From NCBI GenBank assembly GCA_937127445.1, contig CAKZLY010000015.1, positions 1 through 64,000 on the forward strand: 64,000 bases of DNA, written 5' to 3'. This document shows positions 1 to 64,000 of the stretch, one piece after another; within the stretch, counting starts at the first letter, position 1; each line of letters begins with the position of its first letter. The notes below the pieces were generated by a model. That model searched no databases. It saw nothing but the letters and a program-made list of their open reading frames with translations, and was not told the DNA's origin. The position numbers were made by a program, and so were the translations under genes. This DNA is from Eximiradius sp. (GTDB lineage: Bacteria > Bacteroidota > Ignavibacteria > Kapaibacteriales > UBA2268).

Positions 1-308
1 GGATTTCTAACCAAATGAACTTCATCCAAATCATTATAAAAGTGTAGTTGATTATTACTAGAACTATTAACGACAAATTTTTCATCATCGAATATTATTT
101 TTCTTTGCCTCTTCCCAATTATTATCATAGCGAAGGATATAAGAAAAAAAATTGCTAAATATAATATAGAGTGATTTGTGAAATTATTATTAATCATACT
201 TTCATTAGTAGTAAACAGAAAAGAAAAAATCAGCAGAATATATCCCAGATTAGAGAAGAAATTAAGCCGATATGAAATAGTCATTTGAGTGTTGTCAATA
301 TTATTCAT
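1..308 (-). CDS. Partial membrane protein, function unknown
   Basis: An open frame runs without a stop from an ATG at 308 to the left edge, so only the N-terminal 102 residues are visible. It starts MNNIDNTQMTISYRL and has two hydrophobic segments (about residues 20-32 and 48-63), the second followed by the basic run GKRQRK. A polar stretch rich in Asn and Asp follows, of the kind seen in small bacterial PH-like membrane proteins, but that resemblance is weak. It is divergent from the transketolase genes, with a 147-base spacer. I do not recognise the family. Confidence 0.5.
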   Translation of the reverse strand, partial: MNNIDNTQMTISYRLNFFSNLGYILLIFSFLFTTNESMINNNFTNHSILYLAIFFLISFAMIIIGKRQRKIIFDDEKFVVNSSSNNQLHFYNDLDEVHLVRN

Positions 309-415
309 TTTGATAAAAATATATTAAACAATATACAAATATATATTATTTACTAAAAAAAAACACTCAACGAATTAGTCTATTGAAAGTATATCATAAA
401 TTGTCTATTTTTTGT

Positions 416-423
416 TAATTTTG
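416..423 (+). promoter_or_regulatory. Candidate Bacteroidota -7 element upstream of transketolase
   Basis: TAATTTTG fits the TANNTTTG -7 consensus of Bacteroidota housekeeping promoters and lies 32 bases before the transketolase start. I found no good TTTG -33 box at the usual 19-21 base spacing, so support is partial. Confidence 0.3.
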
Positions 424-455
424 AAAAAATAATTAATCATAAATCAAAAAAAGAT

Positions 456-1352
456 ATGGCAATAAATATTAAATTTAGCGAAAAAACCTTTCAAAACAAA
501 CGGCGCGAACCATCAGAATGTGCAGAAATTGCGTTAGAATTACGAAGAGATGTAATAAAAAGTCTGTATTTGGCGAAGTCTGGTCATAGTGGTGGTTCAT
601 TAGGAACAGCTGATATTTTTTCTGTATTATACTTTGGTGGGGTTATGCGCTATCGCTCAGAAGAGCCTTACTGGAAAGAAAGAGATAGATTTGTTCTGAG
701 TGCAGGGCATCTTGCACCAATATTATACGCAACACTTGCAAGAGCAGGATATTTCGAACCTTCTGAGCTATCGACATTAAGGAAATATAATTCACGATTG
801 CAAGGTCATCCTGGAATTGATCACCATTTACCAGGATTAGAGACTTCGTCTGGCTCGTTAGGTCAAGGGATTTCGATTGCATTAGGTATGGCAATGAGTG
901 ATAAGTATTTAGATAAATCTGATAGAAGAGTATTCTGTTTGACGGGAGATGGAGAACTACAGGAAGGTATATGCTGGGAAGCAGCAATGTGTGCAGGACA
1001 TTACAGGCTTGACAACCTTTGTTGGATTGTTGATAGCAACGATTGCCAAATAGATGGTCGGGTGCGTGATGTAATGTCCATATATCCATTAGCAGACAAG
1101 TTCAGAGCATTCAATTTTGAGGTTGTTGAGATTGATGCTCACAACTACGAAGAAATCCTATCAGCTTTCGATAAATTCATAGATTATCACACTCATAACA
1201 ATGGTAAGCCATTTGTAATAATAGCAAATACTTTTATGGGAAAAGGTGTTTCATTTATGCATGACAATTATAAGTGGCATGGGAATCCACCAAACGAAGA
1301 GCAAACCATTAAAGCACTTGAAGAATTAGGTGAAATTGTAGAATTATTTTAG
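456..1352 (+). CDS. Transketolase, N-terminal (thiamine diphosphate-binding) subunit
   Basis: This is the pyrophosphate-binding half of transketolase, which transfers two-carbon ketol units in the non-oxidative pentose phosphate pathway. Visible motifs are GHSGGSLG (residues 43-50), GHLAPILY near 84, GHPG near 117, and the thiamine diphosphate/Mg motif beginning GDGELQEG (164-171) and ending near ND at 195-196. At 298 residues it is half the length of a fused transketolase. The C-terminal half follows 19 bases later, so the enzyme is encoded as two adjacent subunits, as in archaea and many anaerobic or FCB bacteria. The two are presumably co-translated and assemble together. ATG start; no strong ribosome-binding site is visible. 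Confidence 0.95.
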   Translation: MAINIKFSEKTFQNKRREPSECAEIALELRRDVIKSLYLAKSGHSGGSLGTADIFSVLYFGGVMRYRSEEPYWKERDRFVLSAGHLAPILYATLARAGYFEPSELSTLRKYNSRLQGHPGIDHHLPGLETSSGSLGQGISIALGMAMSDKYLDKSDRRVFCLTGDGELQEGICWEAAMCAGHYRLDNLCWIVDSNDCQIDGRVRDVMSIYPLADKFRAFNFEVVEIDAHNYEEILSAFDKFIDYHTHNNGKPFVIIANTFMGKGVSFMHDNYKWHGNPPNEEQTIKALEELGEIVELF

Positions 1353-1371
1353 TTTAATCGAAGGTAATAGC

Positions 1372-2382
1372 ATGAAAAAATACGAAATAAAAGGAAATAA
1401 ACCTACACGACATGGTTTTGGCGAAGGATTGGTAGAACTCGGAGAACGCTATGATAATGTAGTTGTGTTAGGTACTGATGTAACTGGAAGTGTTCTTACT
1501 TCATTTTTTCAGGAAAAATTTCCAGATAGATTCTTTTCAATAGGGATAGCAGAACAAAATGCAACAACGATTGCAACAGGACTGGCTCTTTCTGGAAAAA
1601 TCCCATTTTTTGCAAGCTATAGCGCATTTACAGCATTTAGAAATTCCGATATGTTAAGGATTTCTGTTGCGTATAATAATGCTAACGTAAAAATTGGCGG
1701 TGGTCATTCAGGTATTACTGTTGGACCTGATGGAGCTACTCATCAAGCACTCGAAGAAATCTCATTTTTGCGAACACTTCCAAATATGACAGTTGTTGTT
1801 CCCGCTGATTATGAAGAAGCCAAAAAAGCAACCATTGCTATTGGAGAAATGGCAGGTCCTGCATTCATTAGGTTTGGCCGTTCACCTGTTCCAATGTTTA
1901 CGGAAAAAGATTCTCATTTTGAGTTAGGCAAGGCAAATGTGCTAACCGAAGGGAACGATGTAGCAATAATTGCTTGTGGTATTATGGTTTGGCAGTCTAT
2001 TTTAGCTGCTGAAGAATTATATAAGAGGAAGGGAATTAAAGCTCGTGTAATAAATTGTCATACTATTAAACCAATCGACGTTCAAACAATAGTGGATGCT
2101 GCATTTGAATGCGGTGCTATTGTTACAGCGGAGGAACATCAATTACACGGAGGTCTCGGAGGTGCTGTTGCCGAAGTATTGGCTAAAAATTACCCAGTAC
2201 CTATTGAATTTGTCGGTGTGCGAGACACATTCGGAGAAAGTGGCGAACCGGAAGAATTAATGGGAAAATTTGGCTTGACGTGGCGAGAGATTTATGCTTC
2301 TGCATTGCTTGCAATTGACAGGCGAGATACAAATTCAAAGTCTTATTTTAATATTAAAGATGTAGCTCACTACAACGAATAA
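1372..2382 (+). CDS. Transketolase, C-terminal (pyrimidine-binding) subunit
   Basis: This is the second half of the split transketolase, containing the pyrimidine-binding domain followed by the transketolase C-terminal domain. The catalytic glutamate that activates thiamine diphosphate is E61 in GIAEQNA, preceded by FPDRFFS. The HSGITVGPDGATHQ stretch is typical of the family. Its length (336 residues) matches separate C-terminal subunits. It is 19 bases downstream of the N-terminal subunit and 5 bases upstream of the CCA enzyme gene, so all three probably share a transcript. 1-deoxyxylulose-5-phosphate synthase has the same fold but is longer and fused, so transketolase is preferred. Confidence 0.95.
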   Translation: MKKYEIKGNKPTRHGFGEGLVELGERYDNVVVLGTDVTGSVLTSFFQEKFPDRFFSIGIAEQNATTIATGLALSGKIPFFASYSAFTAFRNSDMLRISVAYNNANVKIGGGHSGITVGPDGATHQALEEISFLRTLPNMTVVVPADYEEAKKATIAIGEMAGPAFIRFGRSPVPMFTEKDSHFELGKANVLTEGNDVAIIACGIMVWQSILAAEELYKRKGIKARVINCHTIKPIDVQTIVDAAFECGAIVTAEEHQLHGGLGGAVAEVLAKNYPVPIEFVGVRDTFGESGEPEELMGKFGLTWREIYASALLAIDRRDTNSKSYFNIKDVAHYNE

Positions 2383-2387
2383 ATTAT

Positions 2388-3824
2388 ATGCTTAAAATAA
2401 GAATTAAAGAAGCAATTGTCAAAAGAATAAGTGAATATGCAGAAGAATTTGGTATAGAAGTTTATGCTGTCGGTGGATATGTTAGAGATGTTCTGCTAAA
2501 TCGCAAGCGTAAAGATATTGATTTTACTGTTGTTGGCGACTCGATTGCTTTTGCAAAATTTGTTGGGGAAAAATTAAAACGTAGTGCTATTATTTTCGAG
2601 CGATTTAGAACTGCTATGCTTCCCTATCGCGGTTATCAACTTGAATTTGTTGGAACAAGAAAAGAAGAATATCTTCCAAATTCGAGAAAACCAATAGTTA
2701 GCATTGGAACTATAGAAGATGATCTTAAAAGAAGAGATTTCACAATTAATGCACTGGCAGTAAGCCTTTTAGAAGAAAAATTTGGCGAAATAATAGATCT
2801 TTTTAACGGATTAGATGACCTTGAAAACAAAATTCTTCGAACACCGTTAGATCCTTACACAACCTATTCAGACGACCCATTGCGAATGATGAGAGCAGCA
2901 AGGTTCTCAGCACAACTGGAATTCCATCTACATCAAAGTTCACTCGATGCAATTACACAAATGGCAGATAGAATAAAAATCATTTCTCAGGAACGCATTA
3001 CAGACGAATTTTTCAAGATTTTATCTGCGAACAAACCAAGCATAGGACTTTTAATTCTCAAAAAAACGGGCTTATTGAAATATATTTTCCCTGAATTGGA
3101 TAATCTGAGCGGTGTTGAAATAATCGAAGAAGGCGGCAAACAATACAAACACAAGGATGTATTTTTACATTCACTAAAAGTGCTTGATAACGTTGCTCTC
3201 GTTAGTGATAAATTGTGGTTACGCTTTGCTGCGCTTACTCACGATATTGGTAAATATAAAACAAAGCGTATTACTCCAAACGGCTGGACTTTCCACGGGC
3301 ACGAGGAATTTGGGGCAAAGATAATGTCCAATATTTTTCGACGGATGAAATTTCCACTTGACAATCTGGAATATGTTCAACGATTAATCAGACTCCATCA
3401 ACGTCCGATGCAGTTAGTGGATGAAGTGGTAACTGATTCGGCTATAAGGCGGTTAGCTTTTCAAGCAGGAGATGCACTTGAAGATTTATTTATTCTTTGC
3501 AAAGCAGATATTACGACCAAAAATCCATATTTAGAAGCACAATATTTAAATAATTACGATATAGTTGCTCAAAAAGTACTAGAAGTTCAGGTAAAAGATA
3601 AGCTTCGAGAGTTTCAGTCGCCTGTTCGTGGTGAAGAGATAATGAAAATTTGTAATCTACCTCCAAGCAAACCTGTTGGAATTATCAAAGGCAAAATAGA
3701 AGATGCTATTTTAGATGGAATAATACCAAACGAATACGATGCTGCTTTAAAATACTTTTTAGAAAACAAGGATAAATGGCTAAGTGAAATTGGAAAGGAA
3801 GAATTCAGCAAAATCAGGTATTAG
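2388..3824 (+). CDS. cca: CCA tRNA nucleotidyltransferase / poly(A) polymerase family, with HD domain
   Basis: A class II nucleotidyltransferase that repairs or adds the 3' CCA of tRNA. The N-terminal head has the GGYVRD loop (29-34) and the two metal-binding aspartates D43 and D45 in KDIDFTVVG. RRDFTINA and the LRMMRAARF helix are diagnostic of the tRNA nucleotidyltransferase/poly(A) polymerase superfamily. A C-terminal HD phosphohydrolase domain is marked by H285-D286 in ALTHDIGK. At 478 residues it has the usual length for the HD-containing branch. Its last 11 bases overlap the convergent gene on the other strand. Whether it adds CCA or only part of it cannot be told from sequence alone. 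Confidence 0.93.
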   Translation: MLKIRIKEAIVKRISEYAEEFGIEVYAVGGYVRDVLLNRKRKDIDFTVVGDSIAFAKFVGEKLKRSAIIFERFRTAMLPYRGYQLEFVGTRKEEYLPNSRKPIVSIGTIEDDLKRRDFTINALAVSLLEEKFGEIIDLFNGLDDLENKILRTPLDPYTTYSDDPLRMMRAARFSAQLEFHLHQSSLDAITQMADRIKIISQERITDEFFKILSANKPSIGLLILKKTGLLKYIFPELDNLSGVEIIEEGGKQYKHKDVFLHSLKVLDNVALVSDKLWLRFAALTHDIGKYKTKRITPNGWTFHGHEEFGAKIMSNIFRRMKFPLDNLEYVQRLIRLHQRPMQLVDEVVTDSAIRRLAFQAGDALEDLFILCKADITTKNPYLEAQYLNNYDIVAQKVLEVQVKDKLREFQSPVRGEEIMKICNLPPSKPVGIIKGKIEDAILDGIIPNEYDAALKYFLENKDKWLSEIGKEEFSKIRY

Positions 3825-4239
3825 TCAATCGAAAAATGAGTTCGATGGTTGTCCCATTTTTTGAAGGATAAAATTTAGCGTCATCAAGAAGAGACCTAAT
3901 CAAAAAGATTCCCCTGCCGTTTTCTTTAAGTAAGTTGTCGGATTCTCTTGGGTCAGCCACAGACGATAAATCAAACCCCTCACCTTCGTCTTTAACGCTA
4001 ATTTTCATTTCAGTATCGTTGCAAAGAATTTCCAATTCAACAATTTTTTCAGGGTTTAATTTGTTTCCGTGTATAATAGCATTATTAAAAGCTTCTGAAA
4101 GGGCTATTAATAGATTATAAAATCTATCATCTGGTATAGAATATTTTTGTTTAATCTCAGTCAGCAATGGCTCGACTTTTGTCATAGAAGCCTTTTCGCT
4201 GCGAAAGATAACTACCTTGCAATAATTACAGTTTTTCAT
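3814..4239 (-). CDS. RsbW-like ATP-binding anti-sigma regulatory protein
   Basis: A 141-residue GHKL ATPase of the HATPase_c_2 (RsbW/SpoIIAB serine kinase) type. The N box is EAFNNAIIHGN, the G1 box VKDEGEGFD and the G2 box GRGIFLIRSLL. Such proteins phosphorylate an anti-sigma-factor antagonist or act in partner-switching pathways in the cytoplasm. No STAS antagonist or PP2C phosphatase partner is encoded nearby. It is the last gene of a long minus-strand array, 3 bases after the stop of the upstream barrel gene, and its 3' end overlaps the 3' end of the CCA gene. The biochemical class is clear; its target is unknown. Confidence 0.85.
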   Translation of the reverse strand: MKNCNYCKVVIFRSEKASMTKVEPLLTEIKQKYSIPDDRFYNLLIALSEAFNNAIIHGNKLNPEKIVELEILCNDTEMKISVKDEGEGFDLSSVADPRESDNLLKENGRGIFLIRSLLDDAKFYPSKNGTTIELIFRLTNT

Positions 4240-4242
4240 ACT

Positions 4243-6093
4243 TTACAAGAAGTAATTCGTTTGTAGAAAAAAATTAACAAGCGATTTGATTTTATCACCT
4301 TTATAATATCTAAATTCATACCAACCTGAAATATTGACGAATAATTTATTAATAAATTGAATAGACATATTTATCTCAGGACCATAACTTTTTTGTGAAA
4401 TATTAGTCGAGCTCAATTGAGATAAACGGTTAAGTTTAGTTTGAGTTAAAGAATATCCTCGCACACCAATCCCAAATTTAGCATAATCATTTAATAATTT
4501 AGTGCAAAAAATAAAATTGGAAAAAAGTTCGGAATATGCAAGCTGAGGAATCTCAGCAAACGAGCTCCAGTATAATACTCCTCTTTCATTGTATTTATAG
4601 TAAATTTTGCTTTCTGCAAAAAAAACTTTCGAAAAAAATAATTTTATACTGTCACTGTATGAAATTTGTCGAAAAGAAAGGCTTCTGCTTGAATTTGGAA
4701 GTTTGTCGAAATCGTATACTGTATAATTAGCAATTACTTCAAATTGCGGTTTAATCTGGAAATACTGAGAAGAGTACTCAAATGAAGGGGAAAATCTAAT
4801 TATTCTGTTCCAATTGTTCAAAGCTGAACGCTGTGATTTTAAGAATACAAGATGAGTTGCAGAAATATCAAAATTCAAGTTCAATTTTGAATTGTTACTA
4901 ATTAGATAAGTGTATAGTAAACTTGAAGTTATAGAAAGTTCGTCTCTATCATCATAATTAAATTTACTTGGAGTATCATATCGAGTAATGGAAGAAGAGA
5001 AATTTATCCCAAGAGTATTTTTTCTCGAAATCTCAAAAAATGTTACAGAAGAGAAACGAAAATTTGTGTATATATTATCTTTTTGTTTTTCGTAATTAAT
5101 TAGAGTTGAAAATTCTGGACTATTTAAATTGAACTTATTTTCTAAATAATTATTTTCTGCTCTTCGCAGCAAGAAAAATGAAAAATTTTGCTTTACAAAA
5201 GATAAATCGAAATTATTTTCTAAATTAACAGATATATTGTCGATTTCAAACTTTCTATTTGTAAAAGAATAATTATTGTTTTGAAGCGAACGGTTGAAAA
5301 ATCTCACAATTGAGGAACGCTCCCAGGAAAGTGTTAACGATTGAGTAAAAAAGTTTGTGATTGAGTATGCAATTAAAATCTGATTTTGGATTCTCTCTTC
5401 TTGTCTTGTTTCGATAGCAGGCGAACTCTGGGGAATGAAATAGCCGAAATCTCTATTGCTTTGCTTATAGTTAGATACAATTTTGAAATGATTATTGTTG
5501 TCATAGGTTTTAAATAAATTAAGACTAAGTAAAATATCCTTGTTATTCCTACCATCCTCTAATTTCAAAAATTCGCCCAACCCATCAGAAGAAACAGAGA
5601 ATTCATCAAAATCAAGCTGAGTAAGATTATAACGAATATTTACAATGTTACCGTAAGAATCGAAATGCTGATGTTTATTTTTTTCGATACCATAAGTAGA
5701 ATTGACTGAAAATTGAGAATTACTATACTCTAATCCTAAGGAAGAATTAGTTCGCTGGTAAATGTTGACAATAGAACGTTTATCCGAATTGCTCAGATAG
5801 TTAGAAACTGAAATAATATTGAAGTTATCTGTAATGTTTTTTTTATAAGTAAAATTCAAATTCTCATCATCACGAAAATAGTTTTTAATATAAGCATTGG
5901 AATTTCCTGAGTAGTTTTGATTAATTTCAAATTGTCCCAAGTTCGAATTAATAGTGTAATAGAAATTAAACAAGAATGAATAATTATCAAGATTTTTTTG
6001 GAAACTATAATTAAGAGCGTTTTGAGAAAACGAACAGAAGGAGTTTAAACATAAAAAAATAGTAAAAGAGAAATATTTAAGGGGCAATTTCAT
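4243..6093 (-). CDS. Putative outer-membrane beta-barrel protein, unknown family
   Basis: I do not recognise this 616-residue protein. From the ATG at 6093 it begins with a clear signal peptide (MKLPLKYFSFTIFLCL, ending near SFSQ). The rest alternates polar and aromatic/hydrophobic residues in many short strands rich in Asn, Ser, Phe and Tyr and ends in the hydrophobic/aromatic FFLQTNYFL, all typical of an outer-membrane barrel. A longer frame starting at 6138 would put a second hydrophobic stretch before the signal peptide and is less likely. The chosen start overlaps the upstream FlbD-like gene by 17 bases. No plug or TonB box is evident. Confidence 0.75.
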   Translation of the reverse strand: MKLPLKYFSFTIFLCLNSFCSFSQNALNYSFQKNLDNYSFLFNFYYTINSNLGQFEINQNYSGNSNAYIKNYFRDDENLNFTYKKNITDNFNIISVSNYLSNSDKRSIVNIYQRTNSSLGLEYSNSQFSVNSTYGIEKNKHQHFDSYGNIVNIRYNLTQLDFDEFSVSSDGLGEFLKLEDGRNNKDILLSLNLFKTYDNNNHFKIVSNYKQSNRDFGYFIPQSSPAIETRQEERIQNQILIAYSITNFFTQSLTLSWERSSIVRFFNRSLQNNNYSFTNRKFEIDNISVNLENNFDLSFVKQNFSFFLLRRAENNYLENKFNLNSPEFSTLINYEKQKDNIYTNFRFSSVTFFEISRKNTLGINFSSSITRYDTPSKFNYDDRDELSITSSLLYTYLISNNSKLNLNFDISATHLVFLKSQRSALNNWNRIIRFSPSFEYSSQYFQIKPQFEVIANYTVYDFDKLPNSSRSLSFRQISYSDSIKLFFSKVFFAESKIYYKYNERGVLYWSSFAEIPQLAYSELFSNFIFCTKLLNDYAKFGIGVRGYSLTQTKLNRLSQLSSTNISQKSYGPEINMSIQFINKLFVNISGWYEFRYYKGDKIKSLVNFFLQTNYFL

Positions 6094-6280
6094 CGCTTTT
6101 AGAATTGCATTGACGGCGATATTCAACAACAAGAGCAATAATTTCGTGCGAGTTTTCTTTGACTAAAATCTTTTTACCGCTTTTTAGGCTTATGATAGAA
6201 TCGTGGGAAGTTTCGATTGTTTCAATTTCATCGGCATTAACGGTGATTTTGTTGCCATCAATTTTAGTAAGAATAATCAT
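6077..6280 (-). CDS. flbD: FlbD-like small protein
   Basis: A 67-residue protein beginning MIILTKIDGNKITVNADEI. It matches the FlbD family pattern: MI.LT..dG..i.lN.d.IE.IE...D.vI.L..GkK.lVkE. The ATG at 6280 is preceded by AAAGGA at a good ribosome-binding distance, which favours this start over a longer frame reaching 6502 that would lie inside the ZIP transporter gene. FlbD is usually found inside flagellar/chemotaxis operons, but no flagellar gene is present here. It sits 10 bases after the ZIP transporter and overlaps the barrel gene. Its role outside flagellar clusters is not known to me. Confidence 0.75.
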   Translation of the reverse strand: MIILTKIDGNKITVNADEIETIETSHDSIISLKSGKKILVKENSHEIIALVVEYRRQCNSKSDEIAP

Positions 6281-6290
6281 ACGAGATCCT

Positions 6291-7103
6291 TTAAATAATA
6301 AACAACAGGAGTGAAAACGCCATAACGAACATTCCAGCAACCATACCATAAATTGATTTATGACCTGTATCATATTCACGAGCTGTGGGTAAAAGTTCAT
6401 CAATTGAGATAAACACCATAATACCTGCAACAGCAGCGAATACAAAACCAAAAGTAGAATCATCCAAGAAAGCTTTAAGAAGAAAGAAACCCATAATAGC
6501 ACCGACAGGCTCGGCTAAACCAGAAGTAAAAGAATACCAGAAAGCTTTCTTGCGGCTTTGAGTAGAAAAATACATAGGCACAGATACAGCAATACCTTCG
6601 GGAATATTGTGAATTGCAATGGCAACTGCAATTGAAATACCAAGTTTTGGTTCTGTCAGGGCTGCAGTAAAAGTAGCGATACCTTCGGGAAAGTTATGTA
6701 TACCAATAGCGAGTGCGGTAAGCACGCCCATACGTTTTAGTTTTTTTGATTTTTCGGCTTCATCATTCATTTCTTCAATAGTTCTAGCTTCGTGTGGATT
6801 TTCGTAAGATGGGATTAATCTATCAATCACCAATATCACCAATATACCGATAAAAAAACCGATGACGGTATAAATATATCCAAGAGAATCGCCAAAATGA
6901 ACGGACAATGAATTTCGTGCTTTTGCAAAAATTTCGACTAAAGAAACATAAATCATCACGCCAGCAGAAAAACCAAGTGATATCGAGAGAAAACTTTTAT
7001 TAGTAGTTTTTGCAAAGAAAGCAATAGCACTACCTATACCAGTCGATAGACCAGCTAAGGTTGTCAGAATAAAAGCAAGCAAAAGATTCTCTGTCATAGT
7101 CAC
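6291..7103 (-). CDS. zupT: ZIP family divalent metal transporter (ZupT-like)
   Basis: An inner-membrane transporter of about eight transmembrane helices that imports zinc and other divalent cations. The two metal-binding signature motifs HNFPEG and HNIPEG are both present in the fourth and fifth helices, as in ZupT. A short charged loop (EEMNDEAEKSKK) lies between helices three and four. Length (270 residues) is normal for ZupT. The frame opens with a GTG that overlaps the upstream stop by 4 bases; an ATG two codons later (7097) is an equally plausible start. It lies within the long minus-strand array. Confidence 0.92.
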   Translation of the reverse strand: MTMTENLLLAFILTTLAGLSTGIGSAIAFFAKTTNKSFLSISLGFSAGVMIYVSLVEIFAKARNSLSVHFGDSLGYIYTVIGFFIGILVILVIDRLIPSYENPHEARTIEEMNDEAEKSKKLKRMGVLTALAIGIHNFPEGIATFTAALTEPKLGISIAVAIAIHNIPEGIAVSVPMYFSTQSRKKAFWYSFTSGLAEPVGAIMGFFLLKAFLDDSTFGFVFAAVAGIMVFISIDELLPTAREYDTGHKSIYGMVAGMFVMAFSLLLFII

Positions 7104-7399
7104 CTGATGGTATCTTTGATAATAGAATTGCGCAAAGAATCCAAAAGTGTTCTGAAATCATCTGAATTTTTTGCTAATTCAAAAAAATCTCTGCGAAATT
7201 TAGACTCGTCATAATCATATTTTTTCAAAATCTCTGCTACTTTTTTGTTTGCTTCTGTTGAATCGGCAATTGTTTCTCTTGCAATAAGTATTTCTTTGTA
7301 AGCATTAAGAAATTTTTTCTGTTTGGTTTTGCTATCAGAACAGGATGAAAAAAGCATAAAGCTCAAAACAAAAAAGGATAATATCAGTATATTCCTCAT
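7100..7399 (-). CDS. Small lipoprotein, unknown function
   Basis: A 99-residue protein with a lipoprotein signal: a hydrophobic segment then SSC with Cys20 as the lipidated residue. The mature part is helical and charged, with KKYDYDESKFRRDF and a leucine-rich C-terminus. The pattern faintly resembles the small Bacteroidota lipoproteins of the DUF4296 type, in which a similar helix-turn-helix segment follows the lipobox, but I would not insist on it. It starts 6 bases after the sugar-binding protein and overlaps the ZIP gene by 4 bases, so expression is probably coupled to both. Confidence 0.7.
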   Translation of the reverse strand: MRNILILSFFVLSFMLFSSCSDSKTKQKKFLNAYKEILIARETIADSTEANKKVAEILKKYDYDESKFRRDFFELAKNSDDFRTLLDSLRNSIIKDTIR

Positions 7400-7405
7400 A
7401 TTTAT

Positions 7406-8620
7406 TTACTTTTTGTCCAACAATGATTTTATTTGGTTTTGTGCATCTTTCAAAGCGGTGAAAGCATCAACTTTATCGTAAAGAACTTCAACGACGGCAT
7501 TTTCAATTATTTCTTCGATTTCGAGCCAGTGCGGATGAACTGGTGTCATTCGAGCTGACATAAGTTGTTCGGCAAAAGCTTTTTTGTTTTCGGAATTGAC
7601 AAGATCGTTGTTTTTGAAGTAATTCTTATCAGCAGGGAAACCGGCTTCATTCACTTTCTTGCAAAATTCAATAGCATTTTTGCCATCAGTTAAAAATTTC
7701 ACTAATTCTGCTGAAAGTAAGTAGTTTTTCGTTTTATTATTAATGGCAAGGTACTCACCACCAGCAAAAGATACACCAGGATTATTTTGATAAGTAGGAA
7801 TAGTAGAAATTCCAAAGTTTAATTTAGGATTTTCGTTTTGAATTTTTTGAATAAGCCAGCCACCTGAAATCCAGAATGCAATTTTACCCTGGACAAATGC
7901 AGCATCTAACTGACGTTGAGTTTCAATCATCCCGAATTTAGATAATTCTTTATAAAAGCTGAGAGCAGAAGCATTCTGTGGACTTGCAAGTACCAATTCG
8001 CCATTCGGCGAAAAAATATCGCCACCAAAAGTCCAAAAAAAAGTCAATATTTTTTTGTAAAGACGGTGTGGGTCAGCACCATTAGCACCAAAGCCATAAA
8101 TATCATTTCCTAAATGAACTGCACGAGCCATTTCAAGAAGTTCTGACATCGTTGCTGGCGGATTGCCATCTCTTCCAGCTTTGTTAAGGAGTTCTCTATT
8201 AAAAAATAATACGCGAGTATCAACTACCCAGGGAATAGCATATAAATTATTATTCCAATATGAAGGTTCTAAGCTAAATGGAATGAATTTATTAACTAAA
8301 AAGCTATCAGCATTCAAAGATTTCAACACATTTGATGAAGAAAACTGAGCAACCCAATCTGAACCAAGTTCGAGAACATCTGGTGCAGTGCCACTATTGA
8401 AAGCAGCAATAAGTTTAGTTTTACCGTCATTCCAGCTTAGTTCGGTAAGTTCCACTTTACAATTATATTTTTTCTCAAACTGAGAGATTAAATCCAATAA
8501 AGCTTGTTTTTGATTTGGTTCGCTCCAAAAATGCCAAAACTTGATAGTATTATTCTCAGAATTTTTCGAACAACCAAACAATAGTAAGGAAACGGTAAGA
8601 GCAATCAAAATCTTTTTCAT
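7406..8620 (-). CDS. Extracellular solute-binding lipoprotein (family 1, sugar ABC type)
   Basis: A 404-residue substrate-binding protein of the maltose/glycerol-phosphate (SBP_bac_1) class. It has a lipobox LLFGC (Cys17), then IKFWHFWSEP, the usual start of the mature fold, and GTAPDVLELGSDW, the family motif (GtaPDvl.l...w). The motif KIAFWISGGWLI corresponds to the conserved (G.aAM...G.W) region. Such proteins capture sugars or related solutes and deliver them to an ABC permease. No permease or ATPase gene lies beside it, so the transporter is either encoded elsewhere or the protein has another role. It overlaps the TPR gene by 4 bases. Confidence 0.9.
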   Translation of the reverse strand: MKKILIALTVSLLLFGCSKNSENNTIKFWHFWSEPNQKQALLDLISQFEKKYNCKVELTELSWNDGKTKLIAAFNSGTAPDVLELGSDWVAQFSSSNVLKSLNADSFLVNKFIPFSLEPSYWNNNLYAIPWVVDTRVLFFNRELLNKAGRDGNPPATMSELLEMARAVHLGNDIYGFGANGADPHRLYKKILTFFWTFGGDIFSPNGELVLASPQNASALSFYKELSKFGMIETQRQLDAAFVQGKIAFWISGGWLIQKIQNENPKLNFGISTIPTYQNNPGVSFAGGEYLAINNKTKNYLLSAELVKFLTDGKNAIEFCKKVNEAGFPADKNYFKNNDLVNSENKKAFAEQLMSARMTPVHPHWLEIEEIIENAVVEVLYDKVDAFTALKDAQNQIKSLLDKK

Positions 8621-9930
8621 TTAGAAACCTCTTTGGTGAAATTAACTTCAATGGAATTTTTGATTTTTTGGAACATTTCTTCGTAAAGGAAAAATTCATC
8701 TTCAGGTGCTTGAAAATTAATGAAGAAGATTTTTTCATTTTGAATCATAGCAAATTCAAGCATATTAAAAATTTTATGTGTATTTTTATATTGCACGCGG
8801 CTAAGATTTTCAAAAGCCTGAGTGCCTTTGTATCGCATAGATTTTTTATATTTAAACTCGTAAATTTCAAATTTCTCAGCCACTTGGGATTTTGCAGCTT
8901 CCCAAAATTCAACAATATTATCGTCGCTACGGTTGGAAATATCATTGGTTAAATTGCAGATTAACGCACCATTAGCTCCGATATTTAGGACATCGGAATA
9001 AGGATTAATATAATCTTTGGAAACTAAAATATTAATTTTTGTTGAATCTTTAACAAACCAATAGTACCAGTTGTCTGGAAGCATAAATAAAACAACACTA
9101 TCTGGATCGGAAACAAATTTCATTTCTCCAAAAACAGGTTTAGGATAAATTTTTTCGCGAATTTCTTGAGCTTTTTGTTTGTCTGCTTCAGCTTGATTTG
9201 CCATCCCTAATTTATCATAACAAAAAGCTCGATTATTGTATGAAAATAAATCTTCGGGATTAATTTCGAGCACTTTCGTATAGTCGTCAATTGCTTTTTG
9301 AAATTGATTTAGCTTCACATAGGTATTGCCACGGTTAAAATACACTTTTTCATCCTTTAAACCAAGCGAAAGGCTTTTAGTAAAATAATCTACTGATTTT
9401 TGATAATTATGAGCAGCATATTCGAGCTTACCAAGAAGAAAAAACAGCTCAGGATTAGTAGTTGAATATTTTGCGGCATTTTCAAGGTCTTTGCGGGCAA
9501 GTTCGAAGTTTTCGACTGCCAAATAATAACTTCCTCGGTTCATATATGCTTCGGCAAATTTTGGGTCAAGCTCGATAGCACGTGAAAAATCATACAGAGC
9601 AAGTTCAATTTGGTCTAAGTAGCTATAAGCAAGGCCACGGCTATTATATGCATCAGCAAAATCATTTTTCAGAAGAATAGTGCTTGTGAAATCATCCACT
9701 GCTTTGAAAAAATCTTTACTGTATAAATGTGCTAATCCTCGATAATAATACGCTTCGAAAGAATTTGAATCTTTGGAAATTGCTTGTTCGAAAAATTTAA
9801 TAGCACTTTGGTAATTATTCTTAAACAGTGATAATTTACCTTTTTCTATCAATACATCAGTAGTTTGGGCATTTAGTGTTAGCCCTACGATTAATAATAA
9901 AAATATTACTATAAAACATTTATTTTTCAT
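8617..9930 (-). CDS. TPR-repeat secreted protein
   Basis: A 437-residue protein with a signal peptide (MKNKCFIVIFLLLIVGLTLN, cleaved near NAQ) followed by about seven tetratricopeptide repeats. Recurrent motifs include AYYYRGLAHLY, AYNSRGLAYSY, AYMNRGSYYL and VYFNRGNTYVKL. The C-terminal 170 residues have no repeats and no family I recognise. The ATG at 9930 is chosen because the signal peptide begins there; a longer frame reaching 10047 would run into tsaB. It overlaps the tsaB stop by 11 bases. It is probably a periplasmic or outer-membrane-associated scaffold protein, but its partner is unknown. Confidence 0.85.
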   Translation of the reverse strand: MKNKCFIVIFLLLIVGLTLNAQTTDVLIEKGKLSLFKNNYQSAIKFFEQAISKDSNSFEAYYYRGLAHLYSKDFFKAVDDFTSTILLKNDFADAYNSRGLAYSYLDQIELALYDFSRAIELDPKFAEAYMNRGSYYLAVENFELARKDLENAAKYSTTNPELFFLLGKLEYAAHNYQKSVDYFTKSLSLGLKDEKVYFNRGNTYVKLNQFQKAIDDYTKVLEINPEDLFSYNNRAFCYDKLGMANQAEADKQKAQEIREKIYPKPVFGEMKFVSDPDSVVLFMLPDNWYYWFVKDSTKINILVSKDYINPYSDVLNIGANGALICNLTNDISNRSDDNIVEFWEAAKSQVAEKFEIYEFKYKKSMRYKGTQAFENLSRVQYKNTHKIFNMLEFAMIQNEKIFFINFQAPEDEFFLYEEMFQKIKNSIEVNFTKEVSK

Positions 9931-10564
9931 TACTTCTTGGAACGAATTCTTGCACATACATTGGAACGAAATCTTTTGAAGAAATAAACGAATTAGTTTC
10001 AAATAAATTAACAGCAAGTTTATTAATGATTGTTGACGAGATACCATTACAGAAAAGCGACTTTTTGCCTATGCGAGAAAATCCATTTCCACAAAGCAAT
10101 GAATTATCTGAGCAAAATTCAATCACGCTATTAATTGTATCAAAAATTATATCGTTTATCGGGTATCCATTTTTATCAAATTTTTGAAAATAAACAAAAT
10201 CTTTATGAGAACTTGTAGCGCAACAAATATCTTGATAATTTTCAGAAAAATCTGCTGCTGAAAGTGCCATTGCAGAAAGAGTAGGCACAGCAATTAACCT
10301 TGGATTATTGTCAAAACAAAGAGCTTTTGCAAATGCAGCGCCTATCCTGAGCCCTGTGAATGAACCAGGACCTGAGGAAACAGCCACAGCATCCATATCT
10401 GCCACTGTCATTTGAAAATCATCCAGTATTCTTTGCACAAGCAAAGCAAGTAGTCTATCATGTTCAAAACTTTTTAAAATACTATATTCAGCAACAACAT
10501 TTTTGTCGATTGAAAGACAAACACTACATACGCTGCCACTTGTTTCTATTGAAATAATTTTCAT
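9920..10564 (-). CDS. tsaB: tRNA threonylcarbamoyladenosine biosynthesis protein TsaB
   Basis: TsaB is the inactive-paralogue scaffold of the TsaB-TsaD-TsaE complex that makes the universal t6A37 modification in ANN-decoding tRNAs. The protein starts MKIISIETSGSVCSV and carries AVSSGPGSFTGLRIG, the diagnostic TsaB signature. Length (214 residues) is typical. The start codon overlaps the stop of the UDP-galactopyranose mutase gene by one base (TAATG). TsaD and TsaE are not in this window. Why tsaB is in an operon with cell-surface genes is unclear; it may simply be a conserved accident of gene order. Confidence 0.93.
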   Translation of the reverse strand: MKIISIETSGSVCSVCLSIDKNVVAEYSILKSFEHDRLLALLVQRILDDFQMTVADMDAVAVSSGPGSFTGLRIGAAFAKALCFDNNPRLIAVPTLSAMALSAADFSENYQDICCATSSHKDFVYFQKFDKNGYPINDIIFDTINSVIEFCSDNSLLCGNGFSRIGKKSLFCNGISSTIINKLAVNLFETNSFISSKDFVPMYVQEFVPRSNEK

Positions 10565-11688
10565 TAGTCATCGCTTGCAATTTGATTGAATAACATCAGG
10601 GCAGAAGCAATCACCTGATCCATATTATAATATTTATATTCTGCTAAGCGACCTACAAAATAAACTTTTCCTTGTAGTTGCTGAGCTAACTGCCAATATT
10701 TTTGATATAATTCATCATTTTCTTTTTTTGGGATAGGATAATATGGCTCATTTTTGTTCCTATCGTATTTAGTAGGATATTCAAGTGCAATTGTTGTAGA
10801 ATCATTATTATACGGAAGAAAATGTTTGAATTCAGTAATACGAGTAAAATCATAATTATTAGGATAATTTATCTGAGCAGTTTCTTGAAAATAATTTTGT
10901 TTTAGGTTTCTTACTTCAAATTCTAAACTTCTATATGGAAGCTGCCCAAACTCAAAATCAAAAAAATAGTCAATTTCACCTGTGTAAATTAATTTTTTAT
11001 ATTTCAACTCATCAAGAACAGACTTATAATCAATGTTGAGAAGAACACTAATGTTTTTATTACTCAACAAATTTTGAAATAAATGGATGTATCCTTGCTT
11101 AGGAATTCCTTGAAAAGTATCCTGAAAGTACCTATCATCACGCCCAATGAGAATTGGGACTCGTGAAGTAACGCTATAATCGAGTTCCGTTGGATTAAGT
11201 TCCCACTGTTTTGAAGTATATCCTATAAAAACATTTGAATAGATATACTCGGCTAAAAATTTCAAATCATCATCATTTTCTTCTTTTAACTTTAAAATCG
11301 GAATTTTCAGTCCATAGCCATATTTACTAACGAGTTTTTTAGCAAAATTGATGGAGAGATGCTCTGGGAAAAGCAAGTCAATAGAATTTAAATTAAATGG
11401 CAAAGGTACTTTTTTACCTTCGACAACCGCCAAGACTTTGTGAAAATAAAAATGCCAATTAGTAAATCTTGATAAATAGTCCCAAACTTTTTTGTTGTTT
11501 GTGTGAAAAATGTGTGGACCATATTTATGAATCAGAATGCCATTTTCATCATAATAGTCAAAACAATTTCCGCCGATGTGGTTTCTTCTTTCAATTATTA
11601 ATACTTTCTTATCCAAAAGGTTAGCAATCCTTTCAGCAAGCACACACCCAGCGAAGCCAGCACCTACTATAATGTAGTCGTATTTCAT
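10564..11688 (-). CDS. glf: UDP-galactopyranose mutase
   Basis: A flavoenzyme that interconverts UDP-galactopyranose and UDP-galactofuranose, supplying galactofuranose for surface glycans. The N-terminal FAD-binding Rossmann motif is IIVGAGFAGCVLAERI, followed by RRNHIGGNCFD and YGPHIFHTNN, all strongly conserved in the family. The C-terminal FVGRLAEYKYYNMDQ motif is also diagnostic. Length (374 residues) is normal. It overlaps the upstream flippase by 4 bases, which supports a joint role in making and exporting a galactofuranose-containing polymer. No glycosyltransferase is encoded immediately beside it. Confidence 0.95.
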   Translation of the reverse strand: MKYDYIIVGAGFAGCVLAERIANLLDKKVLIIERRNHIGGNCFDYYDENGILIHKYGPHIFHTNNKKVWDYLSRFTNWHFYFHKVLAVVEGKKVPLPFNLNSIDLLFPEHLSINFAKKLVSKYGYGLKIPILKLKEENDDDLKFLAEYIYSNVFIGYTSKQWELNPTELDYSVTSRVPILIGRDDRYFQDTFQGIPKQGYIHLFQNLLSNKNISVLLNIDYKSVLDELKYKKLIYTGEIDYFFDFEFGQLPYRSLEFEVRNLKQNYFQETAQINYPNNYDFTRITEFKHFLPYNNDSTTIALEYPTKYDRNKNEPYYPIPKKENDELYQKYWQLAQQLQGKVYFVGRLAEYKYYNMDQVIASALMLFNQIASDD

Positions 11689-13097
11689 CGTTTCAGATAA
11701 CCTATTATTTCTCGTATAGTAATAATTTTAACAACTAAAATAATAAAAAAATATGTAATTAATGACGTTATTATACTTAACAAAACTGAATTAGTACAGG
11801 CTAAAACCTGATAGGCAAAAAAGCCGGACAATAGTCCTATAAATAAAATTTTACTAATCAAAATAAATGGATATTGCTGAATATTTTTCCTGATAATCAA
11901 AATAAAGCAAAACATCAGAAAAATTTCAGTAGCAATATTAGCCCAAACAGCTCCAATAATATCAAGTTTTAGTAGTAAAATAGAATTTAGAATTAGATTG
12001 ATTACTGCTGCAAGAAAAATGATTTTCAATACTTTTTTTTCTTTTTTCCAGGCAATAAGTGGATGAATAGCAGTTTGAGAAATATAGGACATCATTACAA
12101 TCAGCATCATAAGTTTTAGTAGTGTTACCGAATCGGTATAATTTTTCCCATAGACTAATTCAATGGCATTCTTAGCGAATAAAAAGAAAAATGTGGAAAG
12201 AAAAACCCCAATAATAATATTCAAGGTAATGTATTTTTCGTATGCTTTTTGTCGCTCATTCAGATCGTCTGCTTTTGAAAAATATGGATAGAAGACTATT
12301 TGAATAACTGTTATTGGAAGAAACAACAGCACCATAAGTTTATTGGCAGCGGTGTAAATACCCAATTTCGTTTCTGCAAATGGAAGCAAAATCCCAATTA
12401 ATATTATACTCGAACTACTTAGAAAAACTAGAAGCAATTGCGACAATGAGACGGGAACTGCATCTTTGATAATTGGGATTAATTGTTGAAAATTGAAGTT
12501 GAAAGCAAACGAACAAGTTTCACGAAAATATGGGATTAGAAGAAGTAGAGTATTTAGTAAAGTCGAGCAAGCCATAACAACAATTGCAATAACAACGTCA
12601 TCAGGTGAATGAACAAACACAACAATTCCGATAAAATTAAGGGTTGCAATAAGGAATTGTCTTATTGCAAGCACCTCCATTTTTTCAATTCCTTGGTAAT
12701 ACCAATCAATCGTAAAAACTGATGAAAGAATATAGAATGAAGCAATTATTAATATTAATGTTTGAGAATCGGAAAAATTATTAATCCAAGTAAACCCAAA
12801 ATAACCAACGTTAGCAAAAAAAGATAAAAGTAATCTAATAGAAATTATTGAATTAACGAAGAAAACCTTGCGTTCAGGATTGCGAGCTACTTCACGAGCT
12901 CCAATAACATTCAAGCCTAATGTAACAAAAGTTATGAAATACGTAACTGTTGCAATTGCAAAGTTAATTTTGCCATAACCATCAGCAAGAATTACGCGAG
13001 CTAAATAAGCGTTATTGAAAAAACTAATACCTTTAGTTGCGAACTCGGCAATACTCAACCAAACAAAATTTTTAATTATCTTTCGAGATTGCGACAT
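11685..13097 (-). CDS. Polysaccharide flippase (Wzx/MATE-like)
   Basis: A 470-residue inner-membrane protein with about 12-14 hydrophobic helices, of the polysaccharide biosynthesis (Wzx/RfbX) class that flips lipid-linked oligosaccharides across the inner membrane. The N-terminal region (FVWLSIAEFATKGISFF, then YLARVILADGYG) is characteristic of this family. I chose ATG 13097 because the first helix begins soon after; a longer frame reaching 13169 would add a cysteine-rich non-helical stretch. It is the first gene of the ten-gene minus-strand array and overlaps glf by 4 bases. Its substrate is unknown but may contain galactofuranose. Confidence 0.88.
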   Translation of the reverse strand: MSQSRKIIKNFVWLSIAEFATKGISFFNNAYLARVILADGYGKINFAIATVTYFITFVTLGLNVIGAREVARNPERKVFFVNSIISIRLLLSFFANVGYFGFTWINNFSDSQTLILIIASFYILSSVFTIDWYYQGIEKMEVLAIRQFLIATLNFIGIVVFVHSPDDVVIAIVVMACSTLLNTLLLLIPYFRETCSFAFNFNFQQLIPIIKDAVPVSLSQLLLVFLSSSSIILIGILLPFAETKLGIYTAANKLMVLLFLPITVIQIVFYPYFSKADDLNERQKAYEKYITLNIIIGVFLSTFFFLFAKNAIELVYGKNYTDSVTLLKLMMLIVMMSYISQTAIHPLIAWKKEKKVLKIIFLAAVINLILNSILLLKLDIIGAVWANIATEIFLMFCFILIIRKNIQQYPFILISKILFIGLLSGFFAYQVLACTNSVLLSIITSLITYFFIILVVKIITIREIIGYLKR

Positions 13098-13163
13098 ATT
13101 TTGATTAAAAAAACAACTACAAAAATAACTTTTTTCAAATAAATAATATGTATTATTTTGAGC

Positions 13164-13194
13164 GTTCAAATTTGAACACGGTTCGATTTTGAAC
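13164..13194. promoter_or_regulatory. Two tandem GTTC-N6-GAAC palindromes between divergent genes
   Basis: GTTCAAATTTGAAC (13164-13177) is a perfect 14-base palindrome. It is followed after three bases by GTTCGATTTTGAAC (13181-13194), which keeps both GTTC and GAAC arms. The 17-base start-to-start distance suits two dimeric repressors on nearly adjacent faces of the helix. The site lies between the divergent flippase operon and the receiver gene, about 70 bases upstream of the flippase start. This is an operator-like arrangement by shape only; no regulator has been linked to it. Confidence 0.5.
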
Positions 13195-13320
13195 GTTTAT
13201 TTTCTACGCTTAATCTGTTATTTTTTAACAACTTAAAAGATTATTCATTAGTAATAATTATTGGCTCGTATTTTGCATCTAATATATTATGTTTTTGCAT
13301 TTTTATTTGGAAGGCTTAAA

Positions 13321-13695
13321 ATGAAAGTTTTGTTAATTGACGATGACATTTCTTCACTCGAAGTACTGAATGATGTGCTGGTTTTAAATGGATTTGAATG
13401 TGATGCATTTGAAAATCCATTAAAGGCAATTCAGCATTTCAAAAAAAGAAAATATCTTGCAGTCTTGACAGACTATTTGATGAAAGAAATGAATGGAATT
13501 GACTTAATGAAAGAAATAAAAAAGATTGACCCTGATACGCCTGTAATTATCTATTCAGCGTGCGACCAATTTAATCTTGATGAACTTGCTTTAAAAAATG
13601 GTGCTACTAATTTCTTTTCCAAGCCAGTTTCGTGGATTGATATTGAAAAAGTATTATCTGAGCTTAAACAATTAGCAATGGAGAGGATTTCCTAA
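13321..13695 (+). CDS. Stand-alone response-regulator receiver protein
   Basis: A 124-residue CheY-like receiver domain without an output domain. It begins MKVLLIDDDIS, with the acidic pocket at D7-D9, the phospho-acceptor aspartate in VLTDYLMKEMNG, and the conserved lysine in FFSKPVSW. The ATG at 13321 is preceded by GGAAGG; an in-frame TTG at 13261 would add a hydrophobic leader unlike the family and is rejected. It is a single-gene unit ending in a clear terminator. It must work through a partner kinase and target encoded elsewhere, possibly one of the receiver-kinase fusions in this window. Confidence 0.88.
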   Translation: MKVLLIDDDISSLEVLNDVLVLNGFECDAFENPLKAIQHFKKRKYLAVLTDYLMKEMNGIDLMKEIKKIDPDTPVIIYSACDQFNLDELALKNGATNFFSKPVSWIDIEKVLSELKQLAMERIS

Positions 13696-13700
13696 CTATA

Positions 13701-13729
13701 AAAAGGCAGGGTTTTTACCTGCTTTTTTT
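13701..13729 (+). terminator. Rho-independent terminator after the receiver gene
   Basis: A GCAGG/CCTGC stem flanked by A-rich and T-rich arms with a GTTTTTA loop and a run of seven T. It lies 6 bases after the stop codon of the receiver gene. Confidence 0.85.
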
Positions 13730-13807
13730 ATATTAGCCAAGAATTTTTGAAAAATTAACATTTTAATAGTATTTTTCGCTATTTGTAGAATTTAATGTTA
13801 TATTTTT

Positions 13808-15010
13808 ATGAAAAAATTATTTAATGTGCTTTTATTTGTGCTATTTTGTATTTTACCAATAAAAGCAAGTGAACCTCAACCATATGTTTTATTAATTTCA
13901 CTTGATGGGTTTCGTTGGGATTATGCAGAAAGAGGAATTACTCCAAATTTAGATAAAATTAAGCAAGAAGGCGTTTCGGCATTATCGTTTAAGCCATCTT
14001 TTCCAAGTATTACATTCCCTAACCATTTAAGCATAATTACAGGGATGTATCCACAAAATCACGGGTTAATCTCTAACTTTTTTGAAAATTTATATGGAGA
14101 AAGATACCGACTTTCTGATTCAAATGCTGTGAAAAATCCAGTTTGGTATTGGGGTGAAGCATTTTGGGAAACGGCACGCCGACATAAAATCATTACTGCT
14201 TCTTACTATTGGCCTGGTTCTGAGGTTTGGGATGAAAACCGTCGACCGAATTATTACAAAGCATACAATCACGATGAACCTCATGAGAATAAAATAAATG
14301 GAATAATTGAGTGGCTGAAACTTCCTTATAACGAAAGACCACATTTTATAACTCTATATTTTCACGATACTGATTCGGAAGGTCATAAATATGGAACATA
14401 CTCGCGTCAAATTGATTCAACAGTTGCTGTGCTGGACTCTCTTATTGGAGTGCTTAGGCAAAAGATTGAATTAATCGGAATGAAAGACAGCATTAATATA
14501 ATTATTTTATCTGACCACGGTATGACAAACATCCGTCAAGATGGAATTATTAACATTAAAGATATAATCGGAGAAATAGAATGTGAAGTCAATAGTTCAT
14601 CTGCCATTACTATGATCAAGCCAAAAGATGAAAAAAATATTGAATTAGTATATAATAGACTAAAAAAAGCAGAAAGGAATTATAAAGTTTATTATAAAAG
14701 CGAAGTTCCCGCTTACTGGAGCTTTAATAAAAACCCTTATATTTATCCAATTGTTGTAGTGGCGGATATTGGTTTCAAGTTAATTTATGGCAAAAGCACG
14801 TATAACGCAGTTGCTGAACACGGTTATGATTCACATCATATAGATATGCATGGAATATTTTTTGCAGTTGGTAATAAGTTTAAACAGAATTACAGAGTTG
14901 GGACATTGGAAAATGTTGATATTTATCCTTTGCTATGCGAAATATTTAAGATTGATGGGCGAAGTAACATAGATGGAAACATCAATAGAATAAAGTATAT
15001 ATTAGAATAG
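13808..15010 (+). CDS. Alkaline-phosphatase-superfamily phosphodiesterase (ENPP-like)
   Basis: A 400-residue exported enzyme with a signal peptide (residues 1 to about 20, ending IKAS) and the type I phosphodiesterase/nucleotide pyrophosphatase fold. The metal-binding and nucleophile region reads ISLDGFRWDY and then FPSITFPNH, where the threonine is the predicted nucleophile. Downstream metal ligands appear in FHDTDSEGH, LSDHGM and AEHGYDSHH. Enzymes of this type hydrolyse nucleotides, phospholipid head groups or other phosphodiesters in the periplasm; the substrate here cannot be read from sequence. It is a single-gene unit with terminators on both sides. Confidence 0.9.
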   Translation: MKKLFNVLLFVLFCILPIKASEPQPYVLLISLDGFRWDYAERGITPNLDKIKQEGVSALSFKPSFPSITFPNHLSIITGMYPQNHGLISNFFENLYGERYRLSDSNAVKNPVWYWGEAFWETARRHKIITASYYWPGSEVWDENRRPNYYKAYNHDEPHENKINGIIEWLKLPYNERPHFITLYFHDTDSEGHKYGTYSRQIDSTVAVLDSLIGVLRQKIELIGMKDSINIIILSDHGMTNIRQDGIINIKDIIGEIECEVNSSSAITMIKPKDEKNIELVYNRLKKAERNYKVYYKSEVPAYWSFNKNPYIYPIVVVADIGFKLIYGKSTYNAVAEHGYDSHHIDMHGIFFAVGNKFKQNYRVGTLENVDIYPLLCEIFKIDGRSNIDGNINRIKYILE

Positions 15011-15031
15011 ATTATTGAATTTAATACATAT

Positions 15032-15067
15032 AAAAAAAGGGCTGCTTACAGAAAACAGCCCCTTTTT
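15032..15067. terminator. Bidirectional terminator
   Basis: A GGGCTG/CAGCCC stem with an 11-base loop, A-tracts on the left and T-tracts on the right. It sits between the convergent phosphodiesterase (+) and dihydroorotate-dehydrogenase-like (-) genes and can serve both strands. Confidence 0.88.
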
Positions 15068-15081
15068 GCATTATTTTAGAA

Positions 15082-16080
15082 TTAATAGCCAAATTTGTAA
15101 TTATTGATTGCACGCATATATTGAGCACGTTCAAAGCTTTCAGGGTTGCCAATTTTCGACTGGGACATAGAACCTTGCATTTGTGCAACGGATTCGTATT
15201 CTTTTGCTTCCAACCAGCTTTGTATCTGATCCAAAACAGTTTTAAGGTGATAGATGCCATTTTTAAGCAGGGACGAGCACATCATAACAGCATTAGCACC
15301 AACCATCAAGTATTTGATAGCATCTTCACCAGTATGAACACCAGAAGTTGCAGCAAGATCGGCTTTTACTCTATCTTTAAGTATTGCAATCCAACGCAAT
15401 GGTAACTTAATATCAGCAGAAGTGCTTAAATCAACATTCGGGACAACTTCAAGATCGTTTAGATTCACATCTGGCTGGTAGAAGCGATTGAAAAGAACAA
15501 GTGCATCGGCACCAGTTTCATCAAAGCGCTTTGCCATACTTGCCATATTAGTAAAGAATGGACTTAGTTTCAAAGCAACAGGAATAGAAATAGCATTTTT
15601 GACGGCTTTCAGAATATTTAAATATCTGTTCTCAATTGCTTCGGATGAAAGCATTGTATCAGTGGGTATATTATAAATATTAAGTTCAATAGCATCAGCA
15701 CCTGCATCCTGCATTTTTTTTGCATAGTCGGTCCAACCACCTTCTGTTTTTCCATTTAAACTTGCAATAACTGGAATTGTAACAGCGCTTTTAGCTTTTG
15801 CAATATGCTCTAAGTATTCTTCAGGTCCTAACTTGAATTCAGAAGGTTCAGGGAAAAATGAAGATGCTTCGGGGGTAATTTCATTATGTTGAGTTGTGTG
15901 GTAGAAAATCTCTTTTTGTTCTAAAATCAATTGTTCTTCAAAAAGAGAATAGAGAACAATCGCTGCAGCGCCAGCATCTTCAGCTTTTCTAATATTATCT
16001 ATTTCTTTAGAAATAGGAGACGCAGAAACAATCAATGGATTTTTCAGCGTCATTCCTAAATATTTTGATGTCAAATCCAT
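15082..16080 (-). CDS. Dihydroorotate-dehydrogenase-like flavoprotein
   Basis: A 332-residue TIM-barrel FMN protein of the DHOD family. It begins MDLTSKYLGMTLKNPLIVSA, the typical start, and has the SLNGKTEGGW, ALKLSPFFTNM and ATSGVHTGEDA segments matching the conserved FMN and orotate-binding regions. The ATG at 16080 has GGAG 8-11 bases upstream; an in-frame TTG four codons earlier is unlikely. It follows the pyruvate:ferredoxin oxidoreductase gene by 33 bases. In FCB bacteria this pair is recurrent, which makes a role in electron transfer or redox metabolism as likely as pyrimidine synthesis. The true substrate is uncertain. Confidence 0.85.
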   Translation of the reverse strand: MDLTSKYLGMTLKNPLIVSASPISKEIDNIRKAEDAGAAAIVLYSLFEEQLILEQKEIFYHTTQHNEITPEASSFFPEPSEFKLGPEEYLEHIAKAKSAVTIPVIASLNGKTEGGWTDYAKKMQDAGADAIELNIYNIPTDTMLSSEAIENRYLNILKAVKNAISIPVALKLSPFFTNMASMAKRFDETGADALVLFNRFYQPDVNLNDLEVVPNVDLSTSADIKLPLRWIAILKDRVKADLAATSGVHTGEDAIKYLMVGANAVMMCSSLLKNGIYHLKTVLDQIQSWLEAKEYESVAQMQGSMSQSKIGNPESFERAQYMRAINNYKFGY

Positions 16081-16113
16081 AACTAACTCCAAATTTATTA
16101 ACTAATTGAATTA

Positions 16114-19100
16114 TTAAGAAACACCATCAAACTTTCTATCGGCTAAATATTGATAGAATTTAAAACGATTTTCTACATTTTCTTGTGCCATTTTGTAGAA
16201 TAATTTTGCTGCTTCGGGTTTGCTTTTGAGCAATATTTTGAAACGATTTTCCATATTCATATATTCTTCAACAGGCATTTTTGGAGAACGTGAATCCAAA
16301 ATTAAAGGATTTTGTCCTAATCGAGTACGTTCAGGGTTATAGCGATATAGTAACCATTGACCAGAATCAACAGCTGCTTTTTGGTGTTCTAATGGTTTTT
16401 CCATATTAATACCGTGAGCTATACAGTGGCTATAAGCAATAATGATTGATGGTCCATTATATGCTTCTGCTTCAAGAAAAGCCTTGAGAGTATGGTCATC
16501 TTTTGCCCCCAAAGCAACAGAAGCTACATAAACAGTTCCGTAGGACATAGCCATTAGTCCAAGATCTTTTTTACCAGTAGGTTTTCCACCGAAAGAAAAT
16601 TTTGCAACAGCGCTCAAAGGAGTTGCTTTAGAGGTTTGACCTCCAGTATTTGAGTAAACTTCGGTATCGAGAACTAAAACATTTATATTTCTATCTGATG
16701 CAAGAACATGATCGAGCCCTCCATAACCAATATCATAAGCCCAGCCATCGCCACCGATAATCCAGACAGATTTTTTAACGAGATAGTCAGCAACCACAAG
16801 CAAATTATTTACATCATCATTTTTCCCCATTAAATTAAGTTTCTCTTTGAGAGCTTGGACTCTTTCACGTTGTTTATTAATACCATCTTCGGTTGATTGA
16901 TCAGCATTTAATAATTCATCGACAAGAGTTTCACCAATTTGAGAAGAAAGTTTTTTAAGAAGCATTTGTGCAACTTCATTTTGTTTGTCAATAGCAAGTC
17001 TGAAACCAAAACCAAATTCAGCATTATCTTCGAAAAGTGAATTAGACCAGGCAGGACCACGGCCATTATGGTCGTAACACCAAGGAGTTGTAGGCAAGTT
17101 ACCGCCATAAATTGATGAGCAACCGGTAGCATTTGCAACAATCGCACGATCGCCAAATAATTGAGACATTAATTTAACGTATGGAGTTTCGCCACAACCA
17201 GCACAAGCACCAGAGAATTCGAATAGTGGACGCATAATTTGCTGCTGGCGAATTTGGGTAACTTTAATTTTTGATCTATCAATATCAGGGATTGATAGAA
17301 AGAAATCCCAGTTTATTGCTTCTTGCTTGCGCAGTGGGAGTTGTGGAGCCATATTTAATGCTTTCAAGCTGGTATTAGATTTATTTTTAGCAGGACAAGC
17401 TTCTACACACACACCACAACCGGTGCAGTCTTCCGGGGCCACCTGGATAGTATATTTTAACCCTTCGAACTCTTTATCTTTTGCATCAACAAATTTAAAG
17501 GTTTCGGGTGCATTTTCAAGATATGATGGATCGTAAACTTTAATACGAATAGTTGCATGAGGACAAACAATTGCACATTTACCACATTGAATACAAGTTT
17601 TTTCATCCCAAACCGGAATTTGCAGAGCAATATTTCGTTTTTCGTATTGAGTTGTTCCAGTTGGATAAGTTCCATCAACAGGGAAAACGCTAACAGGAAG
17701 ATTGTCCCCACGACCAGCAATGATTTCGCCAAGCACTTCTTTAACAAATTTGGGAGCTGTATCGGGGACCGGAGCAGCGATGTCCCAATCGGCAGTAACT
17801 TCATTTGGAATTGGCACTTCAAATAAGTTCTCTAATGTATTATCAACGGCTCGAAGGTTCATTGCAACAACTTCATCACCTTTCTTACCATAAGTTTTGA
17901 TAATAGATTTCTTAATAGCTTCGATAGCCTGTTCTTTTGGAAGAACACCAGAAATGGCGAAGAAACAAACTTGCATTACAGTATTAATTCTGCGCCCCAT
18001 TCCGCTATTTTCTGCAACTTTCTGTGCATCGATAGCATAAACTTTTATCTTTTTATCAATAATCATCTTCTGTTGAGAGCAAGGAATAGTATTCCATACT
18101 TGGTCAATCGGGAATGGAGTATTAATTAGGAACACACCACCAGGGACAAGCTTCGAGATAAAGTCAGTTTTTTCAAGGAAAACAGTTTGATGACAAGCAA
18201 CAAAATTAGCGTGTGAAACTAAATATGGAGCGCGAATAGGTTCGGGTCCGAAACGCAAGTGTGAAACAGTCATGGTACCGGCTTTCTTTGAATCGTATAC
18301 AAAATAACCTTGTGCATAGAAATCAGTTTCATCGCCTATAATCTTGATAGAGTTTTTGTTTGCACCGACCGTACCATCTGAACCAAGACCGTAGAAGAGT
18401 CCACGAAAAACATTGTCAGGCTCAATATTAAAGTTTTCGTCGTATTCAAGGCTTGTGAAAGTAACATCATCTTTTATTCCAACTGTAAAGTGATTTTTTG
18501 GGTTTTCGCTTTGAGCATTTTCGAAGATAGCTTTAACCATTGCAGGCGTAAATTCCTTAGAACTTAAACCGTATCTTCCAGCTAAAACTTTAGGCATAGA
18601 TTTAATTGAACCATAACCTTGTGCCAATCCTTCGTGGAGAGCAGTAATAACATCAAGATAGAGCGGATCGCCAATTGCGCCTGGTTCTTTTGTTCTATCC
18701 ATAACAGAGATGGTTTTACAAGTTGAAGGAATTGCTTCCATAAAACGTTTAATGTCGAAAGGACGATAAAGGCGAACTTTAATAACACCTGTTTTTTGTC
18801 CTTCTTTGCTATTGAGATACTTGCAAGTTTCCTGAACAGTTTCGGAAGCAGAAGCCATAATAACAATTATATGTTCAGCGTTCTCACCGCCTTCGTATTG
18901 GAAAATCTTATACTGACGACCTGTAAGTTCGGCAAATTTATCCATTTGTTGCTGAACAATATCAGGACAAGTTTTGTAGAATTTATTGTTAGTTTCGCGA
19001 TTTTGGAAGAAAACATCTGGATTCTGGGCAGTACCACGAATAACTGGTCTATCTGGAGAAAGAGAACGTAAACGATGTTGGTGAACGAGTTCATCAGGTA

Positions 19101-19686
19101 TCATTTTATGCATCACATCTTCGCTAATTAGTTCAATCTTTGAAACTTCGTGAGAAGTACGGAAGCCATCGAAGAAATGCAAAAATGGAACTCTTGAATG
19201 GAGCGTAGAAGCTTGTGCAATCAAGACAAAATCCATTACTTCTTGAACTGATGCCGAAGCAAGAAAGGCAAAACCAGTCGAGCGTGCACTCATAACATCG
19301 CTATGATCACCAAAAATTGAAAGGGCATGCGTAGCAAGTGCACGAGCGGTGATATTAAAGACAGTAGGAGTAAGCTCACCAGCAATTTTAAACATATTAG
19401 GAATTTTAAGAAGTAATCCTTGGGAAGCAGTAAAAGTGGTAGTCAAAGCGCCTGCTTGAAGAGAGCCGTGAACTGCACCGGCAGCACCGCCTTCGCTTTG
19501 CATTTCACAAACTGTCGGAACAATTCCCCAAATGTTTTTTATACCTTTTGCAGCCCATTCATCTGCCCATTCGCCCATATTAGAAGAAGGAGTAATAGGA
19601 TAGATAGCGCACACTTCATTTACTCTGTATGCAACATAAGCCGCTGCTTCGTTGCCATCAATTGTAGTGAATACTTTTTCTTGCAT
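16114..19686 (-). CDS. nifJ: Pyruvate:ferredoxin (flavodoxin) oxidoreductase
   Basis: A single-polypeptide pyruvate:ferredoxin oxidoreductase (1190 residues, normal length) that decarboxylates pyruvate to acetyl-CoA and reduces ferredoxin or flavodoxin. Domains in order: pyrimidine-binding domain with TIDGNEAAAYVAYRVNE at the start; linker and CoA-binding domains; a two-[4Fe-4S] ferredoxin module (CIQCGKCAIVCPH near 700 and CTGCGVCVEACP near 755); and a thiamine diphosphate domain with GACAGCGETPYVK, ANATGCSSIYG and GDGWAYDIGYGGLDH. All cluster cysteines are present. A GAGGAG ribosome-binding site precedes the ATG. It forms a two-gene unit with the DHOD-like gene and indicates low-potential electron metabolism. 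Confidence 0.97.
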   Translation of the reverse strand: MQEKVFTTIDGNEAAAYVAYRVNEVCAIYPITPSSNMGEWADEWAAKGIKNIWGIVPTVCEMQSEGGAAGAVHGSLQAGALTTTFTASQGLLLKIPNMFKIAGELTPTVFNITARALATHALSIFGDHSDVMSARSTGFAFLASASVQEVMDFVLIAQASTLHSRVPFLHFFDGFRTSHEVSKIELISEDVMHKMIPDELVHQHRLRSLSPDRPVIRGTAQNPDVFFQNRETNNKFYKTCPDIVQQQMDKFAELTGRQYKIFQYEGGENAEHIIVIMASASETVQETCKYLNSKEGQKTGVIKVRLYRPFDIKRFMEAIPSTCKTISVMDRTKEPGAIGDPLYLDVITALHEGLAQGYGSIKSMPKVLAGRYGLSSKEFTPAMVKAIFENAQSENPKNHFTVGIKDDVTFTSLEYDENFNIEPDNVFRGLFYGLGSDGTVGANKNSIKIIGDETDFYAQGYFVYDSKKAGTMTVSHLRFGPEPIRAPYLVSHANFVACHQTVFLEKTDFISKLVPGGVFLINTPFPIDQVWNTIPCSQQKMIIDKKIKVYAIDAQKVAENSGMGRRINTVMQVCFFAISGVLPKEQAIEAIKKSIIKTYGKKGDEVVAMNLRAVDNTLENLFEVPIPNEVTADWDIAAPVPDTAPKFVKEVLGEIIAGRGDNLPVSVFPVDGTYPTGTTQYEKRNIALQIPVWDEKTCIQCGKCAIVCPHATIRIKVYDPSYLENAPETFKFVDAKDKEFEGLKYTIQVAPEDCTGCGVCVEACPAKNKSNTSLKALNMAPQLPLRKQEAINWDFFLSIPDIDRSKIKVTQIRQQQIMRPLFEFSGACAGCGETPYVKLMSQLFGDRAIVANATGCSSIYGGNLPTTPWCYDHNGRGPAWSNSLFEDNAEFGFGFRLAIDKQNEVAQMLLKKLSSQIGETLVDELLNADQSTEDGINKQRERVQALKEKLNLMGKNDDVNNLLVVADYLVKKSVWIIGGDGWAYDIGYGGLDHVLASDRNINVLVLDTEVYSNTGGQTSKATPLSAVAKFSFGGKPTGKKDLGLMAMSYGTVYVASVALGAKDDHTLKAFLEAEAYNGPSIIIAYSHCIAHGINMEKPLEHQKAAVDSGQWLLYRYNPERTRLGQNPLILDSRSPKMPVEEYMNMENRFKILLKSKPEAAKLFYKMAQENVENRFKFYQYLADRKFDGVS

Positions 19687-19993
19687 TAAAACAACTCCTC
19701 AAATTTGATATTCAAAAAAGATTTATTTTTATATTAATTTTAATCTGCAAGATAACAAACTTATAGTAAATATTTAGAGATTTTTTTATTTAAATTAATG
19801 TTAAGTTATTAAAAAACAAATAATTAGTTTCAACTAACAATCTTGTTCACAGATTATTTTTAACACATTTATGAAAAATCAAGTAACAAATTATCAGCTT
19901 TGACGTTGTAGTTGTATATGTACAAATCGTATGAATTTTGCTGTTCTCAAAAAAAATATTACTTTTGTATTTGCAAATAATTGAAAAAGTGAT
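19687..19993. other. Divergent intergenic region nifJ / psd
   Basis: About 307 bases with no gene. It is AT-rich and must hold the promoters of two divergent operons. On the minus side a GAGGAG ribosome-binding site lies just before nifJ. On the plus side there is a well-formed Bacteroidota promoter (19937-19967). I see no tRNA-like fold or riboswitch in it. Confidence 0.6.
19937..19967 (+). promoter_or_regulatory. Bacteroidota-type promoter of the psd-pssA-meaB-rdgB unit
   Basis: TTTG (19937-19940), 19 bases, then TACTTTTG (19960-19967). This is an exact fit to the TTTG-N19-TANNTTTG consensus known for Bacteroidota housekeeping sigma factor. The psd start codon is 27 bases downstream of the -7 box. 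Confidence 0.7.
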
Positions 19994-20653
19994 ATGCTTA
20001 CAAAATATGGAACTGATAATATAATAGTGATGCTCATTATTGGTGGAATTTTAATATTTTCACCTATTATTGTTTCTCATAAATATTTAGGGATTGTTCT
20101 ATTTACTGTGGGTTTGCTATTAATTTTATTTACTTTCTGGTTTTTTAGGGACCCCGAAAGAAAAGTACCAGAAGAAGCGAGAATTGACAAATCTTTGGTA
20201 TTATCACCAGCAGATGGCAAAGTAGTAGAAATAGTTGAAGAAGACGAAAATTTTTACTTAAAAAGCAAAGCTCGGCGGATTAGTATATTTCTTTCACCAC
20301 TGGATGTTCACGTCAACAGAGTACCTGCAACGGGAGAAATCGAGTTTTATGATTATAATCCGGGGAAATATTTAGTAGCTTATCACCCAAAATCATCAGA
20401 ACTAAACGAACAATCAAGAATTGGATTAAAGACGCCATATGGGAAAATATTTTTCAAACAAATTGTAGGAATTCTTGCTCGGAGGTTGGTGTGCGAGTTA
20501 AAGGTTGGAGATAAGGTAAACGCTGGTGATAAATTTGGTATGATGAAGTTTGGTTCGAGAATGGACGTAATGGTGCCACTAAGCGCAGAAGTGTTAGTCA
20601 AAGTTGGTGATAAAGTAAAGGCTTGCGAGACAATAATCAGCAAATTAAAATGA
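19994..20653 (+). CDS. psd: Phosphatidylserine decarboxylase (short, type II)
   Basis: Makes phosphatidylethanolamine from phosphatidylserine at the inner membrane. The protein (219 residues) has two N-terminal hydrophobic segments, then the conserved VLSPADGKVV and FLSPLDVHVNR motifs. The self-cleavage site that generates the pyruvoyl cofactor is G187-S188 in KFGSRMDVMVP. The short type II form without a long N-terminal region is common in Bacteroidota and alphaproteobacteria. It overlaps pssA by 4 bases, so the two consecutive enzymes of the pathway are translationally coupled. Confidence 0.95.
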   Translation: MLTKYGTDNIIVMLIIGGILIFSPIIVSHKYLGIVLFTVGLLLILFTFWFFRDPERKVPEEARIDKSLVLSPADGKVVEIVEEDENFYLKSKARRISIFLSPLDVHVNRVPATGEIEFYDYNPGKYLVAYHPKSSELNEQSRIGLKTPYGKIFFKQIVGILARRLVCELKVGDKVNAGDKFGMMKFGSRMDVMVPLSAEVLVKVGDKVKACETIISKLK

Positions 20654-21417
20654 GAAAGATTAGACTACGCATAACTCGTTCTGTTGTCCCAAATTTGCTA
20701 ACTCTTGGGAATTTGTTTTCTGGGTACACAGCAATTATATATTTAACAAACAATAACATTAAAGCAGCAGCAGCATTTGTTTTGCTTGCAGGAATATTCG
20801 ATATGCTTGATGGAATTACCGCAAGGTTAATAAATGCGGCGAGCGAACTTGGGGCTGAACTCGATTCTTTGTGTGATGCAGTTTCATTTGGAGTAGTTCC
20901 TTCGTTTATGCTGTATAAGGTATTTTTCTACCAATTGGGTGAATTTGGGATTTTACTTTCATCATTCCCGGCTTTGGGAGGAGTACTTCGACTTGCAAGA
21001 TTTAATATATTGCTATCAACATTTGAGGATAAACTATATTATCGAGGAATGCCAATACCTTCGGCAGCAATAACAATTATTTCATATATTATTTTTCATC
21101 ATTTTGATACAAATTTAAGTGACCAATTAAGATATATTATACCGTACATTTTAACAATTGCCGTCCCTTTGCTGATGGTATCAAATATTAAGTTTGATAA
21201 TTTACCACGCCCCACCAAGCGCTCTTTTCAGGAAAGACCGTTTGTATTTGTGCTTTTTATAATTGCGTTTATTGCTATTTTGCTTTCGAAAGGGCATCTT
21301 ATTTTTCCATTTATGATTTTCTACATTATTGCAAGCAGCATAAGACACTTTATTAATTGGATAAAAGTAAATTCAATTCCAATTGATGAGTTTGACGAAA
21401 ATATTGAAGATGAATAA
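20650..21417 (+). CDS. pssA: CDP-diacylglycerol--serine O-phosphatidyltransferase
   Basis: Makes phosphatidylserine from CDP-diacylglycerol and serine; its product is the substrate of the upstream psd. The CDP-alcohol phosphotransferase signature is complete: D54-G55-x2-A58-R59-x8-G68-x3-D72-x3-D76. Six or more hydrophobic helices follow and the length (255 residues) is normal. The ATG at 20650 overlaps the psd stop (ATGA) and is preferred over an in-frame TTG at 20623. The C-terminus is acidic (IDEFDENIEDE). Confidence 0.94.
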   Translation: MRKIRLRITRSVVPNLLTLGNLFSGYTAIIYLTNNNIKAAAAFVLLAGIFDMLDGITARLINAASELGAELDSLCDAVSFGVVPSFMLYKVFFYQLGEFGILLSSFPALGGVLRLARFNILLSTFEDKLYYRGMPIPSAAITIISYIIFHHFDTNLSDQLRYIIPYILTIAVPLLMVSNIKFDNLPRPTKRSFQERPFVFVLFIIAFIAILLSKGHLIFPFMIFYIIASSIRHFINWIKVNSIPIDEFDENIEDE

Positions 21418-21432
21418 ACTAAAAGTTGCAAA

Positions 21433-22539
21433 ATGAGTAATAAAACCTACAAACCTGAGTGGCAGCCAGAAAATGCAGGCAAAGAATACGCTTCATTTGT
21501 TATGCCGGGAGTTGAAATAAATCCAACCGTTAAAAAGACATACAAAGCGAAAAAAGTAAAATTAACTGTTGATGAATATGTTAAGGGTGTTTTAGAACAG
21601 AATATTACAATTTTTTCTAAAACAATCACATTAATTGAGAGTAATTCCGAAGAACACATAAAAATCGGACAAGAAGTACTGAAGAAAATATTACCATACA
21701 CTGGGAAATCAGTCAGAATAGGTATTACTGGTTCGCCCGGTGCAGGGAAAAGCACATTTATTGAAGCATTCGGCACATATCTTTGCAAGCAGGGATTAAA
21801 AATTGCTGTGCTTGCAATTGACCCAAGCAGTACAATTACCAAAGGTTCAATATTAGGCGATAAAACACGAATGGAGATGCTCTCGCGTGAACCAAATGCC
21901 TTTATACGACCTTCTCCTTCGGGTGGAGCCTTAGGTGGAGTAACACGCAAAACAAGAGAAACTATTCTCTTGTGCGAGGCAGCAGAATATGACGTTATTT
22001 TAATCGAAACTGTGGGAGTTGGACAGAGTGAAGTAACTGTTCGTTCTATGGTTGATTTCTTTATGTTGCTTTTGATACCTGGCTCCGGTGATGAATTGCA
22101 AGGTATAAAAAAGGGAGTTGTCGAACTCGCTGATTTGCTCATTGTTAATAAAGCTGATGGAACAAACGTGGAAAAGGCAAAAGTTACCTGCCATCAATAC
22201 TCAATGGCATTGAACATGTTGCAACCAGCCACACAAGGATGGAAAACTCATGCTGTTACTGCATCAGCACTCACAGGAAAAGGAATTCCTGAAATCTGGA
22301 CCGAGATTAATAGATTTGTTGATACAACTAAGCGGTTGGGAGTATTCGACCAACGTCGTAGGCAACAAACTCTCGAATGGGTTTATACTATTATCGAGGA
22401 AGAACTAAGAAAGAGATTCTTCAATAATCCTGATATTTCAGCAGTGTTACCTGAGATTGAAAAAAATGTACTTTCAGGTGAATTGACTCCAACTAATGCA
22501 GTTAATCAGTTGTTAAATATATTTTTTAAAAACCAATGA
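21433..22539 (+). CDS. meaB: Methylmalonyl-CoA mutase-associated GTPase MeaB
   Basis: MeaB is a G3E-type P-loop GTPase that loads and protects the adenosylcobalamin cofactor of methylmalonyl-CoA mutase. Walker A is GSPGAGKST (100-108). Further motifs are DPSSTITKGSILGD (switch), ETVGVGQSE (Walker B region) and IVNKADG (the NKxD guanine motif). The protein (368 residues) has an extra N-terminal tail of about 40 residues compared with typical MeaB. The mutase subunits are encoded about 38 kb away at the right edge of the window. It overlaps the following gene by 4 bases. Confidence 0.94.
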   Translation: MSNKTYKPEWQPENAGKEYASFVMPGVEINPTVKKTYKAKKVKLTVDEYVKGVLEQNITIFSKTITLIESNSEEHIKIGQEVLKKILPYTGKSVRIGITGSPGAGKSTFIEAFGTYLCKQGLKIAVLAIDPSSTITKGSILGDKTRMEMLSREPNAFIRPSPSGGALGGVTRKTRETILLCEAAEYDVILIETVGVGQSEVTVRSMVDFFMLLLIPGSGDELQGIKKGVVELADLLIVNKADGTNVEKAKVTCHQYSMALNMLQPATQGWKTHAVTASALTGKGIPEIWTEINRFVDTTKRLGVFDQRRRQQTLEWVYTIIEEELRKRFFNNPDISAVLPEIEKNVLSGELTPTNAVNQLLNIFFKNQ

Positions 22540-23138
22540 AATTATTAGTTGCAACAAACAATAAACATAAATTATCTGAAATCAAGCAGATATTAGATTT
22601 ATTATCCTGCAATAAAATAGATTTATTATGTTCTACTGATTTTGGTAAAAAAATTGTTCCGCAGGAAATTGGAACAACTTATTATGAAAATGCTACAATA
22701 AAAGCAAGAGTTTTTTTTCAAGAATTCAAAATAAGTACTATTGCTGATGATTCGGGTTTAGAGATTGATTTTTTAGATGGAAAGCCTGGTGTGTTTTCTT
22801 CGTGTTTTGCAGGAGAAGAGGGAAATCACAATGAAAACAGGAAAAAAGTGATCGAAATATTGCAAGAAGCTAATTTAAAAGAGGCAAAAGCTCGATTTAG
22901 ATGCGTTATTTGTTACATTGATAATAATGAAGAATTTTTTGTAGAAGGAACTGTGGAAGGCAAAATCATTCCAGAAGAACGTGGAGAAAATGGATTTGGT
23001 TATGATTCGATGTTTATTCCCGATGGCTTCGAAAAAACATTCGCCGAAATGACAGACAATGAAAAGAATAGAATTAGCCACAGAGCAAATGCAATAAAAA
23101 ATCTTGTTGAAAAATTAAAATCCGACAACATTCTTTAA
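22536..23138 (+). CDS. rdgB: Non-canonical purine NTP pyrophosphatase (RdgB/HAM1)
   Basis: Hydrolyses dITP, ITP and XTP to monophosphates, keeping deaminated purines out of nucleic acids. It begins with the signature LLVATNNKHKLSEI and carries the catalytic ADDSGLEIDFLDGKPGVFS and GFGYDSMFIPDG motifs. Length (200 residues) is normal. It overlaps meaB by 4 bases. It is the last gene of the phospholipid/MeaB operon. Confidence 0.94.
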   Translation: MKLLVATNNKHKLSEIKQILDLLSCNKIDLLCSTDFGKKIVPQEIGTTYYENATIKARVFFQEFKISTIADDSGLEIDFLDGKPGVFSSCFAGEEGNHNENRKKVIEILQEANLKEAKARFRCVICYIDNNEEFFVEGTVEGKIIPEERGENGFGYDSMFIPDGFEKTFAEMTDNEKNRISHRANAIKNLVEKLKSDNIL

Positions 23139-23195
23139 GTTTTCAACGTAAAATTATATAATCTAAAATGTAAGGATAAATACGCAAATTAATTA

Positions 23196-23227
23196 TTTGA
23201 ATATTACTTGAAATAACAATAAATTTG
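23196..23227 (+). promoter_or_regulatory. Bacteroidota-type promoter of the uppS-bamA cluster
   Basis: TTTG (23196-23199), 20 bases, then TAAATTTG (23220-23227) matches the TTTG-N19/20-TANNTTTG consensus. The uppS start at 23262 lies 34 bases beyond the -7 box. Confidence 0.65.
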
Positions 23228-23261
23228 TATTTTACAATTAATAACAATCAAGATTACAAAA

Positions 23262-24104
23262 GTGGGAAATAATTGGTTAATCGAACAAAAAGAAGATGAT
23301 AAATTAAAGCAAGAAGCCCTGCTGCAGCAAGGTAAATTGCCTCATCACGTTGCTGTAATTATGGATGGTAATGGTCGATGGGCAACAGAAAGAAACTTGC
23401 CAAGGATTGCCGGGCACAAAGAAGGCATTGAAAGCGTGCGCGAAATTGTTAAAGCTTCGTCGCAGCTGGGGATTGGATATTTGACTTTATATGCTTTTTC
23501 AATAGAAAACTGGAAAAGACCATCTGCCGAAGTGCAGGGTTTGATGCTTTTGCTTGAACATTATCTAAAAACAGAAATTGATGAATTACACAGCAATAAT
23601 GTTAGATTTCTGACAATAGGTAAGTTAAGCTCACTACCGAAGAATGTGCAAAAGTTAATAAAGTCGGCTCAGGAAAAAACAAAAAATAATAAAGGACTTA
23701 CGTTAACTTTGGCTTTAAGTTACAGCGGTCGGTGGGATATTGTTCGTGCCGTCCAAATGATAGCATTAGATGTTCGGCGCGGGAAAATATCACCAGAAGA
23801 TATAAGCGAGGAAAAATTCTCATCATATCTTCAAACAAATAGTTTGCCTGCCCCAGATTTAGTAATTCGAACAAGTGGAGAAATGAGATTAAGTAACTTT
23901 TTATTATGGGAAGTAGCTTATAGTGAGTTTTACATAACGAACAAATATTGGCCTGATTTTCGAAGAGAAGATTTTTATAATTCTATAGAAAGTTATATGC
24001 AAAGAGAGCGACGTTTTGGTAAAACATCATCACAACTGAGAGATGAAAAGTCAAGTTCAGCTTCAAATTACATTCAATGGGTTGTCAATGCGCTTAAAAA
24101 GTAG
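23262..24104 (+). CDS. uppS: Isoprenyl transferase (undecaprenyl diphosphate synthase)
   Basis: A cis-prenyltransferase that builds undecaprenyl diphosphate, the lipid carrier for peptidoglycan and surface glycans. The catalytic aspartate is D35 in HVAVIMDGNGRWA, and the C-terminal RTSGEMRLSNFLLW motif is also canonical. Length is 280 residues. The start is a GTG at 23262; no upstream in-frame ATG exists, and the first 27 residues form a charged tail. It opens the envelope cluster uppS-bamA-skp-skp-lpxD and overlaps bamA by 17 bases. Confidence 0.94.
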   Translation: MGNNWLIEQKEDDKLKQEALLQQGKLPHHVAVIMDGNGRWATERNLPRIAGHKEGIESVREIVKASSQLGIGYLTLYAFSIENWKRPSAEVQGLMLLLEHYLKTEIDELHSNNVRFLTIGKLSSLPKNVQKLIKSAQEKTKNNKGLTLTLALSYSGRWDIVRAVQMIALDVRRGKISPEDISEEKFSSYLQTNSLPAPDLVIRTSGEMRLSNFLLWEVAYSEFYITNKYWPDFRREDFYNSIESYMQRERRFGKTSSQLRDEKSSSASNYIQWVVNALKK

Positions 24105-26442
24105 GATACTGTTATTAATATCTTTTTCATTGATATTTATTTGCCAAAATATTTTCGCTCAAACTGAATTAACTATTTCGGGTATTTCTGTTGAAGGAAA
24201 TATTTTCTCTCATTCAGAAACAATTATAGCGTTAAGTGGGCTCAGAGTAGGCGATAAAATTACAATTCCAGCTGACGACAAATTACAGGTTGCAATAAAG
24301 AATTTATGGAAGCGCAAACAATTCGAAGATGTTCGTATAGAAGTTGATAGAATAACACCATCTGGGGTTTTCTTGGTAATAAAGGTGAAGGAGCTACCGA
24401 GATTAAACAAGTTAATAATCGAAGGGAATGATGAAATAAAAGAAAAAGACATTGTTTTAGCAGCTGGAAAAGTTCGAGGAGATGTGGTTTCTCAATATGA
24501 TTTGTATTTGATACGGAAAAGTGTTAAAAGTTTATACGCAAAAGAAGGACTGGCATTTGCGGAAATTGAAACAAAACTTGAAAAATCAGATACTTCTGAT
24601 AGATTTTATGATTTATACATTGTTATAGACGAAGGGCAAGATTACAGAATTCGCAGTATCAAGTTTATTGGCAATAAAGAATTATCTCAAAGTGATTTGA
24701 AAGGAGCATTCGATAAAACACTGGAAAAAGTATGGTGGAAATTTTGGAGAAGTGCTAAATTTAACTTCGAAGATTACCAAAAAGATAAAGAATTATTAAA
24801 GAAGTTTTTCAAGAAAGAAGGCTTTTTGGATGCTGATATAATTAGAGATACAGTAATTTTCAGCGAAGAGAAGAAGGGAATTTTTATCGAAATTGAAATA
24901 TACGAAGGGAATAGATATTATCTACGAGATGTTACTTTTGTTGGGAACACTATTCAGAGCAGTGAAGCACTTAAAAGAAGATTGGAATTCGACAAAGGTG
25001 ACGTGTATAACGATGAAAAATTTATGATGAACCTACAAGGCAATCAGGAATCAACTGATGCTTTGTCATTATATATGGATAATGGGTATCTACAAGCGAG
25101 AATGGAACCTAAAATCAAAAAAGTTGCTCACGATTCAGTAGATGTGGAAATAGTGGTATTCGAAGGCGATAGATTTAAGATTGGCAAAGTGGAAATTGTA
25201 GGGAATGATAAAACAAAAGATAAAGTAATAAGACGTGAGCTATACACTCGGCCTGGTGATTATTTCGACAGGTCTGCAATTATTAGAAGTGTGCGTGCGC
25301 TTGGAGTAATGAACTATTTTAACCCGGAAGCATTAAAACCTGATGTACAGCCATCATCGGTCGATGCAACTTCTGTTGATATAATCTATAAAGTTGAGGA
25401 ACGTTCAACTGATACTTTTAACGCAGCTATTGGATTTGCTGGTTCGTATGGACTTACTCTATCTGCTGGTATAACACTGAATAATTTTTCTATCACAGAA
25501 CCTCTACAAGGTGGTGGAGGACAAATATTTAATTTCAATGCAGAAATTGGACAAATTACAAAATATAGAAATTTAAGTCTTGGATTTACAGAACCCTGGC
25601 TTTTTGACGAACCTACAACTGTTGGTTTTAATATTTTTGACTCTTATTATAATTATTACTACAACATACGCAGAACTGGATTAGCAATTAATTTTGGAAG
25701 ACGTTTCAAATGGCCTGACGACTATTTTCGCGGGGACTGGGGGCTTAGAATTCAAAGAAACGATATTCAAACTGAAAGTTCGTATTATTATAGACCGGGT
25801 AAATACACGGAGGTTACCATATCGCAAAGAATTTCAAGAATTAGTTTGAATAATCTTTTCTTCCCTACTGTTGGGAGCAAATTTTCGTTTTCAACCGATT
25901 TTGCAATGGGTGCAATCGGAATTGGTGCCACTGATTTTTTGAAAAATGAGCTCAACTACGATACATATCTGCCGTTGGTTTCAATTGGGGGTAATGATAG
26001 AGTAGTGCTGTATTTAGGCTCAAAGTTAGGGTATATATCAGGATTGAAAACAGATACAACTTTATCACCAATTGAATTGTATTTAATGGGCGGAAATGGT
26101 TTAAGTGGATTTGGTGTAACACCGCTTCGCGGGTACGAAGATAATTCAATTGGTATTTCAACAGGGAGTAAAGTATTAGCAAAATACACCGCCGAGTTGC
26201 GTTTTGCGTTGTCGCTAAGTCCAATGCCGATATATGTTTATGGATTTGCTGAGGCTGGAAACGTATGGAAAGAACTCAGGAAAACTGACCCTTTCGATTT
26301 GAAAAGAGCGGCAGGTGTAGGAATTCAAATGTTTATCAATCCAATTGGTATTTTTGGATTTAGCTACGGATATGGTTTCGACCCTGTAACAGGAGGCACA
26401 TCACCATCAGGTTGGAGATTTTTGTTCCATTTAGGTCAATAA
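24088..26442 (+). CDS. bamA: Outer membrane protein assembly factor BamA
   Basis: The Omp85 protein that inserts beta-barrel proteins into the outer membrane. It has a signal peptide (residues 1 to about 25, ending IFAQ), five POTRA-type segments over roughly 30-420 (for example ISVEGN, LIIEGNDEI, IKFIGNKEL, VTFVGNTI, VEIVGND) and a C-terminal 16-strand barrel. Length from ATG 24088 is 784 residues, normal for BamA. A longer frame beginning at 24043 would put residues before the signal peptide. The start overlaps uppS. Its position before the periplasmic chaperones and lpxD is the classic envelope gene order. Confidence 0.96.
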   Translation: MRLKSRILLLISFSLIFICQNIFAQTELTISGISVEGNIFSHSETIIALSGLRVGDKITIPADDKLQVAIKNLWKRKQFEDVRIEVDRITPSGVFLVIKVKELPRLNKLIIEGNDEIKEKDIVLAAGKVRGDVVSQYDLYLIRKSVKSLYAKEGLAFAEIETKLEKSDTSDRFYDLYIVIDEGQDYRIRSIKFIGNKELSQSDLKGAFDKTLEKVWWKFWRSAKFNFEDYQKDKELLKKFFKKEGFLDADIIRDTVIFSEEKKGIFIEIEIYEGNRYYLRDVTFVGNTIQSSEALKRRLEFDKGDVYNDEKFMMNLQGNQESTDALSLYMDNGYLQARMEPKIKKVAHDSVDVEIVVFEGDRFKIGKVEIVGNDKTKDKVIRRELYTRPGDYFDRSAIIRSVRALGVMNYFNPEALKPDVQPSSVDATSVDIIYKVEERSTDTFNAAIGFAGSYGLTLSAGITLNNFSITEPLQGGGGQIFNFNAEIGQITKYRNLSLGFTEPWLFDEPTTVGFNIFDSYYNYYYNIRRTGLAINFGRRFKWPDDYFRGDWGLRIQRNDIQTESSYYYRPGKYTEVTISQRISRISLNNLFFPTVGSKFSFSTDFAMGAIGIGATDFLKNELNYDTYLPLVSIGGNDRVVLYLGSKLGYISGLKTDTTLSPIELYLMGGNGLSGFGVTPLRGYEDNSIGISTGSKVLAKYTAELRFALSLSPMPIYVYGFAEAGNVWKELRKTDPFDLKRAAGVGIQMFINPIGIFGFSYGYGFDPVTGGTSPSGWRFLFHLGQ

Positions 26443-26469
26443 TTTTTTTACAATACAATAGGAGAATTT

Positions 26470-27009
26470 ATGAAAAAATCACTTTTAATTTTTGGAATTT
26501 TTGTACTTTTAGGTCTTAACATTTTTGCACAAAAAAATCAACCGCAACAAACAGGAATAAAAATTGCAGTTGTTGATATAGAAACAATTGTAAAAGAACT
26601 TCCCGAAGCAGCCGAAGCAGATGCAAGATTGAAGGAAATGGGAACAAAGTGGCAAGATACAATTATTGCCTGGCGAAAAGACCTTGAAGCAAAGTTTCAG
26701 CAATATCAAAAGCAGAAAGGAATGATGAACGCTGATGCACAGCAGAAAGAAGAAGAAAGCCTTCAGATGTTAAATATGAAAATATTGCAATATCAGGAAG
26801 ATAAATTCGGCAATCAGGGAGAACTCGCTGCAATGAGAGAAATGTTTTTGGAACCTATTAGAAAAAAAGTAAGAACTGCAATTGAAGAAGTTGCTCGCGA
26901 AGAAGGTTTCAATTATGTTTTAGATAAAGGTTCTTCCGCAGTATTATATGCCGAAAACAAATTTGATATTACATATAGAGTTTTAGATAAAATAAAAAGA
27001 AATAAGTAA
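26470..27009 (+). CDS. OmpH/Skp-family periplasmic chaperone (first copy)
   Basis: A 179-residue protein of the Skp/OmpH family, which keeps unfolded outer-membrane proteins soluble in the periplasm on the way to BamA. It has a signal peptide (to about residue 20, ending IFAQ), the IAVVDIETIVKELPEA start, and a long charged coiled-coil in the middle. The ribosome-binding site AGGAGA sits just upstream of the ATG. The following gene encodes a second, longer paralogue, and a short inverted repeat lies between them. Confidence 0.92.
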   Translation: MKKSLLIFGIFVLLGLNIFAQKNQPQQTGIKIAVVDIETIVKELPEAAEADARLKEMGTKWQDTIIAWRKDLEAKFQQYQKQKGMMNADAQQKEEESLQMLNMKILQYQEDKFGNQGELAAMREMFLEPIRKKVRTAIEEVAREEGFNYVLDKGSSAVLYAENKFDITYRVLDKIKRNK

Positions 27010-27039
27010 CTTTTGCTATTATCGCTATTATCATAATTG

Positions 27040-27064
27040 GTAGGGGCACGTAAAGTGTCTCTAC
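27040..27064. repeat. Short palindromic repeat between the two skp genes
   Basis: GTAGGGGCAC and GTGTCTCTAC form a 10-base stem (with two G-T pairs) around the loop GTAAA. The outer GTAG...CTAC arms are shared with a related element at 50297-50324. It looks like a small dispersed palindromic element. Confidence 0.5.
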
Positions 27065-27153
27065 TAATATTTAGAAAAAGGGTAATTTAAAATTTTTTGA
27101 GGGCTGTTATTGATTAATTATATTACTTATTTCTGAGATTTTTAGGAAATAAA

Positions 27154-27867
27154 ATGCAAAAATATCTTAAGTTATTGGTTTTTGCTATTCTCTTTTTGAC
27201 ATTTAACAATAATATTTTCTGCCAAAAAGTTGGTTTTGTATCGAGCGAAACGATAAGAAAAAACTTCGCAGAAGCGAAAGCTGCAGAGCAGCGAGTTCAA
27301 ACTATTGTAGATGAATGGAAAAGAGAACTTGCAGCAATGAAAAAGCAAATAGAAGATTTAGAATTTGAGATAAAGAAAAATCGACTGATTTGGACTGATA
27401 CCGAGCGTTCTGGCAAAGAAAAAGAATTGCAAGAACTAATATCTAAACGTGAAAAGTATGCAAAAGAGAAATTTGAACCAGGTGGTGAATATGATTTGGT
27501 AGTTAAAGAAGTAATGAAACCGATTGAACAAAAAATATATGCAGCTATTCAAGATGTAGCAGCAGCTGAAAAGTACGATATTATTTGGGATCAAAGCACT
27601 CAACCACTTACTTACGTTAATTTTAAATATGATATTACAGTAAAGGTACTTAGAAGATTAGGAGTAGATGTTTCTCAACTTGAAAAAGAATTAGACCAAA
27701 AGATTAAAAATGACCCTCGTAATCAAGAGCAAGAAGAAAAACCAACGGATAGAACTCGTAGAAGAAGCAGAACCACTCAAACGACCGAACCACAAAAGCA
27801 AGAGGAAGGAACTGTTCCTCCTGAAGAAAAAGAAAAAATTCAACGCGAACTTGAAAGAAAACAATAA
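27154..27867 (+). CDS. OmpH/Skp-family periplasmic chaperone (second copy, charged tail)
   Basis: A second Skp-like protein (237 residues) with a signal peptide (to about residue 23, ending FCQ) and the VGFVSSETIRKNF start, then a coiled-coil. It differs from the first copy by a C-terminal extension of about 60 residues made mostly of Glu, Gln, Arg, Lys and Thr (for example RTRRRSRTTQTTEP), which is probably disordered. This tail is absent from typical Skp. It is followed by lpxD after 9 bases. Confidence 0.9.
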   Translation: MQKYLKLLVFAILFLTFNNNIFCQKVGFVSSETIRKNFAEAKAAEQRVQTIVDEWKRELAAMKKQIEDLEFEIKKNRLIWTDTERSGKEKELQELISKREKYAKEKFEPGGEYDLVVKEVMKPIEQKIYAAIQDVAAAEKYDIIWDQSTQPLTYVNFKYDITVKVLRRLGVDVSQLEKELDQKIKNDPRNQEQEEKPTDRTRRRSRTTQTTEPQKQEEGTVPPEEKEKIQRELERKQ

Positions 27868-27876
27868 AGGTTAAAT

Positions 27877-28911
27877 ATGTTTAATTTAACAGTAGAACAG
27901 ATAGCAAAAATTGTAAATGGTCAAATCGAAGGCAACAATGATATTGTAATAAAGAAATTACAGAGAATTGAAGATGCTAACGAAGGTGATTTGACCTTTT
28001 TAGCACGAATGGAATATGAAAAATATCTTGTTAACTCAAATGCTTCGGCAGTAATTGTACCTATTAATTATAAAAATTCTCCAAAGGGAAATCAAGCTTT
28101 CATACGCTGTGAAAAACCATATGAAGCATTTGTTTCTCTAATAATGCATTTGGAGAGCATACGGAATACACCAAAAAGATTTATTCATCCAACAGCAGTA
28201 ATTGCCGAAGGAATTAAAATCGGCGAGGATGTTCAGATTGGTGCCCATTGCGTGGTTTCCAAAGGTTGTTCAATTGGGGACAACACAGTATTGATGCCAA
28301 ATGTTGTGTTATATGAAAATGTCAGTATCGGCAAAAATACAATGGTTCATTCTGGTGTTGTATGCTATCAAGATGTTCAAATTGGGAACAATTGTATAAT
28401 CCATGCCGGCGCAATAATTGGTGCAGATGGATTTGGATTTTTAGAAAATAAGGAAACAGGTGAATTTACAAAAATACCTCAAATTGGGAATGTCATTATA
28501 CACGATGATGTTGAAATTGGTGCTAACACAACAATTGATAGAGCACTTCTTGGCAGTACAATTATTGAGAAAGGTGTAAAGATTGATAATTTAGTGCAGG
28601 TTGGGCATAATTGCACAATTGGCGAAAACACAGGGATAGCAGCACAAACCGGTGTATCAGGCAGCACCAAAATCGGCAAACGAAATAGAATTGGCGGACA
28701 GGTTGGCTTTGCTGGTCATCTTGAAACAACTGATGATGTATCGTTTATTGCTCAATCAGGGGTATCAAAATCAGTTAGCAAGCCGGGCATATATTTTGGT
28801 TCTCCGATTAAAGAGAAAATGCTTGCATTTAAAATTGAAGCTTGTTTGAGGCAACTACCAGATTTATTCGCTGAATTCGATAAGATAAAGAACGAATTAA
28901 AAATTAAGTAA
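27877..28911 (+). CDS. lpxD: UDP-3-O-acylglucosamine N-acyltransferase
   Basis: Adds the second acyl chain in lipid A synthesis. The N-terminal domain (about 1-100) carries ANEGDLTFLARMEYEKYL. From about residue 105 a left-handed beta-helix is formed by hexapeptide repeats (IGEDVQIGAHCVV and so on). The GADGFGF segment and the VQVGHNCTIG segment, where the family's catalytic histidine lies, are both intact. Length (344 residues) is normal. It shows that the organism makes a lipid A-based outer membrane. It is the last gene of the envelope cluster. Confidence 0.95.
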   Translation: MFNLTVEQIAKIVNGQIEGNNDIVIKKLQRIEDANEGDLTFLARMEYEKYLVNSNASAVIVPINYKNSPKGNQAFIRCEKPYEAFVSLIMHLESIRNTPKRFIHPTAVIAEGIKIGEDVQIGAHCVVSKGCSIGDNTVLMPNVVLYENVSIGKNTMVHSGVVCYQDVQIGNNCIIHAGAIIGADGFGFLENKETGEFTKIPQIGNVIIHDDVEIGANTTIDRALLGSTIIEKGVKIDNLVQVGHNCTIGENTGIAAQTGVSGSTKIGKRNRIGGQVGFAGHLETTDDVSFIAQSGVSKSVSKPGIYFGSPIKEKMLAFKIEACLRQLPDLFAEFDKIKNELKIK

Positions 28912-28925
28912 TAATAATCTTTATA

Positions 28926-29828
28926 ATGAATGAAGAGTTACTATATTTTGCTATACTTTTCGTCTATTCATTTGTTATAATATATTTGTTTATAAAGTAT
29001 TATTTTTGGAAAGTTCGATTAACAAAGGAAATTTCGCCTCATAAAAGTGTAAAAAAAATCAAAATATTGCTTATAGTCAAATTCTCATTACTTTTTGCGA
29101 TGGGAATTTTTTTTCTAAAATTATATTTTGATAAAAGCACAACATTTAATACAGACGAAAAAGAGATAGTAATTACAATAGATGTTTCGAGTAGTATGCT
29201 TGCTGGTTTTCAGAACGTAGAACGATTGCAGGCAGCAAAAGACATTGCTGAAGAAGTTGTTCAATTGTTTGAAGCTAATTATTCGATTGTTGCATTTGCA
29301 GGAAATGCTTATATAGTGTATCCACTCTCTCAGGACAAATCACAATTGATTGAAACGATAAGAAACTTATCTCCGAATAATTTTTCTTTTCAAGGGTCAA
29401 ATTTAGAGAAAGCGATTGAAAAATCCCTTTTAGCATTTTCAAAGGTGAATTCCGATAAAACAATCATAATATTGTCAGATGGAGAAATTTTTGATGGAAA
29501 TAGCGAAAAATATATTGATTATTTTAAAAAACAAACTATAAAGTGCTTTTTTGTCTCTATTGGGGATGGGGAAAGTCAAGTGGTTAAGCCAGAAATATGT
29601 AAATATGTGGATAAAGAATTCACAACAAAGTCTAACCACAATCAATTTAAGGAACTTGCAAACTTGTATAAAGGCTTTCACTTTAAAGTAGATGAATTAA
29701 CAAAAGCAAATAATTTCACAAATTATTTGAAGTCTAAAATGCAAAATCAAAGATATTCGTTATATTCTTATGAAAAAGCAATACTTTTGTTTATGTTATT
29801 GCTTCTTATTTTTATTGTGCGATTATAA
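28926..29828 (+). CDS. VWA-domain membrane protein (BatA/BatB-like)
   Basis: A 300-residue protein with two N-terminal hydrophobic helices, a von Willebrand factor A domain, and a C-terminal hydrophobic anchor (LLFMLLLLIFIV). The metal-ion-dependent adhesion site is intact: D86-x-S88-x-S90 in ITIDVSSSM, followed by the second site around LSDGEIFDG. The layout (TM, VWA, TM) is that of BatA/BatB aerotolerance-type proteins. There are no MoxR-like ATPase or other Bat genes beside it. It heads a run of cell-surface genes and starts 14 bases after lpxD. Confidence 0.85.
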   Translation: MNEELLYFAILFVYSFVIIYLFIKYYFWKVRLTKEISPHKSVKKIKILLIVKFSLLFAMGIFFLKLYFDKSTTFNTDEKEIVITIDVSSSMLAGFQNVERLQAAKDIAEEVVQLFEANYSIVAFAGNAYIVYPLSQDKSQLIETIRNLSPNNFSFQGSNLEKAIEKSLLAFSKVNSDKTIIILSDGEIFDGNSEKYIDYFKKQTIKCFFVSIGDGESQVVKPEICKYVDKEFTTKSNHNQFKELANLYKGFHFKVDELTKANNFTNYLKSKMQNQRYSLYSYEKAILLFMLLLLIFIVRL

Positions 29829-29863
29829 AAAAAATAACTAAATTAAATTTTTGTAATATTTGA

Positions 29864-30679
29864 ATGCGTAAAATGAAAAATAGAATAGTGTTCCTTTTTG
29901 TATTTTTGATTGGAAGCCAGATTTTATTTGCAAAGAATAGTATTATAATTAAAGATACCATAATTCCTATTGGTAATACATATGAAATACCTGTTTTCGG
30001 CGATTATAATGTTAATCTGTCAGGAAATATTAAATTAAGCATTATTTTTAATGCTCTGAATTTAGAAATAAGCGATGTAAAAGAAGCAGAAGGTCAGGGT
30101 TTCAAAGAGATTGCAACCGAATTTATACGGCATAAATGGGATAGCGTCGAATTGGTTGTTGCAAGCAATAATTATGCTCCAAGTTATAACGGAATATTAT
30201 TTTACCTAACAGTGCAAACGCTTGTAGGCCCTGATAGTTTGACACTAATTCGTCCCGTTTCGCTAAGAATAGACAACGCAGAAGTTGATTGTGAATTCAA
30301 AAGTGCAGCAATAACAACAAAATCGCCAATTGTAGAACAAAAGTACATTGAAAGTATTTCGCTGGTTTATCCTAACCCATTTGATTACGAAGCAACTGTG
30401 AATTTCATAATTGAAGAAAAAACAAATGTAGAAATACACATTTTTAATACTGCGGGAATGAAAGTATTTGAATTTAACAATAATTCTGATGAAATAAGAT
30501 ATTCGATTTTTAATGAAAAAGATGAGCAAATCGAGAATTCTCATAACCTGATACTTGACAAAGGTAGATATAAAATTGTTTTTTCGCCACACAAAAATAG
30601 ATTTTCAAGTGGATTATATTATTTAGTTCTCAAAACAAAGAAAGGAACATACAAAACTAATTTTATTTACAACAAATAA
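29864..30679 (+). CDS. Secreted protein with cohesin-like region and T9SS sorting domain
   Basis: A 271-residue protein with a signal peptide (ending LFAK), a beta-rich region that resembles a cohesin-like fold by its pattern of alternating strands (about 30-150), and a C-terminal type IX secretion sorting domain. The sorting domain starts VYPNPFDYEATVNF, contains VEIHIFNTAGMKVFEF and ends GLYYLVLKTKKGTYKTNF, all standard. It is somewhat long (about 105 residues) owing to an insertion before GLYYL. Such proteins are displayed on or released from the cell surface. Its neighbours are also surface proteins. Confidence 0.8.
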   Translation: MRKMKNRIVFLFVFLIGSQILFAKNSIIIKDTIIPIGNTYEIPVFGDYNVNLSGNIKLSIIFNALNLEISDVKEAEGQGFKEIATEFIRHKWDSVELVVASNNYAPSYNGILFYLTVQTLVGPDSLTLIRPVSLRIDNAEVDCEFKSAAITTKSPIVEQKYIESISLVYPNPFDYEATVNFIIEEKTNVEIHIFNTAGMKVFEFNNNSDEIRYSIFNEKDEQIENSHNLILDKGRYKIVFSPHKNRFSSGLYYLVLKTKKGTYKTNFIYNK

Positions 30680-30686
30680 TAATAAA

Positions 30687-33059
30687 ATGATAAAAAAAAC
30701 ATTATACATACTTGTTTTGTTTATTTCAATTAATATTTTGGCTCAAGAAAAACAAGATACAGCCTATAATCCTTCGATTGTAAAAAATCCAGAAGGACGT
30801 GAATTCTGGCTTTGCTTTTTAAAAAACTTCAAAGATGATGACCGGAAACTATCTAAATCGAATGAATTGCAATTAGAATTCTTCATTACAAGCGATAAAG
30901 ATGCTAACGTTGTAATTGAGATTAGAAGCATTGGTTACAGAAATAGTTTATTTGTACAAGCAGGAACAATTAAAAATGTTAAGATAGATGTACAAGCACA
31001 AGTGCGAAGCTTTGATAATATAGAAGAAAAGCAAGGAATACACATAACCTCAGACTATCCAATAACAGTGTATGGTTTAAATCGAAGATATCAGACAACC
31101 GACACATATTTAGGGCTACCAGTTGAGGTATTGGGAACAGAATACAGAATTATGTCATATTACGTAACAGATGACTTGCTTTCAATTGCGGCAGTTGTTG
31201 CTACCGAAGATAATACTATTGTTGAGATCACACCATCGGTTGATACATATTCCGGGAAAAAACGCGGAGAAACATTTCGGGTAACACTTAATCGAGGTGA
31301 TGTATATCAAGTAGGTGGAACAAAAGTATCCAAGAGCGATTTGACTGGAACTTACATACGAGCAAACAAAAGAATTGCCGTTTTTGGAGGACATCAATGT
31401 TCGTATGTACCAAATGTCGTTCCAGAGATAATTGCTTGCAATCATTTAGCTGAGCAGCTGCCACCTATTCATTCGTGGGGGAAGCATTTTTATATAGGGA
31501 AATTTAAATTTCGAACCAAATATACATATAGAGTATTAGCACATTATCCTGATACTAAAATTTTTGAAAACACTAATTTGGTTGCAATTTTAAAAACAGG
31601 TCAATTTTTCGAGCAAACAACTGACAAGGACATACAAATTACAGCCGACAAACCAGTACTTGTTGCGCAATACTCGCAAGGTTTTAAAAATGGGGATTCT
31701 ATTGGGGACCCGATGATGCTTCTGATTAGTCCAACTCAACAATTTTTAAGAAAATACCGATTTGCTACGCCTGTTAGCGGGGACTGGGAACATCTTGTAA
31801 ATATTGTCGTCCCAACGGAAGCAATAAATACAATACAGCTTGATGGTAAAGCAATAGATACTAATGAATTTAGACCATTCGGGCTAAGTCGATATTCCAT
31901 TGCATCTTTGTCTATTTCGTATGGAAGTCATATTATTGAGGGGGCCTTACCATTTGGAATGTATTCATATGGTTTTGGAAAAGGATTTGATGCATTTGAC
32001 GCTTATGGTACGATGGGCGGACAGTCTTTCATAGAGTATTCGGTTACGCGTGATATAAACCCACCAACAGCAGATGAAAAAATAATTAACGGGAAGTATA
32101 TGGTACTGCTAAGAGATGACCGTCCCGACGATACTGGAATTAAAGACTTAAAAATTATGGATAATAATAATATTCAATTCAAAGAGCCAACAATAGTAGA
32201 AGCAACACCACAATTAAATTTAGAAATTTCGCCGCTATCTGCTGTTGAGGAAGGTAGAATTTCGTTTAGAATAAGAGACATAGCTTTAAATGAAGCATTT
32301 TATACAGTTTGCTATGTTTATGATGATTATGAAGGGCATTATAAGTTCTTTTTAAACAGTGGATTAGATGTTAAGTGTGCAATTGATTTAGGCTATAGTG
32401 TTGGGTTATTCATAAAGCCATCGTTAGTAACAAATCAAGTTGATTTTTCAAATACGGGAAATGTTTCTTCTAATGGAAAATTCAAGAATTCATCTTCAAG
32501 TTCGCTGGGGTATGGCTTATTTGTATCGAAAACACTTAACCCAAAATGGCAAATCGCAACACAATTTTCTTTTGAGAAATATGCAGGCACAATCTCGTCA
32601 CCTGACACAAACATTGCGTTTGTTCGCGATATTAACACAGGTGAATTAAAACGTTTCAGGGAACAGACAAATTTAGAACTAACAGGTAGTTACCTTCAAC
32701 TTATTGTTTCTGCTAATTATTCTTTTTGGGACTATTTTTACTCCAAATTTGGGTTAAGTTTCGATATTAATTCTTCATCAACAATTTCTTACACAAGAGA
32801 AATTCTAGAACCTATTGATTTTGTTTATTCAAACAACAAAAGAAAAATTAAGCCTAACAATGCTCCAAATGAGATTAATTCAATGAGTTCTGTTGCTCTT
32901 GGGATTAATGTTGGTGCAGGAATTAGTTACGGGATTTATAAGAGATTTTATGCGTTCGGTGAATTATCCATTAATCAGCATATTACTAATATAATAGATT
33001 ACGGCAGTTGGAAAATGAATATGATTTCGCTAATTATGGGGATTAAGTACAAACTATGA
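30687..33059 (+). CDS. IgGFc-binding-like N-terminal domain fused to outer-membrane barrel
   Basis: A 790-residue exported protein. After a signal peptide (ending ILAQ), residues about 30-430 resemble the IgGFc-binding protein N-terminal family: GREFWLCFLKNF, VYGLNRRYQTTD, TYIRANKRIAVFGGHQC, DKPVLVAQYSQG and SYGFGKGFDAF. About 430-560 forms an Ig-like link. The last 230 residues (from about 560) look like a beta-barrel (strands with CAIDLGYSVGLF and LGINVGAGISYGIY). This combination fits an adhesin or receptor anchored in the outer membrane. The ligand is unknown; the family name reflects a eukaryotic homologue, not a known activity here. Confidence 0.75.
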   Translation: MIKKTLYILVLFISINILAQEKQDTAYNPSIVKNPEGREFWLCFLKNFKDDDRKLSKSNELQLEFFITSDKDANVVIEIRSIGYRNSLFVQAGTIKNVKIDVQAQVRSFDNIEEKQGIHITSDYPITVYGLNRRYQTTDTYLGLPVEVLGTEYRIMSYYVTDDLLSIAAVVATEDNTIVEITPSVDTYSGKKRGETFRVTLNRGDVYQVGGTKVSKSDLTGTYIRANKRIAVFGGHQCSYVPNVVPEIIACNHLAEQLPPIHSWGKHFYIGKFKFRTKYTYRVLAHYPDTKIFENTNLVAILKTGQFFEQTTDKDIQITADKPVLVAQYSQGFKNGDSIGDPMMLLISPTQQFLRKYRFATPVSGDWEHLVNIVVPTEAINTIQLDGKAIDTNEFRPFGLSRYSIASLSISYGSHIIEGALPFGMYSYGFGKGFDAFDAYGTMGGQSFIEYSVTRDINPPTADEKIINGKYMVLLRDDRPDDTGIKDLKIMDNNNIQFKEPTIVEATPQLNLEISPLSAVEEGRISFRIRDIALNEAFYTVCYVYDDYEGHYKFFLNSGLDVKCAIDLGYSVGLFIKPSLVTNQVDFSNTGNVSSNGKFKNSSSSSLGYGLFVSKTLNPKWQIATQFSFEKYAGTISSPDTNIAFVRDINTGELKRFREQTNLELTGSYLQLIVSANYSFWDYFYSKFGLSFDINSSSTISYTREILEPIDFVYSNNKRKIKPNNAPNEINSMSSVALGINVGAGISYGIYKRFYAFGELSINQHITNIIDYGSWKMNMISLIMGIKYKL

Positions 33060-33718
33060 AAGAAATAATAGGAATTATCAATAAAGAAATTGTTAGTGAA
33101 TTTAGAACGAAATCATCGCTTGCTACAGTTGGTTTATTTATTGTAACGACTATCACAATCATAGGAATAGGCATTGGGAACGAACCAATAAATGGCCAAA
33201 TTGCTGGTGGTTTGCTATGGGTTGTTATGTTTTTTTCGTCGATGGTAGGGCTTTCAAAAATATTCATTCTGGAAGAGGAACGCGGCACATCAATGTTCTT
33301 ATTAATTCAAGCAAATTCTGGTTACATATATTTCGGGAAATTAGTTTATAATACCTTATTAAGTTTAACCATCTATTTTATCACCATACTGTTATTTTTA
33401 TTTTTTCTCAATCAGGTCAGCATTAATTCGTGGAATGTGTTTATATTAACAATGCTGCTATCATCAATTGGGTTGGCGGCTGCTACCACAATTATTTCGG
33501 CATTAATATCAAAAGCTGGGAGCAAGAACGCCCTCTTCCCTGTTCTTGCGTTCCCTGTTTTGCTTCCACTTATTTTTATTGGAATAAGTTTAACGATTGA
33601 CTCAATAGAAGGCATTAGTTTAGCAAAAGCCTCGAACAACCTCAATATGCTTGTTGCTTATAGTGGTCTCAATATTATTCTATCATATTATTTATTTGAT
33701 TATATATGGCGAGAATAA
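33056..33718 (+). CDS. ccmB: CcmB-like ABC-transporter permease
   Basis: A 220-residue membrane protein with six hydrophobic helices. The start MKEIIGIINKEIVSEFRTKS, the GGLLWVVMFFSSMVGLSKIF helix and the LEEERGTSMFLLIQA loop match CcmB, the permease of the CcmABC cytochrome c maturation system; FPVLLPLIFIGI near the C-terminus is also typical. The gene overlaps the barrel gene by 4 bases. No ccmA, ccmC or other cytochrome c maturation gene is present in the window, so the partner ATPase must be encoded elsewhere or the protein has been recruited for another use. Confidence 0.8.
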   Translation: MKEIIGIINKEIVSEFRTKSSLATVGLFIVTTITIIGIGIGNEPINGQIAGGLLWVVMFFSSMVGLSKIFILEEERGTSMFLLIQANSGYIYFGKLVYNTLLSLTIYFITILLFLFFLNQVSINSWNVFILTMLLSSIGLAAATTIISALISKAGSKNALFPVLAFPVLLPLIFIGISLTIDSIEGISLAKASNNLNMLVAYSGLNIILSYYLFDYIWRE

Positions 33719-33783
33719 TTTGTAACTATAATTACAAATTGGTTGTTATATAAATGTCACAAAATTTACAATTGGAATAATAT

Positions 33784-36700
33784 ATGATAAAATTAAATTT
33801 TGTTTTAATTTTAATAATAATAAATATTTGTCAAGTATTTTCAGCAATTACAATTAAATATTCAAATTTAGACCTTTCGAAAGCACCGGCTGGATATATT
33901 GAAGTTGAAGTTTTTCAAGACAATGTCCCAATTGATAATTTAACAGTAGATGATGTGTTAATAATCGAACTAACTCGCACAAAAAAACCTGACAAAGTAG
34001 AAAAAATTTCAGGAACAAAATTTGCTATCAGCTGGCGTACCCCGTTAGAAACATATCCAACTTATATAAAACCAACAAATCCCGATGATGTACCATTGAT
34101 TGGTTTATCACTAATCATTTCACACGATGGAGAAATCGGTAAATTAAGCATTCCTTATGAAAATCCGGGTTTACCGATATTAGTAATTAAAGAAGCTCAT
34201 AGTGGCATTCAGCAGAAAGAGCTTTCTTTTGAGAAAACGAACAAAAACCAGATATACGTAATTGCATTTACTAATAAGGGATCGATTGATAAAAAATTGA
34301 GATTAGACTCAATTACATTTACAAGTCCATATTTTTCATACAATTGGCAAGGCACTTCTTTTGATATGTATTCTCGACCTCCGATGGAATTAGAAAACAG
34401 TACACATTATTTAGTTGATATAAATTATCAATCGCCTGGTGACAATAGACCTATAAGAGCATTGATGCAACTCCATTACAATAATGGGATGATAAAAAGT
34501 CTTCCGCTTTTAGCAGGGAATCTTGAAGTAAAACAAACTACAATGTTGCAATTGCTTAAACCAAATGGTGGAGAAAAACTTACTCCTTGCGAAACATACG
34601 AAATTAAATGGAAAGGGCATTCGAAAGACCAGCCTGTCATTGTTGAGTATTCTATTGATAATGGACGCAGTTGGCTGCAAATTGCCAAGGTAATGGACTC
34701 AGTTTATAAATGGATTGTCCCAAATGTTGAAACTTCATCTGCATTGGTGCGAGTTCGCCAGGAATTTACAAAAGCAAATGAGGTTGTGCTAAAAGAAGAT
34801 TGGTCTAACATTACCAAAATTGCTTTCAACTCTAATGGTGCAAAAGCAATTGGTGTAAACACTCAGGGGAATATTTACGAATTTGATATTTACAACCAAC
34901 CGAATGCACCTTTGAACAAGTATTTCGCGAGTTTATCGACCAATAATTTGATAAACATAAATGTCGATTATATTAATAATGATAATGAAATTACCTATTT
35001 TTTCAGGGAAAATTATTTTTCTTTACCCAAAGCAGCATACTACAAGGTGGGGGTTTCGCCTTCATATAAAACTATACCTTCCCCAATTGACCTTAACAAA
35101 GTATATACTGACCCAAAACGCAGATTTTTCATTACAAAAAATACTTTTGAACCTAAATTTTATGTGCTGGACATTAATAATTTGTCAATCTTGAATTCTG
35201 TAATAACAAAGATGCCTGTAAGTAGTATTAGTTTCAATAAATCCGGCGATACTTTGGCGACAATTGAGATTGATGGAAGAATTAGTTTGTATAGAATAGT
35301 TGATGCAAATAACATTGTTAAAATAAAAAACTTTTTTGTTGAATATACAGCAATACCTGTTAACATTAAATTTTCACCTAACGGACAATTCCTTGCAATT
35401 TCAGTAATGCAGGAAGATAATGTAGGGACCGACACATATTTGTATGATTTAGAGAAACAAATGATTGTGAGAACTTTCCGACCTGCTGTAAATGAGCCCG
35501 TTGAGGTAGATTTTAGCCCATCAACAAATGCTATTGTAATAGGTTCGCCGAATTTAGACCAAATTGTTATATATGATTTAACAGGTTCGGGAACAAAGTC
35601 AGTTCTTGCAGGCCATTTCAATTCAATGAATGATATGAGATTAGACCCAGAAGGGTTTGCAATCTTATCTTCGTCGAATGGTGAAGGAAATTTCAAGCAT
35701 CGTTCTTTTTCTTATCCTGAATTAGATGTTTCGGACAATAATTTTAGTATTGTTGCTGCAAATTTAACTATCATTCAACCCCAGATACAGCCAATAATCA
35801 TTGGAACCGACAACTTTTATACTTTTACTGCTGAAATTTGCAATAATAGTGACGTCCCAGTATATATTTATGATGTATCTACTCAAAATGAAACCCACGT
35901 TAAAATTTTGAATTCAATATTGAGTGACACTTTATATCCAAATAATTGCTTTGAATTGCAGATAAATATAGCCCCTCAGGACACAGGGAAAATTGAAGAT
36001 CAAGTTATTTTTCACTCTTGCTACAAGGATTTTATTTTCCCAATTTCTTTCCAAAGTTTGGATAGAAAGCTTACTTTAATTAATCCTAATGGTAATATTT
36101 TCGAAGAAACTTGCTTAAGAACAAGTAAATTGACTAAATTCCCAATATTCAGGAACGACGATACTATTGATGTGCTCATAAATAGAATAAAAATCGAAGA
36201 TGGATATGGTAACATTTTCAAAATAGAAGATTTCACTTACGATACAATTATTAAACCCGGCGAAACATTATACTTAAACATTTCGTTTTCACCAGAAGAA
36301 TTGAAGGAATATTCCTGCAATCTATTTATTTATCATTCTAATCAAAACAACGTTGTGAAGCGGGTTTTACTTAAAGGCAAAGGTATTGGAACATTTTTAA
36401 CTGTAAGTCACGAGAAATTGATGTTCATCAATGAAATTAATAACCGCAAATTAATTGTTAAGAACATTAGCCAACAGAGAACAACACTTACAGAGGTGCA
36501 TTTTGAGCCCGATGGTTATTATTTTTTAAACACTCCATTACCAATAGTAATTGAAAAAAATCAATCTGTTGAGTTGGATATTGTACGAAAAAATACTTCA
36601 ATTGAACCTGTTCAAATCTATTTTACAGCAATTCCCTGTCTTGCATCAAATGCTATTATACTGGATAACTACGTTGGCACCTCACAATTAAAAATTGGAA

Positions 36701-37362
36701 AAGTCGAAGCAGACCCGCGAAAGAACGCTAAAATTGAAATATCATTTGTAAATACTGAAAATTATCCATATCAAGGTGAAAGATTTTTCGAAGGCGAAAT
36801 TAGCATTAATCAAAGGGCGTTCTATCCTCTAAGTATATTTTCGAAATACGGAAATGCAAAGATTTCATCCAATCAAGTAGTCGATAATAAAAGGCTCATT
36901 AAATTTAGAATAGAAGGTGACTTCGGTGTAAACGGAACTCTATGTGAGATAACAGGTGTTTCCGGACTTACAGATGAGGTCATTTCCCCGATAGAATGGA
37001 AAAACTCTATATTCTGGGGGACATCCGTTCAAACTAATGTGTTGGATGGTGAACTTAGACTAACAAATATCTGCGAAAATCGGCTTATAAATTCAAAATC
37101 TACTTTTATAAATAGTATTAGCCCAATTCCAGCAAAAGACATTATTAATTTATCTATTAATAATGAGGCACCAACAACAGCATATATTGAAATAACTGAT
37201 ATATTTGGAAACGTTATAATGAAAACTGAAGCAATATATCTTTCTTCTGGTTCAGGTATATTGCTCCCAATAAACGTTTCATATATGAGCAATGGAATGT
37301 ATAAGTTGGCTTTGCACACCCAAAAAGAAACTATTATCGAAAAAATTATAATACTAAGATAG
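33784..37362 (+). CDS. Large secreted protein with beta-propeller, Hydin-like domains and T9SS sorting domain
   Basis: A 1192-residue surface protein. Order of regions: signal peptide (about 1-20); N-terminal beta domain; a Kre9/KNH-like domain marked by LLKPNGGEKLTPCETYEIKW (about 258-277); a WD40/YVTN-like beta-propeller (about 330-640, repeats such as ISFNKSGDTLATIEIDG and IKFSPNGQFLAISV); ASPM/SPD-2/Hydin-like (choice-of-anchor) immunoglobulin folds (about 650-890) with cysteine pairs; further beta domains; and a C-terminal type IX sorting domain starting ISPIPAKDIINLSI and ending in KIIILR. It is probably a cell-surface binding or structural protein. Its ligand is unknown. Confidence 0.8.
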   Translation: MIKLNFVLILIIINICQVFSAITIKYSNLDLSKAPAGYIEVEVFQDNVPIDNLTVDDVLIIELTRTKKPDKVEKISGTKFAISWRTPLETYPTYIKPTNPDDVPLIGLSLIISHDGEIGKLSIPYENPGLPILVIKEAHSGIQQKELSFEKTNKNQIYVIAFTNKGSIDKKLRLDSITFTSPYFSYNWQGTSFDMYSRPPMELENSTHYLVDINYQSPGDNRPIRALMQLHYNNGMIKSLPLLAGNLEVKQTTMLQLLKPNGGEKLTPCETYEIKWKGHSKDQPVIVEYSIDNGRSWLQIAKVMDSVYKWIVPNVETSSALVRVRQEFTKANEVVLKEDWSNITKIAFNSNGAKAIGVNTQGNIYEFDIYNQPNAPLNKYFASLSTNNLININVDYINNDNEITYFFRENYFSLPKAAYYKVGVSPSYKTIPSPIDLNKVYTDPKRRFFITKNTFEPKFYVLDINNLSILNSVITKMPVSSISFNKSGDTLATIEIDGRISLYRIVDANNIVKIKNFFVEYTAIPVNIKFSPNGQFLAISVMQEDNVGTDTYLYDLEKQMIVRTFRPAVNEPVEVDFSPSTNAIVIGSPNLDQIVIYDLTGSGTKSVLAGHFNSMNDMRLDPEGFAILSSSNGEGNFKHRSFSYPELDVSDNNFSIVAANLTIIQPQIQPIIIGTDNFYTFTAEICNNSDVPVYIYDVSTQNETHVKILNSILSDTLYPNNCFELQINIAPQDTGKIEDQVIFHSCYKDFIFPISFQSLDRKLTLINPNGNIFEETCLRTSKLTKFPIFRNDDTIDVLINRIKIEDGYGNIFKIEDFTYDTIIKPGETLYLNISFSPEELKEYSCNLFIYHSNQNNVVKRVLLKGKGIGTFLTVSHEKLMFINEINNRKLIVKNISQQRTTLTEVHFEPDGYYFLNTPLPIVIEKNQSVELDIVRKNTSIEPVQIYFTAIPCLASNAIILDNYVGTSQLKIGKVEADPRKNAKIEISFVNTENYPYQGERFFEGEISINQRAFYPLSIFSKYGNAKISSNQVVDNKRLIKFRIEGDFGVNGTLCEITGVSGLTDEVISPIEWKNSIFWGTSVQTNVLDGELRLTNICENRLINSKSTFINSISPIPAKDIINLSINNEAPTTAYIEITDIFGNVIMKTEAIYLSSGSGILLPINVSYMSNGMYKLALHTQKETIIEKIIILR

Positions 37363-37377
37363 AGTAAAAGGTGAAAA

Positions 37378-39303
37378 GTGAGAAAGATCACGATATTACT
37401 TTTTTTATTATTGAGCAGTAATTCACTATTCGGGATACAAGACACAAATTATAGGAATATTTTTCTATATAGTTCATTGGCAATTCAAGGCAACTTTTAT
37501 AATTCGAATTTCCGAAGCTTGCCAGCATACCCAAGTTGTTGCACCAATTATGATTTTGCCAACGGAATGGGATATTTTCTTGGGCTTGGAATGGGATATA
37601 ATCAGGATAAAAATATACTAAACAGTGAAATTTCATATTTATTTGGTGCTAAGCTATCTGATTTATCTGCCAAATATTCAATAGATGAATTTATCGGATA
37701 TTATATTGATAAGGATATTTATCAAAAAATTATCTCTAACTATACGCTTGATGTTGATTTAATGACAATTGGAATTTTTTCTCAAATAAGTATTAAACCA
37801 CCATTGAACTTACCGCTTTTTATCTCTTTTGGTCTTAATCTCGATTTCCCAATTTCAAATGAATTATACAAAGTTGAAAAATTAAAGAAGCCTGACAATA
37901 TTACTTTTTCTGACACAAAATCAAGAATAAGAGGAGAACAATCGGGTAAAATAAATGATTTGTCCGCTGTTTTATATTCAATTTCGTTTGGCGTTGCGTA
38001 TTATACTTTCAATTTTAAGAATTTCACACTTCAACCAAAGTTTGAATTGAATTATGGGCTAAATAATGTTGTTAGAAATGTCGATTGGAAAATTGTTAGT
38101 TCCAAGCTTGGGATGGATATTAATTTTAATATTCCTAAAATTAAGGAAGAACCTAAAATTCAGCCAATAAATCCACCTATGCCTGAACCCGAAATTCCAG
38201 CTAATCCAAATTTAGAATATAATTTAACTGCAAAATACTCAAATATTGAGCTGGAAGATAGTTCCAATATAGACATACCGATTTTCAGCAACCTTGAAGC
38301 AGAGATTTCAGTACTGCCATCTATTATTTTTTTCCAGAAAAACAGCAATCAATTGAATAATGTTATTAAGCCGATAAATCCGATTGCTAAATCTATTAAT
38401 TTGGATACTGCTTTCATTAAGTTCATCAAAAATAGTGAAGTCGCTACATTAGTTACAATAAATAGATTAGAAAGTGAAAATCCAATAATTTATCAAAAAC
38501 GCAAAGATAAGATAATAGAAATTGTCAAAAATTTTGCTCCGAACAATTTAGCAAACTTTGAATTTCAAGAAAACGTTATAAAAAAAGACAGCATTAATAA
38601 AAAAACCGAGGATGAATATATATGTGCAAAATTTGAGTATAAAGATTTTAATATTAAGAGATTTAATTACTACAAAGAAACAAGAAATACTTATTATTCA
38701 AAAAACCGAAATGTTGTTTTTTTCAATGCCCAAATACCTTTTGAGTATGAGAATTATCAAATTGAGATATTCATCAATGATAGTCTTGTTTTCGAAAATA
38801 ATAATATTGATACAAGATTTAATATAATCGATGATTATTTCCTCTACCGAGGATTTGTAAATACTCCGATGAACGTCAAAACGAAAGTTAAATTAAAAAA
38901 TGGAATAGAATTAACAAATGATAAAACATATATAATAAATCCAAAACTATCGCAAATTAATTTGATTATCAATCCAAACGATGGTAAAGAATATACAATA
39001 TTAGGATTATTCGATTTCGATAGTAGTGAGTTTGCACTTTTTGACAACAGAGTACGAGAAAAAGTGCTTGACGACCTATATTATCGAGGGAAAAAACTCA
39101 CAATAATTCCGTTTACTGATAATATTGGAAGTAAAGATTATAATTATAAATTGGCTGAGAAAAGGGCTTTGGCAGCTATTAAATTATTACAATTGCGCGA
39201 CGAAGACTATAAAATTGAATATCCCGCACAATATTTATACGATAACCGAACACCATTGGGACGGATATTAAATAGAAGCGTAATAATCAGAATTGAGAAG
39301 TAA
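37378..39303 (+). CDS. OmpA-family outer-membrane protein
   Basis: A 641-residue protein with a signal peptide (MRKITILLFLLLSSNSLFG), an N-terminal beta-barrel-like region (about 20-250), a proline-rich joint (INPPMPEPEIPANP, about 265-278), a long middle region, and a C-terminal OmpA-like peptidoglycan-binding domain (LGLFDFDSSEFALFD, IIPFTDNIGSKDYNYKLAEKRA, and NRSVIIRI at the end). The OmpA signature keeps the aspartate and arginine used to bind peptidoglycan. The start is a GTG at 37378 with AAGGTG upstream. It directly follows the large T9SS protein (15 bases). Confidence 0.85.
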   Translation: MRKITILLFLLLSSNSLFGIQDTNYRNIFLYSSLAIQGNFYNSNFRSLPAYPSCCTNYDFANGMGYFLGLGMGYNQDKNILNSEISYLFGAKLSDLSAKYSIDEFIGYYIDKDIYQKIISNYTLDVDLMTIGIFSQISIKPPLNLPLFISFGLNLDFPISNELYKVEKLKKPDNITFSDTKSRIRGEQSGKINDLSAVLYSISFGVAYYTFNFKNFTLQPKFELNYGLNNVVRNVDWKIVSSKLGMDINFNIPKIKEEPKIQPINPPMPEPEIPANPNLEYNLTAKYSNIELEDSSNIDIPIFSNLEAEISVLPSIIFFQKNSNQLNNVIKPINPIAKSINLDTAFIKFIKNSEVATLVTINRLESENPIIYQKRKDKIIEIVKNFAPNNLANFEFQENVIKKDSINKKTEDEYICAKFEYKDFNIKRFNYYKETRNTYYSKNRNVVFFNAQIPFEYENYQIEIFINDSLVFENNNIDTRFNIIDDYFLYRGFVNTPMNVKTKVKLKNGIELTNDKTYIINPKLSQINLIINPNDGKEYTILGLFDFDSSEFALFDNRVREKVLDDLYYRGKKLTIIPFTDNIGSKDYNYKLAEKRALAAIKLLQLRDEDYKIEYPAQYLYDNRTPLGRILNRSVIIRIEK

Positions 39304-39328
39304 TAAAATAGTAAATTCGATAGAAATT

Positions 39329-39369
39329 AAAAAGGATGCTTGCTGAAATAAATGGCAAACATCCTTTTA
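39329..39369. terminator. Bidirectional terminator
   Basis: A 14-pair stem with one mismatch (AAAAGGATG on the left, CATCCTTTT on the right, extended by TTGC/GCAA) around an 11-base loop. It lies between the convergent OmpA-family and FKBP genes. Confidence 0.85.
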
Positions 39370-39389
39370 TTTGCGAACAATCAACTATT

Positions 39390-40145
39390 TCATTTCGTTT
39401 TCATTTCGTTAGGATTATTTTTTGCGATTTCAACCAGTTCCATTTCGAAAATCAAGGTAGCATAAGGCGGGATAACCATTCCATAACCTTCTTCTCCGTA
39501 AGCAAGTTTTGAAGGGACGACAACTTCCCAGCGAGAACCAACAGGCATCATAGGAATAACAATTTTCCACCCTTCAATAAGATTCTTAATAGGAAGATAA
39601 ACAGGATTATTTTTCGCTGAGCTATCAAAAACAGTTCCATCTGGAAATTTTGCAATAAGTTTCATCATTACAGCATCGTTAATTGATGGCTTAGGCCCAT
39701 TCCCAGGTTTTATAACTCTATATTGAATACCTGAAGGTAATGAAATAACCCCGCTTTTCTTTTTATTTTCCTCTAAAAATTTAATTTCTTCTGCTTTGTT
39801 TTTTTCAGCATTTTTACGGAAATTTTCTAATTCTTTTTGTTGCCTCTTTTCCTGAGTTTGACGAACACGCTCCATAAGTTTCATATTCAATTCTTGACGC
39901 TCAGACTTCTTAATTTTAGCCTTCGACTCGGAAGTGTCATCAGAAAAGCCATCACGTAATCCTTGCAAATAAGCTTCTTCAACAAAAGGGAAACTATCAT
40001 TCCGGAAAGCAGCTCCCAAATCATATCCAACAGAATAGCTTATTTTTTCATTTTCTGATTTAAGATTAACGCTTTGCTGTTCATTAGTTTTTTTTGAGCA
40101 AGCAACAACTACAAAAAGTAGTAATACCAAACGTAAATATTTCAT
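39390..40145 (-). CDS. FKBP-type peptidyl-prolyl isomerase, lipoprotein
   Basis: A 251-residue periplasmic folding enzyme. The start at 40145 gives a lipoprotein signal with Cys16 in VVVACSKK. An N-terminal dimerisation region with ISYSVGYDLGAAF is followed by a charged helix and a C-terminal FKBP domain (about 145-245) with GIQYRVIKPGNG, FPDGTVFDSS, LIEGWKIVIPMMPVGSRWEV, and a Y-G-E-E-G-Y-G loop. This is the Mip/FkpA layout. A longer frame upstream (to 40202) would precede the lipobox with another hydrophobic stretch and is unlikely. Single gene, ending at a shared terminator. Confidence 0.92.
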   Translation of the reverse strand: MKYLRLVLLLFVVVACSKKTNEQQSVNLKSENEKISYSVGYDLGAAFRNDSFPFVEEAYLQGLRDGFSDDTSESKAKIKKSERQELNMKLMERVRQTQEKRQQKELENFRKNAEKNKAEEIKFLEENKKKSGVISLPSGIQYRVIKPGNGPKPSINDAVMMKLIAKFPDGTVFDSSAKNNPVYLPIKNLIEGWKIVIPMMPVGSRWEVVVPSKLAYGEEGYGMVIPPYATLIFEMELVEIAKNNPNEMKTK

Positions 40146-40284
40146 AGTTTTTCCAAAAATTAATAAAAAATATAAGCAAAATAATAATAATTTCGCATTC
40201 AATTATTTGAAAATATTTTTTTAAGAATTAAACCTTTTGTATTTTTTAAAGTCTAATTTAGTAAAAATATAAGATGTTAGTGAG

Positions 40285-40839
40285 TTGATAGATAGTGAAG
40301 ACAAAAATATAATAGATGATTATTTATCAAATAGTAGTAATAATGCAGCCAAAAGGCTTATTCGAAAATATGAAAAATTTGTTTTTGCTATTGCTTTGAG
40401 ATATGTGGGTTCATATGACGATGCTGAGGATTTAACACAAGAAGTATTTATCAAAGCACTGAACAATTTGAAAAAGTTTAAGCAGGACAGTTCTCTAAAA
40501 ACGTGGTTATATAGAATAACGGTAAACACTTGCTTAACATTTATGAGGAAGAAAAAAATTACGAGTTTTTTCAAACTTGACGATAATAGTGATGTAATTA
40601 AAAAACAAAAAGATTTTAGTCCAGAACAATATTATATTGCTAACGAATTAGAACGAAAGTTTTTATCTGAATTAACAAAATTACCAGAAAAACAACGAGA
40701 AACATTTGCATTGAGATACTTTGACAATTTAAGCTACGAAGAAATATCACAATTACTTGGAACAAGCGTTGGCGGACTAAAAGCGAACTATTTTCAGGCA
40801 ATAAAAAAATTATCAGAAAAACTTAAAAGTGAGATATAA
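40285..40839 (+). CDS. ECF-type RNA polymerase sigma factor
   Basis: A 184-residue sigma-70 family factor with region 2 (FAIALRYVGSYDDAEDLTQEVFIKALNNL, in pieces: the DAEDLTQEVF core is canonical) and region 4 (LPEKQRETFALRYFDNLSYEEISQLLGTS). It is of the extracytoplasmic-function type. The only workable start is TTG at 40285: an in-frame stop lies 15 bases upstream and no ATG is available at the N-terminus. It is followed by a membrane-spanning protein and a Spy-like periplasmic protein, a typical arrangement for an envelope-stress regulon. Confidence 0.92.
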   Translation: MIDSEDKNIIDDYLSNSSNNAAKRLIRKYEKFVFAIALRYVGSYDDAEDLTQEVFIKALNNLKKFKQDSSLKTWLYRITVNTCLTFMRKKKITSFFKLDDNSDVIKKQKDFSPEQYYIANELERKFLSELTKLPEKQRETFALRYFDNLSYEEISQLLGTSVGGLKANYFQAIKKLSEKLKSEI

Positions 40840-40840
40840 A

Positions 40841-41482
40841 ATGGGAAATCAAGAACAAATAAAAAAGAAACTACTCGAACTCCTTCCTGATTACGTTTTT
40901 CGGAGGCTTGGTGAAAGCGAAAGAGAATTCTTCGAAATGCATTACACAGAGTTTGAAGATATACAAAAGGAAGTGAAAGAAGCTCAGCTTTTCTTCGAGA
41001 AATTGGAACAGATGGACTTCGACAGGGTATTTCAATCTCATACTGTCAATACATCAGTAAAAGTATTGAACAAAATGGAGAGAAAAGTACGACCACAAAG
41101 TTCACTAAGATTGGTTCCTAAATTGGCACTTCCATTGATTGCTCTAATTGTAATATTTATTGCTATACAATTAGATTTACATAACAGAGGAAGATATATT
41201 AAGATTGACCAGGCTCAGATTGCAAGGCTTAGTGAACCGGTAGTTATTGATAGCTCGATTATAGATGAAGTAAATTCGCAAGATTTAGTTAAATTTATAG
41301 AATATGGAACATCAGAGAAAGAAGAAGAAATAAACGATGAAGAAATTGAAGAAATTAACAATTCTTTAGCAGAATTTATTAGTAATGATGTTGGAGTAAA
41401 TTATTTAGATGAGTTTAATATTTATAACTATTTTGAATACATTGATGAAGATATTTTTCAAGAAATAATTGAGGGAAAATAA
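40841..41482 (+). CDS. Anti-sigma-factor-like transmembrane protein
   Basis: A 213-residue protein with an N-terminal cytoplasmic part, one transmembrane helix (about 94-112) and an acidic outer part. The N-terminal segment (LLPDYVFRRLGESEREFFEMH) has the layout of zinc-finger anti-sigma domains, and the His (H34) is in place. The Cys-x2-Cys that should follow is replaced by F-E-D-I. It would therefore bind its sigma factor without zinc. It starts 1 base after the sigma gene stop; an in-frame GTG at 40829 is a less likely start. The role is inferred from position and topology. Confidence 0.7.
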   Translation: MGNQEQIKKKLLELLPDYVFRRLGESEREFFEMHYTEFEDIQKEVKEAQLFFEKLEQMDFDRVFQSHTVNTSVKVLNKMERKVRPQSSLRLVPKLALPLIALIVIFIAIQLDLHNRGRYIKIDQAQIARLSEPVVIDSSIIDEVNSQDLVKFIEYGTSEKEEEINDEEIEEINNSLAEFISNDVGVNYLDEFNIYNYFEYIDEDIFQEIIEGK

Positions 41483-41483
41483 A

Positions 41484-41999
41484 ATGAAACAAGCATTATT
41501 TTATTATCTTATCCCGCTGATATTATTATTTTCAATCATAGAAACCAAAGGACAACCTTTTCAGGGAGAAAAAGCATTTCAACGTTTTTCAACAATGAAA
41601 AAATTGAAAATGATAGAGATTTTAGCTCTTGATGAGGCGAAATCTGATAAGTTTCTGGCAAAATATACTTCGTACGACAACAAGATTTTTACTATACATA
41701 ATCAAATTGACAAAGCAACTCGTGAACTGATGGAGCTTATGAAACAGGAACGCGTTAAATTAAATGATTTGAAGAATAAGAATGCCGAAATTATTAATCT
41801 TCACTCTGAATTATCGAAAACTATGGGCGAACGATACAAAGAATTTCAGAACTTACTTAGCGACGAAGAGCTTGCAAAGTTAATACTATTCGAAAGAAAC
41901 TTTAACAATGAAGTTAGAAAGAAAATAATGGGAAGAGGACATAATAGAAATGCTCCTGACGAACCACAAGACCGACCAAGAAGAAAATATCAAAGATGA
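41484..41999 (+). CDS. Spy/CpxP-like periplasmic protein
   Basis: A 171-residue exported protein with a signal peptide (about 1-22, ending IIETKG) and a helical, charged mature part. The region FSTMKKLKMIEILALDEAKS, a coiled middle, and LLSDEELAKLILFERNF follow the pattern of Spy/CpxP/heavy-metal-sensor proteins, which bind misfolded proteins or metals in the periplasm. The ATG at 41484 has GAGG upstream. It directly follows the anti-sigma-like gene. The C-terminus is basic with RGHNRN. In similar clusters the product feeds back on the membrane-bound regulator. Confidence 0.75.
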   Translation: MKQALFYYLIPLILLFSIIETKGQPFQGEKAFQRFSTMKKLKMIEILALDEAKSDKFLAKYTSYDNKIFTIHNQIDKATRELMELMKQERVKLNDLKNKNAEIINLHSELSKTMGERYKEFQNLLSDEELAKLILFERNFNNEVRKKIMGRGHNRNAPDEPQDRPRRKYQR

Positions 42000-42003
42000 T
42001 AAT

Positions 42004-42038
42004 AAAAGGAGGCAATTTAATGCTTCCTTTTTTTTTTC
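42004..42038 (+). terminator. Rho-independent terminator of the sigma-factor operon
   Basis: AAAAGGAGGCA pairs with TGCTTCCTTTT across an ATTTA loop and is followed by a run of eleven or more T. It starts 5 bases after the stop codon of the Spy-like gene. Confidence 0.88.
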
Positions 42039-42058
42039 ATTTAGTTAATAAAAAATAC

Positions 42059-42066
42059 TAATTTTG
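42059..42066 (+). promoter_or_regulatory. Candidate -7 element before the glycosyltransferase
   Basis: TAATTTTG fits TANNTTTG and ends 29 bases before the ATG at 42096, at a suitable distance. The -33 box is weak (TTTC-like), so this rests mainly on the -7 box and on its position just after a terminator. Confidence 0.4.
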
Positions 42067-42095
42067 CATACAGTGCAATTACAAATATTCTGATA

Positions 42096-43271
42096 ATGAA
42101 GCTTCTTTACTTAATGTACCGATTCCCTTTTCCGCTTGACAAAGGCGATAAATTAAGAGCGTTCAATTTTATTAGAGAGTTATCCAAATATTACGAAATA
42201 GATTTATTATCAATTGTTGATGAGAAGGTTGATGATCTATCCAAAGAAATTGTTAAAAAATATGTCAAGAAAATTTATGAAATAAAGTTTTCCAGATTAA
42301 AGATAATAAAGAATTTATTTTTGAATTTATTTAACGGCAAACCTTTCCAAAATGCTTTTGTATATGATAAATCGATAAAGAAGCAAGTAGAAAATATTAT
42401 TGAAAATGGGGGATATGATTATGCAATTTGCTTAATGATTAGACCGGCTGATTACTTAAAAGGAATAAGAATAAGAAAAATGCTTGATTATCAGGACGCT
42501 CTGTCCATAGGATTTGAAAGACGAAGCAAGAAAAGCAATTTTTGGGGACGATTTTTTTATCAGACAGAAGCGAATAGATTGAGAAAATACGAACAGAAAA
42601 TATTTGATGAATATGACGATAAAATTATCATTACAGCAGAAGATAGGCAATACATCAATCGAGACGATAAAGAAAAAATTGTAGTCGTTCCAAATGGGAT
42701 AGATTTGGCTTTTTTCTTACCAAAGAATAATGTAGAAAAAAAAATAGATTTACTATTTGTTGGCAATATGCAATATGAACCAAATGTATTATGTGTAAAG
42801 TATATTGTTCAAAAGATATTACCAATAATACAAAAATCAAAGTCAGATGTTACTTTGATGATAGCTGGTGCCGACCCTAAGAATGAAGTGCTGGAATTGC
42901 AAAGAGAAAATGTTATAATTACAGGAAGATTAAATGACATAAGAGAAGCGTATTCGCAAGGGAAAGTATTTCTTGCCCCAATGCAAACTGGAACGGGTTT
43001 GCAGAATAAGCTTTTAGAAGCAATGGCAATGCGACTGCCTGTAGTATCCTCTGAATTGTGTAATAAAGCTATCAATGCAAAGGAAAATATTGAAATATTA
43101 ATTGGTAGGAAGCCAGAAGAATATGCTCAGCACTGCATAAATCTATTGAATAACAGTTTGCTTAGAGATACAATCTCTGAAAATGCCCTCAATTTTGTAA
43201 AGACAAATTATTCGTGGGGGAAAAACGTCAGTATATTAAAAGACTTAATTGATAAATTTGCTAACACTTGA
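42096..43271 (+). CDS. Glycosyltransferase, family 4-like (exosortase-associated type)
   Basis: A 391-residue GT-B fold glycosyltransferase. The N-terminal MKLLYLMYRFPFPLDKGDKL and FNFIRELSKYY match the TIGR03087-type sugar transferases often linked to surface polysaccharide export. The C-terminal GT4 region has GNMQYEPNVLCVKYIVQKIL and a nucleotide-sugar-binding stretch, APMQTGTGLQNKLLEAMAMRL, with the conserved glutamate. Donor and acceptor are unknown. It overlaps nothing upstream and is the first gene after the terminator; the following kinase fusion begins 17 bases later. Confidence 0.87.
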   Translation: MKLLYLMYRFPFPLDKGDKLRAFNFIRELSKYYEIDLLSIVDEKVDDLSKEIVKKYVKKIYEIKFSRLKIIKNLFLNLFNGKPFQNAFVYDKSIKKQVENIIENGGYDYAICLMIRPADYLKGIRIRKMLDYQDALSIGFERRSKKSNFWGRFFYQTEANRLRKYEQKIFDEYDDKIIITAEDRQYINRDDKEKIVVVPNGIDLAFFLPKNNVEKKIDLLFVGNMQYEPNVLCVKYIVQKILPIIQKSKSDVTLMIAGADPKNEVLELQRENVIITGRLNDIREAYSQGKVFLAPMQTGTGLQNKLLEAMAMRLPVVSSELCNKAINAKENIEILIGRKPEEYAQHCINLLNNSLLRDTISENALNFVKTNYSWGKNVSILKDLIDKFANT

Positions 43272-43288
43272 TATATTTGGAAGTCGAA

Positions 43289-44410
43289 ATGAAAGAGAAA
43301 GGTAAGATATTATTGATTGACGACCAAGAGCCGTTCTATAAGCTTATTAAGCGATATTTTACTCATACAGAATACACGATTGATTACCTATCAGAACCAG
43401 ACAATCTTGATGATATTCTCGCGGTGAACAATTATGATTTGCTAATTTTAGATGTTCTTTTGCCAAATATTTCCGGATACGATATTTGTAAGAACGTACG
43501 TCAAAAGTATGATATGTTCGAATTGCCAATATTATTTTTGTCTGCAAATGATAATAGTGAAAACATTGCATTTGGCTTTGTTTGCGGTGGGAATGATTAT
43601 GTAGCTAAGCCGTTTGAACCAAGTGAGTTAATTGCAAGGGTTCAAACACTTGTTCGATTGAAAAAATTATATAAGGCAAATAGATTGTTAAATCAAGAAT
43701 TAGAGGAAAGAAATAGATTTTTACAGATGAATATACACGACTTAAAGTCACCGTTAATGACTATTATGGTGCTTGCAGGTCTTGTTCAAAAAGATTTTGA
43801 TGCTAATCACGAAAATTATTCAAACCTTGATATAATAGTTAAAACGTCTGAACAAATGCTGAAAATTGTTAATGAAATACTTGAATTTAACAAGTTGGAA
43901 AATAATGAAGTCAATTTAAAATTTGAAGTTGTTAATTTTGATGAAATACTTGCACAAGTATTAGATGTACAAAAGCCTTTGGCAGAAAACAAAAGACAAA
44001 GCATAATAGTTAAAAAAGAAGTTTCGGAACAGTTGAAGCTGAAGGTTGACAGCGAAAAAATAGTTCGTGCAGTTAACAATATAATTGGCAATGCGATAAA
44101 ATACAGCCCTTATGAAAAGCCAATTGAAACAATAGTAAGCAAAAGCAAAGGAGAAAATGGCAATTTTCTTCGTTTAGAAATATGTGATAGCGGCCCTGGA
44201 TTTAAAGAAGATGAAATAGACAAGGTATTTACTTCATTTGGAAGATTTTCTGCGCAACCAACAGGTGGTGAAACTTCCACAGGATTAGGATTGATGATAG
44301 CCAAGCAGCTAATTGAGCTAAATCACGGGAAAATTTGGGTGGATAGGGATTACAATAACGGGAGTAAGTTCGTAATTGAGCTACCACTGGTTGAAAATAA
44401 CAACATTTAA
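43289..44410 (+). CDS. Receiver-histidine kinase fusion
   Basis: A 373-residue protein with an N-terminal receiver domain (about 1-120; ILLIDDQEP, phospho-acceptor in LLILDVLLPNISGYD, and the lysine in VAKPFEPSE), then a short linker and a histidine kinase module. The dimerisation histidine is H150 in NIHDLKSPLMTI. The ATPase has NIIGNAIKYSP, DSGPGF and STGLGLMIAKQ. The order (receiver first, kinase second) means the receiver may gate its own kinase or pass phosphate onward; there is no DNA-binding output. The ATG at 43289 has GGAAG upstream; an in-frame TTG at 43268 would overlap the previous gene. Confidence 0.92.
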   Translation: MKEKGKILLIDDQEPFYKLIKRYFTHTEYTIDYLSEPDNLDDILAVNNYDLLILDVLLPNISGYDICKNVRQKYDMFELPILFLSANDNSENIAFGFVCGGNDYVAKPFEPSELIARVQTLVRLKKLYKANRLLNQELEERNRFLQMNIHDLKSPLMTIMVLAGLVQKDFDANHENYSNLDIIVKTSEQMLKIVNEILEFNKLENNEVNLKFEVVNFDEILAQVLDVQKPLAENKRQSIIVKKEVSEQLKLKVDSEKIVRAVNNIIGNAIKYSPYEKPIETIVSKSKGENGNFLRLEICDSGPGFKEDEIDKVFTSFGRFSAQPTGGETSTGLGLMIAKQLIELNHGKIWVDRDYNNGSKFVIELPLVENNNI

Positions 44411-44426
44411 ATTAATTGAACAATTC

Positions 44427-44447
44427 ATATCGAGAGCAGCTCGATAT
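44427..44447. repeat. Small inverted repeat upstream of the ClC gene
   Basis: ATATCGAG and CTCGATAT form a perfect 8-base stem around AGCAG, 17 bases after the kinase gene. No T-tract follows, so it may be a weak terminator or a regulator-binding site. Confidence 0.4.
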
Positions 44448-44495
44448 AAGAATAATGATTACTTTGAATTAATTGTCAGTAGATTAATTGGAATT

Positions 44496-44526
44496 ATCAT
44501 TGTTTCGTTTACCACGAAACAATGAT
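44496..44526 (+). promoter_or_regulatory. Perfect 12-bp hairpin covering the ClC start codon
   Basis: ATCATTGTTTCG (44496-44507) is repeated inverted as CGAAACAATGAT (44515-44526), with loop TTTACCA. The start codon of the ClC gene (44522-44524) lies inside the right arm. No other ATG, GTG or TTG start is available in frame upstream, because a stop lies at 44480. Such a stem would block ribosome access, or act as an operator on DNA. Confidence 0.6.
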
Positions 44527-45826
44527 ATTTTTTCTCACACTGTTTCAAATATTAACAGATAGTCAAAATTATATTTCAAACACTGGCACTATTTTACTTC
44601 CAATTATAGCATTTTTAGGTGGATTAATTATAGGAATATTAAGAAAGACAGTATTTAAAAATGTAACGCAAGAAGGGATAGAAAGTGTTGTTCAGTCATT
44701 GGTCTATAAGGATGGGAAAATATCTTGGAGCAACTCTATTAAATCAATTTTACTATCAGCGATTTCGATTGCAAGTGGAGGTGGAGCCGGAAAAGAGGGA
44801 CCAACAATAGTTTTAGGAGCATCGGCTGGTTCGTCAATATCTCAAATATTAAATTTTGACAAGCAAAAAATGCAAATATATTGCGGGAGTGGAGCTGCAG
44901 CAGCAATTAGTGCAATATTTAATGCTCCATTGGGTGGAATAATTTTTGCAATGGAAGCAATTATTGGAGATATCAAATTAAAATCGTTTGCTTCCTTAGT
45001 AGTAGCTTCGATTTCAGCAACGGCAACTACAAGAATTTTTGTCGGGAATAATCCTTTACTTATCACGCCACAGGTGGCTGATGTACCGGTAATAGATATG
45101 TTTCTCCTGGCAATTGCTGGTATAACAAGTGGATTTATTGCAATATACTATCTAAAAATATATTATTGGACAACTATCTTAGTCAAAGATACTTTTAAAA
45201 AAGTGCCACAAGTATTGAAACCTGCAATTGGCGGGTTATTAGTAGGCATTTTGGCTGCGCTATTACCTACATTACTTGAATCAACATATCAACCAATTAA
45301 TAATGCAATCAGAGGAAACGGGCAGGGACTTATTAAATTATCTATTTTCGAGTATTTATTGCCATTAACAAATAATAACCTTCACATCATTATTATTTTA
45401 ATGGTGTCTTTGTTGACTTTATTATTAAAACCAATATCAAATGCGATAACAATTGCAAGCGGTTCAGTTGGAGGGACTTTCGCTCCATCAATAAAAGCAG
45501 GAGCGATGTATGGATTTGTGTTGGGATTAATATCGAGTTTCTTTATTAAAGATATAAATATTGGATTATATGCAATCGTATGTGCAGGAGCTGTTCTTTC
45601 GGGTGTTTTTCAAGCACCTCTAACAGGTGGAATTATTTTATTTGAGATAAGTCGTAACTATAATATTATATTACCTTTGATACTTTCCAGTGTTTTATCT
45701 TCTTTTATCATACAAAAATTTAAGATAAGAACTTTTAACGCTTTGCAACAAGAAATTGTAGATGATGAAAATAGACTTCATCCAATGTTGAAAATTTTTG
45801 ACGAAAATATTCGTAAAAAAGATTAA
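44522..45826 (+). CDS. ClC-family chloride channel or exchanger
   Basis: A 434-residue membrane protein of the ClC family with about 10-12 hydrophobic helices. The selectivity and gate motif GKEGP is at 90-94, with the gating glutamate E92 intact. Other conserved parts are GSGAAAAISAIFNAPLGG and GGTFAPSIKAGAMYG. The gating glutamate is compatible with either a channel or a proton-coupled chloride exchanger, and the protein lacks a C-terminal CBS pair. The start codon is buried in a perfect hairpin, and the gene has no evident Shine-Dalgarno sequence. Confidence 0.93.
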   Translation: MIFFLTLFQILTDSQNYISNTGTILLPIIAFLGGLIIGILRKTVFKNVTQEGIESVVQSLVYKDGKISWSNSIKSILLSAISIASGGGAGKEGPTIVLGASAGSSISQILNFDKQKMQIYCGSGAAAAISAIFNAPLGGIIFAMEAIIGDIKLKSFASLVVASISATATTRIFVGNNPLLITPQVADVPVIDMFLLAIAGITSGFIAIYYLKIYYWTTILVKDTFKKVPQVLKPAIGGLLVGILAALLPTLLESTYQPINNAIRGNGQGLIKLSIFEYLLPLTNNNLHIIIILMVSLLTLLLKPISNAITIASGSVGGTFAPSIKAGAMYGFVLGLISSFFIKDINIGLYAIVCAGAVLSGVFQAPLTGGIILFEISRNYNIILPLILSSVLSSFIIQKFKIRTFNALQQEIVDDENRLHPMLKIFDENIRKKD

Positions 45827-45887
45827 TTATTTTTATATTAGTATAGTTGTATTTTTAGAGATATAATAATGTCTAATTGGGAATATT

Positions 45888-46721
45888 ATGAAAACCATAA
45901 GAGCATTTATTAATCAAGTAGTTATCTTTATACTAATTGTATCATCCTTTACGCTAACTGGTTGCGACGAATCAACAAGTCCAAGCAATTTCAATCTTTT
46001 TTCAACTTCGGATGAAGTTGCATTAGGACAACAGATTGATGCTGAAATAGTTGCGAATACTAATGAGTATCCGATATTAAATAACACACAAGCAACTGCT
46101 TATTTACAGAATATTGTTAATACAATACTCAACTCGCCCGAAATAAAATATAAAAACACTTTTAATTATCAAGTGAAAATTATCAATACAAACACAATTA
46201 ATGCGTTTGCTGTTCCTGGTGGATATGTGTATGTATATAAAGGATTAATAAAATTTCTTGATAATGAAGCAACAATGGCAGCCGTATTAGCTCACGAGAT
46301 TGCACACATAGAGAGAAGGCATTCAACTAAGCGACTAACCAAGCAATATGGAATAACAATTCTTATGAGTTTAGTTCTTGGAAGTAACCCAAGTGTTTTG
46401 GAGGAAATAGCTGCTAATTTATTAACAGGTATTGCACTTTTGAAAAACAGCCGAGACGATGAATATGAAGCTGATGAATATTCTTTCAAATATTTGCTGT
46501 CGACAAATTGGTATCCAGGCGGAACAAAGTTATTTTTTGAAAAAATTGGAGCAAATCAGCAAGGAGGAAAGCTTGAAGAATTACTTTCAACTCATCCTTT
46601 GCCACAAGAACGAATTAAAAAAGTAGATAATTTATTAAGTAAACATAGTATTGGTCAGCCAACAGAAAGCAATTTGTTTACTCAAAGATATTTAAATTTT
46701 AAGAATAGCATTCAGGATTAA
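45888..46721 (+). CDS. M48-family metallopeptidase, lipoprotein
   Basis: A 277-residue lipoprotein (lipobox TLTGC, Cys26) of the M48 zinc protease family, related to BepA/LoiP. Conserved segments are INAFAVPGGYVYVYKGLI, then HEIAHIERRHSTKR with the HExxH zinc site, and DEYEADEYSFKYL with the third ligand glutamate. LSTHPLPQERI is also typical of the family. Such proteins cut misfolded outer-membrane proteins at the inner face of the outer membrane. It is followed after 3 bases by pyrF. Confidence 0.92.
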   Translation: MKTIRAFINQVVIFILIVSSFTLTGCDESTSPSNFNLFSTSDEVALGQQIDAEIVANTNEYPILNNTQATAYLQNIVNTILNSPEIKYKNTFNYQVKIINTNTINAFAVPGGYVYVYKGLIKFLDNEATMAAVLAHEIAHIERRHSTKRLTKQYGITILMSLVLGSNPSVLEEIAANLLTGIALLKNSRDDEYEADEYSFKYLLSTNWYPGGTKLFFEKIGANQQGGKLEELLSTHPLPQERIKKVDNLLSKHSIGQPTESNLFTQRYLNFKNSIQD

Positions 46722-46724
46722 TTT

Positions 46725-47519
46725 ATGGCAGCATTTCAAAAGCTAATTGATTTAATCAAAGAGAAAAAGACATTATTATGTGTTGGACTGGACACCGACT
46801 TAGATAAAATACCCGAAGTTTTTCCAAAAAATTCAAGTGGAATTACTGAATTTAACAAAGAAATAATTGTATCCACAAAAGATTTAGCAATAGCGTATAA
46901 AATCAATTTTGCATTTTACGAGCAATATGGTGTTGCCGGATATAAAGCTTTGTATGATACATTCAAGGCAATACCACCTTCTCATTTTGTGATAGCCGAT
47001 GCAAAAAGAGGTGATATTGGCAATACATCTATGGCATACGCAAAAAGCATTTTCGATTACTTTAATGCCGATTCAATTACCGTAAATCCATATATGGGAT
47101 ATGACTCACTATCGCCTTTTTTCCATTATAAGGACAAAATTATTTTCATTTTAGCTTTAACATCTAATCAAGGAGCGTTTGATTATCAAAAGCAAAAAAT
47201 CAACAATGAAGAGCTATATAAACTGGTAATCAAAAAGACATCTGTTAGCTACAATTTTGAGCAAACTGGATATGTTGTCGGGGGAACTCATCCAGAAGAA
47301 ATTGGAGAAATTAGGAAATTAGTTCCACGACATCTGCTTCTAATTCCTGGTATAGGTGCACAAGGTGGTAATATTGATAGTGTGCTTAAAGCCAATGGGA
47401 ATTCGCCAGCAGTTGTAAATGTATCGAGAGCAATAATTTATCCAGATGGTAGCGGTGATTATTTCGAACGTGTAAGAAACAAAGCTGAATATTATTCAAA
47501 AGCACTTCAAATTTTGTAA
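46725..47519 (+). CDS. pyrF: Orotidine 5'-phosphate decarboxylase (type 2)
   Basis: Last step of UMP synthesis. At 264 residues it belongs to the longer type 2 branch. It has LLCVGLDTDLDKIP near the start, the catalytic loop ADAKRGDIGNTS with the Lys-Asp pair, and the C-terminal TPG-like segment LLIPGIGAQGG and NVSRAI. It is between the M48 lipoprotein and a TlpA-like gene, a mixed unit with no other pyrimidine genes. Confidence 0.95.
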   Translation: MAAFQKLIDLIKEKKTLLCVGLDTDLDKIPEVFPKNSSGITEFNKEIIVSTKDLAIAYKINFAFYEQYGVAGYKALYDTFKAIPPSHFVIADAKRGDIGNTSMAYAKSIFDYFNADSITVNPYMGYDSLSPFFHYKDKIIFILALTSNQGAFDYQKQKINNEELYKLVIKKTSVSYNFEQTGYVVGGTHPEEIGEIRKLVPRHLLLIPGIGAQGGNIDSVLKANGNSPAVVNVSRAIIYPDGSGDYFERVRNKAEYYSKALQIL

Positions 47520-47530
47520 TTGAATAAGAA

Positions 47531-48058
47531 ATGCTAAGATTAATTAAAATAATTGTTTTTGGATTATTTGCATTATCATTAAACTTATTCTGCCAGAAAG
47601 TTGACCCACAGCACAGGGTGAAAATAGGCGATGAAGCTCCGAATTTTACTTTGAAGTTTTTAGATGGAACAACGAAACAGCTCCGAGACTTACGTGGGAA
47701 CGTTATTATGCTACAGTTTACTGCAAGTTGGTGCAGTGTATGCTTGAAGGAAATGCCTTTCATTGAAGAAGAAATCTGGAAAGTGCATAAAGAAAATCAT
47801 AGTTTCAAACTTTTTGGTATTGATTTTAAAGAAGACAGAGAAACTATCGAGAAATTCATTCAAAAGACTAAAGTTAGTTATCCAATTTTATTAGATGAAG
47901 ACGGCAAGATTTTTGAATTGTATGCGGAAAAAGGAGCAGGGGTTACCCGCAACGTAATAATCGACAAACAAGGTAAAGTAAGATTTCTCACACGGCTGTT
48001 TGTTCGCGAGGAATTCGATGGAATGAAAAAAAAGATAGATGAACTTCTCAATGACTAA
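47531..48058 (+). CDS. TlpA-like thiol-disulfide oxidoreductase
   Basis: A 175-residue exported thioredoxin-fold protein (signal peptide to about residue 21, ending LFCQ). It has VKIGDEAPNFTLKFLDG at the start of the fold, the redox-active CSVC in TASWCSVCLKEMPF, and the GVTRNVIIDKQGKVRF segment with the cis-proline replaced by a V-T context. It may reduce disulfides in the periplasm or deliver reductant in cytochrome maturation. It is 11 bases downstream of pyrF. Confidence 0.88.
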   Translation: MLRLIKIIVFGLFALSLNLFCQKVDPQHRVKIGDEAPNFTLKFLDGTTKQLRDLRGNVIMLQFTASWCSVCLKEMPFIEEEIWKVHKENHSFKLFGIDFKEDRETIEKFIQKTKVSYPILLDEDGKIFELYAEKGAGVTRNVIIDKQGKVRFLTRLFVREEFDGMKKKIDELLND

Positions 48059-48138
48059 CATTTCTATGCCAAAATTCATTTATTTTTCATTATTTTATAA
48101 GATAATTTATTGTTTGTTCTAATAAACTTGAGGCTTTT

Positions 48139-50190
48139 ATGAAAAAATCTATAATAGTTTTATTTATGATATTTGGAATAGCAACAATGATAATTTCTTG
48201 CGGCAAAAATACTGAAAATACTGTTGAAAAAAGTGAAATTTCCAAGCAGAAAATCGAGCAGGTTATTAAAGATTTGCTTACAAAATATGGTGAAAGCCAA
48301 AAAGAACGGATTGAACGCGGTGTGAATGTTGTTGCAAAATTATGGAATGGAAGTGAGAGTGAATTTGAAAAATTCTGTCTGGAAAATTTTATCGGAAACG
48401 AAAAAGAATTAGATGCTGTATTTAATAGTTTCTCGAAACATTGGGAAACCTTATTAGGCAATTTCAACAGGATTTCACTCGATTTGAAAAAACCCGTGCA
48501 TATCGATGAAGGTGAGGTAACACCTCTTGATTTGATGGTTTCAGGATATGAGCCATCGGCACACTTAACAGCAGACTTTTTTGAAAACAAGATAGCATAT
48601 TACATTGCTCTTAATTTCCCATATTATAGTTTACAAGAAAAAAATAAACTTGGGAAAAACTGGACACGCAAGCAGTGGGCTTATGCACGAATGGGCGATT
48701 TATTTACAGTAAATATACCGGCAAATCTGCTGTTAAAATCGTCGGAAGCTATGGCAAATGCTGATAATTATATAAGTAATTATAATATAATGGCTGGATA
48801 TCTTGTCGATGACAATATGAACACATATTTCCCCGAAGATATGAAATTAATTAGCCACTGGAATTTGCGAGATGAAATTAAAGCACAATATGGGAAAGAA
48901 AATCCATTAAACAAACAAAAAATGATTTATCAAGTTATGTTGCGCATTATCGAGCAATCAATCCCACAAGATGTTGTAAATAGCGATAAATATAAATGGA
49001 ACCCATTTTCAAATAAAGTGTACCAAGACAATAAAGAAGTAAGTTTGAAAAGCGAGCCAAATACAAGATATTATCATTTGCTTCAAAATTTCAAAGCTTT
49101 GAAAGAAATTGACAAATATAATCCCCTCTTCCCTACTTACATTAAAGCAAAATTTGAAAAAGAGATGGAAATTCCGCAAGAAGAAGTGGAAAAGATGTTT
49201 GTCGATTACTGCTCAAATCCAGTATTTAAAGAAATAGGTGAAATAATTAAAATACGTCTGGGGCGTGAACTTGAACCTTTTGATATTTGGTATGATGGTT
49301 TTAAATCCCGTTCATTGCTTAATCAAGATGAATTGACAAAAATTACTTCGAAAAAATATCCTAATCCAAAAGCATTGGAAGCAGATATACCAAATATCTT
49401 AACAAAACTTGGGTTTAAAACAGAAAAAGCAAAAGAAATTGCTTCAAGAATTACTGTTGATCCTTCGCGTGGTGCTGGACATGCTTGGGGAGCGCAGATG
49501 CGTGGCGATAAAGCTCACCTCCGCACTCGAATTGGCAAAAGCGGAATGGATTATAAAGGTTACAATATAGCAATACACGAATTAGGACACAACGTTGAAC
49601 AAACGTTAACACTTTACGACGTTGATTATTACTTACTGAATGGTGTTCCAAATACTGCTTTTACAGAAGCATGGGCATTTACTTTTCAATCCAGAGATTT
49701 ACCTTTATTAGGCATAAAGAATACAAATAAAGAAAAAGAAATATTGGATGTGCTCGATGCTGCCTGGGCAACATATGAGATTATGGGTGTGTCGCTTGTA
49801 GATATGCGAGTTTGGAAATGGCTCTATGATAACCCGAATACAAATGAAGAACAGTTAAAACAAAAAGTTATCGAAATTGCAAAGGATGTTTGGAATTCGT
49901 ATTATGCACCCGTTTTCGGTATTAAAGATCAACCAATACTTGCAATTTATTCACATATGATTGATTATCCATTGTATCTTTCAGCTTATCCGTTAGGACA
50001 CTTAATAGAGTTTCAAATTGCGGAAGACATAAAGGGTAAAAATTTAGGCGAAGAGATGTATAGAATGTGTGTTCAAGGAAGATTGACACCTGAGGTATGG
50101 ATGATTGGTGCAGTTAGGAATAAACTATCTGCTGAACCATTACTAAAAGCGGCAAAAGAGGCAATAAAACAGATTAAAAATAAAAGTTAA
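48139..50190 (+). CDS. Gluzincin metallopeptidase, lipoprotein (M3-like)
   Basis: A 683-residue lipoprotein (lipobox ISC, Cys21). The zinc site is HELGH at 480-484, followed 25 residues later by the third ligand glutamate in FTEAWAF, giving the HExxH-x25-E layout of gluzincins such as M3 oligopeptidases. The N-terminal 450 residues are helical and match no family I can name. Large helical proteins with this zinc layout usually have a closed channel that admits only peptides. The gene is monocistronic and ends in a hairpin. I call the class, not the substrate. Confidence 0.75.
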   Translation: MKKSIIVLFMIFGIATMIISCGKNTENTVEKSEISKQKIEQVIKDLLTKYGESQKERIERGVNVVAKLWNGSESEFEKFCLENFIGNEKELDAVFNSFSKHWETLLGNFNRISLDLKKPVHIDEGEVTPLDLMVSGYEPSAHLTADFFENKIAYYIALNFPYYSLQEKNKLGKNWTRKQWAYARMGDLFTVNIPANLLLKSSEAMANADNYISNYNIMAGYLVDDNMNTYFPEDMKLISHWNLRDEIKAQYGKENPLNKQKMIYQVMLRIIEQSIPQDVVNSDKYKWNPFSNKVYQDNKEVSLKSEPNTRYYHLLQNFKALKEIDKYNPLFPTYIKAKFEKEMEIPQEEVEKMFVDYCSNPVFKEIGEIIKIRLGRELEPFDIWYDGFKSRSLLNQDELTKITSKKYPNPKALEADIPNILTKLGFKTEKAKEIASRITVDPSRGAGHAWGAQMRGDKAHLRTRIGKSGMDYKGYNIAIHELGHNVEQTLTLYDVDYYLLNGVPNTAFTEAWAFTFQSRDLPLLGIKNTNKEKEILDVLDAAWATYEIMGVSLVDMRVWKWLYDNPNTNEEQLKQKVIEIAKDVWNSYYAPVFGIKDQPILAIYSHMIDYPLYLSAYPLGHLIEFQIAEDIKGKNLGEEMYRMCVQGRLTPEVWMIGAVRNKLSAEPLLKAAKEAIKQIKNKS

Positions 50191-50225
50191 TTAAAATTTT
50201 AGATTAAATATTCAATTAAAATATG

Positions 50226-50257
50226 AAGATGCTTGCCTATGTAGAGGCAAGCATCTT
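50226..50257. terminator. Hairpin after the M3-like peptidase gene
   Basis: AAGATGCTTGCCT and its inverted copy AGGCAAGCATCTT form a perfect 13-base stem with loop ATGTAG. The T-run after it is short (TGTT), so termination is likely but not textbook. It lies between convergent genes. Confidence 0.65.
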
Positions 50258-50296
50258 TGTTAAATTTAGAATTCTGTGTTTATTATTCAGTCTTTC

Positions 50297-50324
50297 GTAG
50301 AGACGCAATGCATTGCACCTCTAC
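50297..50324. repeat. Near-palindromic short repeat
   Basis: A 28-base near-palindrome with GTAGAG/CTCTAC outer arms and a GCAATGCATTGC core, with two mismatched pairs. Its outer arms match the element at 27040-27064. It lies between convergent genes. Confidence 0.5.
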
Positions 50325-50339
50325 AAACAATATTGTCAA

Positions 50340-51530
50340 TTATTGTAATTTCATAATAGGAATTACCTTTTGTTGAATGTCGCCTACCACTTCTACTCTG
50401 CCTTCATCAGTAACAAAAACATCAATTTCTGTACGAAAACCAATTTTCTCGTCAGGCATATAAATACCAGGTTCGATTGAAAAACAAGAACCTGGGATAA
50501 TACGACGTAAATCTTTAGTCTCGAGATTATCAATATGAGTACCGTTTCCGTGGACTTCTTCGCCGATATTATGACCTGTTCTGTGAATAAAGTATTTACC
50601 ATAACCAGCATTTTCAACAACTTCTCGACAAGCTTTATCTACTTCCCAACCATAGACAGGCGTATTGTTATTGAATCGTTCTGTCACTAAATTGTAAGCT
50701 GTGTCGCGAGCAAGAGCAATTACCGAGAAAATATTCTGGATTTTATCAGGAACTGTTTCGCCAATATAGCCCATCCATGTAATGTCGTAATATATGCTTC
50801 CTGGTTTGTTAAGTTTTGCCCATAAATCAATAAGAACTAAATCTCCAACCTGCATAGAATAACTATTTTCGGGAGTTGGTTCAAAATGCGGGTCGGCAGC
50901 GTGTTCATTAACAGCAACGACAGGGCCATCGCCCCAAATAAGATTGTTGTCTCGCATTAGATTATGCATGAAATGCTGGATTTCATATTCTTTTGGTGGA
51001 TTCCCAGATTTAATTCTATTGGCAATTTCTTTAAATGCAGCGTCTTTAATTTGCTGCATAATAATTCCCGCTTTGCTGTGAAATTCGAAATCTTCATTAG
51101 AAAGATGAGATTCAAATAAAGAAACAAGATCGGCACTGGAAACTATTTCAATGCCAAAACTACGAATAAGATCAATTGTCCCACCATCAACAATCGAAAC
51201 ATAAGGGATAGCGTTCATTGGTGAATATTGCATTGCAACTTTGCGAGCGCCAACGAGAATTTGCCGTAAATATTCGTGCTGTTGCTCCCAAGGCAGATAT
51301 ACAAATTGCTCGCCTGGAAGATGAGAAAGCTTATAAGTTTCAATGCTATGAACTAATTTTTTGGGGGTTCCTTCGGCAGGAATATAATAAAACCACCGGC
51401 GGGATGTAAAACGATTTGTGTCAATTTTCAAAATTCTATGAGCAATTGCATCACGATTATGAAAATCATAGAATAGCCACCCATCAATATTTGTTTCCTT
51501 CAAAGCGTTTTGAATTGCCTCAATTTGCAT
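50340..51530 (-). CDS. M24-family metallopeptidase (Xaa-Pro aminopeptidase-like)
   Basis: A 396-residue protein with a creatinase-type N-terminal domain (about 1-160, with GWLFYDFHNRDAIAHRIL) and the M24 pita-bread domain. Metal and substrate motifs are LIDLWAKLNKPGSIYYDITW (the two aspartates), HRTGHNIGEEVHGNG (catalytic histidine), SIEPGIYMPDEKIGFRTEID (the glutamates). It removes N-terminal residues before proline, or acts on another amide substrate. The AGGAGA site precedes the ATG. It is followed upstream on the minus strand by the UPF0173 hydrolase after 13 bases. Confidence 0.92.
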   Translation of the reverse strand: MQIEAIQNALKETNIDGWLFYDFHNRDAIAHRILKIDTNRFTSRRWFYYIPAEGTPKKLVHSIETYKLSHLPGEQFVYLPWEQQHEYLRQILVGARKVAMQYSPMNAIPYVSIVDGGTIDLIRSFGIEIVSSADLVSLFESHLSNEDFEFHSKAGIIMQQIKDAAFKEIANRIKSGNPPKEYEIQHFMHNLMRDNNLIWGDGPVVAVNEHAADPHFEPTPENSYSMQVGDLVLIDLWAKLNKPGSIYYDITWMGYIGETVPDKIQNIFSVIALARDTAYNLVTERFNNNTPVYGWEVDKACREVVENAGYGKYFIHRTGHNIGEEVHGNGTHIDNLETKDLRRIIPGSCFSIEPGIYMPDEKIGFRTEIDVFVTDEGRVEVVGDIQQKVIPIMKLQ

Positions 51531-51543
51531 CTAATTCTCCTAA

Positions 51544-52227
51544 TTATTCATCAAATACAATTGTTTCTCCATATTGCATCACAACGCATTTTTTACCAAT
51601 TTTCTCAACTTTCGATTTAAATTCGTTCGGATCAGCTTTAATTACAGGGAATGTATTGTAGTGCATTGGAATTACTAATTTCGGGTCAACAAATTTTGTT
51701 GCCTGAACTGCATCGTCAATTCCCATAGTGAAATTATCACCAATAGGAGCTAATAATATATCAATAGAATTGAGTTCGCCAATGAGCTTCATATCGTAGA
51801 ACAAACCTGTATCGCCGGTGTGGTAGACCACATTACCACCAATATTTATTATGACGCCAGCAGGTTCGCCCATATATTGCCCGTCATTTGTGGAAGAACC
51901 GTGATGAGCAATTGTAAATTTTAGTCTACCGAATGAGAAATTGTAAGCACCACCGATATGCATATTGTGTGCTTTGCAACCGTTGGCCGCACAGTAATTA
52001 GCTAATTCGTTAACAGCGATAATCAGAGAACCGTGCTTTTTAGCTAAAGACAAAGCATCTCCAAGGTGGTCGCCGTGAGCGTGTGTAAGAACAATGAAGT
52101 TAGGTTTGATGCTATCGATTGATATGTTTGCAGTTGGATTTCCACTGAAAAATGGATCAATAACAAGAGTATTTTGTCCATCTTCTAAAATAAAAGTAGA
52201 ATGACTAACATAAGTGAGTTTTAACAT
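51544..52227 (-). CDS. UPF0173-type metal-dependent hydrolase (metallo-beta-lactamase fold)
   Basis: A 227-residue metallo-beta-lactamase fold protein of the UPF0173 family. It begins MLKLTYVSHSTFILE and carries the zinc motif LTHAHGDHLGDA (H-x-H-x-D-H), then later HHGSSTNDGQYMG, YHTGDTGLFYDM and VIPMHYNTFP. The ATG at 52227 has a strong GGAGG site upstream; a frame reaching 52260 would add an unlikely N-terminal part. The substrate is unknown. It is one of a pair with the M24 gene. Confidence 0.92.
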   Translation of the reverse strand: MLKLTYVSHSTFILEDGQNTLVIDPFFSGNPTANISIDSIKPNFIVLTHAHGDHLGDALSLAKKHGSLIIAVNELANYCAANGCKAHNMHIGGAYNFSFGRLKFTIAHHGSSTNDGQYMGEPAGVIINIGGNVVYHTGDTGLFYDMKLIGELNSIDILLAPIGDNFTMGIDDAVQATKFVDPKLVIPMHYNTFPVIKADPNEFKSKVEKIGKKCVVMQYGETIVFDE

Positions 52228-52303
52228 AATATACCTCCACAAAAATATCCAAAATAGCAATTTTTAGAAGTATTTATTAAAGAAATATTTTAAAAATAAT
52301 TCA

Positions 52304-53422
52304 TTATTTTTTCAATATTTCAATTAATTTGTCAACAACATAATCAACCTTATCACCTATTTCAGAATATAGTGGTAAGCACAATACCTGATTAGCAACT
52401 ATATTTGCTATAGGAAGGTTTTCAGGTTTTGCAGTTTCAAGCCCGCGATAAGTTGGGATATTGCTAATTAATGGATAAAAATATCTGCGTGAATAAATAT
52501 TAAATTCCTTTAATTTTTCATATACTTCATCTCTTGTTTTCCCACAAATTTCGGAGTTTATTAAAACAGGAAAATAAGAGTAGCAGTGCTCAACATTTGG
52601 GAAATCGCTAAGGAACGAAACACCTGCAATTTTTTCTAAAAGATTGCGATAACGATTTGTTACAATACGACGTTTTTCGATGGCTTCGGAAACATATCTA
52701 AGTTGTAACAGACCGAGAGCAGCTTGAAATTCATTCATTTTTGCGTTAATTCCTGGTGCAACGATAGTTGTTTCGCCTGCAAAGCCAAAATTTTTCAAAT
52801 TGTCTATGCGTTTCTTCATTGCATGGTCATGTGAAATAATTGCTCCACCCTCGAAAGTAGTAAATACTTTTGTTGCGTGAAAACTTAATATAGAAAGTGA
52901 GCCAAAGTTGAGAATAGAATTGCCATTGAGTTTAACACCAAAAGCGTGAGCCGCATCGTAGATAACGTGAAGACCATAATTATCTGCTATAGTTTGTATT
53001 GAATGGACATCCGCAGGATTGCCATATACGTGCACAGGCAAAATAGCGGAAGTCTTTGGGGTAATAGCAGCCTCAATTTTGTTCGGGTCAATATTGAAAG
53101 AATTTGGCTCTATATCAACAAAAACAGGTTTAATATTATTCCACCACAAAGAATGGGTTGTTGCTACGAAGCTAAATGGAGTTGTAATAACCTCACCGCT
53201 AATTCGCAATGCTTGCAAAGCTGTGATTAAAGCTAATGTCCCGTTCGAAAAAAGAGAAATGTGTTTTACTCCAAGAAAACGTGCTAATTCTTCCTCGAAA
53301 AATTGATGATACTTCCCATTATTTGTTAGCCATTTTTCTTCCCAAATATCCTCTAAAAATGGAATAAACTCATTTAGTGGCGGGAGATATGGCTTCGTTA
53401 CGTTTACTCTCTCGTTTTTCAT
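52304..53422 (-). CDS. DegT/DnrJ/EryC1/StrS-family aminotransferase
   Basis: A 372-residue pyridoxal phosphate enzyme of the sugar aminotransferase family. The start MKNERVNVTKPYLPPL, the LFSNGTLALITALQAL region, the HVYGNPADVHSIQTIA stretch and the PLP-binding lysine in SFHATKVFTTFEGG are all standard. Such enzymes add amino groups to nucleotide-linked sugars for surface glycans. The GAGGAG ribosome-binding site lies just before the ATG. No sugar-modifying genes are beside it, so the product is unknown. Confidence 0.93.
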   Translation of the reverse strand: MKNERVNVTKPYLPPLNEFIPFLEDIWEEKWLTNNGKYHQFFEEELARFLGVKHISLFSNGTLALITALQALRISGEVITTPFSFVATTHSLWWNNIKPVFVDIEPNSFNIDPNKIEAAITPKTSAILPVHVYGNPADVHSIQTIADNYGLHVIYDAAHAFGVKLNGNSILNFGSLSILSFHATKVFTTFEGGAIISHDHAMKKRIDNLKNFGFAGETTIVAPGINAKMNEFQAALGLLQLRYVSEAIEKRRIVTNRYRNLLEKIAGVSFLSDFPNVEHCYSYFPVLINSEICGKTRDEVYEKLKEFNIYSRRYFYPLISNIPTYRGLETAKPENLPIANIVANQVLCLPLYSEIGDKVDYVVDKLIEILKK

Positions 53423-53564
53423 AAATACTCCTCATATTTATTTTTTAAGCACAAAATTTGTTCCAAAAATGAAAAATCTTATAATTTCAGTATTGTTTTT
53501 TTATTATATTTGGATAATTTATATATATTTCGTTTATTATTATTGATTTTTCTTTTATCGTGTT

Positions 53565-55553
53565 ATGAGAAACAACAGCAATAGTCAGGTTAATCAAGAT
53601 ATAAAAATATTAGTAATCGAGGATGACGATAATCAACTGATAATAATTCAGGAGTCATTAAGAAAGTTGGGATTTGAAGTATATTCCACTATGCTTGGCA
53701 AGGAAGGTATAGAAATATACAAAACCCTGGACACTCCTTTAATTCTCCTTGATTACAATTTGCCAGATATGAATGGCTTCGATGTAATCGATGAACTCCG
53801 TCGAGAAGGTTACAATGTAGAATTCATTACTATGACTGCTTTTGGGAATGAGCACGTTGCAGTAGAAATGATGAAGCGAGGTGCAAGAGATTATATTGTT
53901 AAGGATATGAATTTTTTAGATTTTCTTCCATCGGTAGTTCTTAATACAGTCAATAGAATTCAAGTTGAAAGTAAATTAGAAGAATCCCAAAGGGCATTAA
54001 AACAAGCACAAGAAAGATATTACGAACTATTTGAAAATTCGCTCGATGCAATTTTCTATACAAATACAGACGGAGTAATTCAAGGGTGCAACAAATCTAT
54101 GCTGAAATTATTGGGTTATGAAAAACAAGAAATTGAAAAAATCAATATAAGAGAGTTATTTGCAAATTACACCGATAGAATGAGCTTTATTAATGAAATT
54201 GAAAACAATGGCTACGTGAATAATTTCGAAGCTCAATTATTAAATAAAAATGGTGAAATATTAAGCTGCTTAATTGTATGTAATTTACGATATAATTCTG
54301 CAAATAAAAAAATCGGCTACGAAGGTATTATTCACGACATCACTGCAAGAAAAAAAGCCGAAATTAAACTTGCAGAAAACGAAGCGAAATATAGAAGCTT
54401 ATTTGAGCGAATTCCGTTAGGACTTTATATTACTACACCTGATGGAAAATTTATAGATGGCAATCAAGAACTGCTAAAAATGCTTGGTATTTCCTCAAAA
54501 GAAGAACTTAATACCATTAATGGTAAAGAATTGTATCTAATTCCCGACGATAGAGAAAAATGGTTGCAGACAATTGAGAAAAATAACGTAGTTTATTCAG
54601 AAATTCAGATGAAAACACCAACTGGAAAAGTTATTTGGGTGCAAGATAGTGCAAGAGCAGTTCGTGATTTATCTGGAAGGGTATTGTTCTACGAAGGTGT
54701 GCTGAAAGACATAACCGAAAAGAAAGAATACGAACAAGAAAGAGAAAAATTAATTGCTGAACTAAAATCGTCGAAAGCGAAAATCGAACAGCTCGCCAAT
54801 GAAATAATGGATTTAAATTATGAACTTATTGTTTCCGCAGAACAGTTAAGAAATATCAACCAAAGCAAAGACAAGCTCTTTTCAATAATTGCTCACGATT
54901 TAAAAAGTCCATTTACTGGATTTATGGGACTTACGGAATTAATTAGCAAAGATATCGATGATTTGACAAAAGAAGAAATTGTTATTATGTCTGATGCATT
55001 GAATACATCAGCTAAAAATATATATGAATTACTTATAAATTTACTTGAATGGTCTAAATTGCAAGGTGGATTGTCAGAAATTAATGTCGAGCCGTTAAAT
55101 CTAAAAAGAAATGTTGATGTCAATTTGAATTTAGCTTCTCATCAGGCAAATAGAAAAGGTATAAAATTAATAAATGAAATTGACGAAAAAATATATGTGT
55201 TGGCTGATAAAAATATGCTTCAAACTCTTTTGAGAAATCTTATTTCTAATGCAATAAAATTTACTGACATTGATGGATATGTGAAACTATACATTAAAGA
55301 AATCTTTAGTGATACTGTTACATTCTGTATCGAAGATAATGGGATTGGAATGGACGAAAATGCAATAAAATCACTTTTCAGAATTGATAAACATTATACA
55401 ACACTTGGGACACAAAACGAGAAAGGGACAGGACTTGGTTTGATACTATGCAAAGAACTTCTTGATAAATCAAACGGAAGAATATCGGTTGAAAGTCAGG
55501 TTGGAGTTGGTACAAAGTTCTTTGTAACCTTACCCAAATTTGTAAATGAATGA
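53565..55553 (+). CDS. Receiver-PAS-PAS-histidine kinase
   Basis: A 662-residue cytoplasmic signalling protein without transmembrane segments. Domains in order: receiver (about 12-130; VIEDDDNQ, aspartate in LILLDYNLPDMNGF, lysine in YIVKDMNFLDF); two PAS domains (about 150-275 and 280-400; YELFENSLDAIFYTNTDG and YRSLFERIPLGLYITTPDG); a coiled-coil; a kinase dimerisation helix with H444 in FSIIAHDLKSPFTG; and an ATPase with LISNAIKFTD, DNGIGMD and GTGLGLILCKE. It begins a five- to six-gene run including hpnC, whose start lies inside its last 8 bases. Confidence 0.93.
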   Translation: MRNNSNSQVNQDIKILVIEDDDNQLIIIQESLRKLGFEVYSTMLGKEGIEIYKTLDTPLILLDYNLPDMNGFDVIDELRREGYNVEFITMTAFGNEHVAVEMMKRGARDYIVKDMNFLDFLPSVVLNTVNRIQVESKLEESQRALKQAQERYYELFENSLDAIFYTNTDGVIQGCNKSMLKLLGYEKQEIEKINIRELFANYTDRMSFINEIENNGYVNNFEAQLLNKNGEILSCLIVCNLRYNSANKKIGYEGIIHDITARKKAEIKLAENEAKYRSLFERIPLGLYITTPDGKFIDGNQELLKMLGISSKEELNTINGKELYLIPDDREKWLQTIEKNNVVYSEIQMKTPTGKVIWVQDSARAVRDLSGRVLFYEGVLKDITEKKEYEQEREKLIAELKSSKAKIEQLANEIMDLNYELIVSAEQLRNINQSKDKLFSIIAHDLKSPFTGFMGLTELISKDIDDLTKEEIVIMSDALNTSAKNIYELLINLLEWSKLQGGLSEINVEPLNLKRNVDVNLNLASHQANRKGIKLINEIDEKIYVLADKNMLQTLLRNLISNAIKFTDIDGYVKLYIKEIFSDTVTFCIEDNGIGMDENAIKSLFRIDKHYTTLGTQNEKGTGLGLILCKELLDKSNGRISVESQVGVGTKFFVTLPKFVNE

Positions 55554-56466
55554 GATGAAACTAAGCGAAAATGACATAGTCGAGTTGCTAACTGAAAATG
55601 GAGGTAAATTTAGGACAAATAATCTCGATGATGCATACAATTTTTGTAAAAAGGTTGCCTTGGGTCACTATGAAAATTTTCCAGTAGCTTCGGTTGCAAT
55701 TCCTTCTACGATTAGAAAGCATTTCTATTCGATATATGCTTATTGTAGAATAGCAGACGACCTTGGCGATGTTGTTGGTACAAGAAATAAAGATTTGGGA
55801 ATAAATTTACTTAACTTTTTAGCTGATAGCGCAAATAAAAAATTCCAATCTAATTCTTTTAATCCTTTGTTTCTGGCTTTATCCAACACAGTAAATGAAT
55901 TGAATCTTCCAGGAGAACCTTTTGTTAAATTAACTGCTGCATTCAAAAAAGATATAAATTTTTCCCAGCCCGAAAGCATTGAAGAGTTGCTTGATTATTG
56001 CCAATATTCTGCTAATCCAGTCGGAGAATTAGTTCTACGACTTTTTGGCGAATATAATCAAGCAACCAAAGTATATTCTGATTGTATATGCACTGGTTTA
56101 CAACTTGTAAATTTTTTACAGGATATGTCGGTAGACATTGAAATAGGGAGAATTTATATACCCAATAATTTAATTCCAAATATTACAATTGATGATTTCA
56201 CAAAAGATAAAAATAAATTTATTTTGTTTAATTCTTTGAATAAATTATATTTACTGATCTATAATTTATTCAAAGAAGGAGAAAAAATATTAAAATTGGT
56301 CCACTCGAAAAGACTAAGATTTGAACTTGCAATGATAATTTCAGGTGGAACAATAATTCTTGAAAAAGTTGTTCGTCTTAAAAGTGATATTTTGTTTCAT
56401 CGTCCAAAATTGAATGGAAAAGATAAGATAAAAATTATTTTAAACGCAATAAAACAATGGAAATAA
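55546..56466 (+). CDS. hpnC: Squalene/phytoene synthase family, HpnC-like
   Basis: A 306-residue trans-isoprenyl diphosphate synthase (squalene/phytoene type). The HpnC-like start includes ALGHYENFPVASVAIPSTIR and the aspartate motif IYAYCRIADDLGDV; the second aspartate motif is NFLQDMSVDIEIGRIYIP. With HpnD and HpnE such enzymes make squalene from two farnesyl diphosphates in bacteria. HpnD follows with a 10-base overlap. No hpnE is in this window. It overlaps the kinase gene by 8 bases; an ATG at 55555 is an alternative start. Confidence 0.85.
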   Translation: MNEMKLSENDIVELLTENGGKFRTNNLDDAYNFCKKVALGHYENFPVASVAIPSTIRKHFYSIYAYCRIADDLGDVVGTRNKDLGINLLNFLADSANKKFQSNSFNPLFLALSNTVNELNLPGEPFVKLTAAFKKDINFSQPESIEELLDYCQYSANPVGELVLRLFGEYNQATKVYSDCICTGLQLVNFLQDMSVDIEIGRIYIPNNLIPNITIDDFTKDKNKFILFNSLNKLYLLIYNLFKEGEKILKLVHSKRLRFELAMIISGGTIILEKVVRLKSDILFHRPKLNGKDKIKIILNAIKQWK

Positions 56467-57356
56467 TAACACCAGAAATATTGGCAAACTATGAAAACGC
56501 AGAAGTTCCTAAAAAGGAAAAGTCGAGCTTTCTATATTCTTTTTCCATATTACCCAAAGATGAAAGAAATGCCATGAATACAATATATGCCTTTTGCAGT
56601 TATATCGATGAAATTGTTGATAGTTCACCAAACAATCATCCAAAGGAAATACAGAAGAAACTTGAAAGATTGAATTGGTGGGAAAATGAAATAGAAAAAT
56701 TATATAATAATTCGATTACTACACCGCTACTGGCTCCATTTATTAAGACCATTGATAGATTTGCAATCCCAAAGCAGTATTTTTTAACTTTAATTGATGG
56801 ATGCCGAAGAGACCTATACAAAAAAAGATATGAAACTTTTGAAGAACTTAAAGAGTATTTATATGGTGTTGCAAGTGTAGTTGGACTAATTAGTATTGAA
56901 ATTTTTGGATATAAGTATGAAGAAACAAAAAACTATGCAATTAATTTAGGATATGCGCTTCAACTTACAAACATTTTAAGAGATGTGAAAGTAGATAAAA
57001 ATAGAGGATATATATATATACCACAAGAAGATTTAATACGATTTAATTATACGGAAGAAGATTTGTATAACGAAGTGTATAATGAGAACTTTATTGAACT
57101 TATGAACTTTGAAGCGATGCGAGCAAGGGAATATTTCCATCGTGCAAGACAATTTTTACGACCCGATGAAAAACCTACAATAGTTTCTGCCGAAATAATG
57201 GACGCAATATATTATCGCTTGCTCGAAAAAATTGAACTTAATGAATTTGATGTTTTTTCTAAAAGAATTAGGGTTTCGAATCTTCATAAAATCATGACTG
57301 CTTTAAAACATTGGTTATCTGTTAAGCTTTTTATTCGTAGAATAAAAAAAGGATAA
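56457..57356 (+). CDS. hpnD: Squalene/phytoene synthase family, HpnD-like
   Basis: A 299-residue paralogue of the upstream gene, closer to HpnD/phytoene synthase. It has SSFLYSFSILPKDERNAM and the first aspartate-rich motif CSYIDEIVD, then LTNILRDVKVDKNRGYIYIP with the second motif. HpnD makes the hydroxysqualene pathway intermediate presqualene diphosphate in the hopanoid route, but phytoene synthase cannot be excluded on sequence alone. The pair hpnC-hpnD here argues for squalene. It ends 6 bases before nuoE. Confidence 0.85.
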   Translation: MEIITPEILANYENAEVPKKEKSSFLYSFSILPKDERNAMNTIYAFCSYIDEIVDSSPNNHPKEIQKKLERLNWWENEIEKLYNNSITTPLLAPFIKTIDRFAIPKQYFLTLIDGCRRDLYKKRYETFEELKEYLYGVASVVGLISIEIFGYKYEETKNYAINLGYALQLTNILRDVKVDKNRGYIYIPQEDLIRFNYTEEDLYNEVYNENFIELMNFEAMRAREYFHRARQFLRPDEKPTIVSAEIMDAIYYRLLEKIELNEFDVFSKRIRVSNLHKIMTALKHWLSVKLFIRRIKKG

Positions 57357-57362
57357 TAAAAA

Positions 57363-57836
57363 ATGGAAATAAAATTTAATGATGGAGAATTAGCAAAAGT
57401 CGAAAACTTAAAGCAAAAATATCCACAGCAACAGGCAGCATTAATGGGTGTTCTGTGGCTCGCTCAAAATAAATTTGGCTGGATATCGAAAGATATAATG
57501 AAATATGTATCAGAATTGCTGGATGTTCCACTTTCAACTGTTGAAGGAGTGGTTTCGTTCTACACGATGTACCACAAAAAGCAGCCCGGTAAATATCACG
57601 TACAGGTATGCACAAATGTTTCGTGTATGCTTCGTGGTGGTCAGGAAATATATGATCATATTTCAAAAAAGTTAAATTTAAATAACAATGAAACATCGAG
57701 CGATGGCCAATTTTCATTGGAAGAAGTCGAATGTATGGGTGCCTGTGGCGGTGCCCCGATGATTGCAATTAATGAAGATTTTTATGAAAATTTAACTGTT
57801 GAAAAAGTTGATGAAATTTTGGATAGCTTAAAATAA
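57363..57836 (+). CDS. nuoE: NADH-quinone oxidoreductase subunit E (24 kDa, [2Fe-2S])
   Basis: A 157-residue thioredoxin-like [2Fe-2S] protein of the NuoE family, the 24-kDa subunit of complex I or of an electron-bifurcating hydrogenase. The family start is LKQKYPQQQAALMGVLWLAQN, and the cluster ligands are in CTNVSCMLRGG (C-x4-C) and CMGACGGAPM (C-x3-C). No other complex I or hydrogenase gene is adjacent, so it is split from the rest of its complex. It directly follows hpnD and overlaps the next gene by 1 base. Confidence 0.93.
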   Translation: MEIKFNDGELAKVENLKQKYPQQQAALMGVLWLAQNKFGWISKDIMKYVSELLDVPLSTVEGVVSFYTMYHKKQPGKYHVQVCTNVSCMLRGGQEIYDHISKKLNLNNNETSSDGQFSLEEVECMGACGGAPMIAINEDFYENLTVEKVDEILDSLK

Positions 57837-58699
57837 TGTTTAAAATTCGAACCATAAAATCTTTTTCTTTTATATTATTGCTTGTAATTATTATCGCAAA
57901 TCTGGTCAATTTAGTGCTAAATCTGAATTTAGGCGAATTGTTGTTATTAAATCCTAAGGAAATTTCGCATAATTATCATTTCTGGCAACTCATCACTTTC
58001 CCATTAATATTGAAAGATAATTTATTTATCTTTATTCTTGCACCAATTTTAATATTTTTATCGACTAAATTAGAAAACTACTTGAACAAATATCTTTATC
58101 CGATTTTTTTATTTATGGTATCTGTATTAAATGGTTTGCTAATAACTTTATCACTTTGGAATAAAGATATTTACATAAGTGGTAGCGAAACTATAGGATT
58201 TTTCATTCTAACGCTTGTTACTCTGATAATGCCAAAAGAAAAGCTTTCTAAAAAAAATCCTCTCACAGTATCAACATTTGCTATACTAATTGCAAGTTTG
58301 TGGATAATGATAAACTATGTTGCAAATCCACAACAATTGTATTACACTTTCCCAATAATGTTTGGTGTGCTATCTGGTTTTCTTGTTTATATACCAATTC
58401 GAAATATGAGAAAATACATAGAAAAAAGAGAAGTCGAAATAAATTCATCAAAGCAAAGGCAAGTTAAAATTAACGTCCCAGAACCAGAAGAAATAGTTGC
58501 CGCAAAAAAAACATTAAATATGAATATTTCCCAAATTTATCACAAATATGAAGAAGATTACTGCGAACTTTCGGATAATGAAGAAGAGAACGAAGAAAAA
58601 TTAAATCAAATACTTGACAAAATCAACGAAAAAGGGAAAGAATCTTTGTCTTATTATGAGAAGAAATTTTTGAACGAATATTCCAAAAGAATAAAATGA
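57836..58699 (+). CDS. Rhomboid-like membrane protein, probably inactive as a protease
   Basis: A 287-residue membrane protein with about six hydrophobic helices and a long charged C-terminal tail. The helix pattern and the C-terminal LNQILDKINEKGKESLSYYE resemble bacterial rhomboids of the Bacteroidota type. The usual serine motif G-x-S-G is not found at the equivalent point (I read ISGSETIGFF), and the catalytic histidine position in the sixth helix is not occupied by H (YTFPIMFGVLSG). It therefore looks like a pseudo-rhomboid that may bind rather than cut membrane proteins. It overlaps purN by 4 bases. Confidence 0.6.
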   Translation: MFKIRTIKSFSFILLLVIIIANLVNLVLNLNLGELLLLNPKEISHNYHFWQLITFPLILKDNLFIFILAPILIFLSTKLENYLNKYLYPIFLFMVSVLNGLLITLSLWNKDIYISGSETIGFFILTLVTLIMPKEKLSKKNPLTVSTFAILIASLWIMINYVANPQQLYYTFPIMFGVLSGFLVYIPIRNMRKYIEKREVEINSSKQRQVKINVPEPEEIVAAKKTLNMNISQIYHKYEEDYCELSDNEEENEEKLNQILDKINEKGKESLSYYEKKFLNEYSKRIK

Positions 58700-59292
58700 T
58701 TGAGCTTCGCCTTGGTTTTCTTGCCTCGCATAGTGGCACAAATATGCAAGCAATAATTGATAGTGTCAAATCTGGATATTTGAAAGCACATCTATGCGCT
58801 GTTATCTCAAACAATTCCCAATCAGGGGCACTGGAAAGAGCCCGCAAAGAAGGAATTCCTGCATTTCACGTAAGTGAAAAAACTCATCCAGGAAAAGTTA
58901 ACGAGCAGATTATAGAAGTTTTTGATAAATATAGAGTTAATACATTAGTTTTAGCTGGATATATGAAAAAATTAGCTCCATCTGTAATAGACCATTTCCA
59001 CGGACGTGTGCTAAATATTCATCCTGCACTGTTGCCTAAATTCGGGGGCGAAGGAATGTTTGGAATTAATGTTCATAAGGCAGTGATCGAAGCAGGGGAA
59101 AAAGTTAGCGGCGCAACTGTTCATTTAGTGAACGTAGAATACGATAGAGGCAGAATTCTTATGCAAATGGGAGTCGAAGTTTACCCCGATGATACACCTG
59201 AAAGCTTAGCAGAGAGGGTGCTTAAAATTGAACATAAATTATATCCTGAAGTCTTAAAAAAAATATCTCTTGGCGAAATAATTATTCCTTAA
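58696..59292 (+). CDS. purN: Phosphoribosylglycinamide formyltransferase
   Basis: Transfers a formyl group from 10-formyltetrahydrofolate to GAR in purine synthesis. The protein (198 residues, normal) starts LGFLASHSGTNMQAIID and carries the catalytic asparagine and histidine in LNIHPALLPKFGGEGMFG and the aspartate in GATVHLVNVEYDRGRI. The start overlaps the rhomboid-like gene by 4 bases. It is the last gene of the run that begins with the large sensor kinase. Confidence 0.95.
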   Translation: MIELRLGFLASHSGTNMQAIIDSVKSGYLKAHLCAVISNNSQSGALERARKEGIPAFHVSEKTHPGKVNEQIIEVFDKYRVNTLVLAGYMKKLAPSVIDHFHGRVLNIHPALLPKFGGEGMFGINVHKAVIEAGEKVSGATVHLVNVEYDRGRILMQMGVEVYPDDTPESLAERVLKIEHKLYPEVLKKISLGEIIIP

Positions 59293-59359
59293 TTTTCTTT
59301 TTTTTCGTACTTAAATATTATTATTTTACATTTCAGTTGTCGAACTTAACACGCTCAGA

Positions 59360-60640
59360 ATGAAAAAGATACCTTTGTACGCTCACATTCTAACCGGGAT
59401 GCTTATAGGTACAATTGTTGGTGTTGTTGCTGTTTCTACCAATACTGGGTGGATTGTTGAAGATTGGTTGAAACCATTTGGAATAATTTTTCTCAAACTG
59501 CTAAAGCTTGTCGCAATACCCCTTATTTTCGCCTCACTTGTTACAGGAATTTCTGGATTATCGGATATTACAAAGCTATCGCGGATAGGTTTTAAAACAC
59601 TTACCTTCTACATTTTCACAACAATAATGGCAGTATCAATCGGTTTAATGCTTGTAACTTTATTCGAACCTGGTCAATCATTCCCAGAAGAGAAAAGAGT
59701 AGAACTGCTAAGTAAATATTCACAAGTTTTAGAGACTAAAACAGATGCAATAGAAAGCACTAAGTCTGATGGATCTCTAAAATTTATTGTCGATATTGTC
59801 CCAGAGAATATCATTGCTTCTGCATCAAGCAATTCCAATATGTTACAGGTAATATTTTTCGCAATTTTGTTTGGAGTTGCAATTGTATTGTTGAAAAATT
59901 CAAAGGTAGAACTTGTCAGAGATTTCGTTTCAGGTTTAAATGAAATAATTCTTAAAATAATTGATTTTATTATGTATTTTGCTCCAATTGGAGTAATGGC
60001 ATTGTTGGCTGGGCTAATAGTCGATTATTCTGGCGATAATCCTGCTCAATCGCTTCGACTATTCGAAACATTGGGCTATTATGCTTTGGTGGTAATAGTT
60101 GGGCTATTATTTGTAGGCTTTGTTTTTTATCCAATTCTATTGAGAATATTTGCTAAAATGCCATTCAAAATTTTTTACAAAGAGATGTTTCCGGTGCATC
60201 TTGTGGCATTTTCTACGAGTTCGAGTGCAGCTACATTGCCTGTAACAATGGAACAGGTGGAAAAAGGGCTTGGAGTTCGGAATGAAGTAGCAAGTTTTGT
60301 TTTACCGATAGGTGTCACAGTTAACATGGATGGTACGAGTCTTTATCAAGCAGTTGCAGTAGTATTCATTGCTCAAGTATTTGGAATTGAGATGACGTTT
60401 GTTAGTCTATTGACAATACTTTTTACTGCAACGCTCGCTTCAATTGGTACAGCAGCCGTCCCAGGAGCGGGAGTTGTTATGCTTGTAATCGTGTTAAATG
60501 CAGTTGGAATACCAATTGAAGGTTTAGCATTGATTTTAGCAATAGACAGACCACTTGATATGATGCGAACCGTGATCAATGTAACAGGTGATGCTATGAT
60601 TGCGGTAATAATTGACAAAAATGAGCTAAAAAATAAATAA
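59360..60640 (+). CDS. Dicarboxylate/amino-acid:cation symporter (SDF family)
   Basis: A 426-residue inner-membrane protein of the glutamate/aspartate-dicarboxylate symporter (GltP/DctA) family. The substrate hairpin STSSSAATLPVTMEQVEKG, the NMDGTSLYQ cation motif and PGAGVVMLVIVL are all present. Seven to eight helices and two re-entrant loops are typical. Sodium- or proton-driven import of glutamate, aspartate or C4-dicarboxylates is likely; the ions cannot be told from sequence. It is a single gene ending in a clear terminator. Confidence 0.94.
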   Translation: MKKIPLYAHILTGMLIGTIVGVVAVSTNTGWIVEDWLKPFGIIFLKLLKLVAIPLIFASLVTGISGLSDITKLSRIGFKTLTFYIFTTIMAVSIGLMLVTLFEPGQSFPEEKRVELLSKYSQVLETKTDAIESTKSDGSLKFIVDIVPENIIASASSNSNMLQVIFFAILFGVAIVLLKNSKVELVRDFVSGLNEIILKIIDFIMYFAPIGVMALLAGLIVDYSGDNPAQSLRLFETLGYYALVVIVGLLFVGFVFYPILLRIFAKMPFKIFYKEMFPVHLVAFSTSSSAATLPVTMEQVEKGLGVRNEVASFVLPIGVTVNMDGTSLYQAVAVVFIAQVFGIEMTFVSLLTILFTATLASIGTAAVPGAGVVMLVIVLNAVGIPIEGLALILAIDRPLDMMRTVINVTGDAMIAVIIDKNELKNK

Positions 60641-60641
60641 A

Positions 60642-60670
60642 AAGCAAGAGACTCTACTGAGCTCTTGCTT
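60642..60670. terminator. Bidirectional terminator
   Basis: AAGCAAGAG and CTCTTGCTT form a perfect 9-base stem around an 11-base loop. It lies between the convergent symporter and methylmalonyl-CoA mutase genes. Confidence 0.85.
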
Positions 60671-60706
60671 ATTCAAAAATTGATAATTATTTGTTTACTT
60701 TAATTT

Positions 60707-62884
60707 CTAATCGTTAAATCTCTCGAACAAATGTTCCATAATTTTTTTTGCTGCATATGGAATGTTAGTTCCCGGTCCAAATATCTCTGCCACACCGGCT
60801 TTATATAAGAATTCGTAATCCTGCTGAGGAATAACACCGCCAGCAATAACGATAATATCCTCACGACCGTATTTTTTCAATTCTTCAATTAATTGAGGTA
60901 TCAAAGTTTTATGACCAGCAGCCAAAGAAGAAGCACCGACAACGTGGACATCGTTTTCAACTGCCTGCTTGGCTGTTTCCTGTGGAGTTTGGAAAAGAGG
61001 ACCTACATCCACATCAAATCCCATATCCGCATAGGCAGTAGAAACAACTTTAGCACCACGATCGTGCCCGTCCTGTCCCATTTTTGCAACCAAAATTCTT
61101 GGACGACGTCCTTCACGCCGTTCGAATTCATCAGTCATACGACGAACTTCTTCAATTGCATTTTTCTCTGCATATTCAGAACTATACACTCCTGAAATTG
61201 TGCGTGTAGTAGCCACGTGGCGACCACATACTTTTTCGATAGCATAAGAGATTTCACCGAGAGTGGCGCGACGTTTTGCGGCTTCGATTGCCAATTCAAG
61301 CAAGTTTTCTTTGCCTGAAGCAGTAGATTCTGTAATTTTATCCAAAATTTCATTGACTCCCGCTTGATTACGGTTTGCTTTAAGTTCTTGCAGTCTCTTA
61401 ATTTGCTGTTCACGTACAGCGGAATTATCAATATCAAGGATTTCGATAGGTTCTTCTTTTTCTAGTCTATATCTATTCACACCAATAATAACTTCACGAC
61501 CACTGTCAATACGTGCCTGGCGGCGAGCTGCTGCTTCTTCGATTCTCATTTTTGGAATACCAGATTCGATAGCTTTAGCCATACCGCCGAGCGATTCAAT
61601 TTCTTGAATATGTCCCCAAGCTTTATCCATAAGTTGTTTTGTTAGCATTTCAACATAATAGGAACCGCCCCAAGGATCGATAACGTTACAAATACCTGTT
61701 TCTTCTTGGAGATAAATCTGAGTGTTGCGAGCAATACGAGCAGAGAAATCAGTTGGCAGAGCAATTGCTTCGTCGAGAGCATTTGTATGCAATGATTGAG
61801 TATGTCCCAAAGCAGCAGCCATAGCCTCAATACAAGTACGAGCAACGTTGTTGAATGGATCTTGCTCGGTCAAGCTCCAACCGGAAGTCTGTGAATGTGT
61901 TCTCAAAGCAAGCGATTTAGGATTTTTCGGATTAAACTGCTTAATGATTTTTGCCCAGAGAACGCGCGCAGCACGCATTTTTGCAATTTCCATAAAGTAA
62001 TTCATTCCAATAGCCCAGAAGAATGATAGTCGAGGAGCAAAAGCATCTATATCAATTCCTGCTTTAAGTCCCGTGCGAACGTATTCGAGACCGTCAGCAA
62101 GAGTATAGCCCATTTCAAGATCGGCTGTTGCACCTGCTTCTTGCATATGATAGCCAGAAATAGAAATGCTATTAAATTTAGGCATAAATTTCGAAGTAAA
62201 CTCAAAAATATCAGCGATAATTCTCATTGATGTTTCGGGTGGATAGATGTAGGTATTTCGAACCATATATTCCTTCAAAATATCGTTCTGTATTGTGCCG
62301 GAGAGTTGTTCAAGTTTAGCACCTTGTTCCAATGCAGCAACGATATAGAAAGCCATCACAGGAATAACTGCACCATTCATCGTCATAGAAACAGAAATTT
62401 TATCGAGAGGAATCCCGTCAAACAAAATTTTCATATCAAGGATACTATCTACTGCAACACCTGCTTTACCAACATCGCCAACAACGCGTTCGTGATCTGA
62501 ATCGTAGCCGCGGTGTGTAGCAAGGTCGAATGCAACGGACAAACCTTTCTGACCTGCTGCTAAATTACGGCGGTAGAAAGCATTACTTTCCTCTGCAGTT
62601 GAAAATCCAGCGTATTGGCGAATTGTCCAAGGACGAGCCACATACATTGTCGGGTATGGTCCGCGTAAATAGGGAGGAATTCCTGCAGTATAGTTAAGAT
62701 GCTCGAAATCCTTAATATCATTTAATGTATATATCGGATAAATATCAATGTTTTCAAGCGTATTTACAATTAATTCATCAAGCGATTTTCCAGATTCATT
62801 CTCTGCTTTTTGTCGCCAAGTATCAAAGACAATTCGGTTAGAATTCAGATTTAGTTCCATATTTGAAAAATCAGGTGTTTTCAT
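60707..62884 (-). CDS. mutB: Methylmalonyl-CoA mutase, large (catalytic) subunit
   Basis: The catalytic subunit of adenosylcobalamin-dependent methylmalonyl-CoA mutase (725 residues), interconverting succinyl-CoA and methylmalonyl-CoA. The TIM barrel begins with [20 protein letters not shown] and [17 protein letters not shown]. The C-terminal cobalamin-binding domain has the DxHxxG motif in [11 protein letters not shown], and [16 protein letters not shown] and [19 protein letters not shown] site lies before the ATG. The small subunit gene is 15 bases upstream on the same strand, and meaB is encoded elsewhere in the window. Confidence 0.96.
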
Positions 62885-62899
62885 ATTTCACACTCCAAA

Positions 62900-64000
62900 T
62901 TAATTCAAAATTCCAATTTCTTTCATCAAAGCAGAAAGAAATTCATAAATATTAGTCTTAATATGAATGAAATCATCAACGCCAGCAGAACGGAAATTCT
63001 CAACAAGCTCAGTAGGATAACCGGCTAAAATAAGTTTAGCGTTTGGTTTAATCTGTTTGAACTTCCTTGCAAAATCTTCAACAAACTCAGCATATCGTTC
63101 GTCAGTTGAACAAATCACATAAACTTTATAATCAGTTGATTTTACTTGTTCTATTGCTTCGTCTGGGTTCATAGCTCCATCAGTATTAACAATATCAAGA
63201 CCAGCAACCTGGAAAAAGTCTGCTGAGAAATCGTTCCTGATTTTGTATTCTTTTAATAGACCGAAGTTTACAAGACAAATCTTAATCAATTGTGGATTAG
63301 CCTTAGATGAAGCTTTTCGTAATTCTTCGAAAATAGTTCCCATACGGTATGGGACAATAGGCTCAACTTGAATATCATCAGAGTTGAGAGCACCTGTTGC
63401 TTCGATAAGCTGCCCAATTGTAGTGCATTCGTTGAAAGCAGCAATAGCTTTTTCTAATGATTTATTTCTTTCATTATAAATAGTTTTACGATATTCATTT
63501 GTAGCGGCTTCGCAAGCAGGGTTAGTACATTTTTCGGCATATTTTTTCAGATGTTTGTCAATTTCCAATTGTGGAATATCAAGAAGAGTTGTAACTGGTT
63601 TTTCTTTAAGATTAGGATATTTATTTGTTCCTAAAAGAGTATCGCGACGAGAAGCAATGTTAGCTTTGCGGCTTTCAGCTGTATTTCTGATTTCTTCCTG
63701 GATAAATCCAGTTTTTAAAGCTTCTAAAATACCACCTTTTCTTTCGATTTCGCGGAATAAATCCCACACTTTGTGAGCAATCTGGTTTGTAAGCACTTCG
63801 AGATACCAAGAACCGCTTGCTGGGTCTATTGTATCGATTAAGTGGGTTTCGTGATAAAGAATATTCTGAACATTACGAGCTATTCTATTAGAGAAGTCGC
63901 CCGAGATTCCAATTGCTTCGTCGTAAGCATCAACACTTATTGACTGACAACCGCCTAAAACTGCTGATAGTGCTTCGGTTGTAACTCTTAACATATTAAC
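62900..64000 (-). CDS. mutA: Methylmalonyl-CoA mutase, small subunit (partial, C-terminal part)
   Basis: Only the C-terminal 366 codons are in the window; the gene starts beyond the right edge. The reading frame is open to 64000 and an ATG at 63994 is internal, not the true start: MLRVTTEALSAVLGGCQSIS is mid-barrel sequence of the mutase. Conserved parts include IARNVQNILYHETHLIDTID and ASGSWYLEVLTNQIA. The C-terminal cobalamin-like fold lacks the DxHxxG histidine (ICLVNFGLLKEYK instead), as expected for the non-catalytic subunit. It pairs with the large subunit 15 bases downstream. Confidence 0.92.
   Translation of the reverse strand, partial: VNMLRVTTEALSAVLGGCQSISVDAYDEAIGISGDFSNRIARNVQNILYHETHLIDTIDPASGSWYLEVLTNQIAHKVWDLFREIERKGGILEALKTGFIQEEIRNTAESRKANIASRRDTLLGTNKYPNLKEKPVTTLLDIPQLEIDKHLKKYAEKCTNPACEAATNEYRKTIYNERNKSLEKAIAAFNECTTIGQLIEATGALNSDDIQVEPIVPYRMGTIFEELRKASSKANPQLIKICLVNFGLLKEYKIRNDFSADFFQVAGLDIVNTDGAMNPDEAIEQVKSTDYKVYVICSTDERYAEFVEDFARKFKQIKPNAKLILAGYPTELVENFRSAGVDDFIHIKTNIYEFLSALMKEIGILN

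Follow-up and report, generated by a model that had tools for sequence, protein, structure and literature searches.

Two conserved cargo/barrel gene pairs of Candidatus Kapabacteria, probably a minor variant of an established mode of bacterial surface display

Gene content of the locus

The window, a stretch of 64,000 nucleotides from Eximiradius sp. (contig CAKZLY010000015.1, positions 1 to 64,000), contains six consecutive plus-strand genes that an earlier note had singled out as an unusual block of surface genes (Table 1). All six ORFs were recovered, with spacings of exactly 35, 7, -4, 65 and 15 bases, and the domain names that the note had given to them were upheld. The six genes are the tail end of a 13-gene plus-strand run that begins at position 21433 and that also contains BamA, two Skp-like genes and LpxD. 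Because LpxD lies only 14 bp upstream of the VWA gene within this run, the 5' edge of the block is arbitrary and marks no natural boundary. The run is closed by a terminator-like hairpin located between the convergent barrel-OmpA and FKBP genes. A promoter scan remained at background level (77 found versus 72.6 expected), and neither Rfam matches nor tRNAs were detected in the window.

Table 1. Positions and main characteristics of the six genes and of the hairpin that follows them.
Feature	Position	Strand	Characteristics
VWA gene, orphan Bat-like VWA membrane protein	28926..29828	+	VWA_2 (PF13519) 61.6 bits
Coh, cargo of pair 1	29864..30679	+	signal peptide, cohesin fold (~23-155), T9SS type A sorting domain (~168-271)
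IgGFc-barrel, barrel partner of pair 1	30687..33059	+	signal peptide, IgGFc_binding (139-429), Ig-like part, predicted 8-stranded OM barrel (565-790)
ccmB, cytochrome c maturation permease	33056..33718	+	PF03379 71 bits, cut-off 24.9
Cargo, 1192 aa, cargo of pair 2	33784..37362	+	WD40-like propeller, HYDIN/choice-of-anchor-D Ig domain, T9SS tail
barrel-OmpA, barrel partner of pair 2	37378..39303	+	N-terminal OM barrel (~24-252), proline-rich hinge, middle domains, C-terminal OmpA peptidoglycan-binding domain
terminator-like hairpin	39330..39368	.	-15.4 kcal/mol, z = -4.8 versus shuffles, then T-rich tract

Coh and IgGFc-barrel are a tightly coupled pair across the order

The type A tail of Coh scored 28.0 bits against TIGR04183 (cut-off 23), and the tail region folds Ig-like in the AF2 model of the protein (pLDDT 93.7). 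Comparison of Coh with cohesin 6kgc gave a VIA Z of 13.8 (2.9 A over 128 residues), above the non-cohesin rows, and the Coh profile matched type I cohesin structures at E 4e-4. In its neighbor IgGFc-barrel, the IgGFc_binding domain reached 253 bits against PF17517, and in the AF2 model (pLDDT 87.8) the IgGFc and Ig-like part is N-terminal, while the barrel at the C-terminus fits, in a fold search of the model, the 8-stranded NspA, OmpW, OmpA and OprF (Z 16-17.5). Fold searches with this model were dominated by barrel matches, and the absence of an IgGFc fold match among them is no evidence of a new fold; no solved structure matched the IgGFc profile by sequence.

An ortholog of IgGFc-barrel, full-length or nearly so, is present in almost all of the 61 genomes of the order, and its conservation is strong (mean column identity 46%) versus the poor conservation of Coh (28%). 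Of 80 loci, 66 have a called Coh ORF directly before IgGFc-barrel and four more have Coh there concealed under an antisense ORF, bringing the total to about 70 of 80, and the junctions between the two genes are mostly overlaps of a few bases or gaps of less than 15. The two genes are thus a tightly coupled pair (pair 1) across the order. In two other lineages of the class a smaller T9SS-tailed protein precedes IgGFc-barrel in most loci read, and one clade (L156, L166-L169) has kept IgGFc-barrel with no Coh upstream, RuvA being found there in some members.

Cargo and barrel-OmpA are a second conserved pair

The tail of Cargo exceeded the cut-off of Pfam Por_Secre_tail (32.1 bits, cut-off 27) and stayed under that of TIGR04183 (20.0 bits, cut-off 23), while its HYDIN Ig domain scored 31.7 bits against PF22544 (cut-off 25.5). 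The OmpA domain of barrel-OmpA fell under the PF00691 cut-off (21.3 versus 27.2 bits; E 3.6e-4), and its peptidoglycan-binding residues D581 and R596 are invariant in a six-row alignment of the domain. Orthologs of Cargo (22-32% identity) occur in about 40 of the 61 genomes of the order, several families being without one, and Cargo adjoins barrel-OmpA in at least 30 of 40 genomes, from six families, with gaps of 18-692. Cargo and barrel-OmpA therefore constitute a second, genuinely conserved pair (pair 2). It normally resides at another locus, mostly at a great distance from the IgGFc gene; the distance is about 10 kb in one genus of the same family (G140, G154, G163).

The barrels of the two pairs are homologous

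Profile comparison shows, unexpectedly, that the two barrels share homology along their entire length: hhalign matched the N-terminal barrel of barrel-OmpA to the C-terminal barrel of IgGFc-barrel over 218 columns (probability 98.4%, E 7.8e-15), and both T9SS cargos of the block thus have a barrel of the same family as their next downstream gene. A paralogous locus of the same genome (L189, contig C14) encodes a 1334-aa protein in which IgGFc, HYDIN-type repeats, a cohesin-like region and a T9SS tail are combined and, some 10 bp further on, a bare 285-aa barrel that matches the same barrel profile. This locus holds the same domains, split differently.

When we inspected 20 further barrel-OmpA paralogs, a protein with a T9SS-type tail was found directly upstream of eight and none directly upstream of twelve, a count that is indicative only, as the 20 were picked from the best matches outside the Cargo pair, not at random, and include two near-duplicates. 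Five of the eight tailed upstream genes were recognized by profile and three wholly or partly from the C-terminus read by eye; the background frequency of T9SS tails among the ORFs examined was about 6%, falling to about 3% when the Coh set is excluded. The same genome encodes the SprA translocon (PF14349 over cut-off, 2284-aa frame, contig C18). No type B tail surpassed the cut-off in the cargos of the block (CHU_C 18.2 bits versus 27), and neither barrel protein matched the PorP_SprF family at E <= 1.

A candidate cargo/cognate-barrel mechanism

On balance, we favor the interpretation that the two pairs are T9SS cargo/cognate-barrel pairs akin to SprB-SprF or PG1035-PorP-PorE, with a small 8-stranded barrel and exchangeable periplasmic parts. 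The product of the first gene of each pair, with its Sec signal and T9SS type A tail, would be exported via the SprA translocon; that of the second, an 8-stranded OM barrel of one shared family, would receive or retain this cargo at the outer membrane. Pair 1 would have the cohesin-fold protein as its cargo and a barrel that bears the large IgGFc-domain module at its periplasmic N-terminus; the cargo of pair 2 would be the propeller/HYDIN protein, and the periplasmic OmpA domain of its barrel could tether the complex to peptidoglycan. Physical binding between cargo and barrel and an anchoring role of the barrels are suggested by analogy with characterized systems. In both of these systems a barrel gene comes after the cargo gene, and its product picks up the cargo and anchors it (PMC9143113, PMC12618676). 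In SprB-SprF the cargo depends on the barrel for its secretion and for anchoring at the surface (PMC12618676, PMC9143113), and in PG1035-PorP-PorE a cargo, an OM barrel and a periplasmic OmpA-type peptidoglycan binder act together (PMC9143113). Small barrels have precedent in such roles: Bt1926 is the 8-stranded partner of the S-layer protein Bt1927 in Bacteroides thetaiotaomicron (PMC12578637) and PorG is an 8-stranded T9SS component (PMC12635249). The proposal that the barrels and the OmpA domain anchor surface proteins, first made for the whole block, may be retained for Coh/IgGFc-barrel and Cargo/barrel-OmpA, which are conserved pairs, and not for the block as such.

The pairs could also be co-transcribed surface proteins that do not bind one another directly, the barrels being structural proteins of the OmpA/OmpW type and PorV handling the cargo, an explanation that we judge unlikely. 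In studied species PorV acts as the general shuttle for type A tails (PMC12618676), which may leave no need for a dedicated barrel. Moreover, 8-stranded OmpA-type barrels are often just envelope stabilizers, and the clade whose IgGFc-barrel has no Coh beside it does not fit easily with a cargo-barrel reading. On the other hand, the pairing is order-wide and accompanied by translational coupling, it recurs for several cargo types, and the domains are re-split in the paralog, all of which favors a specific relation between cargo and barrel.

Predicted topology of the IgGFc module

Barrels with eight strands of the NspA/OmpW/OmpA kind have both ends in the periplasm. Because both ends of this fold face the periplasm, the IgGFc part of IgGFc-barrel should be periplasmic as well, and the predicted barrel topology thus disfavors a surface-exposed IgGFc domain. 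Related IgGFc domains bear T9SS tails and are presumably exported, an observation that runs contrary to a periplasmic placement.

We also considered that IgGFc-barrel is an autotransporter-like (type V) protein with the IgGFc part outside, where Coh would bind it at the surface. The order of N-terminal passenger and C-terminal barrel is that of an autotransporter, related IgGFc domains, being joined to T9SS tails, are presumably secreted, and tail and barrel are seemingly interchangeable on IgGFc proteins. Nevertheless, this possibility is quite improbable: the barrel is predicted to be 8-stranded (Z ~17 to NspA, OmpW and OmpA) and too narrow for a passenger, and the reading is also not favored because no helix precedes strand 1 of the barrel (before residue 570) in the model. 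Type V autotransporters, by contrast, have a 12-stranded barrel and a pore-spanning helix before strand 1, which the predicted IgGFc-barrel model does not reproduce.

CcmB is an ordinary cytochrome c maturation permease

The ccmB gene had been described as encoding a lone permease that might move a small molecule for a surface machine. It is indeed alone at the locus, but not in the genome, in which CcmE and CcmF are encoded together on contig C7, CcmC on C15 and a CcmA ortholog (41-44% identity to CcmA of other orders) at C6:88997-89671. It took a comparison of ABC genes with CcmA of other orders to recognize this ortholog, the top match of a CcmA family search by itself (114.9 bits) being below the cut-off of 131.6. 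CcmB also missed the TIGR01190 equivalog cut-off (33.6 versus 156). Of 105 complete genomes of the class, 104 carry exactly one CcmB gene; CcmB was found in 59 of the 61 genomes of the order, and in other orders it lies inside a ccmA-B-C-E-F cluster. We rejected the idea that it is a new transporter on the grounds that it is single copy and class-wide and that the remaining ccm set is present. A role in small-molecule transport by a surface machine is unsupported: CcmB is an ordinary cytochrome c maturation permease, a co-directional neighbor that stands outside the surface pairs. As in the known CcmABCEF (System I), the genome has a single CcmB along with CcmA, C, E and F orthologs; the difference is that here the genes are scattered instead of clustered, with ccmB flanked by surface genes.

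The position of ccmB beside the IgGFc gene is nonetheless old, the two being at most 1.5 kb apart in 20 of 58 genomes from five families. That ccmB directly follows the Coh/IgGFc-barrel pair at 39 of 80 loci, and that at four loci (L058, L069, L072 and L134) the pair heads a ccm cluster, preceding ccmB and ccmC and in some also ccmE or ccmF, could be taken as a sign of a role for the pair in cytochrome c maturation or extracellular electron transfer. Yet such a role is highly unlikely, as CcmB is located elsewhere in about half of the pair-bearing genomes, the ccm clusters of other orders are devoid of the pair, and no CXXCH motif was seen in the two window proteins of the pair.

The six-gene order is limited to one genus

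Orthologs of the VWA gene were found only in the genus; beyond it, the 61 genomes of the order yielded merely Bat-like matches of 24-31% identity. The protein resembles BatA/BatB in its TM-VWA-TM layout (read from the sequence) and in weak family matches, but it gave no match to the BatA N-terminal domain (PF07584), and its gene is flanked by LpxD and Coh without MoxR/DUF58 neighbors, unlike the relative that we examined closely (L209), which belongs to a MoxR-DUF58-BatD-BatA operon. Judged by these features, the VWA gene is a genus-limited Bat-like orphan, and its membership of a system is unsupported.

Two same-genus genomes share the arrangement: one has VWA-Coh-IgGFc-CcmB-Cargo-OmpA (L093) and the other LpxD-VWA-Coh-IgGFc-CcmB, after which the contig ends (L092). 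As these genomes were assembled independently, the arrangement is real and no assembly artefact. The complete six-gene order was found only within this genus of Candidatus Kapabacteria and was not seen outside it in the 61 genomes of the order, and IgGFc-barrel, Cargo, VWA and CcmB differ in distribution and therefore have separate phyletic patterns. The earlier note had proposed a single machine for surface display or adhesion and had named beforehand what would refute it; an order limited to one genus and members that differ in distribution largely amount to that refutation.

Although the genes are co-directional and tightly spaced and their order is retained in L093 and, as far as the contig end, in L092, a single six-gene machine is extremely improbable, since the order has not been sighted beyond the genus, the members elsewhere occupy separate loci with differing distributions, ccmB is one of a full ccm set that is scattered over the genome, the VWA gene lacks orthologs beyond the genus, and LpxD is linked as tightly as the genes of the block are to each other. 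Our results support the view that the six genes are two cargo/barrel pairs, an ordinary cytochrome-assembly gene and one stray gene.

Comparison with known systems

Bacterial IgGFc_binding domains owe their name only to a resemblance to a human mucus protein, and no paper in the literature searched linked IgGFc-binding with T9SS (type IX secretion). We found no function assigned to the Coh/IgGFc-barrel pair, although it is conserved widely in an order with hardly any cultured members. If the cargo/cognate-barrel interpretation is true, these domains would acquire a testable role, PorV as the one general shuttle would not always be in charge of sorting type A T9SS cargo, and a second barrel fold would have been recruited as a cargo-specific partner. 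A broader version, possible but in our estimation short of probable, is that in Kapabacteria and relatives individual type A T9SS cargos each have a dedicated receiver or anchor from a distinct family of small 8-stranded outer-membrane barrels, the periplasmic module attached to the barrel being IgGFc, OmpA or none, in parallel to PorP/SprF and from a different barrel.

Like SprB-SprF and other type B cargo/PorP-SprF pairs of Flavobacterium johnsoniae, the present pairs have a barrel gene directly downstream of a T9SS cargo gene. The known pairs combine type B tails with 14-stranded FadL-type barrels, whereas here the tail is of type A and the barrel has a predicted 8-stranded OmpA/OmpW fold with extra periplasmic modules. 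The present barrels are outside PorP/SprF by the lack of a family match, their other size and the type A rather than type B tails of their cargos. With PG1035-PorP-PorE of Porphyromonas gingivalis, pair 2 shares the set of a cargo, an OM barrel and an OmpA-type peptidoglycan-binding domain; it differs in that barrel and OmpA domain are joined in one protein and in that the propeller is on the cargo, not on PorE as in the known system. In the case of Bt1927-Bt1926, the partner resembles the present barrels in its number of strands, and the cargo is not alike. We regard the two conserved cargo/barrel pairs as probably a small departure from a mode of surface display already known in bacteria.

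Organisation of the Coh/IgGFc-barrel pair and its variants

The cohesin-fold cargo Coh and its partner, the IgGFc-barrel protein, head a cluster of ccm genes (ccmB, ccmC, ccmE and ccmF) at loci L058, L069, L072 and L134, sometimes with a second IgGFc-barrel copy included, whereas the ccm genes of most Kapabacteria are scattered. In another family, the place directly upstream of Coh is taken by a DUF4397 protein; the secreted-looking family occupying it in several genera is without match in Pfam or NCBIfam.

The paralog in the window's own genome is a re-split of the domains found in the window block, the bare barrel being encoded approximately 10 bp 3' of the fused gene. The tandem proteins at L181 and L182 look as if the T9SS tail and the barrel were interchangeable C-terminal modules of IgGFc proteins.

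Features at related loci and in the window
Feature	Location	Context
IgGFc, HYDIN-type repeats, cohesin-like region and T9SS tail in one protein, then bare OM barrel	G000:C14:312814-317686 (L189:6815-11687)	own-genome paralog
Tandem IgGFc proteins with different C-termini: a T9SS tail on the first, a barrel on the second	L181:4719-9171; L182:2625-7183	
IgGFc protein of 458 aa that lacks a barrel	L153:3116-5593, with the copy upstream of it (same locus as L065)	between Coh and full IgGFc-barrel gene
Secreted-looking 420-aa family	L096:7698-8969 and 13 other loci	directly 5' of Coh
Sigma-factor-like gene, then two small genes overlapping end to end	window 40285-41999	just past block's terminator and FKBP gene

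Neighbouring genes and the Bat-like VWA gene

Outside the block, the two small genes behind the sigma-factor-like gene possibly constitute an anti-sigma unit. With its mechanically called start, the BamA ORF shares 62 bases with the UppS gene (window 24043-24104), and the true BamA start probably lies later.

The only Bat-like VWA match in the window's genome is the block's first gene (28926-29828), and sister genera have at least two, of which at least one resides within a MoxR-DUF58-BatD-BatA operon that may have been lost from the window's genome.
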